In this document: one piece after another, positions 1 to 64,000 of the stretch
Layout of the letters: every line of letters starts with the position of its first letter
How positions within the stretch are numbered: the stretch's first letter is position 1
Source of the DNA: Acinetobacter brisouii CIP 110357
GTDB lineage: Bacteria; Pseudomonadota; Gammaproteobacteria; Pseudomonadales; Moraxellaceae
Length of the DNA: 64,000 nucleotides
Reading direction: 5' to 3'
NCBI RefSeq assembly: GCF_000488275.1
Contig: NZ_KI530762.1
Span: 2,140,971-2,204,970, forward strand
Notes under the pieces: model-generated
Told to the model about the DNA's origin: nothing
Databases searched by the model: none
What the model saw: the letters and a program-made list of their open reading frames with translations, nothing else
Position numbers and translations under genes: made by a program

Positions 1-1
1 C

Positions 2-112
2 AAACATGGGGAAACCATTGCTGCACCACATTTGCCTTTCCCGGGAATTGGACATATTTATTCTGCTGATGGGAAAAGTTATCAGTGGATTCCCGTGCAT
101 TTTAAAGATTAA
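2..112 (+). CDS. C-terminal end of a probable MBL-fold metallo-hydrolase (partial)
   Basis: The reading frame is open from the left edge and stops at TAA 110-112, giving 36 residues. The visible tail contains HLPFPGIGHI followed by an aromatic-rich YQWIPV ending. That pattern (H-x-PFPG-x-GH, then a Y-x-W-x-P strand) resembles the C-terminus of metallo-beta-lactamase-fold hydrolases, which would make the histidine a metal ligand. None of the diagnostic HxHxDH metal motif lies inside the window, so the family assignment is inference from the tail only. The next gene is on the opposite strand. Confidence 0.45.
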   Translation, partial: KHGETIAAPHLPFPGIGHIYSADGKSYQWIPVHFKD

Positions 113-170
113 GACAAATCTCTTCGTCCTGAAATAGGTTGATCCTTATTTCAGGACTGAGCAAATAAAT

Positions 171-335
171 TTACGGTTTGTTGGCTGCACTTAACTGATA
201 GTCTTGCTGATACACAGGAGTACCTGCAATGCTTCGTGCATAGTAATTAGGCTGAGTTTTAATCGGCTGTTTTAGCTCACATCCTGTAAGCACAAATAAA
301 CTCATGGCTACGCAGAGTATGGATATTGTCTTCAT
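171..335 (-). CDS. small lipoprotein, 54 aa, unknown function
   Basis: This short gene has a clear lipoprotein signal. It opens MKTISILCVAMSLFVLTGC, with lipobox LTGC and the lipidated Cys at residue 19. About 35 polar residues follow (NYYARSIAGTPVYQQ). The ATG at 335 is preferred over the in-frame ATG at 341 because AGAGGA lies 7 nt upstream of 335 and too close to 341. The product should be anchored in the inner or outer membrane; nothing in the mature part identifies a role. A CDS of this size could be missed by automatic calling, but the signal peptide, spacing and stop are coherent. Confidence 0.7.
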   Translation of the reverse strand: MKTISILCVAMSLFVLTGCELKQPIKTQPNYYARSIAGTPVYQQDYQLSAANKP

Positions 336-604
336 GAGCATATCCTCTTTGTTGTTTTATTCTAAATTAGCACTTTATTTGCAAAATGTTTAAAAAAATA
401 TATTTCAATTTGTGAAGAAACTTATTCCAAGATGATCAAAATCGGCAATAAAAAGATCAGCTTATTTTTAATATGAAATATCTTTAAGAACAGCTTATAT
501 ATTTCATAAAGTCTTTGATATTATCTTGATGACGATGACGGATGCATTCACCTGACGCGCTGAAAATAAATTTAATATAGTGCCAATCCAAAATGATTAG
601 ACAT
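336..604. other. intergenic, AT-rich, contains a 10-bp inverted repeat
   Basis: There is no credible ORF here. The notable structure is the inverted repeat TATGAAATAT (472-481) and ATATTTCATA (499-508), with 17 nt between the arms. The region lies behind the terminator of the exporter at 651 and upstream of the small lipoprotein, so it should hold the lipoprotein promoter. No promoter could be assigned with confidence. Confidence 0.5.
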
Positions 605-637
605 AAAAAAACCTATTGATGAACAATAGGCTTTTTT
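605..637 (-). terminator. rho-independent terminator of the LysE-type gene
   Basis: Stem CCTATTG (612-618) pairs with CAATAGG (624-630) around a 5-nt loop. A-rich and T-rich flanks give a T run on either strand. It lies just past the stop of the minus-strand exporter gene. Confidence 0.85.
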
Positions 638-650
638 AAAATTCTTTAAA

Positions 651-1286
651 CTACTTCATCCCAAAAATCAGTTTCAGCCCAAGCAAAGTCATCACGCCAC
701 CCGCTACACGGTCAAAAATCGCTTTGGATTTTAAATACACTTTACGCGGTACTTCAGCCGAAAGCACCATAGCGACCAGTGAATACCAACCTGCATCAAT
801 AAAAAAGCACAGTATCGGCAAAACCACGTAGTAATAACTCGGGATTTCCTTTGGCAGTAAAGCGGTAAAAATACTGGCGAGGACAATCGCAATTTTCGGG
901 TTGCTGAGTTGTGTGATCAGCCCTAAACGATAGGCTTGCGCATAGCTCATTTTCTGGGTGGTATCTTGCTCGGTCTGCATTGGCTCTTTTGCATGTCGAA
1001 TAATTTTAAATGCGAGCCATAGCAAATACAGACCACCACACACTTTTAACATCAAATATGCGGATGGGACAGCGAGTAAAATTGCCTGTAACCCCATGAC
1101 TGCAAGTAAACCAAATAGTGCTGCACCTGTGCCAGTGCCCAAGGCAGTAAATAAGCCATGCTTCCGTGAAATTGCAATGGAGTTTTTTGCCACATAAATA
1201 AAGGTTGGGCCTGGGCTAATTGCACCTAGCATTAATGCGACTGCAATCGGAAAAAGCGACCACAAACTATTCACGACAGTACCCAT
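651..1286 (-). CDS. LysE/RhtB family amino acid exporter
   Basis: This 211-residue inner membrane protein is predicted to export an amino acid or homoserine-lactone-like metabolite by proton antiport. The N-terminal signature ISPGPTFIYVAKNSI is the family hallmark, and ITQLSNPKIAIVLASIF is the second conserved segment after the cytoplasmic loop. About six hydrophobic helices are seen, as usual for the family at this length. Start ATG 1286 has no strong Shine-Dalgarno. The gene stands alone between the small lipoprotein and a methyltransferase on the same strand. The substrate cannot be read from sequence. A second, distinct family member lies at 34.9 kb. Confidence 0.85.
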   Translation of the reverse strand: MGTVVNSLWSLFPIAVALMLGAISPGPTFIYVAKNSIAISRKHGLFTALGTGTGAALFGLLAVMGLQAILLAVPSAYLMLKVCGGLYLLWLAFKIIRHAKEPMQTEQDTTQKMSYAQAYRLGLITQLSNPKIAIVLASIFTALLPKEIPSYYYVVLPILCFFIDAGWYSLVAMVLSAEVPRKVYLKSKAIFDRVAGGVMTLLGLKLIFGMK

Positions 1287-1321
1287 TTACTGACCAACAA
1301 AGGCGGCTATTTTAGCAGAAC

Positions 1322-2086
1322 TTAAGCTGTTTTTCCCAATACTAAATACATCACATCACTTTGAAATGAGCCATCTGCCTGTATCTGGAAATGTTGCTTG
1401 ACGGCATCAGAGACTTTGCCTTGCAAACCACGAATCGTTTCGACACTACTTGCCGAAGTTTGCATGCGGCAGACCCAACTGTCAAAGTCCAAATGCAATA
1501 CTTGTTTTTCTACTTGCTCAACCTGAAAACCCGCATATTCAGCAAATTGCATCCATTCTTGCAAGTTGTAATTTCGCACATGACTTGGATCACGAATCAT
1601 TTCAATCGTTTGCAAAAAGGTGTCTAAAACAGGCTGACCATTTCCCAAAATATCCACAAAAATCACTTTGCCGTGTGGTTGCAAAACACGATAAATTTCC
1701 TGCATGGCTTGCCCGACATGCTGCCAGTGATGTGCTGAATAGCGGCTAATAATGCAGTCAAAGGATTGATCCGCAAAAGGCAATTGCTCGGCTGTACCCT
1801 GTTGCCCCTGAATTTGGGTTAAACCCTTCTCTTTTGCTTGCTGGCAAACCAATTCCACCATTTCCGGGGTGACATCATAAGCAATCACCTGCTCGGTATA
1901 TGGTGCGACCTGATAACTGACATGCCCCGCCCCACAGCCCAAGTCCAATATGCGTTTGAACTGGTGCTGCTCGATACATTGCTGCATTTTGGCAAATTCT
2001 GCACCTTGAGCATGTACGCTACTGTTCAAATAAGCATTTGATTTATCTTGGTATTGATGTTGATTAACTTGATGTTGTGTATTCAT
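1322..2086 (-). CDS. class I SAM-dependent methyltransferase
   Basis: The product is 254 residues with the Rossmann motif I LDLGCGAGHVS at about residues 47-57 and the acidic residue ending strand 2 in VIAYDVTPEM. It belongs to the UbiE/Methyltransf_11 type and methylates an unidentified small molecule; quinone or biotin-type substrates are possible but not shown. The ATG at 2086 is chosen over the frame extension to 2116 because AAGGAAG lies just upstream and the extra ten residues lack family character. It is divergent from the TetR-MFS operon, with about 180 bp between. The palindromic operator at 2219 is closer to the TetR gene, so shared control is only a possibility. Confidence 0.8.
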   Translation of the reverse strand: MNTQHQVNQHQYQDKSNAYLNSSVHAQGAEFAKMQQCIEQHQFKRILDLGCGAGHVSYQVAPYTEQVIAYDVTPEMVELVCQQAKEKGLTQIQGQQGTAEQLPFADQSFDCIISRYSAHHWQHVGQAMQEIYRVLQPHGKVIFVDILGNGQPVLDTFLQTIEMIRDPSHVRNYNLQEWMQFAEYAGFQVEQVEKQVLHLDFDSWVCRMQTSASSVETIRGLQGKVSDAVKQHFQIQADGSFQSDVMYLVLGKTA

Positions 2087-2218
2087 TTTTTCTTCCTTCT
2101 GACTAATATAAAACACAGCATAAAGAAGATTTAATAAAATAAATAATGATGATTTATAAGCATATACATAAAATAAAGTTATTAATTTACAAAACTATAA
2201 ACACCTATTCCAATACAA

Positions 2219-2236
2219 ACGGACAAATTTGTCCGT
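2219..2236. promoter_or_regulatory. perfect 18-bp palindrome, likely TetR operator
   Basis: ACGGACAAATTTGTCCGT is a perfect 9+9 inverted repeat without spacer. It lies 34 bp upstream of the ATG chosen for the TetR gene. Size, symmetry and position fit an autoregulatory operator bound by a TetR dimer that also controls the efflux genes downstream. Confidence 0.75.
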
Positions 2237-2270
2237 AAAATACCAACAGATTTTGAATGACTTGGCAATC

Positions 2271-2840
2271 ATGAGCAAACACTTACAACGTGCAGCACAA
2301 AACCGTGAAGAGCTTTTAAATGCTGCGGCAGAAATGATTAAAGCACATGGTATCCATGTGCCTTTACAGATGATTATTGATTATGCCGGGGTTGGCCGTG
2401 CCACGTTTTATCGTAATTTTGCTGACCGCAAACACTTGATTTATGCCTTATTGCAACAGTCCATTGAAAATCTGGAAACACGTGCCAAATATTATGGGCA
2501 GTTTGAAAATGGCTTGTTTTTATTGATTTACAGTCATATTGACAATCTGCCACACTTATCTGCACTAAAAGAATACTGGCGTGTTCTCGATAGCAATGAA
2601 GCACAGCTACAAGAGCTCATCCAGCAACATCAGCAGATTATTCAACCTCTGATTGATCAAGCCATTGCAGCAAAGGTTTGTCGTCCGGATCTGACTTTTG
2701 AAGATTACCGTAGCATTATTTCGATTTTAACTGCATCGTTTCGTGGACATACCGAACAAGAACAAATACGCCTTGCCAAACGTGCGATTGAATTGTTACT
2801 GACAGGGATTCAGGTATCACACGAGGCACGTTATGGATAA
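2271..2840 (+). CDS. TetR/AcrR family transcriptional repressor of the efflux operon
   Basis: This is a 189-residue regulator with an N-terminal helix-turn-helix around residues 30-52 (MIIDYAGVGRATFYRNFADR) and a helical ligand-binding C-terminal domain. Start ATG 2271 is preferred. The frame also opens at a TTG inside the operator palindrome, which would put coding sequence over the binding site. The stop overlaps the start of the MFS gene by 8 nt, so regulator and pump are co-transcribed. Expected behaviour, by analogy with TetR-type efflux repressors, is repression through the 2219-2236 palindrome and release by a pump substrate. The ligand is unknown. Confidence 0.85.
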   Translation: MSKHLQRAAQNREELLNAAAEMIKAHGIHVPLQMIIDYAGVGRATFYRNFADRKHLIYALLQQSIENLETRAKYYGQFENGLFLLIYSHIDNLPHLSALKEYWRVLDSNEAQLQELIQQHQQIIQPLIDQAIAAKVCRPDLTFEDYRSIISILTASFRGHTEQEQIRLAKRAIELLLTGIQVSHEARYG

Positions 2841-4476
2841 ACAGCCACGTTATCTGGAGACACCGCCCGACTGGACTGCCGATGAACGCCCAATCTTGCC
2901 AGGCTCTCCTCCTACAATTGAGCACCCACGTGGCAAGCGCTATTTATATTTTTTTATCGGTATATTTATTGCACTTTCCGCAGGGCTGAGTAACGGTTTT
3001 ATTAGCGCCAATTTACCTCAGCTACAAGGTGAATACGGCTTAACCCCTATCGAAGGAGCATGGTTACCTGCCGTATATGTCATGGCAAATGTCAGTTCCA
3101 ACCTGATTTTGTTTAAAGCCCGACAGCAGTATGGACTGCGTTTGTTTAGTGAAATTGGCTTGTTGGCATTTATTGCCGTCATGGTCATGCATATTTTGGT
3201 CAATAACTATCAATCTGCGCTATTTGCCCGCTTTATTAGTGGTTTGGCAGCAGCGCCTCTTAGCTCGCTGGGCATGTATTACATCATGCAAGGCTTTAGC
3301 AAAGAACATCGCATTAAAGGACTGTATCTGGGAATTGGGATTGGACAATTGGGCGTACCGCTAGCATGGATTATTTCTCCACTTCTGGTGAACGTCAACA
3401 ACTGGACGGTGCTGTATACCTTTGAACTTGGTCTGAGCATTTGCTGTTTTGCGATGGTGGTTTCACTCAAGTTGCCGCGTAGCTTACGTATTGCTGTCTT
3501 TGAAAAAGGGGATTTCCTGACCTTTGCCTTACTTGCCCCAGGCTTTGCCTGTTTATGTGCAGTTCTGGTACAAGGGCCGCTACGCTGGTGGTTTGACTCA
3601 CCGTGGATTGCTTATGTGCTGATCTGTGGTTTTACCTTGCTGGTTTTGGGGTTTTTCTATGAGCATCAGCGTACTAACCCACTGATTATGACGCGCTGGT
3701 TAGGCACTTGGCCAACACTACGTTTTATTATTGCGGCATTCGCCCTGCGTCTACTGATGTCAGAGCAAACCTATGCAGCCGTTAACTTTCTAAAAACAGT
3801 CGGTATGGGACCTGACCAGTTTGTCAGCCTCTACACAGTGATTTTTTTTGGCATGCTTGCAGGCGCTATTTTCAGTGCACTGACCTTTACCCGTGAACGG
3901 ATTGTCTTGCAATTGGTCTTTGCCGAATTTTTGGTACTTATCGCCTGTGGTCTGGACTTTCATTTGACCAGTGATGTGCGACCCGCCAATTTTTATCATA
4001 GTCAGTTTTTAGTGGCATTTGCAGGCGGTCTGTTTATTGGCCCACTGGTGCTGGTGGGTTTTGGTCGTGCCTTGCAACAAGGTGCAGGTCATGTTGTGAC
4101 TTATCTGGTGCTGTTTTCGGCAACCCAGAGTTTTGGTGGCTTGGTCGGGTCTTCATTTTTTTCCACTTACCAAAAAGAACGCACTCAAGTTTATCAACTC
4201 ACCATTAACAATGCCCTGGAAGCTACCGATCCTAACGTGACGCAGCGCCTCAGCCAGTATCAAAGCAAGTACGCTTCTTATATTACCGATAACAGCAAAG
4301 CCCTAGTACAGGCAAAAGCCAGCCTGTCACAAGTTACTACTCGTGAAGCACAGGTACGAGCCTATAACGATGTGATTTATTTAAATGGTATTTTTGCCGT
4401 AATTTTACTGGTTTGGGGCTTTAGCAACATTGCATCGACACACTACAATGCCCGCCGCCAACCTCAATCCTCTTAA
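2833..4476 (+). CDS. MFS efflux transporter, DHA2/EmrB-like
   Basis: This is a 547-residue inner membrane drug:proton antiporter, within the usual size range of 14-helix DHA2 pumps. After a hydrophilic N-terminus of about 35 residues comes the first helix, then the segment GFISANLPQLQGEYGLTPIE with family character. Near the C-terminus a long polar stretch (STYQKERTQVYQL to VTTREAQVRAY) sits before the last helix. It is probably a periplasmic loop able to touch the partner adaptor. The start overlaps the TetR gene and the HlyD gene follows after 15 nt, so the set forms a tripartite-type pump. No outer membrane channel is encoded here and one would have to be borrowed. Confidence 0.85.
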   Translation: MDKQPRYLETPPDWTADERPILPGSPPTIEHPRGKRYLYFFIGIFIALSAGLSNGFISANLPQLQGEYGLTPIEGAWLPAVYVMANVSSNLILFKARQQYGLRLFSEIGLLAFIAVMVMHILVNNYQSALFARFISGLAAAPLSSLGMYYIMQGFSKEHRIKGLYLGIGIGQLGVPLAWIISPLLVNVNNWTVLYTFELGLSICCFAMVVSLKLPRSLRIAVFEKGDFLTFALLAPGFACLCAVLVQGPLRWWFDSPWIAYVLICGFTLLVLGFFYEHQRTNPLIMTRWLGTWPTLRFIIAAFALRLLMSEQTYAAVNFLKTVGMGPDQFVSLYTVIFFGMLAGAIFSALTFTRERIVLQLVFAEFLVLIACGLDFHLTSDVRPANFYHSQFLVAFAGGLFIGPLVLVGFGRALQQGAGHVVTYLVLFSATQSFGGLVGSSFFSTYQKERTQVYQLTINNALEATDPNVTQRLSQYQSKYASYITDNSKALVQAKASLSQVTTREAQVRAYNDVIYLNGIFAVILLVWGFSNIASTHYNARRQPQSS

Positions 4477-4491
4477 TTTTAGAGAAATGCT

Positions 4492-5646
4492 ATGAGTGAA
4501 CAGCCAAAAACCGATGATCGCCCAGCTGAACAAGAAGCCACATCGACAGCACAGCAACAACCGCATTTAAAGGCAGTGCCTCGGGTCAGCAAGCTGATTG
4601 AAACCAAAAAATCAACCTTGATCCTGATGTTCTTTGTGCTATTGCTTGGGATTAGTGTGATTATGTGGGCATGGCAGATTGGCCCATTCAATACCCCAAT
4701 CCAGCAGACAGATAACAGTTATATTAAAGGTAAAACCACTGTTTTATCTTCTCAAATCAATGGCTATATTCAGGATGTTTTAGTCAGTGACTTTGATCAT
4801 GTCAAAAAAGGACAAATTCTGATTCGAATTGACCCGACAACGTATAATCAAAAAGTGTCACAAGCCCAATCCAGTGTCGAGCAAGCTGCAAATAACTTTA
4901 ACAATCAAAAACAAACCATTGCCCAGCGTCAAGCCGATATTGCGGCAGCACAGGCTAAAGTTGCTCAGATCGAAGCCCAATATCAGCTTTCCTTACAACA
5001 GCTGCATCGTTATCAGGCTTTAGGTGATACAGGTGCGGTTTCCAAAACAGATCTGGATCAAAGCCGAGCCAATGTTGCCAACAATCTGGCCTTACTCAAT
5101 GAAGCCAAAGCCAACGTCAAAGTCGCCGAAGAAGCTTTAAAAACCGCACAAATTGCTACAGTAGGCTTACAGGCACAAGTTAAAAATGCAACAGCACAAC
5201 TCGATCAAGCCAATACCACCAAAGATTACAGCATCATCACCGCCCCTATGGATGGGCAACTGGGTGAAGTTTCTCCGCGGATAGGACAATATGTTGCAGC
5301 AGGCTCGCAATTACTGTATCTCATTCCTCAAACTACTTGGGTGGTTGCCAACTTTAAGGAAACCCAGATTGCCAATATGCAGATCGGGCAAAAAGCTTCG
5401 TTTACCGTAGATGCGTTGAATCACAAAAAATTTACAGGACGGGTTGAGGAAATTTCTCCTGCCGCAGGCTCTGAGTTTAGTGTTTTAAAAACCGATAATG
5501 CGACAGGCAACTTTACCAAAGTGGTGCAGCGTATTGCGGTAAAAATTGCAATTGACCCCAATCAACCTGAATTGGAACGCCTCAGACCTGGAATGTCGGT
5601 CATTAGCTCGGTTGATACTTCGACACAAGGAACAGGCACACGCTAA
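4492..5646 (+). CDS. HlyD/EmrA family periplasmic adaptor
   Basis: This 384-residue membrane fusion protein has a cytoplasmic N-tail, a single membrane anchor at residues 43-61, and a first lipoyl half-motif (TDNSYIKGKTTVLSSQING). A long alanine/glutamine-rich coiled coil follows (about 115-240), then the second lipoyl half (DYSIITAPMDGQLGEVSPRIG) and a beta-barrel domain. It links the MFS pump to an outer membrane channel across the periplasm. SD-like AGAGAAATGCT precedes the ATG. The stop codon overlaps the start of the PLP enzyme gene (TAATG), indicating translational coupling. Confidence 0.9.
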   Translation: MSEQPKTDDRPAEQEATSTAQQQPHLKAVPRVSKLIETKKSTLILMFFVLLLGISVIMWAWQIGPFNTPIQQTDNSYIKGKTTVLSSQINGYIQDVLVSDFDHVKKGQILIRIDPTTYNQKVSQAQSSVEQAANNFNNQKQTIAQRQADIAAAQAKVAQIEAQYQLSLQQLHRYQALGDTGAVSKTDLDQSRANVANNLALLNEAKANVKVAEEALKTAQIATVGLQAQVKNATAQLDQANTTKDYSIITAPMDGQLGEVSPRIGQYVAAGSQLLYLIPQTTWVVANFKETQIANMQIGQKASFTVDALNHKKFTGRVEEISPAAGSEFSVLKTDNATGNFTKVVQRIAVKIAIDPNQPELERLRPGMSVISSVDTSTQGTGTR

Positions 5647-6545
5647 TGCAGATTCAAGCCCAGTTGCCTCAAATTCCTGTACAAACTTTAATACAACGCA
5701 ACGAGATTCAACTTGATCTGAAACGGCTGGATTTGGTTCATCCCCAAATTTCAGGCAACAAATTTTATAAACTCAAATACAACCTACAACAGGCACAGCA
5801 ACAAGGCAAAACGGCTGTGCTCACTTTCGGGGGCGCATATTCCAATCATATTGCAGCAACGGCATACGCTGCTCAAATGCTTGGCCTAGAAAGTATTGGT
5901 ATCATTCGGGGAGAAGAACTAGCACAGCGTCCACTCAACCCAACTTTACAAACTGCACACGAGATGGGGATGCAACTTGAATTTATTTCACGGCAAACCT
6001 ATCAACAACGTCATGAACCAGACTTTTTACAGCAGTTACACTCGCAATTCCCCGACTGTTATCTGATTCCTGAAGGAGGAACCAATGCACTTGCCATTCA
6101 AGGCTGTCAGGAAATTCTAACTTCGGAAGATTTAAATCATTATGATGTGTTCTGCTGTGCAGTTGGTACTGGCGGTACACTATCAGGTTTAATCCAAGCC
6201 AGTGATTCACGTCATCAGTTACTGGGTTTTTCTGCACTTAAAGGTGAGTTTCTGACACAAGAGGTGAAGCAATTTACCGACAAAAGTAACTGGAAAATTC
6301 TCGATGATTACTGTTGTGGTGGTTATGCCAAAATATCACCTGAACTGATCCAATTTATTCAAACATTTGAACAGCAATATCAGATTCCACTTGAACAGGT
6401 GTATACAGGCAAAATGCTGATGGGAATTTTTGACCTGATTCAACAAGGTTTTTTTCAGTCAGGTACACGAATTCTCGCCATTCACACAGGTGGTTTACAA
6501 GGGCGGGCACAAGAGTTAGGCGACATGCCAAAAATTTCAGTATAA
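5646..6545 (+). CDS. PLP-dependent ACC deaminase / D-cysteine desulfhydrase family enzyme
   Basis: The 299-residue protein is a fold-II PLP enzyme. The cofactor lysine is K39 in SGNKFYKLKY; the ring-stacking and substrate segment is TFGGAYSNHIAA; a glycine-rich phosphate cup is seen as AVGTGGTLSG. The family includes 1-aminocyclopropane-1-carboxylate deaminase and D-cysteine desulfhydrase, and sequence alone does not separate these. Many bacterial members act on D-cysteine or related D-amino acids. The start overlaps the upstream adaptor stop, so it is co-transcribed with the efflux genes, perhaps only through operon convenience. Confidence 0.75.
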   Translation: MQIQAQLPQIPVQTLIQRNEIQLDLKRLDLVHPQISGNKFYKLKYNLQQAQQQGKTAVLTFGGAYSNHIAATAYAAQMLGLESIGIIRGEELAQRPLNPTLQTAHEMGMQLEFISRQTYQQRHEPDFLQQLHSQFPDCYLIPEGGTNALAIQGCQEILTSEDLNHYDVFCCAVGTGGTLSGLIQASDSRHQLLGFSALKGEFLTQEVKQFTDKSNWKILDDYCCGGYAKISPELIQFIQTFEQQYQIPLEQVYTGKMLMGIFDLIQQGFFQSGTRILAIHTGGLQGRAQELGDMPKISV

Positions 6546-6575
6546 TGCGCGGTTTTTAACATTCGGAGAACTCAC

Positions 6576-7775
6576 ATGGCTGCTCTACAGTATGATGTCA
6601 TCGTATTAGGCGCAGGCGCATCAGGCTTGATGTTGGCAGCATGTGCAGCCAAACGCGGACGCTCCGTATTGGTACTGGAAAAAGCCAATAAAGTCGGCAA
6701 AAAAATCCTGATGTCAGGCGGTGGTAAATGTAACTTCACCAATCTGGATGTCGAACCTGAAAATTATCTTTGCCATAACCCTCATTTTGTCAAATCGGCA
6801 CTTTCACGTTATAACCAGTGGGATTTTATTGGTCTGGTCTGTGAATATGGAATTGCCTACGAAGAACGCAAGCACGGGCAACTGTTTACTTTAAACGGCG
6901 CCAAAGATATTTTAAATATGTTGCTTGCGGAATGTAGCAAAACAGATTTGGTCGACATCCAAACTTCAGCAGAGGTTACCCAAGTCCAAGCGCTTGCAGA
7001 GCATCAGTTTAGTGTTAAAACCTCTACTCAAAGCTATCAGACTGAATCGGTTGTGGTCGCAACAGGCGGTTTGTCTATTCCAACACTCGGCGGTTCAGAT
7101 TTTGGTTATAAACTGGCACAACAATTCGGGCATCGAGTTTATCCGACTCGTGCAGGTTTGGTTCCTTTTACTTTTTCCGATCAATTTAAAGAAGTCACAA
7201 GTCGTTTAAGTGGCAATGCTTTAGAAGCAACTTTAAGCAATGCGGATGCTGCCTTTACCGAAGCATTACTCTTCACTCATCGTGGTTTGAGTGGTCCAAG
7301 TTCATTGCAACTATCTAACTATTGGCAGGTTGGCGAAAGTTTCCAGATCAACTTTTTCCCAACGCATGATCTTTGTGCATGGCTAAAACAGAAAAAACTG
7401 AGCCAACCGAAAAGTTTATTGCGCACATTACTGAGTGAACTTGCAGCAAAGTCTGTGATCATTGAACTGCAGCAACTGATTTGGTCAAGCGACAGTGAAA
7501 CCGCAATTGGTCAATTCAGCGATCAAAAACTGGAAAATATTGCGACTCAGCTACAAAACTTTCAGGTCAAGCCATCGGGTACTGAAGGCTACCGCACAGC
7601 AGAAGTGACTTTAGGCGGGGTTGATACGGATGAGGTTTCATCTAAAACCATGGAAAGTAAAAAGCAGAAAGGTTTATTCTTTTTAGGAGAAGTACTGGAT
7701 GTAACGGGACACTTGGGCGGATACAATTTTCAATGGGCATGGTCATCTGCCGTTGCAGCAGCAGAATATGTGTAA
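6576..7775 (+). CDS. BaiN/HI0933-type NAD(P)/FAD-dependent oxidoreductase
   Basis: This is a 399-residue flavoprotein. The FAD-binding Rossmann motif is VLGAGASGLMLA near the N-terminus, followed by LMSGGGKCNFTN, the family fingerprint. ATGGLSIPTLGGSDFGY is the second nucleotide-contact segment. The C-terminal GEVLDVTGHLGGYNFQWAW closes the FAD site. The length is typical of the family. The physiological substrate in non-gut bacteria is unknown. CGGAGAA lies 8 nt before the ATG. The gene appears to have its own short transcription unit, ending at a small hairpin. Confidence 0.85.
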   Translation: MAALQYDVIVLGAGASGLMLAACAAKRGRSVLVLEKANKVGKKILMSGGGKCNFTNLDVEPENYLCHNPHFVKSALSRYNQWDFIGLVCEYGIAYEERKHGQLFTLNGAKDILNMLLAECSKTDLVDIQTSAEVTQVQALAEHQFSVKTSTQSYQTESVVVATGGLSIPTLGGSDFGYKLAQQFGHRVYPTRAGLVPFTFSDQFKEVTSRLSGNALEATLSNADAAFTEALLFTHRGLSGPSSLQLSNYWQVGESFQINFFPTHDLCAWLKQKKLSQPKSLLRTLLSELAAKSVIIELQQLIWSSDSETAIGQFSDQKLENIATQLQNFQVKPSGTEGYRTAEVTLGGVDTDEVSSKTMESKKQKGLFFLGEVLDVTGHLGGYNFQWAWSSAVAAAEYV

Positions 7776-7780
7776 CTGCC

Positions 7781-7799
7781 GAAGGAACACTATTCCTTC
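7781..7799. terminator. weak hairpin between convergent genes
   Basis: GAAGGAA (7781-7787) pairs with TTCCTTC (7793-7799) around a 5-nt loop. It sits between the stops of the flavoprotein gene and the convergent small membrane protein. No good T run follows on either strand, so termination efficiency is doubtful. Confidence 0.45.
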
Positions 7800-7813
7800 A
7801 GCAGTATATATGT

Positions 7814-8005
7814 TTAATTTTTCACGACTTTTGTCACTTGAGGATGCCCTGTATAAGCATCTTTGGCACTTGGGCTGCTGTAACTGAACATGTAGGCCAC
7901 AACTGCTACATAAAATAAAACAATCATGGCAAACATAAAACGCACGAGACGTTTATTTTCTTTTACATACATCTCATGAAGTGACCGACTTAGATGGCGT
8001 AACAT
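7814..8005 (-). CDS. small single-pass membrane protein, 63 aa
   Basis: The basic N-terminus (MLRHLSRSLHEMYVKENKRLVRF) is followed by one hydrophobic helix (FAMIVLFYVAVVAYMF) and a short polar tail, so an inner membrane protein with the N-terminus inside is expected. The ATG at 8005 is chosen because AGGAGG lies 8 nt upstream; the in-frame ATG at 8011 is only 2 nt from that SD. The strong SD and convincing topology support a real gene. No family is recognised. Confidence 0.65.
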   Translation of the reverse strand: MLRHLSRSLHEMYVKENKRLVRFMFAMIVLFYVAVVAYMFSYSSPSAKDAYTGHPQVTKVVKN

Positions 8006-8168
8006 AGTCATCTCCTCCTTTCTATCACGTCAATTCGACTATTTTTTATACTACATCAAGTTTGTGTTGTGTTGTGTGAAGAAGCATTATCATCACGTAT
8101 ACATTGTTTATCTGCTGTAGCCTAAAAATAGGCTATACTATGTGCCACTTTTTCAATGCACCACGATT

Positions 8169-8591
8169 ATGTCGTATAGCCTGCAATCCACTTCCCTTGA
8201 ACTCGACACTGATGTGACGCATCAATGCTATTTACATTATACGCGAGATCAGCATCTGATCGGCGTGATTGAGTTTAGCAAGCCAAGCTATGTACTCAAG
8301 TGGGGTGATTTGGAATATTTTCGTCGCCGTACAGAAGAATTTTCTGTCATGCCATTTCCTGACTTTATCAGTGCAATAGTGATCGATTTACGTAATATCG
8401 AAGCATTTCTCGATCAGGATACACTCATTGTTCCTTGGCGTTTAGTCGATGAAGAATGTCCTATTCGCTTGGTCGTACCACAAGATCGACTCGAATATTA
8501 TGCAGGTTTTTTTGAACCGACCTGGCTCAGTTCCGATGTTGAAACTGCAATTAGTGAAATCCGTACCTTTATGGATATGTTTGTGCATTAA
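8169..8591 (+). CDS. hypothetical soluble protein, 140 aa
   Basis: No family was recognised. The protein is acidic and mixed alpha/beta in character (for example VLKWGDLEYFRRRTEEF, AIVIDLRNIEAFLDQDTLIV), with no signal peptide or membrane segment, so it is probably cytoplasmic. An upstream in-frame GTG at 8142 exists. The ATG at 8169 is preferred because a TATACT -10-like hexamer at 8134-8139 would place the transcript start at about 8146. The gene is convergent with fpr at its 3' end. Confidence 0.6.
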   Translation: MSYSLQSTSLELDTDVTHQCYLHYTRDQHLIGVIEFSKPSYVLKWGDLEYFRRRTEEFSVMPFPDFISAIVIDLRNIEAFLDQDTLIVPWRLVDEECPIRLVVPQDRLEYYAGFFEPTWLSSDVETAISEIRTFMDMFVH

Positions 8592-8619
8592 GCTGCGGCA
8601 AACATATCCAGAGTTATTT

Positions 8620-9381
8620 TTACCAGTAATTCTCTACAGCAATATTGCCTTCACCACGACGATTCATGCTCAAGCCACGCTGCTTTAAGGCTTCTTTGGT
8701 ATCTTCCACCATTTGTGGATTACCACAGAGCATAATATGACTGGTTTCTGGGTTAAATTGCTGTCCGACCACAGCTTCCAGTTGCCCATTTTCAATTAAA
8801 ACTGGCAAACGCTGATGCAATATTGCCTGTGGATCACGCGTAATAATCGGAACAAATTGAAACCCTGTATGTCCTTCGCCAAAAGTTGCAGCAATCTCCT
8901 GAATACGTTCGACATATGCCAGCTCTGCTTGTGTCCGTACACTATAAACCAGATTGATTTTTTGATAATTTTGCCATGTCTCAAAATCCTGCAACATAGA
9001 CAAAAATGGTGCCAAGCCTGTACCCGTTGCCAATAACCATAAATCATGTGGTAACGGTTGCTGATAGCGTGCCAGAGTCAAAAATCCATAGGGAATTTTT
9101 TCCAGATACAGCTCATCCCCCACCTGTAAGTCTTTTAGACGTGAAGTAAAAGCACCATCAGGCACAACAATCGAAAAAAACTCCAAGGTTTCATCATAAG
9201 GCGATGAAACTACCGAATATGCCCGCACGATGAGTTCGCCATCGACCTGTAAACCAATGCGTGCAAACTGCCCTGCGGTGAATTTAAAGTGAGCTGGTCG
9301 TGTCATGCTAAAGCTGAATAAATTATCGGCCCAACGTTGAATAGATAAGACTTTTTCTACAGTAAATTTCTCAGATGTCAT
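8620..9381 (-). CDS. fpr: ferredoxin/flavodoxin--NADP+ reductase
   Basis: This 253-residue FAD enzyme moves electrons between NADPH and ferredoxin or flavodoxin. The FAD-binding domain carries VRAYSVVSSPYDE (the RxYS/T motif). The NADP-binding domain carries LLATGTGLAPFLSML and HIMLCGNPQMVEDT, ending in an aromatic residue (ENYW) that stacks on the flavin as in bacterial subclass I enzymes. Start ATG 9381 replaces a TTG five codons earlier. The gene is divergent from a LysR-type gene, the arrangement known for fpr and finR in Pseudomonas, which suggests oxidative-stress-responsive control. Confidence 0.9.
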   Translation of the reverse strand: MTSEKFTVEKVLSIQRWADNLFSFSMTRPAHFKFTAGQFARIGLQVDGELIVRAYSVVSSPYDETLEFFSIVVPDGAFTSRLKDLQVGDELYLEKIPYGFLTLARYQQPLPHDLWLLATGTGLAPFLSMLQDFETWQNYQKINLVYSVRTQAELAYVERIQEIAATFGEGHTGFQFVPIITRDPQAILHQRLPVLIENGQLEAVVGQQFNPETSHIMLCGNPQMVEDTKEALKQRGLSMNRRGEGNIAVENYW

Positions 9382-9464
9382 GATTTCAAGGTGCAAGAAT
9401 TCGTCGGCTCATGTTAGCATGGCGAGGCAAATATTGATAATTTTACTCATTTAAGGCTTCAACT

Positions 9465-10352
9465 ATGCGCATGACCTTACGCCAATTGGCTGTTTTTGTA
9501 GCCGTAGCCCAAGAAGGGACTGTGACCAAAGCCAGTGATGCTGTCAAGCTGACTCAAAGTGCAGCCAGTATGGCATTGGCTGATTTAGAGGATGGATTAG
9601 GTGCGCCACTATTTGATCGCTTAGGAAAACGCCTCCAACTCAATGACCTTGGACGTTTTTTGCTACCTCAGGCACTGGAAATTTTAGGGCGCTGTGAAGC
9701 ATTTGAACAAGTCGCCAAAGGTGAATTGCAAAGTATTGATTTACGCCTTGGTGCAACATTAACAATTAGTGATTATTTAATGCCAGATTTAATGGCAGGT
9801 TTTCTACAATTACAGCCTCAAGCTCACTTGCAATTACAGGTTGGTAATACTCGCCAGATGATTGAAGCTGTCAATCAATTCCAGCTTGATCTAGCGCTGA
9901 TTGAAGGTTCCTGCCATATTCCACAATTACAAAGCATCCATTGGCGAGATGATGAACTGGCAGTATGTTGTGCTCCAAGCCATCCTCTAGCAAAGCTAAA
10001 CCGTCCTTTAACCCCACAAGATTTTGCTGATGTAGAATGGATTTTGCGTGAAGAAGGTTCAGGCACACGCGAGGTTTTTGATACAGCCATTTTAAATCAT
10101 TTAGAAGATGCCAATATCCGCCTGACACTTGGACACAATGAAGCCATTTTAAAAATTATTTCAGGCGGTTTGGGTATTTCGTGTATTTCTAAACTCGCAT
10201 TGCTCCCAATGCTCAATTCTGGGCAACTGGTTATTTTAGATACGCCATTTTGGGAACTAAAACGCCCACTTTATATGCTCGTTCATCGCCAGAAATATCA
10301 AGGACCTGGACTTAAAGCCTTTATGCGTTTTTGTGACGAACAGCCAGACTAA
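9465..10352 (+). CDS. LysR-type regulator, FinR-like, divergent from fpr
   Basis: The 295-residue protein has a winged helix-turn-helix at residues 1-60 (LAVFVAVAQEGTVTKASDAVKLTQSAASMAL, shown here only as a region) and a periplasmic-binding-protein-like effector domain. Its position, back to back with fpr and about 80 bp apart, matches Pseudomonas finR, which activates fpr under superoxide stress. Orthology is inferred from context and family; LysR proteins cannot be told apart reliably by eye. No clear T-N11-A box was singled out. Confidence 0.75.
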   Translation: MRMTLRQLAVFVAVAQEGTVTKASDAVKLTQSAASMALADLEDGLGAPLFDRLGKRLQLNDLGRFLLPQALEILGRCEAFEQVAKGELQSIDLRLGATLTISDYLMPDLMAGFLQLQPQAHLQLQVGNTRQMIEAVNQFQLDLALIEGSCHIPQLQSIHWRDDELAVCCAPSHPLAKLNRPLTPQDFADVEWILREEGSGTREVFDTAILNHLEDANIRLTLGHNEAILKIISGGLGISCISKLALLPMLNSGQLVILDTPFWELKRPLYMLVHRQKYQGPGLKAFMRFCDEQPD

Positions 10353-10360
10353 TTTTAATT

Positions 10361-10798
10361 TTATTGCCAATTTGGGTCTGTTTTTCGACGAGAGTCTTTT
10401 TCACAAGGCTCTCCATCTGCATTGCCATCCATTTTAGTATTTGGACAATTGTGAACAAACCAACGTGCTTCAGCCAAAGAATGCATTTGTGAACAATATT
10501 GCCGTCCATCGCATTTAAAGTATCCTAATGGGCTTGGCATCGGCTTTTGTGCTGGTGCAGGTCGACTCACAATACTTGGTGCAACATTCACTTGTGTTTT
10601 TTGTTCAGGCAATTGATCTGGTACATGCCCTAGTTTTTTGCGTTGCTCATCAATCAACTGTTTTTGTTCTTGAATCAATTGTTGCGTATATTGTCCACGC
10701 ATTTGCTCATGTTGTTGCAGTCTTAAGTAAGTGATATAAATCCCGATACCAGCCAATACAACAACGACAAATAAAAACATCGCTGCTTTCTTCATCAT
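10361..10798 (-). CDS. membrane-anchored Excalibur-domain protein
   Basis: This 145-residue protein has an N-terminal membrane helix (AAMFLFVVVVLAGIGIYITYL), then a glutamine-rich probable coiled region to about residue 60 and a proline-rich linker. The C-terminal Excalibur domain starts YFKCDGRQYCSQM and ends in the calcium-binding-type loop DGNADGEPCE. Paired cysteines suggest disulphides in the periplasm. Excalibur domains occur in extracytoplasmic proteins and some nucleases; no nuclease domain is present here. The function is unknown. Confidence 0.8.
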   Translation of the reverse strand: MMKKAAMFLFVVVVLAGIGIYITYLRLQQHEQMRGQYTQQLIQEQKQLIDEQRKKLGHVPDQLPEQKTQVNVAPSIVSRPAPAQKPMPSPLGYFKCDGRQYCSQMHSLAEARWFVHNCPNTKMDGNADGEPCEKDSRRKTDPNWQ

Positions 10799-10810
10799 TC
10801 TTGTCTCATA

Positions 10811-10850
10811 AAAAAATACCTGTTATTTAGAGATTTAACAGGTATTTTTT
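10811..10850 (-). terminator. terminator of upp
   Basis: An inverted repeat with arms ending TACCTGTTA and TAACAGGTA is flanked by A and T runs on both sides (about 15 bp of potential stem). It lies immediately downstream of the upp stop and upstream of the Excalibur gene start. Confidence 0.85.
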
Positions 10851-10860
10851 TAAATTGACA

Positions 10861-11496
10861 TTAGTCTTTTTGTACACTACCAAAAATTTTATCACCCGCA
10901 TCACCAAGACCAGGAACAATGTAACCATGATCATTCAACCCATCATCAATCGATGCGGTAAAAATACGAATATCAGGGTGTAAGGCTTCAACTTTGGCAA
11001 TACCCTCTGGCGCTGCAACCAATACCATGACACGGATATCTTTACAGCCACTTTGTTTGAGTACATCAATTGCTGCGATTAATGAGCTTCCCGTTGCCAA
11101 CATCGGATCAATAATCATGGCTATACGGTTAGCTACATCTGGAACCAATTTTTTATAATAAGTTCGAGCTTGTAAAGTTTCTTCATCACGCTCAAGACCC
11201 AAAACACTGACTTTAGCACTTGGAATCAAATTAAGCACACCATCCAACATCCCAATTCCTGCTCGTAAAATTGGAACAATGGTAATTTTCTTACCTGCGA
11301 TGCGCTGTGTAGTCACCTCACCTGCCCAACCTTGAATTTCATGATCAACCACAGGTAAATCTTTAGTTGCTTCATAAGTCAGCAACATGGTTACTTCTTG
11401 CGCAAGTTCACGAAAGTTTTTGGTACTAATATCGGCACGACGCAACAAGCCTAATTTGTGGCGAATCAATGGGTGACGAATTTCTTGAATAGGCAC
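10861..11496 (-). CDS. upp: uracil phosphoribosyltransferase
   Basis: Upp converts uracil and PRPP to UMP in pyrimidine salvage. The protein opens [20 protein letters not shown] and carries the PRPP loop [11 protein letters not shown] and the uracil-binding region [12 protein letters not shown] near the C-terminus. GTG at 11496 is chosen: it gives the family length of 211 residues and has AGGTG 8 nt upstream. The longer frame would start inside the terminator of the nuo operon, which is not credible. A TATACT hexamer between that terminator and the GTG suggests an own promoter. Confidence 0.95.
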
Positions 11497-11529
11497 GGGG
11501 AGAACACCTGACAGATTTAAGTTGCGCCT

Positions 11530-11535
11530 AGTATA
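11530..11535 (-). promoter_or_regulatory. probable -10 element of upp
   Basis: TATACT on the minus strand lies about 33 bp upstream of the GTG start and directly after the nuo terminator. A TTTTAT hexamer 17 bp further upstream could act as a poor -35. This explains independent upp expression. Confidence 0.5.
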
Positions 11536-11554
11536 TCGCTTTTCGATCAGAAAT

Positions 11555-11584
11555 AAAAAAGCCCTCATCAATGAGGGCTTTTTT
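11555..11584 (-). terminator. terminator of the nuo operon
   Basis: GCCCTCA (11561-11567) pairs with TGAGGGC (11572-11578) around a 4-nt loop, with A/T runs on both flanks. It directly follows the nuoN stop on the minus strand. Confidence 0.9.
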
Positions 11585-11596
11585 AGACCACTAAAA

Positions 11597-13093
11597 TTAG
11601 TGGTTGAACAATATTTGTTGAATTGGCGCTAGAACTTGTGACATTGCAGAAATTTTAAGTACAGGATCTGGATAAACACCGATCAACAATACCAATGCTG
11701 CAGCACCAAGCACCATGATTCCACCCACTTTCTGACCCCAATGTTTTTCAGCGTCAATACGTGGAATTTCTGGTGGTGTAAGGTACATCACAACCATAAC
11801 ACGTAAGTAATAGTATAAACCGATACCACTACCCACAATAATCATGGCAGCCAAGAACCAGTGACCTGCATCAACCGCAGCTTTAATTACCATGAACTTA
11901 CCGATAAAGCCTGCAGTCAACGGAATCCCTGCCAACGACAATAACATAACTGTCAATGTCGCAGTTAAAACAGGACGACGCCAGAACAGACCACGATAGT
12001 CTGCAACACTTTCAGCTTCATCAGTATTGTTGTATGGGCTAGACATTAGCGTCACAACACCAAACGCACCAATGGTTGTTAATACGTAAGCAATCACATA
12101 CATATTTACACTGTCGAGGCTGAAGTAGTTTTTGCTAACCAAAGCCACAAGCAAATAACCGAAATGTGCAATAGATGAATACGCAAGAACACGTTTGAGG
12201 TTGACCTGACGTACTGCAAGCAAGTTACCCACAATAATTGAGAGTACCGCAATAATGCTGATGATCAGGCTGATTGATGGAATCAATGCACCTGCTGCAA
12301 GTAAATAGCGGACAAACAAACCAATGGTTGCAACTTTCGCAGCAGTTGCCAAAAAGGTTGCCAATGGCGCTGGTGCACCTTGATAAACATCTGGCGTCCA
12401 TTTGTGGAATGGTGCTAACGATAGTTTGAACGCAATTGCGAAGATGATCAGACCAAGACCCAAAATCACCATTGGGTTGCCCATTTTCACCATTTGCAGC
12501 AACGATGCAAAGCCTGTATAGAATGATAATGTACCTGTATACGCATAAATATATGCCATACCCATCAACAACATTGCAGAAGCCGTTGCTGATAACACTA
12601 GGTATTTCATTCCTGCTTCTAAAGACTTCTCACGTTCATGCGTATATGCCAACAGACCATATACAGGAACTGACATCAACTCCAAGCTAATGAAGAATGA
12701 TGCATAGTGAGAGCTTGCCACCATCAACATTGCCCCAGCAACAGAAGACAATAACAGCAAGTACAACTCTTCACGGTTGTCTTTATAGCTTTCAATATAA
12801 GCGTGTGACAAAGTACAGCATGCCAAGGCAGAAACCAGAATCAGCAATTGATAAAGCATGGTAAATGGATCAACCATAAACATGTTCATCACATTAGCAG
12901 GTCTGAACTGCCCACCCATCATTTGCAAAATGATATTGAATGCTGCCAAGTTCAAACCAATAACGGATGCTGTTGCAATCAGATTATGATTACGTTTGAT
13001 CGCCGTTAAGATCATGACCAGCACGATTGTCAAAGAGACAATCATGACTGGAGCAAGTGGCATAAGATCTGAAAATTGGATTGTGAAGTTCAT
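11597..13093 (-). CDS. nuoN: NADH-quinone oxidoreductase subunit N
   Basis: This 498-residue membrane subunit is one of three antiporter-like proton channels in the arm of complex I. Fourteen or so hydrophobic helices are apparent. Conserved charged helix residues are seen in [16 protein letters not shown] and [15 protein letters not shown], with [13 protein letters not shown] typical of the Mrp-antiporter fold. It is the last gene of the operon, 3 nt after nuoM, and its SD (GGAGA) lies inside the nuoM end. The operon terminator follows. Confidence 0.96.
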
Positions 13094-13096
13094 GAC

Positions 13097-14698
13097 TTAT
13101 TGGATCTCCACATTATCAAGTTGGCTGACTGCTTGTTGCATCAAATCTACACCATTATGAACAGGAATATAGCTATTCGCTAACCACTGCATACTTGAAT
13201 GAGACACATCAAGGAAGGTTTGTGGGTAGATACCAAGCCACACTAGACCAATCACACAGATCATTAGAATCGCAATCTCACGTGCTGACAAATCTTTCAG
13301 TGGGTTTGCATAATGCTGTTTTTGTTCAGGGTTTGGAGTACCAAACAATGAACGATGAATCAAAATCAAGCCGTAAAGACCAGCCAATACCAAACTGATC
13401 GCAGCAATAATAGTAAATGTTGGGTATTTACCAAATGAACCCATCAAAATCAGGAATTCACCAATAAAGTTACCTAGACCAGGAATACCAACCAACGCAG
13501 CAACAAAGAACATCAAGAAGAATGGCAAGTAACGGAACTGACCGCGCATACCACCCATCAAACGCATATCACGTGTATGTAGGCGCTCGTAAATCTGACC
13601 ACACATGATAAACAGTGCAGCAGAAGATAAACCGTGTGCCAACATCATGATCATCAAACCTTGATAAGTAATGATGTTGCCTGCATAAATTGCCAGTAAC
13701 ACAAAGCCCATGTGCGAAATAGAGCTATATGCCAACAAACGTTTCATATCGGTTTGCTGATAAGCACACCATGCACCGTAGAATACGCCGATCAGACCTA
13801 ACACAATCGCAATATCAGCAAACTGTGCCGATGCTGCCGGGAAGAATGGAATAACGAAACGCAATAAACCGTAAGCAGCAGTTTTGATCAAGATACCTGC
13901 CAAGTCTACAGAACCTGCTGTAGGTGCTTGAGCATGTGCATCTGGTAACCAGCCGTGCAATGGAAATACAGGAAGTTTTACTGCAAAACCAATGAACATA
14001 CAAACCATGAAACCATACGCAAAACTTGGTGGTAAATGATTTGCAACTGCCAACAAGAAGTTGTAATCAAAGTTAATCACACCATTGGTCATGATATAAC
14101 CCCAGACTACCAGTCCAAGAATACCAATCAGCATGATCAAGCCTGAAACTTGCGTATAGATGAAGAATTTAGTTGCAGCGTAAACGCGCGAATGACCATT
14201 CGAACCCGCATGCCCCCAAAGTGCAATCAAGAAATAGATTGGTACCAGCATCATCTCCCAGAAGAAGAAGAACAGGAACATGTCTATCGCAAGGAATACA
14301 CCGATTACCCCACCTAAACTCCAAAGTAAGTTTAAATGGAAGAAACCAACATTCTTCTGAATTTCACCCCAAGAACAGCCTACTGCCAAAATACCCAAAA
14401 GTGCAGTCAAACCGACCATGAGCAATGACAAGCCATCTACAGCAAGGTGAATACTAATCCCCAGTGAACTAATCCACGGTAGATAAAATTGTGCTGCGAA
14501 AGTTGGCGCTTGCGAACCCAACTCGTAGTGATAATTACCATGGCTCCATAAGATTACAGTTAAGCCAAGGGTAATCACCATCCCGATCAGGGCAATCCAG
14601 CGTGGAAGGTGCTGGTCGAGTTTATCGACCAACCAGCATACAAAACCTGCAATGAAAGGAACTAGAATCAGCGCGGGTAAAATTAAATTGTTTTCCAT
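13097..14698 (-). CDS. nuoM: NADH-quinone oxidoreductase subunit M
   Basis: This 533-residue antiporter-like proton-translocating subunit is full length. Signature segments include FFFFFWEMMLVPIYFLIALWG, with the conserved glutamate of the entry channel, then VFPLHGWLPDAHAQAPTAGS and KRLLAYSSISHMGF. It sits between NuoL and NuoN in the membrane arm, and the gene lies 1 nt after nuoL and 3 nt before nuoN. Nothing unusual is seen. Confidence 0.96.
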   Translation of the reverse strand: MENNLILPALILVPFIAGFVCWLVDKLDQHLPRWIALIGMVITLGLTVILWSHGNYHYELGSQAPTFAAQFYLPWISSLGISIHLAVDGLSLLMVGLTALLGILAVGCSWGEIQKNVGFFHLNLLWSLGGVIGVFLAIDMFLFFFFWEMMLVPIYFLIALWGHAGSNGHSRVYAATKFFIYTQVSGLIMLIGILGLVVWGYIMTNGVINFDYNFLLAVANHLPPSFAYGFMVCMFIGFAVKLPVFPLHGWLPDAHAQAPTAGSVDLAGILIKTAAYGLLRFVIPFFPAASAQFADIAIVLGLIGVFYGAWCAYQQTDMKRLLAYSSISHMGFVLLAIYAGNIITYQGLMIMMLAHGLSSAALFIMCGQIYERLHTRDMRLMGGMRGQFRYLPFFLMFFVAALVGIPGLGNFIGEFLILMGSFGKYPTFTIIAAISLVLAGLYGLILIHRSLFGTPNPEQKQHYANPLKDLSAREIAILMICVIGLVWLGIYPQTFLDVSHSSMQWLANSYIPVHNGVDLMQQAVSQLDNVEIQ

Positions 14699-14699
14699 T

Positions 14700-16595
14700 T
14701 TATTTCCCCACTACCTGAACAACGATCAGGATCATCAGTAACACCACAATACCCAGTGACATACTTGATGCGTATTCACGCAATGATCCAGTTTGACGTG
14801 AACTTGTGAAACTGTTACCACCTTTCACTAAAGCTGGTAATACAAGCCACAAACTATCAATCGGATCACGACCTAAAATCTTCGCGATTAGTAAATAAGG
14901 TTGTACGAAAACGAGGTTATATAAAGCATCAAAACCGAACGCATTACGCCAGATGTGAGCAATACCTGCAACCAATGAAGTTTGAGCAAAAGCTTTAACC
15001 GCACCATAAGCAAAGGCGAATAGCACCACACCAATCACTAGACCGACCAAAGCAACGCCAACAGCAGTATGCTCTGCACCTTTAACCAGCACTTCAACAT
15101 TTTCAGGAACTTCAAATGCTGGAATACGTGCTGAAGTCAGTAATTTTTCAACAGGTGCTTTCAGTAATGCACCTACACCTGTAGACAGTACCAATAGAAT
15201 TGATAATGGTCCCCAATACGTAACACCCTTGATCTCGTGCGCATGAGTTTTTTCTTCGCCAAAGAATACAACCCAGATTAAGCGGAATGTATAAATTGAA
15301 GTTAAGAATGCACCTGCGACACCGACCCAGTACAAGCTGTTATAAAGTGGAAGATTTGCCAACATGCCGTGTGCATAAACTTCACCCAAGATCGCATCTT
15401 TAGAGAAGAAGCCCACAGTAAGGAATGGAATTGCTGCTAACGCGCCACCACCTACAACGAAACATGCAAATACGAATGGAATCTTTTTCCAAAGACCACC
15501 CATCTTGAAAATGTTTTGTTCGTGATGGCATGCCAAGATCACCGCACCAGAAGACAAGAATAATAATGCCTTAAAGAATGCGTGAGCCAACATGTGGAAC
15601 AGACCAGCTTGGTATGCTTCAGCACCTACAGCCATAAACATATAACCTAACTGACTCATGGTTGAGTAAGCCAAGATACGTTTGATATCGGTTTGTACCA
15701 ATGCTGCAAAACCAGCTACCAACAAGGTAATTGCACCTGTTACAGAAATAAACTGCATCACTTCAGGTGCCATTTCAAACACAGTGTGAGTACGGCAAGT
15801 TAAGTACACACCTGCGGTAACCATAGTCGCAGCATGGATCAATGCAGAAACAGGTGTCGGACCTGCCATCGCATCGGCTAACCAAGTTTGTAGTGGAATC
15901 TGTGCAGATTTACCCGCAGCACCCAAGAACAACATCAATGCTGTCCAGATCGCAAGTGAGTGATTTCCTGCAAGAACAAGGTGTGCATTTGCCACAATCG
16001 TTGCAGTATGCAAAGTACCAAATTGCTGATAAAGCAAGAATAACGCGATCAATAAGAAAACGTCACCCACACGTGTAACGGTAAATGCTTTGATTGCAGC
16101 CCAACCATTGTCTGGATTTGAATAATAAAAACCAATCAATAAGTATGAGCAAAGACCTACGCCTTCCCAGCCTAGGAACAATAACGCAAGGTTATCGCCA
16201 AGAACCAATACCAACATGCTCGCAACGAACAGGTTGAAGTAAGAGAAGAAACGCGCATAGCCATCTTCACCACGCATATACCATGATGCAAAGATGTGAA
16301 TCAGGAAACCTACACCTGTGATCATGCCTGTCATTAATAATGATAAGCCATCAAGATGTAGACTTACTTCTGGTGCCAATGTACCAACACTGAACCATGT
16401 CCATAGATGTTGTACTACAGCCGTTGAACCGCTGTTGACAAACTCTAGCCCCGCAATCAATGCAAATAATGCAGACAGCCCCACTGAACCTACGCCAATA
16501 ATCGCAGCAATATTTTCAGAAAGTTTATCGCGACCCGCCGCTAATAAAATAAAGCCGATTAGCGGAAATAAGATTGTTAAATATAAATAACTCAT
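14700..16595 (-). CDS. nuoL: NADH-quinone oxidoreductase subunit L
   Basis: This 631-residue distal antiporter-like subunit also supplies the long lateral helix along the membrane arm. Conserved elements include [19 protein letters not shown] (channel glutamate), [20 protein letters not shown] and [14 protein letters not shown]. An amphipathic C-terminal part ends in a last anchor helix. Its start overlaps the nuoK stop by 4 nt (ATGA), indicating translational coupling. Confidence 0.96.
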
Positions 16596-16900
16596 CCGCG
16601 CATCTCACTCGCAGCATCCACATCCAAATGATGGAAGCGATGATAAAACTGAAGGACGATCGCTAGACCAATACAAGCCTCGGCAGCTGCCAATGTCAAA
16701 ATTAAGATAAACATAATCTGACCGTCAGCTTGTCCCCAAACACTTCCTGCCAGCACAAAGGCCAATGCAGCAGCGTTCATCATGATCTCAAGACTCATCA
16801 ATATAAATAGAAAGTTGCGACGCACCATTACACCGTAGAACCCAAGTGCAAAAAGAACGGTTGCAACAATCAAACCGTGTTCCAAAGGGATGTTACCCAT
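16592..16900 (-). CDS. nuoK: NADH-quinone oxidoreductase subunit K
   Basis: This 102-residue subunit has three transmembrane helices and helps form the fourth proton pathway near the quinone site. Conserved membrane glutamates are visible in [15 protein letters not shown] and [13 protein letters not shown]. The length matches the family. The ATG overlaps the nuoJ stop by one base (TGATG) and the end overlaps nuoL. Confidence 0.96.
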
Positions 16901-17418
16901 CAGTCTTGTTCCTCTTCACCTGGTTCACGTTTACCTAAATGGAATGCTGCAACAAGTGCTGCGAGCAATAGCATTGCGGCAATTTCAACCAACAATAAAT
17001 ATTGGGTAAATAACGCTTGACCCACTGCTTTTGGTCCAATCACTGCTTTACCTAGCAATGCACCTGCTGGTGTGTAATCACTACTGATCATCCACACCAA
17101 GGTCAAGCCCAATAAGAAGCTCAACAATGCAGGTACAGCCCAAGCATCGGACGTTAACCATTTACGTTCTTGCTCGACCGTGTGTTGCCCCAAGTTCAGC
17201 ATCATCACCACGAAAACGAACAAAACCATAATTGCGCCAGCATACACAATCACTTCGAGTGCGCCTGCAAACGGCGCACCCACGATCATGAAAATGCCTG
17301 CAACAGCAAGTAAAGAAATAATAAGGTTTAAAAGTGCATGCACAGGGTTCGAGTTAGTCACAACACGAACTGTAGAAACAATGGCCACAAGAGCCATTAA
17401 ATAAAATGGCCACATCAT
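16900..17418 (-). CDS. nuoJ: NADH-quinone oxidoreductase subunit J
   Basis: This 172-residue, five-helix membrane subunit lies near the junction of the arms. The hallmark is the segment [20 protein letters not shown], whose third-helix pi-bulge is central to coupling in known complex I structures. A short charged tail ([12 protein letters not shown]) is cytoplasmic. It overlaps nuoI by 4 nt and nuoK by 1 nt. Confidence 0.95.
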
Positions 17419-17957
17419 GGTAATAAGCTCCGTACATCAACAGGTGCGCTTTCTTTTTGCGCTTGTCCTTTTTCTTTACCGTTAATTGCCATACCTGTTA
17501 CACGATAGAAGTTGTAATCAGGGTATTTACCTGGGCCAGAAATCAGTAAGTTTTCTTTTTCATAAACAAGATCTTGACGCACATATTCAGCCAACTCAAA
17601 GTCTGGTGTTAACTGAATTGCAGTCGTTGGGCATGCTTCTTCACACATACCGCAGAAAATACAACGTGAAAAGTTGATACGGAAAAATTCTGGATACCAA
17701 CGACCATCTTCTTTTTCTGCTTTTTGTAATGAAATACAACCTACAGGGCAAGCAACCGCACACAAGTTACACGCAACACAGCGCTCTTCGCCATCTGGGT
17801 CACGTGTCAGAACGATACGACCACGATAACGTGGCGGTACGATCTGCTCGGCGGGTACTTCTGGATATAAAATGGTGTCACGTTTGCGCGTTGCATGGCT
17901 AAATACCATCCACAACGAGCGAACGACAGACCCTACACCAGCTAGAATTTTAAACAT
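17415..17957 (-). CDS. nuoI: NADH-quinone oxidoreductase subunit I (two 4Fe-4S clusters)
   Basis: This 180-residue ferredoxin-like subunit carries clusters N6a and N6b on the electron wire to quinone. The two ligand sets are [12 protein letters not shown] and [12 protein letters not shown], both complete CxxCxxCxxxCP motifs. An amphipathic N-terminus contacts the membrane arm. The length is normal, and an 18-nt gap follows nuoH. Confidence 0.97.
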
Positions 17958-17975
17958 AATGTTCTCCCTGCTGTC

Positions 17976-18992
17976 TTAGGCCGCATGCTTCAATAGAATA
18001 ACAGCACCAGTTACCAATAAGTTAACCAACGCCAATGGCAAGCAGATTTTCCATCCGAAGTTCATGACTTGGTCATAACGTGGACGAATTAAAGCACCAC
18101 GTGCCAAGATGAACATCATGACAAAGAAAGCAGTTTTGATAATGAACCAGAAACCTGCTGGAATAAATGGAATATCCAAATTAAATGGTGCAAGCCATCC
18201 ACCGAAGAATAACGTTACGATTAAAGATGAAATTAGAATGATATTCACGTATTCAGCAACGAAGAACATCCCCCATTTCATACCACCGTATTCAACATGG
18301 TAACCTTCTGACAATTCTTGCTCTGCTTCAGGTTGGTCAAATGGATGACGGTGAGTCACCGCAACACCTGCAACTACAAACACCAAGAAACCAACAAACT
18401 GAGGAATGATGTTCCACATATCGCGTTGTGATTCAACGATCTCACGCATGTTGAAGGAACCTGCAATTGCCACCACACCCATTAGGGAAATCCCCAAGAA
18501 CACTTCATAAGAAATGGTCTGTGCAGAAGAACGTAGCGCACCGAGTAAGGCATATTTGTTGTTAGAAGACCAACCACCAAACAATACTGCATAAACCGCA
18601 ATACCTGCCATTGCCATAAAGAACAATAGCCCGATGCTCATGTCTGCTACACCCATAAACGGGCTTACAGGAATCACCATGTAAGACAGCACAGCTGTTG
18701 CCATAGCGACAGCAGGCGCTAAACGGAATGTTAATTTATCTGCAAACTTTGGTGTCCAGTCTTCTTTGAACATGATTTTCAGCATGTCGGCAACAATTTG
18801 TAGTGAACCAAATGGACCTACACGGTTTGGACCATAACGGTCTTGCCACAAACCTAAAAGACGTCGTTCAACAAAAGACATGAGCGCTGCAAAAACCACA
18901 ACGACCAATAAAATCAGAATTGCTTGCACAACCATATAGGCGATTGGCCAATCTGTTGCCCATACAGGTAGAGCGCGTAAATTTTCGTGCAT
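17976..18992 (-). CDS. nuoH: NADH-quinone oxidoreductase subunit H
   Basis: This 338-residue, eight-helix membrane subunit forms the quinone entry cavity with NuoB and NuoD. Family signatures are [21 protein letters not shown] in the first cytoplasmic loop and the acidic-rich [20 protein letters not shown] loop. The gene lies 2 nt after nuoG. All expected features are present. Confidence 0.96.
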
Positions 18993-18994
18993 GA

Positions 18995-21679
18995 TTACAC
19001 TCCTACCGACACAGCAACAGGTTCAGCCAAAGATACGGTTGGCGCTAAACCAATCGGATAACCAATATAGCCTGTTGGCAAGTACTCAATCACTTGCACA
19101 GGTAAGCTAATGCTGGTTTCCCCTGCTTTTACGGTAATTTTTTGACCATCTTGAAGATTTAAACGAGATGCATCTTGTTCACCAACAGCAAAAACTGCTT
19201 CTGGAATGCGTGACTGCATTGCAGGTGTCTTGATGGTAAATTCACCTGAAGCAAAAATATGATGCATTGGAACCAAACGGAAGCTATCTGGGTTGGTCAG
19301 AACCGCAGAAGGAGCAACATAGCTACGTGCTGGACGTTTTGGTAAACGATCAAATAGACGGATACCTGCGTCACCACCTTTCAAGTGACCACCCACTTCA
19401 TCTTGGTATTTGTTCCAAGATTGTGGAGAGTTCCAACCTGGTGCCCATGCAAATGGTACCAGCGATGCCGCTTTTTGTGACCCTACATAACCTTCCATTG
19501 AGAAAGTTAATGCTGAGTCAACGTCAACAGGTTGTTTTGGTTCATGCACAGAGATTTGCGCACGTAATGCTGTACGACCTGAATAACGGCGTGGTTCGCG
19601 CGCAATTTTCAAACCATGAACACGATAGCCTGCATCTGGTGCAACATCTTGAATTGCTTCAAGTACTGGTACATTTTTCACGACAGATTCAATCACGTCA
19701 TCAAGTAATGTCCAGTCAATCGCTTTACCGCGTAGACCTGTTTCAATCGCATGCAACCAGCGCCATGATTCTTTAATCGCGTATTCTGGTTTGTAGTAGC
19801 TTGGATCGTAAACTTGATAGAAACGTTGCGCACGACCTTCTTGGCTGACCACTGTACCATCGCCTTCAGCAAAGCTTGCTGCTGACAATACAATGTTAGC
19901 TGCTTTCACAGTTTCAGTTTCGCTATGATCTAACACAATAACATCTTGCGCTTTTGCCAAAGCTGCCTGAACTTGAGTTACAGGTAAGCGACGGAACAGA
20001 TCATTTTCAACGATCACAACAGCATCATAGTCTTGTGCAAAGGCTTGCTCTAAGCTTAAACCACCAAACAGCGCTAGACCCATTGAGTTCACTTCAGGAA
20101 CAACCAAAGTTAAACCTGCTGTTGCACCCAAGTTTTGCGTTAACTGTGCAGCCGCTTCCATAATTGCTGGATCTTGTAGGCTTGTACCCGCAATTACCAA
20201 TGGTTTTTTCGCAGCTTTCAGCGTATCTGCAATCGTTTGTGCAAATGCTTTGGTATCATCATCTAGACCCAGAACATTTTCACCTTTGACTGCTGCTGCA
20301 ACTGCAAAGCCTAAACGAGCGATGTCATTTGGAGAAGCAACCACTTCACCTGTCGCTACATCAGCTAAACGTGTTTGTGTCGCTGCCAAGATATAAATCG
20401 GAGATTTTTCATCTTGACCAATACGCGCAACAGGCTCAGCTAACCAGTCTGGTGTACGACGATCTGCTGCCATTTGTTTCGCTTTGTTTTTCGCCGCTTG
20501 ACGAACAGACAGTGCCATACGCGGTGCAGTTTGAGTTAAATCTTCACCCAAAATGAGTACCGCATCATAACTTTCAACTTCACGTAAAGTTGGGTTATAG
20601 ATACCTTCGGTTTGCATGATTGATGCAGCAAGTTCAACCAATGACTGCTCTTTTTGCGTCATCCCTGTTGAATAATTGTCTGAACCCACCAATTCACGTA
20701 GCGCATAGTTAGATTCAAGGCTGGCACGTGGAGAACCGATACCCAAGACTTTTTTGCCTTGTAATTTAGCAATCACAGCATCAAGTGCCTGATCAACTGA
20801 AACAGTTGTCACTTCAGCTTGATTACGCAATTGTGGCTGACGTGGGCGATCTGCACGGTTGACATAACCTGTACCGAAACGACCTTTGTCACACAAAAAG
20901 TATTGGTTCACGTCACCGTTGAAACGGTTTTCTACACGACGCAATTCACCATAACGCTCGCCTGGAGAAATGTTACAGCCAGAAGAACAACCTTGGCATA
21001 CGCTTGGCGCATACTGCATGTCCCACTTACGGTTATAACGTTCTGAGTGAGTTTTATCGGTAAATACACCTGTTGGACACACTTCAGTCAAGTTACCAGA
21101 GAACTCAGACTCTAAAGTACCTGATTCTGGGCGACCGAAGTACACACGTGATGCATTGGCATATACGCCAAAGTCCGTACCACCTGCGTAGTCTTTATAG
21201 TAACGAACACAACGATAACACGCGATACAACGGTTCATTTCATGTGCAATAAATGAACCCAATTCTTGGTTGTGGTGTGTACGTTTGGTGAAACGGTAAC
21301 GACGACGGTCATGACCTGTCATCACAGTCATATCTTGTAAATGACAGTGACCACCTTCTTCACAGACTGGACAGTCATGTGGGTGGTTTGTCATCAAGAA
21401 TTCAACCACAGACTCACGGAAACTTACCGCTTCTTTGTCTTCGATTGAAATATAGGTATTGTCGGAAGCAGGCGTCATACAAGACATCACAAGACGTCCG
21501 CGTGTATCCTCAGGATTTGCATACTGAGTGACAGCACATTGACGGCAAGAACCAACAGAACCTAAGGATGGGTGCCAGCAAAAATATGGGATATCAATCC
21601 CCAGAGACAAACATGCTTGCAGCAAGTTCTCTGACCCATTAACTTCGTACTGTTTTCCATCGACATGAATTGTAGCCAT
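18995..21679 (-). CDS. nuoG: NADH-quinone oxidoreductase subunit G
   Basis: This 894-residue peripheral iron-sulphur subunit resembles molybdopterin oxidoreductases. Ligands seen in order: a 2Fe-2S site ([17 protein letters not shown]), the His/Cys N5 region ([12 protein letters not shown]), a 4Fe-4S site ([10 protein letters not shown]), and the optional N7 cluster motif [10 protein letters not shown] with a further Cys in [10 protein letters not shown]. The catalytic molybdopterin site is not expected to be active. The N7 motif is retained, as in E. coli-type enzymes. Confidence 0.96.
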
Positions 21680-21690
21680 AGTCGAATTCC

Positions 21691-23022
21691 TTAAGCTTGT
21701 GCTACGTTGCTAGTTTGAGCTACAGGACGATCTGTCACTTTTGCTTCAAACTCGCTACGGAAATGTTTGAGTGCGCCCATTAATGGCTCCATCGCACCAG
21801 GTGCGTGAGCACAGAAAGTTTTGCCAATCCACAACTTACGGGTCAGTTCCTGAAGATGTTGGATGTCCTCCATCTTCCCTTCACCGTTTTCAAGTGCTTT
21901 AAGCGCTTTCACTGCCCAAGGCAAGCCATCACGGCAAGGTGTACACCAGCCACATGATTCACGTGCAAAGAACTCTTCTAGGTTACGTGTTGCTGAAACC
22001 ATACACTGCGTTTCATCTACGACCATGAGCAAACAAGTTCCTAAACGTGAACCTGCTTTCATGATGCTTTCAGCATCCATTGGAAGATCAATGTGTTCAG
22101 CAGCCAAGAAGTCTGTAGACGCACCGCCTGGCAACCACGCTTTGAGTTTAAGACCATCACGCATACCACCAGCATGATCTTCGATCACTTCTCGTGCGGT
22201 TGTACCAAATGGCAACTCCCAAAGACCAGGGAACTTGACTTTACCCGATGCACCGTAGATTTTCGTACCAGGATCTTTCGATTTACCTGCTGACAAACCG
22301 ATATACCATTCTGGACCACGCAGCATAATTGCTGGCAAGTTATTGTAGGTCTCAACGTTGTTGACAATCGTTGGACGACCCCAAGCCCCTGCAACTTGTG
22401 GGAATGGTGGTTTGGTACGTGGGTTAGCACGGCGACCTTCTAAAGAGTTAATCAATGCAGTTTCTTCACCACAGATATAACGCCCTGCACCTGTGTGCAC
22501 ATACAGCTCGAAATTCCAACCTGTATCTAGAATGTTGTCACCCAAATAACCTTTAGCACGAACTTGTTCTAAGGCTTCGTTCAGGTACTGTGCAGCTTCG
22601 ATGTATTCGCCACGAATAAAGATATAACCTTGAGTCGCTTCTAAGGTATATGCTGCAATCAGCATGCCTTCGATCAACTGATGAGGAAGTCTTTCCATCA
22701 ACAGGCGGTCTTTAAACGTACCAGGTTCCATCTCATCGGCATTACAGATCAGGTAACGAGGACCACCATCATTTGGTGCCATCAATGACCATTTAATCCC
22801 TGCTGGGAAACCTGCACCACCACGCCCTTTTACGGTTGCTGCTTTAATGACTTCCAGCACATCTTTCGGTGGCATGGTAATCGCTTTTTTAAAGCCCGCA
22901 TAACCTTCTAGCGCTTCGTAATCATCCGCATTACGCACATGTTCTTGTTTGCTTAAGCGCCAAGTCAGTGGATGCGTTTCTGGGTTACCGTCGCCATAAA
23001 TTGGTTTTGGTTCAGTATTCAT
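21691..23022 (-). CDS. nuoF: NADH-quinone oxidoreductase subunit F
   Basis: This 443-residue subunit binds NADH, FMN and the N3 4Fe-4S cluster; electrons enter complex I here. The flavin/NADH glycine loop is [11 protein letters not shown], the FMN-contact segment is [17 protein letters not shown], and the cluster motif is [12 protein letters not shown] with the distal Cys in TFCAHAPGA. The gene overlaps nuoE by 4 nt. Confidence 0.97.
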
Positions 23023-23528
23023 ACATACTTCTCCAATAACTGTTTGATTGAAGTCACTTCAACCAATCCATGAGTATCTTCATCAATCATCAAGGTTGGA
23101 CCTTTATCGCAGTTGCCCAAACAGCAAATCGGCAATAAAGTAAAACGGTTATCTGCCGTCGTTTGTCCAAACTGAATACCTAATTCGCGCTGAAATGCTT
23201 CAGCCAAGGTTTCAGCGCCCATCAAGAAACACGCGATTGAATCACAGAGTAAAATGACGTGGCGACCTACAGGTTGGCGATAGATACGGTTATAGAATGT
23301 TGCTACACCTTCTAAATCGGCAACACTGATCGTGAGGAGCTGCGCAATTGCATTTAATTGTGCATCATCTACCCAGCCATTACGGCGTTGTACACACTTC
23401 AAGGCATCAAGTGATGCTGCACGTGGGTATGGATAGTGGTCAATGTGATGTTCAATTTCATGGATTTCGTCCGCAGTCAAAATCCCTTCAACATTCACAC
23501 GTGGCTTTTTATCAGTCAAAATCATCAT
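23019..23528 (-). CDS. nuoE: NADH-quinone oxidoreductase subunit E
   Basis: This 169-residue thioredoxin-fold subunit carries the N1a 2Fe-2S cluster. The four ligands are visible as [12 protein letters not shown] and [12 protein letters not shown]. It docks against NuoF as a side electron store. The length is normal. It lies 13 nt after nuoCD and overlaps nuoF by 4 nt. Confidence 0.96.
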
Positions 23529-23541
23529 AATGCGTTACCCC

Positions 23542-25332
23542 TTAGCGATCCACATCAGCCATAACCACATCAATGGTTGCCAAGTAAATGATCAAGTCAG
23601 ACACCAAACTGCCATTAATCACCGAAGGAATTTGCTGTAGGTGAGTAAATGTTGGTGTACGAATACGCGTACGATAACTCATGGTTGCTTTGTCAGAGGT
23701 TAAGTAATAGTTACTTGCACCTTTCACCACTTCTGCCATTACAGATGCCTCACCAGCTGGCATCACAGGACCCCAAGAAACGCTCAAGAAGTGCGTAATC
23801 AAGGTTTCAATATCTTGTAATGTTTTGTCTTTCGGTGGTGGAACAGCCAGTGGATGATCCGCTTTGTATGGACCAGATGGCATGTTGTCTAAACATTGCT
23901 TCACGATTTTCAATGATTCACGAATTTCATGGAAGTGAACCATCACACGTGCATAAGCATCGCCTTCGTACTCAACAGGCACTTCAAAGTCGTAATTTTC
24001 ATAGCCGCTATATGGACGGTATTTACGAACGTCAAAGTCAATCCCTGTTGCACGCAGACCTGTACCTGTCACACCCCAAGCCAATGCAGATTTCGCATCG
24101 TACTGAGCAACATTACGGGTACGACCAATAAACACAGAGTTCTTTAACGCTGCTTTATGGTATTCATCCAAACGCTTAGGCATCCAGTCCAGAATTTCAC
24201 GAATCAGATGTTGCCAGTTGTTTGGAAGGTCATGCGCAGTACCGCCGATACGGAACCAAGCCGGGTGCATACGGAAACCAGTAATGGCTTCAATCGCATC
24301 ATAAATTTTTTGACGGTCAGCAAACATATAGAATACTGGTGTCATACCACCGGTATCCTGAATCGCTGTACCGATGTAGAGCAAGTGGTTATTGATACGG
24401 AATAATTCCGACATCATGACACGGATACACTGTGCACGATCAGGAACTTTAATTCCTGCAAGCTGTTCCACACCCATGACATAAGGCATGTTTTGCGCAC
24501 AACCACCCAAGTAGTCTACACGGTCAGTGTAAGGAATAAATGAGTGCCATGTTTGACGTTCAGCCATCTTTTCCACACCGCGGTGGTGATAACCAATATC
24601 AGGAACACAGTCTTTCACTTCTTCGCCATCGAGCTGCAAGATCACACGGAATGCACCATGCGCAGATGGATGGTTAGGACCCAAGTTCAAGAACATGAAG
24701 TCCTCGTCCTTGTTACCACGTTTCAGTCCCCAATCTTCAGGAACAAAACGCAAGTGTTCTTGTTCGAAATCTTGTTTCGCCTTGTTTTGCATATAAGGCG
24801 TATATTCCGTTGCACGTGCAGAATATTCTTTACGTAGCGGATGCCCTTCCCAATAGGTTGGCAACAAGATACGACGCAACATTGGATGACCGTCAAACTT
24901 GACACCGAACATGTCATAAACTTCACGTTCGTACCAGTTAGCATTTGGCCAAATGTTGGTTGCGGTTGGAATATTCAGATCACTCTCGTTTAAAGCGACT
25001 TTTACACGAATATCGGCATTACGCTCTAGCGATAGCAAATGATAGAACACTGTGAAATCTGATGCTGGCAACCCTTCACGATGTTGACGCAAACGCTCAT
25101 CAACAGCAGAGAGGTCAAAAAGCATCACGTATGGGCGTGATACGGTACGCAAGAACATTAAGACTTCTTGCACACGTGCACGCTCAACCCAAACCGTTGG
25201 AAAATCTTCACAAGTCGGTTGCACGTAGAAGTTTTCACCGAATTTGGTTTTCAGCTCTTCTACAATTGCAAATGCTGGGCGCGAATCAATTTGAGTCGAT
25301 TCTTCTGGCATAGCAATTTCAGTTTCAGCCAT
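23542..25332 (-). CDS. nuoC: NADH-quinone oxidoreductase fused subunit CD
   Basis: This 596-residue fusion (nuoCD) has an N-terminal NuoC part (to about residue 190, containing [22 protein letters not shown]). It then has NuoD, the 49-kDa quinone-site subunit, with [15 protein letters not shown] and [18 protein letters not shown]. The fusion is the usual state in gammaproteobacteria. ATG 25332 ([11 protein letters not shown]) is chosen because AAGGAAG lies 7 nt upstream. The longer frame to 25389 runs into an intercistronic hairpin. The gap to nuoB is 87 nt, the widest inside the operon. Confidence 0.95.
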
Positions 25333-25380
25333 TGGCTTGGCTTCCTTTTTAATACAAATTCTTTTTAACCCTAACGACAA

Positions 25381-25400
25381 ATCACCCATAAGCGGGTGAT
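25381..25400 (-). other. intercistronic hairpin between nuoB and nuoCD
   Basis: ATCACCC (25381-25387) pairs perfectly with GGGTGAT (25394-25400) around a 6-nt loop, in the only sizeable gap of the operon. No T run follows, so a processing or stability element is more likely than a terminator. Confidence 0.5.
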
Positions 25401-25419
25401 GAACAGTCCATCGTTAAAA

Positions 25420-26097
25420 TTATTTAATCTCATCCATAGAGCGTAAGTTTTTCACTGCAATACGTTCTGCGTTTTTGCGATCACGTTCTGGCATCATCTT
25501 TGGCTTATATACAGGCTTAAGATCATCACCAATCACCGCAGATAACGGACGGCGCTCTAGCTGAATTTGGTCTTGCAACAGCATTAATGCTTGGATTAAT
25601 GCCTCTGGACGTGGTGGGCAACCTGGAATATAAACATCTACGGGAATGATTTTATCGACACCTTGTACAACCGAATAAATATCGTACATACCGCCAGAGT
25701 TGGCGCAGGCACCCATAGAAATTACCCATTTAGGTTCAAGCATTTGTTCATACAAACGTTGAATAACAGGCGCCATTTTCACAAAGCAAGTCCCAGCCAC
25801 AATCATCAAGTCAGCCTGACGTGGTGAAGCACGAATAACTTCGGCACCGAAACGTGACAAGTCATGCACACCTGTCAAGGTGGTCGCATACTCAACGTAG
25901 CAGCAAGACGTACCAAAGTTAAATGGCCAAACAGAGTTTTTACGCCCCCAGTTGACCACATTATGCATTACGTCTTCCAAACGCGTCATAAATACGTTTT
26001 TATTGACTTCTTCCTGAAGAGGATCTGTGACAATTTGACGCTCTTGAAGGGGGTATTGGTCAGCCTGTGGATTGGCACGGGTTAAGGTATATTTCAT
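25420..26097 (-). CDS. nuoB: NADH-quinone oxidoreductase subunit B
   Basis: This 225-residue subunit carries N2, the last iron-sulphur cluster before quinone. The ligands are the tandem cysteines in [12 protein letters not shown], the Cys in [14 protein letters not shown], and the Cys of [13 protein letters not shown]. The N-terminal 40 residues and the C-terminal tail are variable. AGGAG lies 9 nt before the ATG, and a 6-nt gap follows nuoA. Confidence 0.97.
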
Positions 26098-26103
26098 CCC
26101 GTA

Positions 26104-26640
26104 TTACTCCTTGTCAGAAGTTGCTGTGGTCTTTTTGACTCGAGATTGAGCCGGAACATGACCCGTAGGGTCTTTAACCAACTCATCAATTGAATTAAAG
26201 CGTGTGATCTCTGCGATATCCATATTTGGAGAGCCAATTTTTGGTAATATGCCTGCCGCTTTACGACGGTCAAATGGCGACCAGTTCAACGCACCTACAG
26301 AAAGCGCATAAACAAGACCAATCAACAAATCGATAATAAAGATGGTTGCAGTTGAAAAACCCAACCAGCCTACTTCACGCACAGCACCAGACCATGCATA
26401 AAGATAAAGTGCTTCGATATCAAAAATGACAAAGAAGATAGCGACAAGATAAAATTTTGCAGACAGGCGAATGCGGGCACCACCAGCACCAACAATACCT
26501 GACTCAAACTGCTCTTGTTTTGAACGACCCCATGACTTACCTCCTAGGAGTAACGGAACTGTAAGCATAAAGACGCAAAGGAATGTAACGCCGATCACGA
26601 AGGCAATCGTTGCCCAATCGTATGGAGTAATGGCACTCAT
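26104..26640 (-). CDS. nuoA: NADH-quinone oxidoreductase subunit A
   Basis: This is the first gene of the operon. The 178-residue, three-helix subunit has the cytoplasmic loop [24 protein letters not shown] and the conserved [11 protein letters not shown] segment that lines the path between quinone site and membrane arm. It is longer than the E. coli protein (147) because of a hydrophilic C-terminal extension from about residue 130, which seems typical of Acinetobacter. Upstream lies a 650-bp non-coding region that must hold the operon promoter. Confidence 0.93.
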
Positions 26641-27296
26641 GCGGGGATAACTCCTGGCAGGCCTAATTTTAACAAAAAGGATGTATGTATTGGCCTAAAA
26701 ATACACCAAACACAAAATTAAACACTTCAATTGTACCTGATTTATGATTTACGTTGCTAGGCTAATCTCTCTTGTTATCTCTAGCCTTTGGCATAATACT
26801 CTGTGTGGTTTTTACGCAAAAAGACGACTAAAACTGTGGTAATCCATACTTATCGATTAATACTATTATCTTTTTAAAAAGTCACTTTTTTTTCAATTAT
26901 TGTATTTTTCATGCCATTTTTTGCAAAAAATTGGCTTTTTTCTCTAGCAAAATACTCCAAAAATTTTACTAAATTTTATAGAAAACAAGAATAATTATCT
27001 ATTATAAAGTCATGATCTACGCTTTAATTTATTACAACCTTACAACAAATTCTTTAAATGATTTTTTACACACTCTCCTTGAAGAAAGTCATCATTTAAC
27101 AGTTTTTTGATCTTAACGCACCACGCAACATTTATAAAAAATTTATGATGACGCAACATTCTAAAAATAGACTCTAGACATCTTCTACAAAAATTGTATG
27201 AGAAAGCTTACGCTTACAACACAAATTTGGAAAACTATGCTATATAAATAAAAAACACATAGAAATATCAATTAAATCAAATATAAGGATTCAACA
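26641..27296. other. 650-bp AT-rich regulatory interval upstream of the nuo operon
   Basis: No credible ORF, tRNA or sRNA was recognised. The region is extremely AT-rich around 26860-27000. It separates the divergent nuo operon and the gene at 27297. On the plus strand a TTACAA/TATGCT pair about 16 bp apart (near 27213 and 27236) is a candidate promoter for the 27297 gene. On the minus side the heptamer TTAGGCC occurs twice within about 40 bp, near 26660 and 26695. No confident nuo promoter could be assigned by eye. Confidence 0.5.
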
Positions 27297-27650
27297 ATGA
27301 GCTTAGACATCTCACATAAACCAAACTACTTCATGTTTGCACAATTATTGGTGCGCTTTATTGAAAGTCACCTGCCTGTTCATCCAAACACCCAGCTCAA
27401 AATTCCTTTTGATCAATTGCAGCACCTGTTTCAGAATGATCTTGCTGCAACGAGTATCAATTTGGAAGGTATACTCAATATCACCAATGAATATAAGGTT
27501 GAAACATTATCCGGCGATCAAAAACTTATTGAGTTTTATCAGATTGATCACGAACAATTAAACTTGACCCTTGACCTGAATGCTCAGGCAATTTCTGAGC
27601 TGCTGCAAGGCAAACCGTTAATTATTCCTGATGCAACACTACAAGAATAA
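27297..27650 (+). CDS. hypothetical protein, 117 aa
   Basis: No family was recognised. The protein is soluble, slightly acidic, leucine/glutamine-rich and mixed helical (FAQLLVRFIESHLPV, FDQLQHLFQNDLAA), with no signal peptide. A good SD (AAGGA, 7 nt from ATG) and a terminator directly behind the stop support it as a real single-gene unit. The long upstream region shared with nuo leaves room for complex control. It may be a lineage-specific protein. Confidence 0.65.
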   Translation: MSLDISHKPNYFMFAQLLVRFIESHLPVHPNTQLKIPFDQLQHLFQNDLAATSINLEGILNITNEYKVETLSGDQKLIEFYQIDHEQLNLTLDLNAQAISELLQGKPLIIPDATLQE

Positions 27651-27660
27651 AATCACCAAT

Positions 27661-27690
27661 AAAAAAACCACCATAAATGGTGGTTTTTTT
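27661..27690. terminator. bidirectional terminator between convergent genes
   Basis: CCACC and GGTGG arms around ATAAAT are embedded in A7 and T8 runs. The element serves the gene ending at 27650 and the OmpA-like lipoprotein gene ending at 27709. Confidence 0.9.
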
Positions 27691-27708
27691 ATTTAAGCAA
27701 CAATTAGC

Positions 27709-28371
27709 TTATTTTGCTTCATAAATACTGATTTCAACACGGCGGTTTTGTTCACGACCACTCGCTGTACTATTTGATGCGATCGGGTTAGATGCACCAT
27801 GCCCTTCAGAATTTACACGGCTTGATGGAACACCCTGATTAATCAAATACTGAGCGACAGCATTCGCGCGGTTTTTAGACAACGGAATATTAATTGAATC
27901 ATTACCTGTGTTGTCAGTATAACCAGTGACTAAAATCGCACTCTTGTTATCTTCAGTCAAAGTTTGTGAAACTTTATTTAGAGTTGAATAGAAGTTTGGT
28001 TTGATATTATAAGAATTGGTATCAAAAGTGATGTTACCTGGCATCACCAAACCAACCGAACCATCTGGATTACGGTTTACTTCAACCCCTGTACCTGCCA
28101 TTTGCTGGCGAAGTTTTTGCTCTTTTTTATCAAGATACAAACCACCTGCAGCACCAATAATGGCACCAATCGCAGCAGCACGGTTATTTTGTGCACTTGA
28201 ATTCGCCCCAGCTCGTGATAAGCCATAACCTGCAAGTGCACCTAAACCTGCACCAATCGCAGTTTTGTCATAATCTCGGATACCACCAGTACCAGAAGCA
28301 CCAGTATTCATACTTTGACAACCTGAAAGTGCCAAAGCCCCGATGACTGTAGAAATAACCAATGCACGCAT
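27709..28371 (-). CDS. OmpA-family lipoprotein with glycine-zipper region
   Basis: This 220-residue outer membrane lipoprotein has a signal peptide with lipobox LSGC (Cys about 18). A glycine-zipper stretch (about 40-80, AIGAGLGALAGYGLS and AIGAIIGAAGGLYLD) can insert in or pack on membrane. The C-terminal OmpA-like peptidoglycan-binding domain starts at about 112, with TGYTDNTGNDSIN and LSKNRANAVAQYLINQG. The architecture is that of YiaD/PAL-like proteins, so it links the outer membrane to peptidoglycan. AAGGAGG precedes the ATG by 6 nt. The intergenic region upstream holds a 13-bp inverted repeat. Confidence 0.9.
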   Translation of the reverse strand: MRALVISTVIGALALSGCQSMNTGASGTGGIRDYDKTAIGAGLGALAGYGLSRAGANSSAQNNRAAAIGAIIGAAGGLYLDKKEQKLRQQMAGTGVEVNRNPDGSVGLVMPGNITFDTNSYNIKPNFYSTLNKVSQTLTEDNKSAILVTGYTDNTGNDSINIPLSKNRANAVAQYLINQGVPSSRVNSEGHGASNPIASNSTASGREQNRRVEISIYEAK

Positions 28372-28443
28372 CGCATGCCTCCTTGTTGTGTTTATTTACA
28401 TGTAAAAAATTATGAAAGAATATACTTTCGTAAAATACTAATT

Positions 28444-28475
28444 TTTTGTTAAAAAACGAGGGTTTTTTAACAAAA
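28444..28475. repeat. perfect 13-bp inverted repeat
   Basis: The arms TTTTGTTAAAAAA (28444-28456) and TTTTTTAACAAAA (28463-28475) enclose the loop CGAGGG. The element lies between divergently transcribed genes, about 75 bp upstream of the OmpA-like start. It cannot be a terminator for either gene, as both run away from it. An operator or DNA/RNA structural role is possible. Confidence 0.7.
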
Positions 28476-28550
28476 CAACAGTATTCAAACCAGTTTACGC
28501 ATAAGCTCTCCTTATTTTCTACAGAGTAGATACAATTTGAAAGATTTATT

Positions 28551-28579
28551 TTGACTCTCTTCAGGTCGATCGTTATCTT
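28551..28579 (+). promoter_or_regulatory. probable sigma-70 promoter of the acyltransferase operon
   Basis: TTGACT (28551-28556) and TATCTT (28574-28579) are separated by exactly 17 bp and lie 30 bp upstream of the ATG at 28610. Confidence 0.6.
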
Positions 28580-28609
28580 TACTATGCGAGATTTAGGCTA
28601 GGAATTTTT

Positions 28610-29527
28610 ATGACATCTCATCGAGCCAAACAAAGTTTATTCAAAAAGATTACACGTGGCATGACTGTCGGCTCTGTGATTACAGGCAGCACATTTTTAC
28701 ATGGCCCTCCTGTTTTAGCCTTGGGGCTCACCAAACTTTTTAAACAATCACGCAAGGTGGATGAGACCAATATTCAGATTACCAATAGCTGGTTAAGTGT
28801 AAACAACTGGCTGATTGATCATGTTTTGCCAAACACCCAATGGGATATTCATATCGATGAGGATCTTGACCTGAACTTGCAAGGGCGTTATCTCATGCTC
28901 TGTAATCATCAAAGCTGGGTCGATACCACGGTTAATCAATATTTTGGTTTAACCCGTATGCCATTAACGCGTTTTTTTACCAAATGGGAACTCATCTTTA
29001 TTCCTTTTGTGGGGCAGGCATTTAAAATTTTGGGTTTTCCTATGATGAAGCGTCATAGCAAATCTGAGATCGCTAAAAACCCGGCTCTAAAACATCGTGA
29101 TATTTTAGAAGCGCGCAAATCTTGTGAACAACTGCTCAGTCAACCGTTTACTTTACTGAATTATGTCGAAGGTACCCGTTTTACGCCTGAAAAACATGCT
29201 CAGCAAAAATCCCCTTATCAACATTTACTCAAACCTAAAGCGGGTGGTCTAGCATTAGCACTGAATATTTTGGGAAATCAGGTTGATGCCCTGGTGGATA
29301 TGACGATTGTCTATCCTGATGGTATTCCAGATTATAGTGAGTTCTGGCTGGGTGAAGTGCCTCGTATTGCCATACATTTGCGTAAAATTGACATTCCAGC
29401 ATGGATTTTAGCTGGCAGCTATGAAGATGATCGCGAATTTAGGTCCAAATTCCACCAGTGGCTAGCACAAATCTGGAAAGAAAAAGATCAGTTAATCAGT
29501 GACATTAAAGCCAAGTATTCCGCTTAA
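28610..29527 (+). CDS. lysophospholipid acyltransferase, YihG-like
   Basis: This 305-residue member of the PlsC/LPLAT superfamily carries the catalytic NHQSWVDT motif (H-x4-D) and the acceptor-binding FVEGTR-type motif seen as YVEGTRFTP. A KAGGLALAL segment follows. A hydrophobic stretch at residues 20-37 anchors it to the inner membrane. YihG-type enzymes act on the sn-2 position of lysophosphatidic acid or remodel phospholipids alongside PlsC. It is followed after 16 nt by a voltage-sensor-like gene, so the two are probably one transcript. Confidence 0.85.
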   Translation: MTSHRAKQSLFKKITRGMTVGSVITGSTFLHGPPVLALGLTKLFKQSRKVDETNIQITNSWLSVNNWLIDHVLPNTQWDIHIDEDLDLNLQGRYLMLCNHQSWVDTTVNQYFGLTRMPLTRFFTKWELIFIPFVGQAFKILGFPMMKRHSKSEIAKNPALKHRDILEARKSCEQLLSQPFTLLNYVEGTRFTPEKHAQQKSPYQHLLKPKAGGLALALNILGNQVDALVDMTIVYPDGIPDYSEFWLGEVPRIAIHLRKIDIPAWILAGSYEDDREFRSKFHQWLAQIWKEKDQLISDIKAKYSA

Positions 29528-29543
29528 ATAAAGACAATGCATC

Positions 29544-30584
29544 ATGCAAAATTCAAAACAAGTTCCGAGTTTCCAAGCGATTAGCCACAACTCTTTGCAG
29601 TGGAAAATCTATTTGGGTTATGACATTTTCATGATGTTCATTATCGTCTTTAATTTATTTTGCCTTGGCACAAATGCAATCCTGATGAGTAACTTTGCGA
29701 GTTGGTTCACTGAACACTTGCATATTACTCATCTCCTGAATTTTTATAAAAGTGCATTACATCCTTGGGTCAATAAAACAGAAGGCTGGTTTATTTGCTT
29801 TCTTGTGTTTGAATTCACAATACGCTGGGTTCTGGCAATTACGCAACGTCATCATCAACGCTGGTTTTTCTTTCCATTTATTCATTGGTATGAAGTTCTT
29901 GCCATTATTCCCATGTTACGCTTTTTGCGTTTGTTTCGCGTGGGGATTATTGCCTATCGTTTGCATGAATTGGGCTATGAAGTTATTCCTGAAGCATGGC
30001 TTAAGACTGCAAAATTTTATTATCAAGTGGTTATGGAAGAATTGTCGGATCGGGTTGTGATTACGGTGATTGACGGTATTCGTTATGAACTTGACACCAG
30101 TTCTACGCACAAGAAAATTATTCATGAGCTGGTGAACAGTCACCGCGAAATGTTTGCAAAAACGGTGGCTGATCTGCTGCAAGAAAATATTGCAACAGAA
30201 CTGCAACGCCAACAACAAGATTTAGCGCAGCATGTTGGGAAAGTTGTTGAAAAAGCGGTGATAGATACACCAGAACTGCACCAGTTATTACGTTTATTTC
30301 CAATTATTGGCAGTCGTTTAGAAGAACAGATTCAAAGTATAGGCAAACGTCTAGGTGAAAATATTACTCAAGGGCTTATTGAACCTTGGGCACAACCTCA
30401 AAGCCCTGCATCCAATACTCCATATCAGCAGATCGCAGACAAAATTAGTGAGATTGATCTGAATAACGCACAACTTGAGCAATTGGTTGAATCTGCTGTT
30501 TATGAAAGTTTGGCTGCAATTCGCAAACAGGTCAAAATCAAGCAATGGCAAAATATCTTGATCGCTGCCGATCAAAATAAATAA
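29544..30584 (+). CDS. voltage-sensor-like membrane protein without a visible pore domain
   Basis: The 346-residue protein has hydrophobic helices at about 26-48, 82-100 and 108-140. The last contains IIPMLRFLRLFRVGIIAYR with arginines at 126, 129, 132 and 139, resembling the S3-S4 paddle of ion transport proteins. E90 and R94 sit in the second helix, as in S2. No selectivity filter or S5-S6 pair follows. Instead about 200 hydrophilic, glutamine-rich, mostly helical residues make up the rest. It may be a voltage-sensing or proton-conducting protein, or only a structural relative. It is co-transcribed with an acyltransferase. Confidence 0.65.
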   Translation: MQNSKQVPSFQAISHNSLQWKIYLGYDIFMMFIIVFNLFCLGTNAILMSNFASWFTEHLHITHLLNFYKSALHPWVNKTEGWFICFLVFEFTIRWVLAITQRHHQRWFFFPFIHWYEVLAIIPMLRFLRLFRVGIIAYRLHELGYEVIPEAWLKTAKFYYQVVMEELSDRVVITVIDGIRYELDTSSTHKKIIHELVNSHREMFAKTVADLLQENIATELQRQQQDLAQHVGKVVEKAVIDTPELHQLLRLFPIIGSRLEEQIQSIGKRLGENITQGLIEPWAQPQSPASNTPYQQIADKISEIDLNNAQLEQLVESAVYESLAAIRKQVKIKQWQNILIAADQNK

Positions 30585-30736
30585 CAAATATGAACATGCC
30601 TGATTTTTCCCGACAAATATTCATGATTTTTTGTTGCTGGTGCTAGAGAATTACAGCAAATTGATCTAGGATTTGAGCTATTTACAACATACTTTGACTT
30701 ATTACTTATTTGGTCAAAAGCCTCTAAGGAAATATC

Positions 30737-31450
30737 ATGGCTGATATACGCATTACCGGAAGAATGGTTAATTTTACCCGATTAACCTTCGATACAAATG
30801 ATCATGATGCTATTCGCCAACAACTTACCCAAATGCTCGAAGACACTGGTTCTCACGGCGCAGCGGTCATTTTAGACAGTACAGTCGAACAAGAGCTAAT
30901 CGAATTAATTCAAATACTGATTAGCCTCGATTTACAACCAATGGCCGTTATTGATGGGTTACTTGGTGATGAAGCGCGTAGTATCCAGTTCCCTGTTCTT
31001 CCTGCAGATCGTCCTTTACAAAGAATCAAGCCAACGCACGAACAAGTGATTGAACAAAAGGATGATAAAGATCAAAATAGCGACAACAGTAAACAAAAAT
31101 CAAACGCTGTAAATCATGTGACTTCATATCATAATGAAATGTTGCGTACGGGTCAGTGCTTAATCCAAGAGCATGGCGATGTGATCTTAAATGCCAGTAT
31201 GAATAGTGGTTCAGAAGTGATTGCTTCGGGCAATATTTATATTTATGGTACAACACAAGGGCGCGTCATTGCCGGTGCCAGCGGTGATTCAACAGCACGT
31301 ATTTTTTGTCAGTGCTTAAATGCCGAATTGGTCTCGATTGCGGGGACTTATTGTGTCGCAGACGACATTCCCGCGCATGTTGCGAAAAAAGCGGTACACA
31401 TTTATTTAAATGATGAGCATGAACTTGAGTTCGAAGCATTAGAAATCTAA
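30737..31450 (+). CDS. minC: septum site-determining protein MinC
   Basis: This 237-residue FtsZ-polymerisation inhibitor has an N-terminal FtsZ-binding domain (to about 105), a polar linker rich in K/D/Q/N, and a C-terminal beta-helix domain. That domain begins around the segment [20 protein letters not shown] (given as a region) and contains [22 protein letters not shown], the MinD-binding face. AAGGA lies 6 nt before the ATG. It heads the minCDE operon and prevents polar septation with MinD. Confidence 0.95.
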
Positions 31451-31525
31451 GGTATGATTCATCTTATTGCTTAACCATTGAACATTTTATTTTAATTGCA
31501 AATGACCATAACAGGAGTGGATTCG

Positions 31526-32338
31526 GTGGCCAAAATTGTTGTCGTAACATCAGGCAAAGGTGGTGTAGGTAAAACTACAACAAGCGCATCATTTGCAACA
31601 GGCTTAGCCTTACGTGGTCACAAAACTGTAGTCATCGATTTTGATGTCGGTTTACGTAACTTAGACCTCATTATGGGCTGTGAACGCCGTGTTGTTTATG
31701 ACTTTGTTAATGTCATCAATCATGAAGCTCGTCTACAACAAGCATTAATTCGCGATAAAGACATTGAAAACCTTTATATTTTACCTGCATCACAGACCCG
31801 TGACAAAGATGCTCTTACCGATGATGGTGTTGAGCGTGTAATGAATGAGCTTGCTCAGGAATTTGACTATATTGTCTGTGACTCCCCTGCAGGTATTGAA
31901 CGTGGTGCGATTTTGGCAATGTATCATGCCGATGAAGCCATTATTGTGACTAACCCAGAAATTTCCTCAGTACGAGATTCTGACCGTATTATTGGCATGC
32001 TCGATAGCAAAACTAAAAAAGTTGAGCACAATGAAGGTCGTATCCGTAAACATTTATGTATTACCCGCTTTAACCCTGAACGTGCCGATCGTCAGGAAAT
32101 GCTGACAATTGATGATATTTCTAAAGATATTTTGCGTATTCCAACGCTGGGGGTAATTCCTGAATGCCCAAGCGTATTGCAAGCGTCCAACGAAGGTAAA
32201 CCTGTCATTTTGTATACAGAATCGTATGCTGGGCAAGCTTATGATGATTTAGTTGCCCGCTTTCTTGGAGAAGATCGTCCGTATCGTCATATTACGGTAA
32301 AACCTAAAGGCTGGCTGGCACGTTTGTTTGGAGCATAA
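31526..32338 (+). CDS. minD: septum site-determining ATPase MinD
   Basis: This 270-residue deviant-Walker ATPase recruits MinC to the membrane and oscillates with MinE. It has SGKGGVGKTT near the N-terminus, FDVGLRNLD (switch I) and CDSPAGIERGA (Walker B). A C-terminal amphipathic membrane-targeting helix ends the protein (KGWLARLFGA). GTG 31526 gives the canonical VAKIVVVTSG start and length, and AGGAG lies 8 nt upstream. An earlier in-frame codon at 31496 would add ten residues without family support. Confidence 0.96.
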   Translation: MAKIVVVTSGKGGVGKTTTSASFATGLALRGHKTVVIDFDVGLRNLDLIMGCERRVVYDFVNVINHEARLQQALIRDKDIENLYILPASQTRDKDALTDDGVERVMNELAQEFDYIVCDSPAGIERGAILAMYHADEAIIVTNPEISSVRDSDRIIGMLDSKTKKVEHNEGRIRKHLCITRFNPERADRQEMLTIDDISKDILRIPTLGVIPECPSVLQASNEGKPVILYTESYAGQAYDDLVARFLGEDRPYRHITVKPKGWLARLFGA

Positions 32339-32340
32339 TC

Positions 32341-32613
32341 ATGGCAGGATTTTGGAGCAAGTTATTTGGTAGTGACGATAAAACCCCAAGCGCACAGATG
32401 GCAAAAGACCGTTTAAAGGTTATTGTTGCTTCTGAGCAAGGCTTAGGTCGTCGCTTGAGTCAAGACAAAATTGATCAGATGAAAAAAGAGATTATGCAAG
32501 TGGTTAGCCGCTATGTTCGGGGTGTCGATGAACAGCATATCCAGATGCAAGTACGTTCAGAAGCCAATATTGAAATGCTTGAGATGAATATCAATTTACC
32601 TGAAGATCATTAA
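32341..32613 (+). CDS. minE: cell division topological specificity factor MinE
   Basis: This 90-residue partner of MinD follows minD after 2 nt. The N-terminal membrane-targeting and anti-MinCD segment includes AKDRLKVIVASEQ. The dimerisation beta-sheet holds HIQMQVRSEANIEMLEMNI. It stimulates the MinD ATPase and drives pole-to-pole oscillation. Confidence 0.96.
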   Translation: MAGFWSKLFGSDDKTPSAQMAKDRLKVIVASEQGLGRRLSQDKIDQMKKEIMQVVSRYVRGVDEQHIQMQVRSEANIEMLEMNINLPEDH

Positions 32614-32645
32614 TTTCAATTCTGATTAGCTAAATATAATAATTC

Positions 32646-32709
32646 AAGGCAAAATATGGGGCTGGATAAGCAAACGAACGCTTTATCCAGTCGCAAAATA
32701 TTTTGCCTT
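32646..32709. repeat. nested inverted repeat downstream of minE
   Basis: Outer arms AAGGCAAAATAT (32646-32657) and ATATTTTGCCTT (32698-32709) pair over 12 bp. Inner arms CTGGATAA (32662-32669) and TTATCCAG (32683-32690) pair over 8 bp, plus two more pairs past a bulge. The whole 64 nt folds as a two-tier hairpin. T-rich sequence follows on the plus strand, so it may terminate minCDE. It is larger than the other terminators in this window. Confidence 0.75.
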
Positions 32710-32735
32710 TTATTTTCAATGTCGAGGAGTGAGCT

Positions 32736-33023
32736 ATGGCATTATCACAGCCAGCAACTTTCAATGAAGAATGGTCAGATGAGCGTGTGTTTGCCTACTT
32801 GAATCATTTGCCTCCTGAAGGAAGCAGCGCGGACTTTCATGTACTTTATAATGCCTATAAACACATGCGTCCACATGATTTCGAGCGCCTACTGACTCAA
32901 TTTACTGCTGATGGCCGCGATATCAATGCAACCAATCCTCAAGGTCAGCGTATTCACGATGTGATTGCACAGTTCCCTCGCCATTCGACTGAGTTTCTTA
33001 ACGTTCTGGCAAAATTTGCCTAA
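32736..33023 (+). CDS. PA4642-family small protein
   Basis: This 95-residue soluble protein resembles, from memory, the Pseudomonas PA4642 family. It has acidic N-terminal helices and a central HDFERLLTQFTADGRDINATNPQG block with the typical DFER-x-L-x-x-F-x-x-G-x-D pattern, then a short C-terminal helix. No biochemical role is established for the family that I know of. GAGGAG lies 6 nt before the ATG. A terminator hairpin follows the stop. Confidence 0.7.
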   Translation: MALSQPATFNEEWSDERVFAYLNHLPPEGSSADFHVLYNAYKHMRPHDFERLLTQFTADGRDINATNPQGQRIHDVIAQFPRHSTEFLNVLAKFA

Positions 33024-33051
33024 TTATAGCCTGTTAAGCACTATCGATATT

Positions 33052-33076
33052 TAGCCTGCTCTGTGCAGGCTATTTT
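33052..33076 (+). terminator. terminator of the PA4642-family gene
   Basis: TAGCCTGC (33052-33059) and GCAGGCTA (33065-33072) form an 8-bp stem around TCTGT, followed by TTTTATT. It overlaps the stop codon of the convergent lipoprotein gene at 33070. Confidence 0.8.
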
Positions 33077-33387
33077 ATTGCACGAGGTAAAACCAGTACG
33101 GTGCTTGCCTCACCATGCTGCAGTAATTGCAGCCATGTCCCTTGTGGTTTTTCAATACACTCAAAGATTTTAGGCTCTGTCTGAGTAATCTTATAGCTTT
33201 GCTGCAATCGATAATATAACAGTATTCCCTGCTTTCCCTGCTGAGTCGTCACTAGATGATAAGCTTCTACAGCCTGAGTATTAAGATAACCCTCTGCCAA
33301 CCTTTGACAGGTCGCAAAATTTTCCTGCTTAAATTGAGTACAGCCAAACAGGCTTAGGCATATCAAGATAGTGATTAGATTTTTCAT
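33070..33387 (-). CDS. lipoprotein, 105 aa, unknown function
   Basis: The signal peptide MKNLITILICLSLFGC ends in lipobox LFGC, with the lipidated Cys at residue 16. The mature part is about 90 residues with further cysteines (FATCQRL, IFECIEKP) that could form a disulphide in the periplasm. ATG 33387 is preferred over the frame extension to 33426 because it starts the signal peptide and has GGGAGA upstream. No family is recognised. It is divergent from the MocR-type gene. Confidence 0.7.
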   Translation of the reverse strand: MKNLITILICLSLFGCTQFKQENFATCQRLAEGYLNTQAVEAYHLVTTQQGKQGILLYYRLQQSYKITQTEPKIFECIEKPQGTWLQLLQHGEASTVLVLPRAIK

Positions 33388-33446
33388 AAATTCTCCCCCA
33401 TAGCCAATCAAATATTGGTCAATCATAGGAAGATTCTGTTAAGGTA

Positions 33447-33483
33447 TACAGATACACTTTTTTCTAAAAAAGCAGTACAGATA
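33447..33483. promoter_or_regulatory. direct repeats TACAGATA, possible MocR binding sites
   Basis: TACAGATA occurs at 33447-33454 and at 33476-33483, 29 bp apart, with the second copy touching the ATG. GabR and PdxR, the known MocR-type regulators, bind direct repeats spaced by about three helical turns in their own promoter regions. Confidence 0.45.
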
Positions 33484-34910
33484 TGCAATTTCGTTATCAG
33501 GATATTGCCAGTCAGCTTCGACATAAAATTCTGGCGGGTGAACTTAGCCCACATTGCAAGCTGCCCTCGCTACGCAACTTTGCCAAGCAACAAAATATCA
33601 GCATGACAACTGCTCAAGCGTGTTATGAACTACTAGAAGCGCAGGGACATATCTATGTCAAACCCAAGTCTGGTTTTTTTGTACAAGCACCTAAAATAAC
33701 TCTAAGTTCGCAGCAGCACGACTATATTGATTTCCCTTCAGTCAGCCGAGAAGTTTCTAGTTTTGACCTGCATAACCAGATTCAAGAAGCCTCCAGTCAG
33801 GCACAAATGATTCACCTTGGCGCAATTCAACTGGGTAGCCCACTTATTCCAATTGAAGGCTTACGGCGTTCGATTCAAAGAAGTCTTAAGCATAGCCACC
33901 CTGAAGATTTTTTATATTGTGATCGGCAAGGACACCCTCGTTTACGTAAGGCATTGCTGCAACACTGGGCGGAAGATGCTATTCATGTCGCTTACGATGA
34001 TATTTTTATCACCAATGGCTGTATGGCTGCGCTTATGCTCGTGATTCAATCTCTTACTGAGATTGGTGACAGTATTATCTTGCCAACGCCAACATTTAAT
34101 GGGCAATTACTGTTACTTGCGAGCTTAAACCGCAAAGTCATCGAAATTCCATCTCATACTCAAGGTATTGATTTACAACGCCTCGAACAGGTTTTACAAA
34201 CGGGTCAAGCCAAAGCCTGCCTATTGACTGCCAATTATCAGAATCCTCTAGGTTACTGCCTGACACATCAGGAAAAAGCACAGATTGCAGCACTGGCTGC
34301 CAAATATCAGTGTTTCATCATCGAAGATGATATTTATGGCGAATGTGGGTATGACTTGCAGCGCCCGTTACCGATCAAGCACTGGGATCAGGCAGGTTAT
34401 GTCATTTGGGTAGGCTCAGTGTCGAAAAGTTTATCCAGTGCATATCGGATTGGCTGGCTATGTCTGCCTAAAACCTTGCAAGATTTAAAGCCCAAGTTAC
34501 TAGCGCATAATATTATTGTGAATACACCACTACAACTTGGCTTAGCTGACTTTATTTTTAGTGGCGGTTATCGTCGGCATCTCAATCAGTTACGCCCCTG
34601 CCTATGGGAACAGGTACAGCAGTATCTACAGTATTTACAACAGCTTTTTACTCCGCAGATGTTATCGCTAAATATGCCTCAAGGCGGTTATGCATTATGG
34701 ATGAAACTGCCGCAGCATTTAAGCGCTTTTGCACTCTATCAATTTGCATTAAGTCAAAGTATTAGTATTGTCCCTGGTGGTATTTTTGGGGAAGACAATA
34801 AATATCATGACTATATTCGGATTAATGCAGGTCATCCTTTGACAGCGCCTATTCAGGCAGCTTTGCAACAGCTTGCGACATGGGTCAGGCAGCAAGCTGA
34901 GAATGGATAA
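33483..34910 (+). CDS. MocR/GntR-type regulator with aminotransferase domain
   Basis: The 475-residue protein joins a GntR winged helix (residues 1-70, with LPSLRNFAKQQNISMTTAQA) to a fold-I PLP aminotransferase-like domain. The domain includes the PLP-contact aspartate in FIIEDDIYGE (about 283) and the Schiff-base lysine in VGSVSKSLSSAYR (K315). Such proteins are usually regulators that sense PLP or an amino compound rather than enzymes. The closest functional types are PdxR and GabR, but the effector here is unknown. It is convergent, 3 nt apart, with an RhtC-like exporter. Confidence 0.85.
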   Translation: MQFRYQDIASQLRHKILAGELSPHCKLPSLRNFAKQQNISMTTAQACYELLEAQGHIYVKPKSGFFVQAPKITLSSQQHDYIDFPSVSREVSSFDLHNQIQEASSQAQMIHLGAIQLGSPLIPIEGLRRSIQRSLKHSHPEDFLYCDRQGHPRLRKALLQHWAEDAIHVAYDDIFITNGCMAALMLVIQSLTEIGDSIILPTPTFNGQLLLLASLNRKVIEIPSHTQGIDLQRLEQVLQTGQAKACLLTANYQNPLGYCLTHQEKAQIAALAAKYQCFIIEDDIYGECGYDLQRPLPIKHWDQAGYVIWVGSVSKSLSSAYRIGWLCLPKTLQDLKPKLLAHNIIVNTPLQLGLADFIFSGGYRRHLNQLRPCLWEQVQQYLQYLQQLFTPQMLSLNMPQGGYALWMKLPQHLSAFALYQFALSQSISIVPGGIFGEDNKYHDYIRINAGHPLTAPIQAALQQLATWVRQQAENG

Positions 34911-34913
34911 GGA

Positions 34914-35537
34914 TTATTTATTGGTGATTAAGAATGCACCAAATAACGTAAAAATACCACCCGAGATGCCATCAATCCATTTTACCGAACGCTGGTAAAA
35001 TGCCTTACAAGCTGGTAATGAAAATACAAAGGTGACGAACAGGAACCAAATCGCCGTTTCTGCACTAATCACCAAAAACAGGACAGCATGTAAATGCTCT
35101 AGCGCAGGATTGGTCAAAAATAATGAAAAGACACTGCCAAAATAAATCACTGCTTTCGGGTTCGACAAATTGGTGAGCATACCTTTCATAAAGCAGCTAA
35201 ACATACTTTTAGATACTTGCACGCTTGGAGAAATAGTCGTTGCCTGTTGTTTGGAAAATGCTGAACGCAACATTTGCACGCCTAACCAACATAAATATAA
35301 CCCGCCACAAACCAGCAAAACATGCTTCAGCCATGCCATTTTTTCAAACAGTATGTTTAAACCCAATAACGCCAGCAGCGACCAGAACATAACACCAACC
35401 GTAATACCACCAACCACAGCCACTGCTTCTTTATGAGAACGGCTGATTGCTGTTTGTGATACTAAAAAGAAATCTGGCCCAGGTGTAATCAACGCACAGA
35501 AGTGAATAAATATCAGCATTGCAAAGGCAGCAAACAT
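34914..35537 (-). CDS. RhtC-like threonine/amino acid exporter
   Basis: This 207-residue LysE-superfamily membrane protein has the signature ALITPGPDFFLVSQTAISRS and the second block FMKGMLTNLSNPKAVIYFGSV (region), both close to E. coli RhtC. KWIDGISGGIFTLFG lies near the C-terminus. Threonine export is therefore plausible. ATG 35537 is chosen because GGAG lies 7 nt upstream; the frame also opens at a TTG four codons earlier, inside the SD. It is convergent with the MocR gene. Confidence 0.85.
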   Translation of the reverse strand: MFAAFAMLIFIHFCALITPGPDFFLVSQTAISRSHKEAVAVVGGITVGVMFWSLLALLGLNILFEKMAWLKHVLLVCGGLYLCWLGVQMLRSAFSKQQATTISPSVQVSKSMFSCFMKGMLTNLSNPKAVIYFGSVFSLFLTNPALEHLHAVLFLVISAETAIWFLFVTFVFSLPACKAFYQRSVKWIDGISGGIFTLFGAFLITNK

Positions 35538-35682
35538 GCAGATCTCCAATTAACTGAATAAGCAAAACATGTAATATTACACTGCATTGTGTCATATTTA
35601 AATGCAGTGTATGCCAATGCCATTGATGCTACACTGGTTATCGTGTTTTGCGACAACAAACAAAAATAGAGTTTAGAGAAAT

Positions 35683-36621
35683 ATGAGTTCACCCCATCAA
35701 CTACAACCAAGCGAAGACGTCTCCACGGCTGAGCAGGAATTAATTAAAGATTTACCTGTTTTTTCTAAAACAGTTTTGGACTATCAGGGGAAAGTAACTT
35801 CGGAAGATTCAAGTTCAGCGGAGTTACCAACAAGTTACCCATATCGGACTCGACTCTCTCGTAAAGCCTATGAAGCAGAGAAAAAATTGCTACAGATTGA
35901 ACTACTCAAAGTTCAGTCTTGGGTCAAAGATACAGGGCAACGTATTGTTTGTTTGTTTGAAGGTCGGGATGCCGCAGGCAAAGGCGGCACGATCAAGCGT
36001 TTCATGGAACATTTAAATCCACGTGGAGCACGCGTGGTTGCCCTAGAGAAACCAACTCCAACCGAAAGTGGTCAATGGTATTTCCAGCGCTATATCGAGC
36101 ATTTTCCGAGTAAAGGTGAAATGGTGTTTTTTGACCGCTCTTGGTACAATCGTGCAGGTGTGGAACGAGTCATGGGATTTTGTGAGCCACAAGAGTATTT
36201 GCAATTCATGCGCCAAACGCCTGAACTTGAGCGTATGCTCGTTAACAGTGGCATTCACCTGTTTAAATTCTGGTTTTCTGTCAGTCGTGAAGAACAGTTA
36301 CGTCGCTTTATTTCACGCCGCGATGATCCACTGAAACACTGGAAACTCTCTCCAATCGACATCCAGTCTTTAGATCGTTGGGATGATTATACCCAAGCCA
36401 AAAACCATATGTTTTTTCACACACATACAGGTGATGCGCCTTGGACAATCATCAAATCTGATGATAAAAAACGCGCACGTTTGAATTGTATTCGTTACTT
36501 TTTATCCAAACTGGATTATCCAGATAAAAATCAGAAACTAACCCGCAAAGTAGATGAACAAATTGTGCTTGTTCCAAATCCTCAATTTCAAGAGCACATT
36601 TTAAGTACTGCCGATGAGTAA
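35683..36621 (+). CDS. ppk2: polyphosphate kinase 2
   Basis: This 312-residue PPK2-family enzyme phosphorylates nucleotides with polyphosphate. Walker A is FEGRDAAGKGGTIKR (about residues 92-106) and Walker B is MVFFDRSWYNRAGVERVMG, with D151. Basic helix segments bind polyphosphate (RRFISRRDDPLKHWKLSP). The one-domain length fits class I, which mainly makes ATP or GTP from diphosphates. The well-studied two-domain polyphosphate:AMP phosphotransferase of Acinetobacter is longer. It is monocistronic and ends at a strong terminator. Confidence 0.92.
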   Translation: MSSPHQLQPSEDVSTAEQELIKDLPVFSKTVLDYQGKVTSEDSSSAELPTSYPYRTRLSRKAYEAEKKLLQIELLKVQSWVKDTGQRIVCLFEGRDAAGKGGTIKRFMEHLNPRGARVVALEKPTPTESGQWYFQRYIEHFPSKGEMVFFDRSWYNRAGVERVMGFCEPQEYLQFMRQTPELERMLVNSGIHLFKFWFSVSREEQLRRFISRRDDPLKHWKLSPIDIQSLDRWDDYTQAKNHMFFHTHTGDAPWTIIKSDDKKRARLNCIRYFLSKLDYPDKNQKLTRKVDEQIVLVPNPQFQEHILSTADE

Positions 36622-36622
36622 T

Positions 36623-36656
36623 AAAAAAAACCTAACCATGACGGTTAGGTTTTTTT
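36623..36656. terminator. bidirectional terminator between ppk2 and ftsK
   Basis: CCTAACC (36631-36637) and GGTTAGG (36643-36649) surround ATGAC, with an A8 run before and a T run after. Confidence 0.9.
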
Positions 36657-36660
36657 GAAT

Positions 36661-39570
36661 CTAAACGAGAATATCTCGTTTACCATTTGCCCCCATTGAG
36701 CTGACGATCCCATTTTCTTCCATAGTATCAATCAGTCTCGCTGCGCGATTATACCCCAAGCTAAATTTACGCTGTAAAGATGAAGTCGATGCCTTACGCG
36801 TTTCCAATACAAACGCTACTGCCTGATCATACAGTACATCACGGTCAGGACTCGCATCGCCTTCTTCAAAACCACGACTCGTTGATTCTTCATCGTATGG
36901 CGTCAAGATTTCATCAACATAATTTGGTGAAGCACGCTCACGCCATGCGTCACAAATACGGTTGACTTCATCATCACTAATAAATGCGCCATGTACACGT
37001 TCAGGTTCAATTTTACCTGGGCCAAGAAACAGCATATCACCGTGACCCAGCAAGTCTTCTGCACCACCTGCATCTAAAATGGTACGTGAGTCAATTTTAG
37101 AGTTCACGCGTAATGCAACACGGGTTGGGATGTTCGCCTTAATCAGACCTGTAATGACATCTACAGATGGACGCTGTGTTGCAAGTAGTAAGTGAATACC
37201 CGCAGCACGTGATTTTTGCGCCAGACGAGTAATCATTTCTTCCGCTTTTTTACCCACTTGCATAATCATATCGGCAAATTCATCTGCCACAATCACAATC
37301 ATCGGTAAAGGCTGCAAGCGCGGTGCACGCTCTTGTGTTGCTGAATCGCTTGGCTTCCAAGTTGGATCAATCAGGTCTTCCCCGCGCTCCAAAGCTTCTT
37401 CAACCTTACGGTTATAATCGGTAATTTTACGAATTTTGAGGAATGACATCAGTTTATAACGACGTTCCATTTCGTTGACACACCAATTCAAGGCACTGAC
37501 CGCATCTTTCATATCGGTCACTACAGGCGTCAATAAATGCGGAATATCATTATAATTGGCCAGTTCTAATTGTTTCGGGTCGATCAATATAAAGCGTAAC
37601 TGCTCAGGTTTATATTTCAGTAGCATCGACAAAATCATCGAATTGACCGCGACTGATTTACCTGAACCTGTTGTACCTGCAACCAACATATGCGGTGCTT
37701 TGGCAAGGTCGGTCAAAACAGGATTCCCTGAAATATCTTTACCCATTGCCATACTAATCAAGTTATTTGGATCACGATAAGCAGGTGTTTCCAAAAGCTC
37801 AATTAAACGCACCATTTCTCGTGCGCTATTTGGAACCTCGATCCCAATATACGGTTTACCTGGAATCACCTCAACCACACGAACCGAAGCCATTGACATA
37901 GAACGTGCCAAATCCCGTGAAATGTTGGTGACTTTAGAGGCTTTGACACCAGGTGCCAAATCTAGCTCGAATCGGGTGACTACAGGACCTGGCTGTGCTT
38001 CAATCACTTTTGCCTTGACATTAAACTCTTGTAATTTAATTTCCAAAAGTTCGGACAAACGTTCCAGTTGCTCAGCTGTAAAATTAATTTTTTTATTTGG
38101 ATCAACCCGATCAAGTAAGTCTTCACTTGGTAAAGGCGATAAATCACGGCGCTTTTGAGCCACTTGCATGGCGCGCGATAATGGGCGACCTGCCGCATCA
38201 GTTAGAGGTGCATCAAAATCAAAATCGTCTTCTGGCTGAGGTTTGCCTGCTGTTTCATGCCATGCCTCAATAAACTCTTCCTTTGATAAACTAGGCTGTG
38301 TTTCAAGTGTGGTTTTAATTTCAGCTTTTACAAATGCTGATGACTGTGCATAGCTTTCTGCCCGACGTGGCGGTTGTACAGATGGTATATCTGTATCCAT
38401 TGCTAAAAGCTTTTCAATATCGGCAATCTCATCATGCTTAAGTAAATGCTGTACTGTGGTATCAACTGATGCAGGCGTTTCTACCACATCATTGGTTAGA
38501 CTGGTTTTAACAAGCTCATCAAATGCCAGATCATCTTTCCAATCCATTTTTTCATGCAAGTCAACTGGCACATTCGAGTGCGTAACCTGCTGCTGAACGT
38601 ATTGCTGTGTATCGTGAGTTTCTTCGGCAGCTTGCAGTAATGCATCTATTTCTTGCTGTTGTTCATCATTCTTATCTAGTTCCAGAGCGCGCCAAACCTC
38701 ACCTGTTGGCACAATACGATCTTGCTGTTTGGTCAACTGATGCGCCTTTTGCAATGTTTTTTCAAACTCAACATCATTCAGTACAGGACTATTTGCTGCT
38801 TTTTCTGCCTGTTGGTCTTTACCTGCCAAATCATCTAACAAACGCTCTGCAACAGGATCTGCTGTCAGATGCTGTGCTGTCATGATCGGCTGTGCTTCTA
38901 TTTTTTGTTCTGCCGAAGGTGCTTGTGCAACCGTAGTTTTTTTAATTGTTGGCTGTGGCGGGTTAGTGGTTAAATCATAATCTGCTTCACTTTCAGGCAC
39001 ATTACGATAAAACAAATCTTCCAAATATTTTGGTGTTGCTTTTAATGTCGCCCATGTTCGATTCCAGCGCACACCAAAAGCAAACGTAAACAGCATACTC
39101 CATAAAATGATCAGGAAAGCACTTGCACCATAAAGGGTTAGCAATTGTGATAGGCTAGATCCCAGTTCGTAGCCAATAATTCCACCCGAAGCATTATCCA
39201 GTGCATCACTTGGTACTTGCCAAAACATATACAGTAAACTGGCTGTAGTCAGCATGAGGAAAAACTGGGCTGCATAACGAAAAGGACGATCTAGAAAGCT
39301 ATATGGCCACCATACTTGTATAGCTTCCATAAACAGGAAGACAGGCAACAATAAACTTGCCCAGCCTAAAAAACCAAAGAGCAAATCAGCAATCCACGCC
39401 CCTGCTACCCCACTGGCATTTGATACTTGTTGGGTGTCGCTTGAGATATGCATCCAGCCTGGATCAAATGGTGTGTATGTGACTGTCGCTAAAAACAGAT
39501 AAATCCCAAATGAGACCAAAAATAATGTAATGAGTAAGCGCTGTGCATAAGCACTCGACACCGCGGTCAT
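36661..39570 (-). CDS. ftsK: DNA translocase FtsK
   Basis: This 969-residue septal DNA pump clears and unlinks chromosome ends. Four membrane helices lie in the first 170 residues. A long acidic/glutamine-rich linker runs to about 490. The motor domain carries Walker A in VAGTTGSGKSV (about 630-640), FILIDPKQLELA and IVIVADEFADMI. The C-terminal gamma winged helix (last 60 residues, FSLGYNRAARLIDTME) recognises KOPS and activates XerCD. The length is normal for a short-linker FtsK. AGGACAG precedes the ATG. It is divergent from trxB. Confidence 0.95.
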   Translation of the reverse strand: MTAVSSAYAQRLLITLFLVSFGIYLFLATVTYTPFDPGWMHISSDTQQVSNASGVAGAWIADLLFGFLGWASLLLPVFLFMEAIQVWWPYSFLDRPFRYAAQFFLMLTTASLLYMFWQVPSDALDNASGGIIGYELGSSLSQLLTLYGASAFLIILWSMLFTFAFGVRWNRTWATLKATPKYLEDLFYRNVPESEADYDLTTNPPQPTIKKTTVAQAPSAEQKIEAQPIMTAQHLTADPVAERLLDDLAGKDQQAEKAANSPVLNDVEFEKTLQKAHQLTKQQDRIVPTGEVWRALELDKNDEQQQEIDALLQAAEETHDTQQYVQQQVTHSNVPVDLHEKMDWKDDLAFDELVKTSLTNDVVETPASVDTTVQHLLKHDEIADIEKLLAMDTDIPSVQPPRRAESYAQSSAFVKAEIKTTLETQPSLSKEEFIEAWHETAGKPQPEDDFDFDAPLTDAAGRPLSRAMQVAQKRRDLSPLPSEDLLDRVDPNKKINFTAEQLERLSELLEIKLQEFNVKAKVIEAQPGPVVTRFELDLAPGVKASKVTNISRDLARSMSMASVRVVEVIPGKPYIGIEVPNSAREMVRLIELLETPAYRDPNNLISMAMGKDISGNPVLTDLAKAPHMLVAGTTGSGKSVAVNSMILSMLLKYKPEQLRFILIDPKQLELANYNDIPHLLTPVVTDMKDAVSALNWCVNEMERRYKLMSFLKIRKITDYNRKVEEALERGEDLIDPTWKPSDSATQERAPRLQPLPMIVIVADEFADMIMQVGKKAEEMITRLAQKSRAAGIHLLLATQRPSVDVITGLIKANIPTRVALRVNSKIDSRTILDAGGAEDLLGHGDMLFLGPGKIEPERVHGAFISDDEVNRICDAWRERASPNYVDEILTPYDEESTSRGFEEGDASPDRDVLYDQAVAFVLETRKASTSSLQRKFSLGYNRAARLIDTMEENGIVSSMGANGKRDILV

Positions 39571-39728
39571 ATACTGTCCTGTATCAGAAAAATCATAGCC
39601 AGTTGAAAATCAGCAATAAACTTTTTTTCAATTCATAAATATCTGTATTATGCACTTGTTTAGCAAAAAAAGATGCAACGTAATACAGCATGTTTGTAGT
39701 CTTCTATATAGCTCAAATCGATTTAGAT

Positions 39729-39751
39729 GATCAATATTATCGACATTGATC
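39729..39751. promoter_or_regulatory. inverted repeat in the ftsK-trxB intergenic region
   Basis: GATCAAT (39729-39735) and ATTGATC (39745-39751) form a perfect 7-bp inverted repeat with a 9-bp spacer. They lie 68 bp upstream of the trxB ATG in a 248-bp divergent promoter region. The size and spacing suit a dimeric regulator. Confidence 0.45.
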
Positions 39752-39782
39752 GAACACACAATAACAGCACTTTCACGTATAA

Positions 39783-40769
<987 letters not shown>

Positions 40770-40785
40770 TTTTAACTGATGAATT

Positions 40786-40813
40786 AAAAAGCCGTAGTCA
40801 TACGGCTTTTTTT
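40786..40813 (+). terminator. terminator of trxB
   Basis: GCCGTA (40791-40796) and TACGGC (40801-40806) surround GTCA, with A5 before and T7 after. Read-through or a new promoter before 40858 is needed for aat. Confidence 0.88.
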
Positions 40814-40857
40814 ATGTCAGTGTTTTTTTAAGTGCCTTTGAAACTCATGAATACGAT

Positions 40858-41598
40858 ATGCAACAACAACTTCCAGCTTCAAAATACATTTTCCCAAGCC
40901 CTTGTGAACAAGATCCCGATGGTCATGGCTTGATTTGTATTGGGGCTGACCTCAGCCCATCAACACTATATGAAGCTTATAGTCATGGGTTATTTCCCTG
41001 GTTTAATGAAGATGATCCAATTTGCTGGTGGAGCCCTGAACCTCGCTGCATTATTCGACCAGAAGACTATCATCCGAGTAAGTCCTTATTGCGCAATATG
41101 AAAAAGCACGATTATAAGATCACAATCAATCATGCTTTTGAACAAGTGATTCGACGTTGCTCCTTACCTCGCCAATATGCCAATGAAACATGGATTAGTG
41201 AGGATATTATTCAAGGCTACTGCGAAATGTTTGATGCAGGTTATGGCTATAGCATTGAAGTATGGACAGCTGAACAACAATTGGTCGGCGGTTTATATGG
41301 TATACATATTGGGCACGGTTGTTTTGGTGAATCCATGTTTAGCCAGGCGACTGATGTTTCTAAAATGGCTTTTTTTGCGCTCATGCTCATCGGACGCGAA
41401 CAGAACCTGCCATGGATTGACTGTCAATTGGTTAATGATCACTTGATTAGTTTAGGCGCGAGTACACTTTCTCGCCAAGACTACTTAAAATCGTTACAAG
41501 ATGTTATAAAACAGCCTAATATCGATTGGAAAAGTTATCAAGACAGTGTATTTTCATCTAGAGAGGTTGCTGTAAATCAACAATTATTAAAGAAATAA
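40858..41598 (+). CDS. aat: leucyl/phenylalanyl-tRNA--protein transferase
   Basis: This 246-residue GNAT-like enzyme moves leucine or phenylalanine from tRNA to N-terminal Lys or Arg of proteins, marking them for ClpS/ClpAP. Signatures are [21 protein letters not shown] (region), [17 protein letters not shown] and the conserved [16 protein letters not shown]. The SD is weak. It is followed after 24 nt by bpt, the second transferase of the bacterial N-degron pathway, a pairing conserved in many gammaproteobacteria. Confidence 0.96.
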
Positions 41599-41600
41599 CT

Positions 41601-41621
41601 ATGTTCAGGAGGGACGCCTGA
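41601..41621 (+). other. six-codon ORF overlapping the bpt Shine-Dalgarno
   Basis: ATG TTC AGG AGG GAC GCC TGA lies in the aat-bpt gap. Its AGG AGG codons form the SD of bpt. TCAGG (41605-41609) and CCTGA (41617-41621) can form a short hairpin that partly hides the SD. This may be coincidence: the purine-rich SD makes tandem AGG inevitable in this frame. Confidence 0.25.
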
Positions 41622-41622
41622 T

Positions 41623-42435
41623 ATGAATTCGTACCATCCAAAGTCACCTTTAAATGAACTACAATATTATATTACACCGCCACATGACTGTAGTTATCTG
41701 GATCACAAATCTGCACGCATGGTATTTTTAGACCCAGCGCAGCGCATTGATGTCGTAACATTATCAGAATTATCACGTTCAGGTTTTCGGCGTAGCGGTG
41801 ATTTTGTCTATCGTCCCGAATGCCATTTATGTCGGCAATGCTTATCTTGTCGCATTCCTGTGAATGATTTCGTCATGAATAGCGCTCAAAAAAAAGCATG
41901 GAAGCACAATCAAGATCTGCACCTACGCATTGTACGTACCGAAAATGCAACATCCATTCATTACGATCTGTACGAACGCTACATTAACTTACGCCACCAC
42001 GATGGTGACATGTTTCCAGCGAGTATTGATCAGTTCGACAAATTTCTGATGCATAGTTGTACTGACAGCTTTTTTTTGGAACTTTGGCAAGACCAGCAAC
42101 TGATGTGTGTCTCAACATGCGATATGCTCGATGATGGTCTATCGGCAGTGTATACCTTTTTCGAACCTGAAGAGCATCGTCGGTCTCTTGGAGTCTTCGC
42201 CATTTTAAAACAGATCGAATACGCCAAAGCGCTAAATCTGGATTACGTTTATTTAGGTTATTGGGTTCCTCACTCGAAAAAAATGAACTACAAATCCCAG
42301 TACATTCCTTTTGAGGTTCTGATTGATGGACAATGGCGACGTTTAAATAGACAGCTCAGCGATCAGGAGATCCAGAGTTTAGGCACATCCTTAATGACCA
42401 CGCTGTCTTCGGACTGGAATCGGGTAATTAAATAG
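41623..42435 (+). CDS. bpt: aspartate/glutamate leucyltransferase
   Basis: This 270-residue member of the arginyltransferase family has an N-terminal domain with the Cys-rich YRPECHLCRQCLSCRIPV motif and a C-terminal GNAT-like domain (LGYWVPHSKKMNYKSQYIPF). Bacterial Bpt proteins attach leucine to N-terminal Asp or Glu, feeding the same ClpS pathway as Aat. AGGAGG lies 10 nt upstream of the ATG. It ends 8 nt inside the convergent rimI gene. Confidence 0.92.
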   Translation: MNSYHPKSPLNELQYYITPPHDCSYLDHKSARMVFLDPAQRIDVVTLSELSRSGFRRSGDFVYRPECHLCRQCLSCRIPVNDFVMNSAQKKAWKHNQDLHLRIVRTENATSIHYDLYERYINLRHHDGDMFPASIDQFDKFLMHSCTDSFFLELWQDQQLMCVSTCDMLDDGLSAVYTFFEPEEHRRSLGVFAILKQIEYAKALNLDYVYLGYWVPHSKKMNYKSQYIPFEVLIDGQWRRLNRQLSDQEIQSLGTSLMTTLSSDWNRVIK

Positions 42436-42904
42436 AAAATAGCTTTGCAAAATCATCAGTGCAGCTTTTCACCATGATGATTGCGTGTTCACGCCCACCA
42501 CCAGCAAGCGGATAATAATTTTTACGTAGATCAATTTGATGAAAGCCTGATTTTTCATACAGTTTGATTGCTGCAATATTACTTTCACGCACTTCAAGAA
42601 AAATTTGTATAGGGTTATTGCGCAATTGCTCAATTGAATAACTCAATAACTCAAACCCTAGACCCTGCCCTTGCATTTTCGGGTCAATCGCCATCAACAA
42701 CAAATTTGCTTCATCAAGAACAGGTTGTAAAATACAAAAACCGACAACCTTACCTTGCTGCTCAATGACTGTAGATTGATAGTTTTCAAGTGCTTCCTGA
42801 AACTGCTTTTCTGACCATGGATGGCTTTGCACAGCCACTTCAATTTGGTAAACCTGTGCAATATCAGCAGGCTGCATTAAACGCATCATTCTAGAAAAAC
42901 TCAT
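42428..42904 (-). CDS. rimI: ribosomal protein S18-alanine N-acetyltransferase
   Basis: This 158-residue GNAT enzyme has the acetyl-CoA loop MQGQGLGFELL (Q/R-x-x-G-x-G), the EVRESNIAAIKLYEKSGF motif typical of RimI, and the C-terminal REHAIIM strand. It acetylates the N-terminus of ribosomal protein S18. The start is uncertain: no SD is seen at 42904, and internal ATGs six and seven codons later are also possible. The 3' end overlaps bpt by 8 nt. Confidence 0.85.
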   Translation of the reverse strand: MSFSRMMRLMQPADIAQVYQIEVAVQSHPWSEKQFQEALENYQSTVIEQQGKVVGFCILQPVLDEANLLLMAIDPKMQGQGLGFELLSYSIEQLRNNPIQIFLEVRESNIAAIKLYEKSGFHQIDLRKNYYPLAGGGREHAIIMVKSCTDDFAKLFSI

Positions 42905-42947
42905 CGATTTTTTTGAATTATACGCGACTCATAAAACCTACAGGCAT

Positions 42948-42976
42948 AAAAAAACGCTCCAAAGGAGCGTTTTTTT
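42948..42976 (-). terminator. terminator of the str operon after tuf
   Basis: CGCTCC (42955-42960) and GGAGCG (42964-42969) surround AAA, with A7 before and T7 after. It lies directly downstream of the tuf stop on the minus strand. Confidence 0.92.
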
Positions 42977-42988
42977 ACTTTTCAGTGA

Positions 42989-44179
42989 TTATGCAGTTAC
43001 TTTCGCAACAACACCAGCACCTACAGTACGACCACCTTCACGGATCGCGAAGCGTAAACCAGCGTCCATTGCGATTGGGTGGATCAATTCTACTGACATT
43101 TCTACGTTGTCACCAGGCATAACCATTTCAACGCCTTCTTTAAGAGAGATAGCGCCAGTTACGTCAGTTGTACGGAAGTAGAACTGTGGACGGTAACCGT
43201 TTAGGAATGGAGTGTGACGACCACCTTCGTCTTTAGAAAGTACGTATACTTCTGCGTCGAATTTAGTGTGTGGCTTGATTGTACCTGGTTTAGCAAGTAC
43301 TTGACCACGTTGTACGTCTTCACGTTTAGTACCACGTAGAAGAACACCACAGTTCTCGCCCGCACGACCTTCGTCTAGAAGTTTACGGAACATTTCTACG
43401 CCAGTTACAGTTGTTTTAACTGTATCTTTAATACCAACGATTTCTACTTCTTCGCCTACTTTAACGATACCAGACTCAACACGGCCTGTTACTACAGTAC
43501 CACGACCAGAAATTGAGAATACGTCTTCGATTGGCATCAAGAATGCTTTGTCGATAGCACGTTCTGGTTCTGGGATGTAAGAGTCAAGTGCTGCAACTAG
43601 ATCAAGAACTGATTGCTCGCCGTAAGGACCAGCTTCACCGTTAAGAGCAGCAAGCGCTGAACCACGGATTACAGGAGTGTCATCACCAGGGAAGTTATAA
43701 GCAGAAAGAAGTTCACGAACTTCCATTTCTACCAATTCAAGTAATTCTTCGTCATCTACAAGGTCGCATTTGTTCAAGAATACGATGATGTAAGGTACAC
43801 CTACCTGACGAGAAAGAAGGATGTGTTCACGAGTTTGTGGCATTGGACCATCAGTCGCTGCACATACAAGGATCGCACCGTCCATCTGAGCAGCACCAGT
43901 AATCATGTTTTTAACATAATCGGCGTGTCCTGGGCAGTCAACGTGCGCGTAGTGACGAATTGGAGAATCGTATTCTACGTGTGAAGTATTAATTGTAATA
44001 CCACGTGCTTTTTCTTCTGGAGCTGAGTCGATTTGCGAGTAATCTTTCGCTTCGCCGCCGTAAGTTTTCGCACAGATCGTTGCGATTGCAGCAGTAAGAG
44101 TTGTTTTACCATGGTCAACGTGACCAATTGTGCCCACGTTTACGTGTGGCTTATTACGTTCAAACTTGGCTTTAGCCAT
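42989..44179 (-). CDS. tuf: elongation factor Tu
   Basis: This 396-residue GTPase delivers aminoacyl-tRNA to the ribosome. G1 is [10 protein letters not shown], the switch II region is [12 protein letters not shown], and G4 is [10 protein letters not shown]. Domains 2 and 3 are intact to the final [13 protein letters not shown] 44179 ([16 protein letters not shown]) has AAGGAAG 6 nt upstream. The extension to 44206 crosses an intercistronic hairpin and is rejected. It is the last gene of the str operon; a second tuf elsewhere is usual but cannot be seen here. Confidence 0.98.
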
Positions 44180-44201
44180 GATGATCTTCCTTTTTAAACT
44201 A

Positions 44202-44224
44202 CTCATGCAGGGTCACTGCATGAG
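44202..44224 (-). other. intercistronic hairpin between fusA and tuf
   Basis: CTCATGCAG (44202-44210) pairs perfectly with CTGCATGAG (44216-44224) around a 5-nt loop. No T run follows on the minus strand. It stands 22 nt before the tuf start and may be a processing or 5'-stabilising element that lets tuf exceed fusA in expression. Confidence 0.6.
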
Positions 44225-44273
44225 CACTTGGTTTTTAACTAAGAATTAGTTTGGGCTTATAGTAATCGAAAGA

Positions 44274-46412
44274 TTACTCGTCGTCACCTTTTTTACCGCC
44301 AGATTGGAATTTAGAAATAATGCCTTCAGCCACGTTACGTGGAGTTTCAGCATATTTAGCAAATTCCATAGAGTAAGTCGCACGACCTTGAGACATAGAA
44401 CGCATTTGAGTTGCATAACCAAACATCTCAGCCAATGGAACTTCAGCACGAATTGCTTTAGTACCACCAGGTAAATCGTCCATACCTTGAACCATACCAC
44501 GACGACGGTTTAAGTCACCCATGATATCGCCCATGTAGTCTTCTGGAGTTTCTACTTCAACTTTCATGATAGGTTCAAGCAAGATAGGATCTGCTTTCAT
44601 GAAACCATCACGGAAGGCATAAGAACCTGCCATTTTGAACGATAATTCGTCAGAGTCGACATCATGGTAAGAACCATCGAATAATGTCGCTTTAATACCC
44701 ACAACAGGGTAACCAGCCAAGACACCATTCTTCATACGTTCTTGAATACCTTTGTCAACTGCACCGAAGAATTCTTTAGGTACAACACCACCAACAACTT
44801 CTTCAACGAATTGGTATTCTTTACCAGCTTCTTCAACGTCAAGCGGTTCAAGGCGGACATATACATGACCGAATTTACCTTTACCACCTGTTTGACGTAC
44901 GAATTTACCTTCTTGTTCAACCGATTTTTTGATCGTTTCACGGTAAGCTACCATTGGTTTACCAATGTTCGCTTCAACACCGAATTCACGTTTCATACGG
45001 TCAACAATAATGTCAAGGTGAAGCTCACCCATACCCGCAATAATGGTTTGACCTGATTCTTCGTCTGTACGAACGCGGAACGATGGATCTTCTTTCGCCA
45101 AACGGCCTAAAGCGATTGACATTTTTTCTTGGTCAGCTTTAGTTTTTGGTTCAACAGCCAATGAAATTACTGGCTCTGGGAATTCCATACGTTCAAGTGT
45201 AATGATGTTTTTCTCATCACACAGTGTATCACCAGTGGTTACGTCTTTAAGACCTACACACGCAGCGATATCACCCGCACGGATTTCGTCAAGATCTTGA
45301 CGTTCGTTTGCGTGCATTTGCACGATACGACCGATACGTTCACGTTTAGATTTAACTGGGTTATATACTGGGTCACCTTGTTTAAGAACACCAGAATAAA
45401 CACGTACGAATGTCAAGTTACCTACGAATTTGTCGTTCATGATTTTGAACGCAAGTGCAGAGAACGGAGCTTCGTCAGATGCTTCACGAGTTGCTTTAGT
45501 TTCAGCTTTATCGTCAAGGATACCTTCGATTGCTTTAACTTCTGTTGGAGATGGCAAGAATTCAATTACAGCATCCAACATACGTTGAACACCTTTGTTT
45601 TTGAACGCAGAACCACAAAGCATTACTTGAATTTCAGAAGCCAATGTACGGGCACGTAAACCTGCGATGATGTCTTCTTTAGAAAGATCACCTTCTTCTA
45701 GGTATTTGTCCATCAACTCTTCAGAAGCTTCAGCTGCTGCTTCAACCATGTTAGTACGCCATTCGTTAGCAGTATCAACTAGGTCAGCAGGGATCTCGCC
45801 GTATTCAAACTTCATACCTTGAGATGCTTCATCCCAAATGATCGCTTTCATTTCGATCAGGTCAACAACACCTGCGAAAGTATCTTCTGCACCGATTGGC
45901 ACAACGATAGGCACAGGGTTCGCGCCAAGGCGAGTTTTCATTTGCTCAACAACACGGAAGAAGTTTGCACCAGTACGGTCCATCTTGTTCACGAATGCCA
46001 AACGAGGTACTTGGTATTTGTTTGCTTGACGCCATACAGTTTCAGACTGAGGCTGTACACCACCTACCGCACAGTAAACCATGCACGCACCGTCAAGAAC
46101 ACGCATAGAACGTTCAACTTCGATGGTGAAGTCTACGTGTCCCGGGGTGTCAATTACGTTGATACGGTGTTGTTGGAATTGGTTAGCCATACCAGACCAG
46201 AAACAAGTTGTTGCAGCAGAAGTAATGGTAATACCACGTTCTTGCTCTTGTTCCATCCAGTCCATTGTAGCTGCACCATCATGTACCTCACCAATTTTGT
46301 GAGAAACACCTGTGTAGTACAAAATACGTTCTGTAGTAGTTGTTTTACCTGCGTCAATGTGCGCAGAAATACCGATGTTACGGTAACGAGAAATCGGAGT
46401 TTGACGAGCCAT
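44274..46412 (-). CDS. fusA: elongation factor G
   Basis: This 712-residue translocation GTPase has G1 [12 protein letters not shown], switch [17 protein letters not shown]4 [12 protein letters not shown], domain [17 protein letters not shown] and domain [20 protein letters not shown] 46412 ([14 protein letters not shown]) matches the family start. An ATG four codons upstream (46424) has AGGA immediately before it, so initiation could occur at either. The gene is preceded by a long 183-nt spacer with a possible leader ORF. Confidence 0.97.
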
Positions 46413-46449
46413 GATGTCTGACATTCCTAAATGTGATCTTTAAAACAGG

Positions 46450-46473
46450 ACGCACCAATAAAAATTGATGCGT
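46450..46473 (-). promoter_or_regulatory. hairpin between leader ORF and fusA, alternative to leader pairing
   Basis: In transcript sense ACGCATCAAT pairs with ATTGGTGCGT around TTTT (10 bp, one U-G wobble), followed by CCTGTTTTAAAG. Its left arm contains part of GTACGCAT (46468-46475), which can instead pair with the start region of the leader ORF (46554-46561). Confidence 0.5.
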
Positions 46474-46498
46474 ACGAATACTCAAACTGTTGGGCAAC

Positions 46499-46561
46499 TT
46501 AAATACCCGCGAAAGCTCCACTTTGGTAGAGAGCCACGTTAAATCGAGCTGCGGTACGCAT
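46499..46561 (-). CDS. putative 20-residue leader peptide between rpsG and fusA
   Basis: This is a short ORF, MRTAARFNVALYQSGAFAGI, with an excellent Shine-Dalgarno (AGGAG, 7 nt before ATG) inside the rpsG-fusA spacer. The SD/start segment GAATACTCA (46561-46569) is complementary to TGAGTATTC downstream of the stop (46476-46484). ATGCGTAC at the start codon is complementary to GTACGCAT (46468-46475). These pairings exclude each other and the hairpin at 46450-46473. The layout resembles translation-coupled attenuation upstream of fusA. No experimental parallel is known to me. Confidence 0.4.
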   Translation of the reverse strand: MRTAARFNVALYQSGAFAGI

Positions 46562-46595
46562 GAGTATTCTCCTGATAAGGGACTGTCTTAACCGC

Positions 46596-47066
46596 TTAGA
46601 AACGGTAATGAGAGAAGGCTTTGTTAGCTTCAGCCATACGGTGCACGTCTTCACGTTTTTTGATCGCAGCACCTTTGCCTTCAGCTGCATCAAGCAACTC
46701 GCCAGCAAGACGTAAAGCCATAGTTTTTTCAGAACGCTTAGCAGCAGCATCTACTAACCAACGCATAGCCAAGGCAGTACGACGGGATGGGCGCACTTCC
46801 ATAGGTACTTGATAAGTAGCACCACCCACACGGCGTGCTTTTACTTCGACCATAGGACGAACTTTTTCAAGCGTAGCTTCAAAGAATTCAACTGGGTCTA
46901 CTTTGTTTTTTTCTTGAACGCGGTCTAAAGCACCGTAAACGATACTTTCTGCAATCGATTTTTTACCATCTTGCATAACGTGGTTCATGAATTTAGCGAT
47001 TGTTTGGCTACTGAATTTCGGATCCGGAAGGATTTCACGAGCAGCGACTACGCGACGTCTTGGCAT
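46596..47066 (-). CDS. rpsG: 30S ribosomal protein S7
   Basis: This 156-residue protein nucleates assembly of the 30S head and in E. coli represses the str operon. It starts [18 protein letters not shown] and carries [16 protein letters not shown] and [19 protein letters not shown] 47066 has AGGTG 7 nt upstream; the extension to 47129 runs through the structured spacer and is rejected. A 160-nt spacer separates it from rpsL. Confidence 0.98.
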
Positions 47067-47226
47067 TTTAATACACCTAATAATATGACACTTCAGGGTG
47101 ATCCAGCAGTGTGTGCAAGTGTCATGCACGCTTCGCTGGCCTTACTATACGTCGCTTGAATTACAAATCTATGAAGAATTCAAACAAGCGAAACGCTAAA
47201 GGATTTTTTGGTCTTAACGACTAAGA
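47067..47226 (-). promoter_or_regulatory. structured rpsL-rpsG spacer, possible S7 autoregulatory site
   Basis: The spacer holds a 9-bp stem, ATGACACTT (47085-47093 on the plus strand) with AAGTGTCAT (47117-47125). It also has a second inverted repeat TTGAATT/AATTCAA nearer rpsL. In E. coli S7 binds the rpsL-rpsG intercistronic RNA and represses translation. Position and structure make an equivalent site likely, but the binding motif was not matched base by base. Confidence 0.45.
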
Positions 47227-47601
47227 TTATTTCTTAGGACGTTTAGCACCGTATTTAGAACGTGACTGGTTACGATCTTTAACGCCAGCACAGTCTAAAG
47301 AACCACGAACGGTATGGTAACGTACACCTGGTAAGTCTTTAACACGACCACCACGGATAAGAACAACACTGTGCTCTTGTAGGTTATGGCCTTCACCACC
47401 GATGTAGCTAGAAACTTCAAAACCAGAAGTTAAGCGAACACGGCAAACTTTACGCATTGCTGAGTTAGGTTTTTTAGGTGTAGTTGTGTAAACACGTGTA
47501 CAAACACCACGGCGTTGTGGACAAGCCTTCAACGCAGGAACTTTGGATTTTTCAACCAAAGTAGTACGACCCTTGCGGATCAACTGATTTGTTGTTGCCA
47601 T
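47227..47601 (-). CDS. rpsL: 30S ribosomal protein S12
   Basis: This 124-residue decoding-centre protein starts [20 protein letters not shown] and ends AKRPKK. The streptomycin-determining residues are wild type: K43 in [13 protein letters not shown] and K88 in [13 protein letters not shown]. The start at 47601 gives the family length; the extension to 47664 would run through the promoter-proximal hairpin. It is the first gene of the str operon. Confidence 0.98.
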
Positions 47602-47627
47602 CTGGCAAGTCTCCCGTAAATAAAAAA

Positions 47628-47656
47628 CCTCAAAAAGAAAGTACCGCTTTTTGAGG
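47628..47656 (-). promoter_or_regulatory. terminator-like hairpin at the 5' end of the str mRNA
   Basis: In transcript sense CCTCAAAAA and TTTTTGAGG form a 9-bp stem around an 11-nt loop, followed by TTTTTTATTT and then the rpsL SD region (ACGGGAG). The predicted transcription start (about 47658) lies just before the first arm, so the hairpin would be the very 5' end of the mRNA. Confidence 0.6.
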
Positions 47657-47663
47657 GCAAACA

Positions 47664-47692
47664 ATTGTAAGCAAAAACGCCATATTGGTCAA
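47664..47692 (-). promoter_or_regulatory. strong sigma-70 promoter of the str operon
   Basis: On the minus strand TTGACC (47687-47692) and TACAAT (47664-47669) are each one mismatch from consensus with an exact 17-bp spacer. They lie about 65 bp upstream of the rpsL ATG, downstream of the ecsC-like gene. A start near G47658 is expected. Confidence 0.8.
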
Positions 47693-47737
47693 TATTCATC
47701 GCATACTACAACAGTATGCCGTGCATTTATGACCTGA

Positions 47738-48985
47738 CTATGAAGGATCATCTGGATTTATGGCTATTTTAGGGTGGGATGCCTTGCTTTTAGGCTCAGA
47801 TTCGGACACTGCTACAACCATTTTTTCAGGTTGTTTTTCTGTTACTGTTTGAGACTGAGTACGACGTGGACGACGTTGAGGCTTAGGCTTAGAAACCTCA
47901 ACCTCTTCAGAATTAATGCTTTTAAATTCAAGCTGATGTGTAGATTCTTTTGCCTGATTAAATTGTTCAACTGCAGCATAATAAGCCGCTAGTGTTGATA
48001 TTTTTTGATCAGGATGTTGCAGTAAATAATCTCGGGCAACTGAAAAAATGTGCTGTGCCTTTTGACCGATATCTTCAATAAACTGCCAGCTATACATTGC
48101 ACTGACACTTGCCGCAATCAAAGGTGTAATGAGATGTAAGGCACTGACTTTAGGTAAAGTATTCATCCATTGCCATTTAAATTCATGATTTTCATCCAGC
48201 AATAATTCTTTAAGCCACTCATCATCGTTATTTGAACCGAGCAAATGCTGTACAGCAGTTAAATCATTTTGCTCCAATAAACCATCTAGTGTTCGTAGTC
48301 CAAGCAATACACTTTGTTTTTCTAGCATCTGCTGTAAATTAATTTGCTGAAAAATATATTGCACAACATCATGATCTTGCTCAGTTAATGCAAAACCATG
48401 TGCCCGCCCTGTCTGGTAAATCGTGCGTAGCGCCAGCACCAGCGATGCTGGGATATCTACTCCAAGCCCAAACAAGCCTGTCGCACCAGAAAGTGCACCT
48501 TGCACGCCTGCAATCCATTTATTTTGTTCAGTCAATGCCTGACTAATCCGACCTGAACGTGAAATATCTTGCGACAACTCATGTAGAGATTCTGCCCCTG
48601 TTTGCTCCAAAATACTTTGTGTGGCGCTCAGTTTGTCTGAAAATATATGTAATTTTTGGAAACAATATTCTGAAATCTCGTCCATAGTCATCGGTGAAAG
48701 AAATTCAGCCACCTGACTGACTCGATCATAATGTTTGCCAAAAAATTGCTTGGAAATATTAGGAAAATAAACACGGATTAACTGCTGCGGGTCTTGAACA
48801 CCAAAACCCAATAGTGCAGGTTTTGACGCAGCTTCATTGACAACTTTTGAGGGGTTTTGTGAGCGCTGTAGTTGTTGACTATTCATCTGATTTAAAACTT
48901 TTAAACCTGATGTGCTGAGCTTTTTAGCCACTCCCAAAACCTGATTAAATTTACTTTGTGGATGCTGATTAACCTCTTTTGGCAT
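47738..48985 (-). CDS. EcsC family protein
   Basis: This 415-residue protein has an EcsC-like central domain (about 100-330) with the characteristic ATGLFGLGVDIPASLVLALRT segment and a second hydrophobic patch SALHLITPLIAASVSAMYSW. The C-terminal 70 residues are a basic, proline-rich, low-complexity tail (KPQRRPRRTQSQ). EcsC in Bacillus accompanies the EcsAB transporter, but in proteobacteria the family usually stands alone and its role is unknown. GAGGAG lies 6 nt before the ATG. It sits directly upstream of the str promoter on the same strand. Confidence 0.8.
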   Translation of the reverse strand: MPKEVNQHPQSKFNQVLGVAKKLSTSGLKVLNQMNSQQLQRSQNPSKVVNEAASKPALLGFGVQDPQQLIRVYFPNISKQFFGKHYDRVSQVAEFLSPMTMDEISEYCFQKLHIFSDKLSATQSILEQTGAESLHELSQDISRSGRISQALTEQNKWIAGVQGALSGATGLFGLGVDIPASLVLALRTIYQTGRAHGFALTEQDHDVVQYIFQQINLQQMLEKQSVLLGLRTLDGLLEQNDLTAVQHLLGSNNDDEWLKELLLDENHEFKWQWMNTLPKVSALHLITPLIAASVSAMYSWQFIEDIGQKAQHIFSVARDYLLQHPDQKISTLAAYYAAVEQFNQAKESTHQLEFKSINSEEVEVSKPKPQRRPRRTQSQTVTEKQPEKMVVAVSESEPKSKASHPKIAINPDDPS

Positions 48986-49278
48986 TCACATCTCCTCGTT
49001 GTTTTTCTTTAAATATTTAATAAATACTAGAAGCAGGAGCACTTTATCTCAACTCGTTTGTGTATCTTTTAGTTAAGTAAACTCTGTTCTGCATATAATC
49101 TGTTCTATTTCCAAATACTCATAGGATTTGCCATAAGATTTAAAAAAGCTTTCTGTTATGATGAGAAGCATTATAAACATGAGTGGTGCAGGCATTAACG
49201 CTTACATTTCAGGCTTTTGTCCATAAATGTGGTCTGCGCTAGCTCTCAATATCATTACCATATTAAGGGATCTTATAG

Positions 49279-50511
49279 ATGAGACGTGTTGTAATCACTG
49301 GTATGGGCATCAACTCATGCATTGGTAATACCCTTGAGCAAGTGACTGAATCATTAAAAAATGGTATTTCAGGCACTCGTTTCAATCAAACTTACGCTGA
49401 TCTTAACTTTAAAAGCCATGTCAGTGCTGCTGCTGAACAAGATTTCGACAACATTGACCGTAAATTAAAACGCTTTATGGGTGTATGTGCGATGTACGCA
49501 TACAACTCTGCGGTTGATGCAGTGAAACACGCAGGCTTAACAGCTGAAGATCTTGCGGGTAACCCACGTTACGGTATCGTTGGTGGTAGTGGTGGCGGTT
49601 CAACAGCTTCTGTTGTTGAAATGACTGAACTGCTTGAAACTAAAGGCGCACGTAAAGTTGGTCCTTTCTTCGTTCCACGTAACATGACCAACACGATTAC
49701 CGCAAACGTTGGTGTTGCGTTCAAATTACAAGGCGTGTCTCACTCAATTGCAAGCGCATGTGCAACTTCAGCCGATGCGATTGGTTATGCATACAACCTG
49801 ATCCAGCTTGGTAAACAAGATCTAATTCTTGCAGGTGGTGGTGAAGAAGATCACTGGTCTCAAAGCTTACTGTTTGATGCAATGGGTGCTCTTTGCTCTA
49901 AATACAATGACACTCCAGAAACTGCATCTCGCCCATACTCAGCAGACCGTGACGGTTTCGTCATTGCTGGTGGTGGTGGTTTCTTGGTACTTGAGTCTCT
50001 TGAACATGCTCAAGCACGTGGTGCCAACATTATTGCTGAAATCGTGGCTTATGCAGCGAACAGTGATGGTGCAGACATGGTTGCGCCAAGTGGTGAAGGT
50101 GCAACTCGTTGTATCCTCATGGCACTTGATGAAGCCAAACAACACGGCGTAGAAAAACTTGACTACATCAACACACACGGTACTTCAACTCCAGCAGGCG
50201 ACATCACTGAGCTTAAAGCGATGGAACGTGCTTTTGGTGAAGGCAATGTCCCAGCATTTAGCTCAACCAAATCAATGACTGGTCATAGCTTGGGTGCTGC
50301 GGGTGTACACGAAGCGATCTACTCTGTACTCATGATGCAAAATGACTTTATTGCACCAAACATCAACGTGACTGAACTTGATGAAGGCGCAAAAGGCTTT
50401 GATCTTGTACTTGAAAAACGTGATGCAAAACTGAATACTGTCATGAGTAACAGTTTTGGATTTGGCGGTGTAAATGCCTGCCTGATCTTCAAGAAATGGG
50501 CGAATGCCTAA
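49279..50511 (+). CDS. fabB: beta-ketoacyl-ACP synthase I
   Basis: This 410-residue condensing enzyme of fatty acid elongation is required for unsaturated fatty acids. The catalytic triad is C161 (SIASACATSADAIG), H299 (NTHGTSTPAGD) and H335 (MTGHSLGAAG), with K330 just before. AAGGGA lies 8 nt upstream of the ATG. It is followed after 11 nt by hemJ, so the two are co-transcribed. The 290 bp upstream hold its promoter; a TATGAT hexamer at about 49158 is a candidate -10. Confidence 0.95.
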   Translation: MRRVVITGMGINSCIGNTLEQVTESLKNGISGTRFNQTYADLNFKSHVSAAAEQDFDNIDRKLKRFMGVCAMYAYNSAVDAVKHAGLTAEDLAGNPRYGIVGGSGGGSTASVVEMTELLETKGARKVGPFFVPRNMTNTITANVGVAFKLQGVSHSIASACATSADAIGYAYNLIQLGKQDLILAGGGEEDHWSQSLLFDAMGALCSKYNDTPETASRPYSADRDGFVIAGGGGFLVLESLEHAQARGANIIAEIVAYAANSDGADMVAPSGEGATRCILMALDEAKQHGVEKLDYINTHGTSTPAGDITELKAMERAFGEGNVPAFSSTKSMTGHSLGAAGVHEAIYSVLMMQNDFIAPNINVTELDEGAKGFDLVLEKRDAKLNTVMSNSFGFGGVNACLIFKKWANA

Positions 50512-50522
50512 CGAGATCGTAA

Positions 50523-50975
50523 ATGAATGCACCTTCTGATGCTTTTCTATGGGTAAAAGCATTACACATTATTGCCGTGGTTTGCTGGTTCGCTGCTTTG
50601 TTCTACTTACCACGACTTTATGTCTACCATGCCATGAGTGACGATGCGATTAGCCATCAACGCTTTCAGGTCATGGAGCGTAAACTCTACCGCGGCATTA
50701 TGTGGCCTGCGATGATTGCAACGCTGATTACAGCACACTTTTTAGTGGCTTGGGGCGATGCAACGCAGCATTATCATTTGGCACATTGGTTTTATGTCAA
50801 AGTTGCATTGGTTGGGTTGCTGGTCATTTACCATTTTGTTTGTGGTTATTACCGCAAAAAATTGATTGAAAATGCCCACTATAAATCACACAAGTTCTGG
50901 CGTTTCTTTAATGAAATGCCAACGGTCATCTTACTGGCCGTGGTGATTTTAGTGGTTGTAAAGCCTCAGTTTTAA
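50523..50975 (+). CDS. hemJ: protoporphyrinogen IX oxidase, HemJ type
   Basis: This 150-residue inner membrane protein with four helices oxidises protoporphyrinogen IX in heme synthesis. It shows the family pattern FLWVKALHIIAVVCWFAALFYLPRLYVYH at the N-terminus (region; H15 is the expected heme ligand) and a conserved RKLYRGIMWPAM segment. HemJ was shown to work in Acinetobacter baylyi and Synechocystis, which lack HemG and HemY. It ends at its own terminator. Confidence 0.92.
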   Translation: MNAPSDAFLWVKALHIIAVVCWFAALFYLPRLYVYHAMSDDAISHQRFQVMERKLYRGIMWPAMIATLITAHFLVAWGDATQHYHLAHWFYVKVALVGLLVIYHFVCGYYRKKLIENAHYKSHKFWRFFNEMPTVILLAVVILVVVKPQF

Positions 50976-50988
50976 CTGGGGCTTTTTT
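50961..50988 (+). terminator. terminator of fabB-hemJ
   Basis: AAGCCTCAGT (50961-50970) pairs with ACTGGGGCTT (50975-50984) with one G-U pair and is followed by a T run. The left arm overlaps the end of hemJ. Confidence 0.85.
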
Positions 50989-50993
50989 CTGCT

Positions 50994-51467
50994 TTAAAAT
51001 GACAATAGACCATCACTGGTTACTTCATTTAAAACAAAAAATGTTCTGACCTGCCGTACTCCAGGCAAAGCAATAATTTTTTCACTATGAAAGCGGTTAA
51101 ATGCTGCCAGATCCTTGACCCTAATTTTCAGAAAATAGTCCACTTCCCCTGCTACCAAATAACATTCCAAGACGTTATTTAACTGCTTCGCTGCACGCTC
51201 AAATTCAGAAAAACTCTCTGGGGTTGAACGATCTAACACCACACCCACAAGTACCACCGTTTCACGCTGCACCATGCTGGGGTTAATCCGTGCGCGCACA
51301 TCTAAAATTGCCCTGATCTTAAATAGCCGCTGAGTATGATTCCAGCAGGAAGATGGGCTGATACCAATCAGTTTTGCCAATTCTGCATTACTTAAGCGTC
51401 CATCTTGTTGTAAAGCGCGCATAATTTTTAAATCAATTGCGCTTAATTCCTCGTGATTTTCCAACAT
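50994..51467 (-). CDS. Lrp/AsnC family regulator
   Basis: This 157-residue protein has an N-terminal winged helix (LSNAELAKLIGISPSSCWNH, residues about 25-45) and a C-terminal RAM domain (TVVLVGVVLDRSTPESFSEF to FFVLNEV). Lrp-type proteins sense amino acids and form octamers or larger. It is divergent from a BenE-like transporter with 178 bp of very AT-rich DNA between, which suggests it controls that gene. Its own effector is not known. Confidence 0.88.
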   Translation of the reverse strand: MLENHEELSAIDLKIMRALQQDGRLSNAELAKLIGISPSSCWNHTQRLFKIRAILDVRARINPSMVQRETVVLVGVVLDRSTPESFSEFERAAKQLNNVLECYLVAGEVDYFLKIRVKDLAAFNRFHSEKIIALPGVRQVRTFFVLNEVTSDGLLSF

Positions 51468-51645
51468 AAATATTCTTTACTTCAATTTGTTTTTTTTGAG
51501 AAGAATTTATTCTAAATAATTCAAAATAGAAAATCTTATGTATTTTTTAAACAATAATTAAAAAGCACCTTCTTTTTAAAAATTGCTAAATTGATGCTAC
51601 GTCTTTAAGACACATTTACGTCTAAAATCGTCGCTAGATTTCATT

Positions 51646-52818
51646 ATGCAAAAATTGATTCAAGATTTTTCTGTTCCTGCCGTATTTGCAGGATTTATTA
51701 CTTTCCTCATCGGGATTAGTGTATCCGCTGTTTTGGTCATCCAAGGTGCTCAAACTCTCGGTGCAACCCCCGAACAAATTTCTTCGTGGCTTTGGGCACT
51801 AGGTTTATCCATCGGGGTTTCAGGTTTAGTACTGTCATGGAAATACCGTTACCCTGTTGCGACCGCATGGTCAACGCCAGGAATTGCCTTAATTATTGCG
51901 ACAGGTAGCCATTACAGCTTATCTGCGGCGATTGGGGCTTTTATTGTCTGTGGGATACTGACTGCATTTGTGGGTTTCTCAGGAGTTTTTCAGCGCTTGC
52001 TGTCTAAAATTCCCATGAGCCTGAGCTGTGCGATGCTAGCAGGGATACTGTTAAAATTTGGGATTCAACTGTTTATTGGGCTAGAGCAAAGTTGGGCATT
52101 CATTCTGACTTTACTGGCAATTTATTTGATTGCCAAACGTCTTTGGCCGCGTTACTGCATCGTGTTGACTGTGGTCGCCGCGATGATTCTCTGCCCTGTG
52201 TTTATGCCATTTCAATTTCCACATCTGTCTTGGTCATTGGCTAAACCTGTCTGGATCAGTCCTGAATTTTCGGCTTCAACCATTTTGGGTTTGGCACTTC
52301 CACTATTTATCATCAATATGTCTTCACAGTTTTTACCTGGGATTGGCATGATTAAAAGCTATGGTTATCAGCCACATACCAATTCACTGGTCGGCTGGAT
52401 CGGGATATCGCAAACGTTACTTGCACCCTTTGGTGCATTCTCAGTCTGTCTGGCCGCAATTAGTGCTGCAGTAAGTTTGGATGATCAAGTCCATCCTGAC
52501 CCGAAACGGCGTTATATCGCGGGAATGAGCTGTGGGTTGTTCTATATATTAATGGGGCTATTTGCGACCACACTGACTGGCTTACTCATGGCATTTCCGA
52601 AGATTTTTATTGTCACGCTGGCAGGAATTGCCTTATTGGGGACAATTAGCCATAACATTGCGATCGCTTTTAAAGAACCACAAGACCGTGAGCCTGCGCT
52701 TTTAACCTTTTTGATGAGTGCCTCAGGAGTACAGTTTTTCGGAATTGGCTCGGCTTTTTGGGGATTGTTACTGGGGATTGTTGTTGCGATTATCTTGAAT
52801 CATCGTAAAGTGGATTAA
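51646..52818 (+). CDS. BenE family benzoate/H+ symporter-like transporter
   Basis: This 390-residue inner membrane protein has about 12 helices. It opens QKLIQDFSVPAVFAGFITFL and includes KYRYPVATAWSTPGIALI, MLAGILLKFGIQLF and the FLPGIGMIKSYGY block, all typical of BenE. The family was defined by benzoate uptake in Acinetobacter, yet no ben or cat catabolic genes are near. The neighbour is an Lrp-type gene, so the substrate may be different here. It ends at a strong terminator. Confidence 0.85.
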   Translation: MQKLIQDFSVPAVFAGFITFLIGISVSAVLVIQGAQTLGATPEQISSWLWALGLSIGVSGLVLSWKYRYPVATAWSTPGIALIIATGSHYSLSAAIGAFIVCGILTAFVGFSGVFQRLLSKIPMSLSCAMLAGILLKFGIQLFIGLEQSWAFILTLLAIYLIAKRLWPRYCIVLTVVAAMILCPVFMPFQFPHLSWSLAKPVWISPEFSASTILGLALPLFIINMSSQFLPGIGMIKSYGYQPHTNSLVGWIGISQTLLAPFGAFSVCLAAISAAVSLDDQVHPDPKRRYIAGMSCGLFYILMGLFATTLTGLLMAFPKIFIVTLAGIALLGTISHNIAIAFKEPQDREPALLTFLMSASGVQFFGIGSAFWGLLLGIVVAIILNHRKVD

Positions 52819-52831
52819 CTGACAAAAAATC

Positions 52832-52859
52832 AAAAGCCAGTGTAAACACTGGCTTTTTT
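52832..52859 (+). terminator. terminator of the BenE-like gene
   Basis: AAAAGCCAGTGT and ACACTGGCTTTTTT arms surround AA: a 10-bp GC-containing stem with T run. Confidence 0.92.
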
Positions 52860-52881
52860 CTGCTGTACTCATTTGAATTGA

Positions 52882-53226
52882 TTAGCTGTTAACAGGTTGA
52901 TATAGCGCAAAACCTAAATTAAATGCTTGTTCTTGTTGTTTCTGATCAATCGTAAAAATTGCAATTCGCCCATCGGGTGCGCCACAGACTTGCGGATAGA
53001 GTCGACCATCTGAAGCCACAGTTTGAGCGTAGACCTGAATTTTTTGCTCTTCAAGTTGCGTTTTTAACTGATCCACACTCATACCTGTATCACCACACTG
53101 ATGGCCAAATAAAGATTTGGAGATCTGAACTTTACCTGATGCTTGTTGTTGTTCAACTTGTAAAGTACTACAACCCACCAAGCTCAGCAAAGCAAAACCC
53201 ACTGCCAATAAACCTGAAAAACGCAT
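52882..53226 (-). CDS. lipoprotein, 114 aa, unknown function
   Basis: The signal peptide MRFSGLLAVGFALLSLVGC has lipobox LVGC (Cys 19). The mature part holds two further cysteines (GHQCGDTG and PQVCGAPDG) likely to form a disulphide, and ends in a strand-rich FNLGFALYQPV. No family was recognised. It is convergent with the BenE-like gene, with the terminator between. Confidence 0.75.
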   Translation of the reverse strand: MRFSGLLAVGFALLSLVGCSTLQVEQQQASGKVQISKSLFGHQCGDTGMSVDQLKTQLEEQKIQVYAQTVASDGRLYPQVCGAPDGRIAIFTIDQKQQEQAFNLGFALYQPVNS

Positions 53227-53320
53227 ACAAACCCCAATATTTTTATTGATTTAAGTAAGCATAACCAGATTTTTTCAATGACTTGATCTGTTTTAGCAAA
53301 AACCCAACAAATTCGATGAA

Positions 53321-53968
53321 TTAATTAAAGTAATTCAAAAGTTCTGCAAACTGCTGAATTTTCAGTTTTGGCGCTGCCTGAGTCAATTCCTGCATCGTAC
53401 CGTAGCCATATTCGACCGCAATCGTATCAATCCCATTTCTGCGCGCACCCAAAATGTCATATTCCCGATCACCCACCATCATGCAGCTTTCAGGCGGTAA
53501 CTGTTCCTGCTGCAAAATGTATTGAATCAGGTCACCCTTATTGGTTCGTTCGCCAGTCAACTCACTGCCATAAGGTTTGGTAAAATAATCAATCAATTCA
53601 AAATGCTGTAAAATCCGCACAGCAAATACTTCGGGTTTAGCCGTTGCCAAATACAAGTTATAACCACGTTCGACCAGTTCTGCCAAAGTGTCATGAACCT
53701 GCGGATATAGCTCATTTTCATACAGACCAATAGTTGAAAAACGCTCACGATAGTAATCCAGTGCCTGCTCGGCAAGATCATCCTGAGTGGTATCGAGTAA
53801 CTTAAAAAATGAGGCTTTCAATGGTGGTCCAATGGTCCAGTCCAGATCAGTATCTGGTGTCAGGGGTTGTCCAATTTTTTCCATCGCATAACGAATGCAG
53901 GTATGAATGCCAATTTTTGGGTCGGTCAATGTCCCATCAAGATCTAATAAAATATTTTCAACTGTCAC
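53321..53968 (-). CDS. HAD-family phosphatase, phosphoglycolate phosphatase-like
   Basis: This 215-residue HAD subfamily IA hydrolase has motif I LLDLDGTLTDPKIG (nucleophile aspartate), motif II LYLATAKPE, motif III lysine in GERTNKGDLIQ and motif IV MMVGDREYDILGARRNG. It has an alpha-helical cap between I and II. The substrate is uncertain: Gph/PpaX-type enzymes act on phosphoglycolate or pyrophosphate. It starts with GTG. It is divergent from thiD. Confidence 0.82.
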   Translation of the reverse strand: MTVENILLDLDGTLTDPKIGIHTCIRYAMEKIGQPLTPDTDLDWTIGPPLKASFFKLLDTTQDDLAEQALDYYRERFSTIGLYENELYPQVHDTLAELVERGYNLYLATAKPEVFAVRILQHFELIDYFTKPYGSELTGERTNKGDLIQYILQQEQLPPESCMMVGDREYDILGARRNGIDTIAVEYGYGTMQELTQAAPKLKIQQFAELLNYFN

Positions 53969-54047
53969 AACGAAACCTAATCAATTCGTCTAATCAAAGA
54001 CTCGGAAGTTAAATAAAACTTGCCTATACTAGCGTAAATTTAGATAA

Positions 54048-54830
<783 letters not shown>

Positions 54831-54839
54831 GTGGATGAG

Positions 54840-54860
54840 CCTGACCTTGCATCGGTCAGG
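54840..54860 (+). terminator. weak terminator hairpin after thiD
   Basis: CCTGACC (54840-54846) and GGTCAGG (54854-54860) surround a 7-nt loop between convergent genes. No long T run is present. Confidence 0.5.
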
Positions 54861-55490
54861 TTACTTCGAGTGATATTTTTTCAGGTTACGCACATGTTCA
54901 ACGTCGGTTTTTCGAGACTTCGCCAATGCCTGTTTTTCTAATGTGTTACAAATACGCTGCATTTTTACGGCGCTCATCACTTCTTCATGAAAGCTTTTGA
55001 CATAGTTAATCCATGCCTGACCTTGTAAAACATTGTTTGGCATGGCCGTTTTAAACGTGCTTTCTCCTACGAAAACCACCACTGAATGTAAATCTTCAGG
55101 TTCAATCACATCACTCAATAGATGTTGCAATGTTTTGATATGACGATAGTTTTGATGTAATGGATTTTGAAATTGATAGCTTTTTTGATACAGTTTTTGT
55201 GTCCACATCTTCTGATGTTCATTGCCAAAAATCCAGCCCTGATAGTTTTTAGTTTCAATCACAAATACCCCAAAACGACTCACGACAATATGGTCAATCT
55301 GGGTAGTCAGCTGTTCATTAATTTTAAAAGTATAATTATTTAAAATGGTATAATTTTTCTCATCCAGATGTTTCTCTGCATGAGCAATAACGCGTTTTTC
55401 ACCCCTTTTTCCCTTAGTTTTGGCAGATGGATTAAATACAAATACAGCCAGTAGTACGGCAATAATCAAAAATAAAATCAGAAGCAACAT
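54861..55490 (-). CDS. NERD-domain membrane protein
   Basis: The 209-residue protein has an N-terminal membrane helix (LLLILFLIIAVLLAVFVF) and then a nuclease-related domain (about 33-145). The domain shows GEKRV, TTQIDHIVVSRFGVFVIETKNYQGW (region) and a further polar helix. The D and E-x-K residues in QIDHIVV and VIETKNY match the restriction-endonuclease-like core. The C-terminus is basic. The role is unknown; the fold suggests nucleic acid cleavage or binding at the membrane. ATG 55490 is chosen over a TTG five codons earlier. Confidence 0.78.
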   Translation of the reverse strand: MLLLILFLIIAVLLAVFVFNPSAKTKGKRGEKRVIAHAEKHLDEKNYTILNNYTFKINEQLTTQIDHIVVSRFGVFVIETKNYQGWIFGNEHQKMWTQKLYQKSYQFQNPLHQNYRHIKTLQHLLSDVIEPEDLHSVVVFVGESTFKTAMPNNVLQGQAWINYVKSFHEEVMSAVKMQRICNTLEKQALAKSRKTDVEHVRNLKKYHSK

Positions 55491-55560
55491 TACAACGGCA
55501 AACAAAAAAACGCATTGTATTACAGATATTTATATTTAAGAAATTTTATCTAATAAAATT

Positions 55561-55878
55561 TTATGGCGATGCAATTTTCATTAGCACTAGCCCCGCAACA
55601 ATCATCACGGCCGCCAGCATCCTCATCGCATTGACAGGTTCTTGTAAAATAACAATCCCTACAATAAAAGAACCCACTGCCCCAATCCCTGTCCAGACTG
55701 TGTAAGCTGTCCCCAAAGGTAGGCTTTTCATTGCCCATGACAGCAAGGCAAAACTCAGTAACATGAATACAATCGTAATCACACTCGGAGTCAAAAGCGT
55801 AAAACCTTCCGATTTTTTCATGGCAAATGCCCAGACCACCTCAAATAAACCTGCTAAAACCAATACCAGCCATGCCAT
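55561..55878 (-). CDS. gdx: guanidinium exporter, SMR family (Gdx/SugE)
   Basis: This 105-residue small multidrug resistance protein has four helices. It begins MAWLVLVLAGLFEVVWAFAMKK, with the essential membrane glutamate (E13), and carries the SugE-type segments LPLGTAYTVWTGIGAVGS and GIVILQEPVNAMR. Gdx proteins export guanidinium by proton antiport. A guanidine-II riboswitch directly upstream settles the assignment over a general quaternary ammonium pump. ATG 55878 is chosen; GGGGA lies 7 nt upstream. Confidence 0.94.
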   Translation of the reverse strand: MAWLVLVLAGLFEVVWAFAMKKSEGFTLLTPSVITIVFMLLSFALLSWAMKSLPLGTAYTVWTGIGAVGSFIVGIVILQEPVNAMRMLAAVMIVAGLVLMKIASP

Positions 55879-55897
55879 ATCTTCATCCCCAAGCACA

Positions 55898-55945
55898 GTC
55901 AGGTCGTCCTGACATTTTTCCCAGTCTGGGGGAGGTCGTTCCTCC
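55898..55945 (-). promoter_or_regulatory. guanidine-II (mini-ykkC) riboswitch
   Basis: In transcript sense there are two hairpins: GGAGG-AACGA-CCTCC (55931-55945) and GTCAGG-ACGA-CCTGAC (55898-55913), joined by a 17-nt linker. Paired hairpins with ACGR loops closed by GG/CC are the defining feature of guanidine-II RNAs. The first loop has one extra A. TCCCC right after hairpin 1 is complementary to the GGGGA Shine-Dalgarno of gdx, so ligand binding would free the SD. Confidence 0.88.
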
Positions 55946-55950
55946 AAAAA

Positions 55951-55971
55951 CGGGATGCCAGAAGCATCCCG
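55951..55971 (-). terminator. terminator of the copper operon
   Basis: CGGGATGC (55951-55958) and GCATCCCG (55964-55971) form a perfect 8-bp stem around a 5-nt loop, followed by five T on the minus strand. It separates copB from the riboswitch. Confidence 0.88.
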
Positions 55972-55978
55972 AAAAGGT

Positions 55979-56755
55979 TTAAAATTTCAACAATACCCCG
56001 AGTGCATAAACCAGACCATACTCATTTGGAGTTACCTCCTGCAATGCTGTTGCCTTCTGACCGAGGTCAGATTCATATGCCACTTCAAAAAATGGCATCA
56101 CGGTTTTATTTATTTCATAGCGGGTTTGCACCCCCACTTCTGCATGACTCAAACCTGTTTTTTGCGCAGCTTTCGAGTCATCTCTCAACAGCACCGTCGC
56201 TTTCACAAACGGTTCGCTAATTAGCTTTTGCGTCCAGAGTAAATCACGCTTAGCTTCCAGTGACATTGAGACATGCTGATGCTCTCCGACATATAAATAA
56301 GCCTGCGTTTCAAAAAAATACGGCGCCAAACCATGAATACCAACCACAGCATCTACAGCGTGTTTATCTGCAAGCAAATTATTGTTTTGCCGATAACGCA
56401 ACCCCGTCTGAGCATCCCAAAAGGTGCTGATGTTGCGGCTATACAAGGCCATCACGCTGGCATCGAGCTGTTCAGATTCGGCTTGCTTGCCATCAGCCTT
56501 AATAAAAAGCTTGTTGTCATCTGAACCGATCCAGCTTTCCAGTTCAGATTGCCAGCTACCCACACCATGTCGGTCAACGACCCATTTATTTTCCAGAGAA
56601 TTTGCGGCGTAAATTTGTCCACCATGTTCATGCTGCATCTGCATGTTTGAATTGTCAGATGTCGCTGTCATATCCATGTCTGTAGCCGCCCAAAGCGGTT
56701 GTCCCGCAAAACCTGCCATGAATAACACAGAAGGTAAAAACTTAGTGATGTGCAT
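55979..56755 (-). CDS. copB: copper resistance protein B, outer membrane
   Basis: This 258-residue outer membrane beta-barrel has a Sec signal peptide (MHITKFLPSVLFMAGFAGQPLWA), a short Met/His-rich segment (MDMTATSDNSNMQMQHEHGG) that may bind copper, and then a barrel domain with FWDAQTGLRYRQ and GLSHAEVGVQTRYE. It ends in a barrel-type terminal aromatic (KF). ATG 56755 is chosen: AGGAGG lies 8 nt upstream, whereas the in-frame ATG at 56761 is only 2 nt away. It overlaps the end of copA by 14 nt. Confidence 0.9.
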   Translation of the reverse strand: MHITKFLPSVLFMAGFAGQPLWAATDMDMTATSDNSNMQMQHEHGGQIYAANSLENKWVVDRHGVGSWQSELESWIGSDDNKLFIKADGKQAESEQLDASVMALYSRNISTFWDAQTGLRYRQNNNLLADKHAVDAVVGIHGLAPYFFETQAYLYVGEHQHVSMSLEAKRDLLWTQKLISEPFVKATVLLRDDSKAAQKTGLSHAEVGVQTRYEINKTVMPFFEVAYESDLGQKATALQEVTPNEYGLVYALGVLLKF

Positions 56756-58760
56756 GTACATTTCCTCCTTGAGCAGGCATTGGCATAAGCATTTGACTGT
56801 CTTGTGGTTTCACTTTTGCCACAACCAATTTGTTCATCATGCCTGCGCTCATGTGGTACAGCAGATGGCAATGAATCGCCCATTCTCCCAATTCATCGGC
56901 AGTCAGAAGCACGCTGACTTTTTGCCTAGGTGGCACAATGATTGTATGTTTGTTAGGTAAATTGGCAAGTGACTGACCATTTTCAAGCTGGACGAACATA
57001 CCATGCAAATGCATCGGGTGTGCCATCATGCTGTCATTGACAAAGGTCAGGCGTACACGTTCGCCATATTGCACCTGTATCGGGCTGGCCTGATTAAATT
57101 TCTTGCCATTCATGGTCCAGATATAACGCTCCATATTCCCTCCCAAGTGCAACACGATGTCTTGCTGGGCAGGTCGGGTATCGGTTTGTGGGAACAGTGG
57201 ACGCAGGTCGGCATAACTTAAGGCTTTTAAACCCGCAGGTGTCGAGGCGTTCGCCCAACCTTCCACCACAGTTTTTTCTGATGGCGTTGGCATTTGCTGC
57301 GCGGTCTGGTTTTGAGTCATGTGATCTGACTCAGACTTCGACATTTGTTGCATCATCTGTTGATGCTGTTCAGGCGTCATGCCCTGCATTTTAGACATAT
57401 CCATGTCTTGCATATCTGACATTTTGTGCTCTGAGGACATTGAAGGATGACTCATCTGCTGCATCATTTTCTGATGCTGCTCAGCGGTCATACCCTGCAT
57501 TTTCGACATGTCCATTTCTGACATATCTGACATTTTGTGCTCTGAGGACATTGAAGAATGGTTCATCTGCTGCATCATTTTCTGGTGCTGTTCAGGCGTC
57601 ATACCCTGCATTTTCGACATGTCCATATCTTGCATATTTGACATATCATGTTGAGTTGAAGATGAATGTTCAGAATCATCATGCATCATGCCCATATCCT
57701 GCATATTGAGTAAGGCACGTGGACGATGTTGTGGTTCAGGTAGCGGTTGCACGGTAGCATCCTGATTACGTAAGGTCGCCAAAGCAAAACCACTTCGATC
57801 AATCGACTCCGCCTGTATTTGGTATTGTGGCTGTTTCGGCTCAACAATCACGTCATAGGTTTCCCCTGCTCCAAAACGGAATTCATCTACGGTAACAGGT
57901 TGTACAGGCTGTCCATCGGCACTAACTACAGTCATTTTCAGGTTCGGAATCCGTACATCAAAAAATGACATGGCAGAAGCATTGATCATGCGTAAACGGA
58001 TTTTTTCGCCTGCTTTAAATGTGGTTGTCCAGTTTTGCTGTGGCGTTTTACCATTCACCAAGAAATGATAGCCTGTGACATCACTCAAATCAGTTCTGAG
58101 CATACGCATCTGATTCCACATACGGCGGTCTTGCCATGTGGCTTTTAGTCCTTGCTGTTTGGTTTGCTTCCAGACATCTGCCAAAGTTTCGCGCTGATTT
58201 TGATAATAGTCCGAGGACTTTTTCAGATTCTTCATGATCTGCTCGCTGGAAGACTCATGAAAGTCAGAGAACATGATCACTTCATCATGGTCAGTTTTTT
58301 CTGCTGGAGTAATGGGCTGATGGTTTTTCGGGTAAATAATTAATGCCCCATATAACCCATCCTGTTCCTGCCCTGCACTATGTGCGTGATACCAGTAAGT
58401 GCCCGTTTGCCGAATCTTAAAGCGATAAACAAAATCACCATTCGGGGCAATGCCCTGAAAACCGTTAAATCCTGGAACACCATCCATCACGGCTGGCAGC
58501 AGCACACCATGCCAGTGCAATGCAGTTGACTGTTTTTTCAACTGATTATGCACATAAATGACCGCGTCATCACCATCCTCAAAAGTTAAGGTCGGTGCTG
58601 GGAACTGACCATTAACCGTCAGTTTTTTGGTTGGTTTTCCAGTGACATTGATAGTTTGTTCACTGATATTGAGATGATATTCGCGCACAGCCGCAAAAAC
58701 GCTCTGTGGAATAACTAGACATGCTGCAACAATACAAGCATGTAGGGAAAATTTAGACAT
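56742..58760 (-). CDS. copA: CopA-family periplasmic multicopper oxidase
   Basis: This 672-residue oxidase is thought to oxidise Cu(I) and bind copper in the periplasm. Copper-site motifs are HWHG, YWYHAHSAGQEQDG, HPMHLHGMF and HCHLLYHMSAGMM. Between the second and third cupredoxin domains lies a Met/His-rich insert (about residues 345-485) with three 37-residue repeats. The signal peptide MSKFSLHACIVAACLVIPQSVFA lacks the twin arginine usual in PcoA/CopA. It lies downstream of a CopL-like gene; copB overlaps its end. Confidence 0.93.
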   Translation of the reverse strand: MSKFSLHACIVAACLVIPQSVFAAVREYHLNISEQTINVTGKPTKKLTVNGQFPAPTLTFEDGDDAVIYVHNQLKKQSTALHWHGVLLPAVMDGVPGFNGFQGIAPNGDFVYRFKIRQTGTYWYHAHSAGQEQDGLYGALIIYPKNHQPITPAEKTDHDEVIMFSDFHESSSEQIMKNLKKSSDYYQNQRETLADVWKQTKQQGLKATWQDRRMWNQMRMLRTDLSDVTGYHFLVNGKTPQQNWTTTFKAGEKIRLRMINASAMSFFDVRIPNLKMTVVSADGQPVQPVTVDEFRFGAGETYDVIVEPKQPQYQIQAESIDRSGFALATLRNQDATVQPLPEPQHRPRALLNMQDMGMMHDDSEHSSSTQHDMSNMQDMDMSKMQGMTPEQHQKMMQQMNHSSMSSEHKMSDMSEMDMSKMQGMTAEQHQKMMQQMSHPSMSSEHKMSDMQDMDMSKMQGMTPEQHQQMMQQMSKSESDHMTQNQTAQQMPTPSEKTVVEGWANASTPAGLKALSYADLRPLFPQTDTRPAQQDIVLHLGGNMERYIWTMNGKKFNQASPIQVQYGERVRLTFVNDSMMAHPMHLHGMFVQLENGQSLANLPNKHTIIVPPRQKVSVLLTADELGEWAIHCHLLYHMSAGMMNKLVVAKVKPQDSQMLMPMPAQGGNVHAHH
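57342..57650. repeat. 111-bp tandem repeats encoding the Met-rich insert of CopA
   Basis: About 2.8 copies of a 111-bp unit encode MDMSKMQGMTPEQHQKMMQQ followed by a variable SSMSSEHKMSD block. The copies are nearly identical in DNA as well as protein, which implies recent duplication and possible copy-number variation. Each unit carries 9-11 methionines and 2-3 histidines. Confidence 0.85.
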
Positions 58761-58770
58761 GACTCGCCCT

Positions 58771-58802
58771 CTTTAAAAAATGAAAATGACAATTTTTTAA
58801 AG
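58771..58802. repeat. 11-bp inverted repeat between copL-like gene and copA
   Basis: CTTTAAAAAAT (58771-58781) and ATTTTTTAAAG (58792-58802) are perfect arms around 10 nt. They fill the 43-nt gap, with one arm adjacent to the copA SD (AGAGGG). Confidence 0.65.
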
Positions 58803-58803
58803 T

Positions 58804-59226
58804 TCAGGCTTTGGGAGGACGCAGAATTTCTTGCCAATATCCAGCTAAATTAGTCCGATGATCTGACCAATACTGCATGGTTTCAAGCTCAGTACTGAGT
58901 TGTTTAGTCAAATGAACACTGGCTTGAGGAAGATCGGCATTGATACTCTGACAGTGCAAAATTTGACAATCGGGGCAATTGAGATGCTGCTGATGCTGTG
59001 ACGAACTGACCTGATCCTGACAATCGTCACTCATCTTCATCGGCATACTCGGTTGATGACAATGTTCAGACATTGTATGTTGTGGCATACTGCTCATGTC
59101 TGACTGCATCGACATTTTCCAATGCATACTTTGTGCTGACGCGTTGGCAACACCCATCCAGCCAATACAAAAAATGATCAGCAAGATAAAGCTTTGCGAA
59201 AACACAGTTATGCGTCGATGCTGCAT
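58804..59226 (-). CDS. small His/Met/Cys-rich periplasmic protein, CopL-like
   Basis: This 140-residue protein has a signal peptide or anchor (FSQSFILLIIFCIGWMGVANA) and a metal-binding-type middle region: MHWKMSMQSDMSSMPQHTM, EHCHQPSMPMKMSDDCQ, and LNCPDCQILHCQS. The composition (many Met and His, five Cys in CxH, CxxC and HC contexts) and its place immediately upstream of copAB fit a CopL/DUF2946-like copper-binding protein. CopL affects copAB expression in Xanthomonas. Family membership is inferred, not proven. No copRS pair is nearby. Confidence 0.6.
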   Translation of the reverse strand: MQHRRITVFSQSFILLIIFCIGWMGVANASAQSMHWKMSMQSDMSSMPQHTMSEHCHQPSMPMKMSDDCQDQVSSSQHQQHLNCPDCQILHCQSINADLPQASVHLTKQLSTELETMQYWSDHRTNLAGYWQEILRPPKA

Positions 59227-59291
59227 CTTATGATAAATACAATGGAAAATTTAAGTTAAAAGCATAGCCAACTCTAACGCAAGATACAAAT

Positions 59292-59326
59292 AAAAAAGCG
59301 TTACACCCTGTGGCATAACGCTTTTT
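59292..59326 (-). terminator. terminator of rpe
   Basis: AAAAAGCGTTA (59293-59303) and TAACGCTTTTT (59316-59326) form an 11-bp stem around 12 nt, with T-rich tail on the minus strand. It is upstream of the copper genes on the same strand. Confidence 0.88.
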
Positions 59327-59345
59327 AAAGGCTTCAAGCAAAAGC

Positions 59346-60032
59346 TTAAACTTCAACTGAACCCACTTGGCTGAGTTCTGCACGCATTTGGTCAATTACG
59401 GCTTTATAGTCAGGCTGACCGAAAATTGCCGAGCCTGCCACGAACATGTCTGCACCTGCTTCGGCAATTTCACGAATATTGGCAGGACCTACACCACCAT
59501 CGACTTCAAGACGAATGTCACGACCGCTAGCATCAATAATTTTGCGAGCTTCACGCAATTTTTGTAAGGTCATTGGAATGAATTTCTGTCCACCAAAACC
59601 TGGGTTAACGCTCATTAACAGAATTTGATCGACTTTATCCAATACATAATCCAGATAATGTAACGGCGTTGCCGGGTTAAATACCAAGCCCGCTTTGGCA
59701 CCACCTGATTTAATCAGTTGCAATGAACGGTCAATATGATCGGATGCTTCTGGGTGGAACGTAATAATGTCCGCGCCTGCTTCCAAAAAATCCCCAATCA
59801 TGCGGTCAACGGGAGATACCATTAAATGCACATCAATCGGTGCTTTAATCCCATATTTTTTCAGCGCCTTACACACCCCTGCACCAAAGGTCAGGTTGGG
59901 TACATAGTGGTTGTCCATCACATCAAAATGCACAACATCTGCACCTGCTGCCAAGACATTCTCAACTTCTTCACCAAGACGGGCAAAATCAGCAGATAAA
60001 ATCGAAGGTGCAATCAGAAAGGGCTTGGACAT
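59346..60032 (-). CDS. rpe: ribulose-phosphate 3-epimerase
   Basis: This 228-residue TIM barrel interconverts ribulose-5-phosphate and xylulose-5-phosphate. Conserved segments are [31 protein letters not shown] (metal-binding His and catalytic Asp), [22 protein letters not shown] and [12 protein letters not shown] with the second catalytic Asp. It is monocistronic between its terminator and a divergent DUF2218 gene. Confidence 0.96.
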
Positions 60033-60194
60033 AAATCTAACCTAGCAAAATTTTAAAATCTGCGAGCAGTATACCAAAATCCGAAGCGACGCAGGCAACG
60101 AAGCAGCATAACGCAACGCATTGTTCCGATTTCATTCTCTTTTTTCAAATTTATGTCTGTTAGACTGCCAAACAAACAACAAGGAATTTGATCT

Positions 60195-60479
60195 ATGTAT
60201 AGTCAGACACAACTGGTAACCACCGAAGCTGCCCGTATTGCGAAACGGCTGTTTAACCACTGGAAACACAAATTCGAGGTGGTCGAAACCGAGCAACATT
60301 TTCAGATTTTAATGCCGACTGCGACCGTGACGCTCATCCCACAAGACAATACACTGGATGTCAGTATTCAAAGTCAGCTTGAACCAGCAGAACAAACTCG
60401 TCTTGAAGGTGTCGTAATTGATCACTTAAATCGCATGGCACAGCAAGAATTTCAAGTGACTTGGCAGCAACAGGCGTAA
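60195..60479 (+). CDS. DUF2218 family protein
   Basis: This 94-residue protein follows the DUF2218 pattern: TTEAARIAKRLFNHWKHKFEVVE at the N-terminus (conserved K/H-W-x-H-K-F), a beta-hairpin core, and LEGVVIDHLNRMAQQEFQVTW at the end. Family members are often near iron-siderophore genes, but none are here. It is cytoplasmic and its function is unknown. AAGGAATTTGATCT precedes the ATG. Confidence 0.8.
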   Translation: MYSQTQLVTTEAARIAKRLFNHWKHKFEVVETEQHFQILMPTATVTLIPQDNTLDVSIQSQLEPAEQTRLEGVVIDHLNRMAQQEFQVTWQQQA

Positions 60480-60483
60480 AAGT

Positions 60484-60511
60484 AAACAGAATCACCATCG
60501 TGATTCTGTTT
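60484..60511. terminator. hairpin between convergent DUF2218 and fghA genes
   Basis: AAACAGAATCAC (60484-60495) and GTGATTCTGTTT (60500-60511) form a perfect 12-bp stem around CATC. T runs on both sides are short, but the position fits a shared terminator. Confidence 0.75.
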
Positions 60512-60514
60512 AGG

Positions 60515-61351
60515 CTACTGAGTCAATTCTGCAGCATGAAACTGCAAATGATCATCAATAAAGCTTTGAATAAAATAATAACCGTGATCGTAGTGCTGAT
60601 GTTGGCGCAGCGTCAGTTTTTGCCCCACCTCAGCACAAGCTTTCTGTAACAACTGTGGGTTGAGCTGATGATAAAACTGATCAGCAAAACCCTGATCGAC
60701 CAAAACTTCACTAAACAGTGCGCCTTTGCTATAAACTAGAGCGACTGCATCATGCGCCAACCATGTATCGCGTGCTTCCCCCAAATAATGGGTAAAGGCT
60801 TTTTCACCCCACGGACACTGGCTTGGTGCGCAAATCGGGGCAAATGCTGAGACTGACTTGAATTTTTCAGGATATTTCCATGCCAAGGTCAATGCCCCAT
60901 GCCCACCCATCGAATGTCCCATAATCCCGATTCGGCCATGTTGAATCGGGAAATGGCTTTGTACGGCGTTATATAGTTCATCGACAATATAACTTTCCAT
61001 ACGGTAATGTTCCGCCCACGGCGCTTGTGTGGCATTGATATAAAAGCCTGCACCCAGACCCAAATCCCAAGAATCACCCTGTGCAACTGACTCTCCACGC
61101 GGAGAAGTATCAGGCATCACCAAAATTAAACCCAACTGTGCAGCAAAACGCTGAGCATGAGCTTTAATCGCAAAAGTTTCTTCAGTACACGTCAAACCTG
61201 CCAAATAAAATACTGCAGGACATGCTTCACCCAACAGTGCCTGTTCAGGCAAATAAATTGAAAATTTGGCATCATTTTGTAATTGATCTGAATGCCATTG
61301 ATACGTGCGCTGTTCCCCATCAAAACAGAAATTTTTTTGTATTTGCTGCAT
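60515..61351 (-). CDS. fghA: S-formylglutathione hydrolase
   Basis: This 278-residue alpha/beta hydrolase cleaves S-formylglutathione in formaldehyde detoxification. The nucleophile elbow is IMGHSMGGHGALT; SPRGESVAQGDSWDLGLGAGFY (region) is the family fingerprint; the acid and base are in LVDQGFADQFY and HQHYDHGYYF. GGAGCAG lies upstream of the ATG. The usual partner frmA is not adjacent; a membrane C13 peptidase gene precedes it by 15 nt. Confidence 0.93.
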   Translation of the reverse strand: MQQIQKNFCFDGEQRTYQWHSDQLQNDAKFSIYLPEQALLGEACPAVFYLAGLTCTEETFAIKAHAQRFAAQLGLILVMPDTSPRGESVAQGDSWDLGLGAGFYINATQAPWAEHYRMESYIVDELYNAVQSHFPIQHGRIGIMGHSMGGHGALTLAWKYPEKFKSVSAFAPICAPSQCPWGEKAFTHYLGEARDTWLAHDAVALVYSKGALFSEVLVDQGFADQFYHQLNPQLLQKACAEVGQKLTLRQHQHYDHGYYFIQSFIDDHLQFHAAELTQ

Positions 61352-61366
61352 GGCTACTGCTCCTGA

Positions 61367-62788
61367 TTATGGTGACGCTGTTGTTGGCAACATGGCTGGA
61401 TTATTGGCAGGTAAATTATTTGGGCTTGGGAATAAATGTTTTTCAAGTTGCGGTAGCATAAGCTCCATATTTTTACCAAGTGACCACTGTGGTTCAGATG
61501 ACTCAAAACCTTGAGCTGTTTCCCATCGTGACACTGTCGCTTTAGCATCACCAAACGCATCTTTTAGAGAACTTTTTTCACGCATCGCCTGATCAAAGAA
61601 CGCCCGACCAAAATAAGTATAATCAGCTTCATTGTTACAACCAAACGATGAACGATCTGCTGCAGAAGCGGTAATCACCAAGGTATTATCCGATTGCAGG
61701 GCTGGCACAAAGCTGCCCGAATAGCAGGATGAAACTACAATAACGCGCCAGCGGATACCCGACTTGTCGAGCGCTTCACGTAACCATTTCGGGTCGATCT
61801 GTTTGAGATCAATCGGAGCATTTTCCAGTTCAAAATGGTTTGGCTCACCATGCGATGCCATATATAAAAACAGCACATCGCTTTCTTTATTCATTTGCTG
61901 ACCAATACGGTTTAATGCCTGTTGAATACTGGTGCGTGATGCAATCGGCAATGTAGTTCGAGTGTTAGGATCATTGACCAGTTCCACTGAACGTCCAAAA
62001 GTTCCAAAGCGGGTATCAAACTGCGATTTAATTCGTTGAATCTCCGAACTAAACACCGAGTCATAACTGTCGCCAGCAACCCCTAAAAAGTACCAGTGCG
62101 TTTGTGAAAAATCCCCAAACTGCACTTGCTCCAAAGCTTTGTTGAGTAAATCTCCCTGGGCATATAAAGCATCTTCTGACAATGTTGGTTGTACATCATC
62201 AACTTTCCAGATCGGTTGCTCTTTGACCGACATTTGCCACACCACGAGCGTACAAATGGTCGCGAACATGATTAAACCACGCTCCCACCACGGCCATTTC
62301 AACTGACGAGAAAAAACCCAGATGACCGCCAGACTCTGCCATACAAACAAAATCAAGAACAAATTTGGCAAAGTGTTATAAATACGGTCAGGTAAAAAAT
62401 CCAAGTAGCCCTGATCGCCCAGATACTGTAATAAGCACTGAATCAGCAAAATACTGGCATCAAGTACTAACCACAACAAAGCTGGCACCAACATCAAGCG
62501 TGGATTATTCGTCCGTTGTGATAGAAAAATTCCGACAATCAAGGCAATAAACGGCCAAAGCGCATAACTGACCAAACCTTGCGAATTAAAATGCCCTGCC
62601 TGTCCTGCCACCATCCAGCTAAACAGCGTATTAACCCCAGCCGCAATTGCTCCCCAGAAAATCAACTGAAAAATGGAAGGATGAACAATTTCTAAAGAAC
62701 GGCGAGAACCGAGGAACAACCATAAACCAGCGATTTGGTTACTTTTAAGATCATGCCAAAAGTTGATGGAAGGTTTCAGGTCTATCAT
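61367..62788 (-). CDS. membrane-anchored C13 (legumain-fold) peptidase
   Basis: This 473-residue protein has a membrane domain of about five to six helices in residues 38-190. After it comes a caspase-like C13 domain with the catalytic histidine in LYMASHGEPNHF (H313) and the cysteine in VIVVSSCYSGSFV (C355), plus a TASAADRSSFG substrate-pocket segment. Both catalytic residues are intact. The catalytic part should lie on one membrane face, probably periplasmic. A known C13 relative is the GPI transamidase subunit; bacterial substrates are unknown. It lies 15 nt upstream of fghA. Confidence 0.85.
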   Translation of the reverse strand: MIDLKPSINFWHDLKSNQIAGLWLFLGSRRSLEIVHPSIFQLIFWGAIAAGVNTLFSWMVAGQAGHFNSQGLVSYALWPFIALIVGIFLSQRTNNPRLMLVPALLWLVLDASILLIQCLLQYLGDQGYLDFLPDRIYNTLPNLFLILFVWQSLAVIWVFSRQLKWPWWERGLIMFATICTLVVWQMSVKEQPIWKVDDVQPTLSEDALYAQGDLLNKALEQVQFGDFSQTHWYFLGVAGDSYDSVFSSEIQRIKSQFDTRFGTFGRSVELVNDPNTRTTLPIASRTSIQQALNRIGQQMNKESDVLFLYMASHGEPNHFELENAPIDLKQIDPKWLREALDKSGIRWRVIVVSSCYSGSFVPALQSDNTLVITASAADRSSFGCNNEADYTYFGRAFFDQAMREKSSLKDAFGDAKATVSRWETAQGFESSEPQWSLGKNMELMLPQLEKHLFPSPNNLPANNPAMLPTTASP

Positions 62789-62918
62789 AAAATTCTGCTG
62801 GTCAGCGGTGGATTTATTTATGCACCCCTTAGTTTATGCCTGCATTTTTTTTTATCAATGTGATTTTGAATGAATTAACAAAACTTTGCTATTTTCTAAA
62901 CTATTGGTCATCAACACA

Positions 62919-63719
62919 TTAAGGACGAAAATAACCGTCAAAACGGCAAGCATCGCCAAGCCACTGGTGCTGAGGAACTTGGTTATCTAAATATACGGCA
63001 TGACGTGGGCGTTTGACGATGACTCTTTGTGCCAGTTGTCGCGCCAGTGCCAACAAGTTTTCACCCAAATCCATTTCGCCATCTTCAGGCAACAGCAAGT
63101 GCAACAATTGCATTTGTTTTTTGACTTGAGCCTGTTTTTTAACGGCTTGCTGGTTTTGGTCGCGCTGAGGAAACATCGGGTCCAGATAAATCACATCAAC
63201 CTGTTGTCCTGCCTGAATCTGCTGTTCAAGGTAATGAGCAGAATCAGCATGTACCAGTTGAATATTGGCCACCACTGGTGCTAAAAAGACATCCTGCTGG
63301 GCTGTTTGATGTGCCGCTTCAAGTAAACTATATAAAATCGGATGACGCTCAATCAGGGTAATTTTCGCCCCAAGTTTTGCCATGAGCAAACTGTCATGCC
63401 CCAGACCTGCGGTAGCATCAATCAGATTTGGCTGTTCATTGACCTGACAGGCACGCGCCAGCATTTCCGATTTCATACCCGCACGTTTTAAACGTGGAAT
63501 TTCAGCTTGCCAATCAGGCTGCATTTTCATGCCATTTGCGGCAAGACTTAAACCGTCCTGATCGAGAATTAGCGCCAACTCAGGGTGCAGACGTAAAAAC
63601 TTGGCATTAATTTTTTCTACCACATGTCCCGTCAGCTCAACCTGTAATTGGGCTAAACGTGTTTGAAGCGCAACAAACTGCGCTTCAAATTCAGGGCTAT
63701 ACCAACAATCAAACTGCAT
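62919..63719 (-). CDS. rsmJ: 16S rRNA (guanine(1516)-N(2))-methyltransferase
   Basis: This 266-residue SAM-dependent rRNA methyltransferase has motif [20 protein letters not shown], the acidic end of strand 2 in [13 protein letters not shown], and the catalytic [12 protein letters not shown], with [10 protein letters not shown] near the C-terminus. ATG 63719 is chosen; it overlaps the stop of the upstream gene by one base (TAATG), so the two are translationally coupled. An extension to 63746 would overlap more and has no support. Confidence 0.92.
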
Positions 63720-64000
63720 TACCAATGTACCCAGCCTGTGCCCCAAGTCAGTAAAATAAACAAACCAAAAATAATACGGTAGTAAGCAAAGGCACTAAAG
63801 TCATGCTTAGACACATAACGGATCAAGGCACGAATCACCACAAGCGCTGAAATAAAGGCAACGACAATCCCCACGCCTAAAACTTCCATATCTTGGGTAT
63901 GTAGCTCATGACGCATTTTGTACATGTCGAGTAGACCTGCTCCCATGAGTACAGGAATCCCCAAGAAGAAAGAAAACTCGGCAGCAGCTTTACGTGATAC
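63719..64000 (-). CDS. uppP: undecaprenyl-diphosphatase, C-terminal part (partial)
   Basis: The frame is open to the right edge. It reads [20 protein letters not shown] at the window end and then two or three membrane helices, closing [16 protein letters not shown]. The [11 protein letters not shown] block is the BacA/UppP signature near the active site. The enzyme dephosphorylates undecaprenyl diphosphate for peptidoglycan synthesis and gives bacitracin resistance. Only the last 93 residues are visible. Confidence 0.92.

Follow-up and report, generated by a model that had tools for sequence, protein, structure and literature searches.

The 183-nt spacer between rpsG and fusA of Acinetobacter brisouii CIP 110357 carries a 20-codon mini-ORF set in an RNA fold of three helices (P1, P2 and P3), and we consider it probable (roughly 0.6) that the two form a translation-responsive, cis-acting leader of fusA and probably also of tuf. 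From comparisons among sequences, this leader probably tunes the amount of elongation factor made. EF-G and EF-Tu rank among the most abundant bacterial proteins, and the setting of their level relative to ribosomes has been little studied outside E. coli. A conserved leader peptide before fusA, present in roughly half of the Acinetobacter-type genomes that were searched, gives a practical way to approach this level, natural leaders that lack the ORF represent ready-made controls, and the apparent repeated swap of leader types at an essential operon is an unusual evolutionary pattern.

In the window, i.e., the whole 64,000-nt stretch of DNA analyzed here, the minus-strand gene order rpsL, rpsG, fusA, tuf is that of the str operon. 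The features considered are, in the direction of transcription (window positions):

46596 to 47066, minus strand: rpsG (ribosomal protein S7), a 156-aa frame, the gene upstream of the spacer
46583 to 46590, minus strand: P1 5' strand, TAAGACAG in the window and TAAAACAG in most relatives, with pairing kept in all 59 distinct ORF-type spacers
46571 to 46580, minus strand: small hairpin CCT/AGG (46578-46580 with 46571-46573), masking part of the mini-ORF Shine-Dalgarno (SD) sequence, drawn by RNAalifold in both spacer classes
46569 to 46573, minus strand: mini-ORF SD AGGAG, with no variation at its columns among the 59 distinct ORF-type spacers
46561 to 46569, minus strand: P2 5' strand GAATACTCA, spanning the stretch between the SD and the start codon together with the A of that codon, with covariation
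46499 to 46561, minus strand: mini-ORF MRTAARFNVALYQSGAFAGI with a TAA stop, 20 codons in 70 of 70 ORF-type loci of the genus
46476 to 46484, minus strand: P2 3' strand TGAGTATTC, which begins 11-20 nt past the ORF stop in ORF-type spacers
46450 to 46473, minus strand: P3, a 10-bp hairpin near the fusA start, in which 99.3% of cells pair and both partners have changed in 4 of the 10 pairs
46441 to 46448, minus strand: P1 3' strand CTGTTTTA, within [TC]CCTGTTTTA, which occurs in 93 of 93 distinct spacers of the genus
46425 to 46428, minus strand: AGGA, the likely fusA SD (predicted function), invariant in the alignments of both classes
44274 to 46412, minus strand: fusA (EF-G), an open frame and the likely regulated gene
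about 42989 to 44176, minus strand: tuf, downstream of fusA

The best PDB sequence match of the rpsG product was chain g of 6v39, which we take to be the Acinetobacter baumannii ribosome (all 156 residues aligned, 6e-97); 2 of the 156 aligned residues differ. An ATG located in frame 12 nt upstream of the fusA start (46413-46424) would add MSDI to EF-G; as the upstream ATG runs into a TAG in many relatives, MARQ is the likely start of EF-G. The spacer length, the 20-codon ORF and its AGGAG 7 nt before the ATG had all been reported by an earlier sequence-only reading, and each is present as described.

Matches to the query region were found in 148 of 149 genomes of the genus. Seventy of these were full or near-full length at an identity of at least 86%, while 78 had a shorter spacer; about half of the genus genomes searched thus have a different, shorter leader. 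Spacers were taken from 110 of the 148 genomes, i.e., from all 70 of the long type (59 distinct spacers) and from 40 of the 78 of the short type (34 distinct spacers). All 70 long spacers contained the SD, the ATG and exactly 20 codons (stops: 67 TAA, 2 TAG and 1 TGA), and the mini-ORF was absent from all 40 short spacers examined. Among 49 distinct ORFs, pS was 0.425 and pN was 0.052, for a pN/pS of 0.123; the other five frames gave pN/pS values from 0.286 to 3.04, and none of 200 column shuffles reached a ratio as low as that of the mini-ORF. This substitution pattern indicates that the mini-ORF is under protein-coding selection, and it is presumably translated. The comparison with relatives that the sequence-only reading had called for thus found start, SD, stop, frame and amino acids kept, the latter over most of the peptide. 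As 78 of the 148 matched genomes of the genus carry the shorter spacer, the uORF is dispensable.

A peptide profile built from 14 peptides (cut-off 1e-3) matched 86 of 348 genomes of the family, representing 3 of 16 genera, i.e., 79 genomes from the genus of the window, 4 from a second genus (g10) and 3 from a third (g12). Strong matches accounted for 85 of the 86; the 86th (genome G083, 8e-4), one of the 79 from the genus of the window, was taken as chance, as it lies on another contig than the leader of that genome. The g10 loci encode MRIAARFNIALLASGGFAGI or a V variant; two g12 loci were read, and they encode MRTAARFNIAFLSSGRFAGIQHA and an insertion-bearing form, respectively. Three of the four g10 ORFs show 21-22 differences from the window-type ORF, of which 14-15 fall at codon position 3. 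The presence of the ORF in g10 and g12 suggests that this ORF type is old. Searches of 293 genomes of the order gave, besides the genome of the window, 13 weak matches (best 0.007), none of them credible; they were taken as chance because no rpsG or fusA match was found in the surrounding sequence of approx. 1.5-3 kb.

The conservation of amino acids over most of the peptide would also be expected if the 20-residue product acted in trans as a small protein, with its site before fusA being incidental. We regard this as very improbable, as the mini-ORF was located between rpsG and fusA in all 76 loci read (70 from the genus, 4 from g10 and 2 from g12; these loci were chosen by their rpsG-fusA neighbourhood), always in the P2 loop or in the spacer before fusA, and as it is absent from about half of the genomes of the genus. 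Moreover, the profile had a single strong match in the genome of the window, the mini-ORF itself (7.7e-14; next E 0.17), and none of four peptides submitted matched Pfam or NCBIfam. The peptide showed no obvious enrichment for any amino acid.

The spacer is also highly structured. Its predicted fold of -54.9 kcal/mol compares with a mean of -40.7 for shuffled sequences (z -3.70; none of 200 was as low), and the minimum free energy structure includes the small hairpin and all three helices. When the two classes (59 ORF-type and 34 ORF-less distinct spacers) were given to RNAalifold one at a time, it drew the same layout for both unprompted, i.e., P1, the CCU/AGG hairpin, P2 and P3 (with additional pairs inside the ORF for the ORF-type spacers). 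In ORF-type spacers, 98.6% of cells were paired and 6 pairs (42 cells) were double-changed, while slid versions were 33-44% paired; in ORF-less spacers, the corresponding values were 97.2%, 15 pairs (53 cells) and 34-47%. In both classes, the percentage paired, the number of double changes and the covariation score exceeded those of all 500 shuffles, which ignore the relatedness of the sequences, and of all slid versions. The number of further pair types was reached by 17 (ORF-type) and 5 (ORF-less) of 500 shuffles, which likewise ignore relatedness. Overall, this comparison shows the fold made up of the three helices to be conserved.

P2 is the helix with which the sequence-only reading had joined the SD/start segment to sequence past the stop, and the covariation check proposed there upheld it. 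The clearest P2 pairs are a U-A/C-G exchange at columns 32-121 (28 double changes) and a C-G/U-A exchange at columns 34-119 (6); 96.6% of P2 cells are paired in ORF-type spacers, and the pair at columns 28-125 is broken in 13 of the 59 distinct ones. The mini-ORF sits in the P2 loop. As P2 persists in the ORF-less class, it must be more than a mask for the ORF. The small hairpin is likewise retained in ORF-less spacers, with 93.1% of cells paired and 2 of 3 pairs changed on both sides. P1, which the sequence-only reading lacked, comprises 8 bp and closes the whole structure; its 5' strand starts at the sixth nucleotide past the rpsG stop, and the fold ends about 28 nt from the fusA start. Since no double changes were found in P1 in either class (59 ORF-type and 34 ORF-less spacers), this helix rests on its invariance within the genus (100% and 99.2% of cells paired); by eye, its outer pair is C-G in g10, as compared to T-A in the genus. 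Coding selection, occurrence in other genera, covariation in both classes and the fold of the spacer as compared to shuffles together make the combination of a chance ORF with chance pairing in a spacer a negligible prospect.

A covariance model built from ORF-less spacers alone scored the window leader at 77.3 bits, and no further copy in the same genome exceeded 20.8 bits. With this model, one place each was found in 171 of 344 family genomes (167 from the genus of the window and 4 from g10); there was no match in 4 genomes of the genus, and g12 was not found under the stricter filters used. One genus genome without a model match (G076, locus L215) has a spacer of 114 nt, and its leader may have been lost or degraded. 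Rfam gave no match at gathering score in the window; at a relaxed threshold, positions 46350-47300 gave one match below gathering score, a snoRNA on the opposite strand (E 4.8).

These structural data would also be consistent with the three-helix RNA being bound by a protein or processed by an RNase and thereby separating the expression of rpsL-rpsG from that of fusA-tuf, with the uORF being an add-on in the P2 loop rather than a sensor. P1, P2 and P3 do persist in spacers without the ORF, and folded rpsG-fusA spacers are common elsewhere (28 of 37 spacers of at least 60 nt have z below -2). Furthermore, uS7 is described to regulate the E. coli str operon, and hence S7 and EF-G output, through an mRNA site (PMC10931766, available text), which is a comparable setting. 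However, the same source places the known S7 site between rpsL and rpsG, i.e., upstream of rpsG and not of fusA, while the Acinetobacter element lies downstream of rpsG. Such an element would also leave unexplained the strict conservation of the peptide in three genera, and no Rfam family was found at gathering score. We therefore consider this explanation possible, but rather unlikely. The rpsL-rpsG spacer of the window (47067-47226, 160 nt) has only weak structure (z -1.46; as low in 17 of 200 shuffles), so that it shows no obvious S7 site of the E. coli kind.

The sequence-only reading had further proposed that the SD/start segment pairs in two mutually exclusive ways, i.e., GAATACTCA with TGAGTATTC (46561-46569 with 46476-46484) or ATGCGTAC with GTACGCAT, the latter partner being shared with the 10-bp hairpin at 46450-46473. 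All of these pairings are present in the sequence; the first is P2 and covaries, but the second was rejected as a conserved alternative, as it was 96.0% paired with 0 compensatory cells and its covariation score was no higher than those of shuffles. The ATGCGTAC and GTACGCAT strands are constrained by the Met-Arg codons and by P3, respectively. The partner of the competing helix, the P3 5' strand, matches CGCAYCAW in all 59 distinct ORF-type spacers and in none of the 34 others, and linkage alone could explain this association. As the competing helix shows no compensatory change, two exclusive conserved states are unsupported by the sequences.

P3 was also assessed as an intrinsic terminator, and this role was rejected; with a script of our own, its tail, (U/C)CCUGUUUU, scored 0.56-1.81 among the 93 distinct spacers, as compared to about 5.1 for eight consecutive T. 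The attenuation or coupling layout suggested by the sequence-only reading holds insofar as a conserved mini-ORF lies in a covarying RNA upstream of fusA, while the poor U-tract of P3 renders classical terminator attenuation doubtful. In such a classical system, P3 and CCTGTTTTA would act as a leaky intrinsic terminator, and the position of the ribosome on rpsG or the uORF would set readthrough into fusA. A terminator-like match at 46450-46473 and a candidate attenuator between rpsG and fusA in streptococci (PMC2965389, available text) are in line with this account. Terminator-like sites were, however, no more common in 44000-48500 than in shuffles (3 found as compared to 3.7 expected), and neither the U-tract nor the proposed competing helix lends it support; overall, we judge it improbable.

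Modelled ribosome positions did not consistently change access to the fusA SD, which had a mean unpaired value of 0.23 when the RNA was free, 0.35 with the rpsG stop occupied, 0.18 with a ribosome at the ORF start and 0.23 with one at mid-ORF or at the ORF stop. With the rpsG stop occupied, pairing of a UCCUG stretch with the fusA SD rose from 0.04 to 0.32 (ORF-less class: 0.12 to 0.37). A toggle of the fusA SD through UCCUG was nevertheless rejected, since the fusA SD became no less accessible on average (0.23 to 0.35; ORF-less class: 0.28 to 0.30).

Under our preferred reading, a translation-responsive leader, a ribosome entering the translated uORF would have to open P2, and a ribosome finishing rpsG would cover the 5' strand of P1; translation would thereby decide whether the closed three-helix state forms. 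The closed state could then alter fusA-tuf output through RNA processing or stability, through RNA polymerase pausing or leaky termination, or through access to the fusA start. The strong conservation of the peptide suggests that the event sensed may be the passage of the peptide through the ribosome. In ribosome arrest peptides such as SecM and TnaC, translation of a short conserved peptide controls the next gene; the mini-ORF peptide has no obvious resemblance to the arrest peptides known to us. A bolder version of this reading, to which we assign a low probability, is that the nascent peptide serves as a sensor of EF-G or translocation activity. In cells where EF-G is scarce or blocked, ribosomes would linger on the uORF and keep P2 and P1 open, and fusA-tuf output would rise; species would then swap sensing and non-sensing leaders by recombination.

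The distribution of the two leader types was assessed on a quick tree of rpsG and the first 1260 nt of fusA from 91 loci. Four loci (L002, L003, L192 and L200; the genome of the window and G132, each twice) were left out and are represented by L001, which has the same spacer as the window. ORF presence required 12 changes on this tree, 9 of which well supported branches make unavoidable, and 11 changes among the 82 rows of the genus. Forcing the 48 ORF rows into a single group, which was named after the first tree had been seen, cost 732 log-likelihood units (p-AU 1.9e-5). Spacer identity over the aligned part was 65-72% for five pairs of opposite type (gene distance 0.064-0.106), as compared to 82-93% for seven pairs of the same type (gene distance 0.064-0.144). 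As linkage between the ORF and the P3 type is complete, yet ORF presence changes 11-12 times on the trees, and as a single clade is rejected, leaders appear to be exchanged as units; repeated replacement of whole leaders by recombination seems the best account of the pattern.

Leader peptides encoded by uORFs are a known class, with candidates including ilvB and fthC (PMC11109978, available text). As in these candidates, the Acinetobacter leader combines a short ORF with conserved start, stop, frame and SD with a structured leader of one gene family; the ilvB and fthC leaders, however, are described with terminator stems, and ilvB with codons of the regulating amino acids, while here the downstream gene encodes EF-G and the terminator is poor. 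Acinetobacter, Moraxella, rpsG and elongation factor are not mentioned in the main text of that paper. The streptococcal candidate lies in the same spacer of the str operon; it is predicted to consist of an intrinsic terminator and an antiterminator, with no uORF described in the available text of PMC2965389, where neither Acinetobacter nor Moraxella occurs. The Pelagibacter rpsL motif is a three-stem junction in the str operon that is occasionally located before fusA (PMC2704228); according to the available text, it is confined to Pelagibacter and marine metagenomes, usually precedes rpsL and is described without a uORF. Neither a uORF before fusA nor this leader RNA in Moraxellaceae was found in the available text of the literature searched, mostly papers accessible without subscription (including PMC4263303, PMC7247131, PMC11481537, PMC10219788 and PMC2864571). 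Thus, uORF leaders and rpsG-fusA attenuator candidates are known, while a uORF before fusA and the Moraxellaceae RNA appear undescribed in this literature.

Other arrangements of the spacer were also observed. Five loci (L168, L169, L172, L175 and L180) have a further leader type without the CAGGA box, with a CGCATTAAG P3 and with P1 kept. In two g12 loci (L229 and L239), a hairpin with a T-run that by eye resembles a terminator lies between rpsG and the leader of P1, uORF and P3, so that the leader would there belong to fusA alone. Among 80 named loci (L031-L110), mostly from other gamma- and betaproteobacteria, 71 spacers were extracted, including the 37 of at least 60 nt referred to above (60 shuffles each); several Burkholderia- and Comamonas-type spacers showed, by eye, GC-rich stems followed by T-rich tails.
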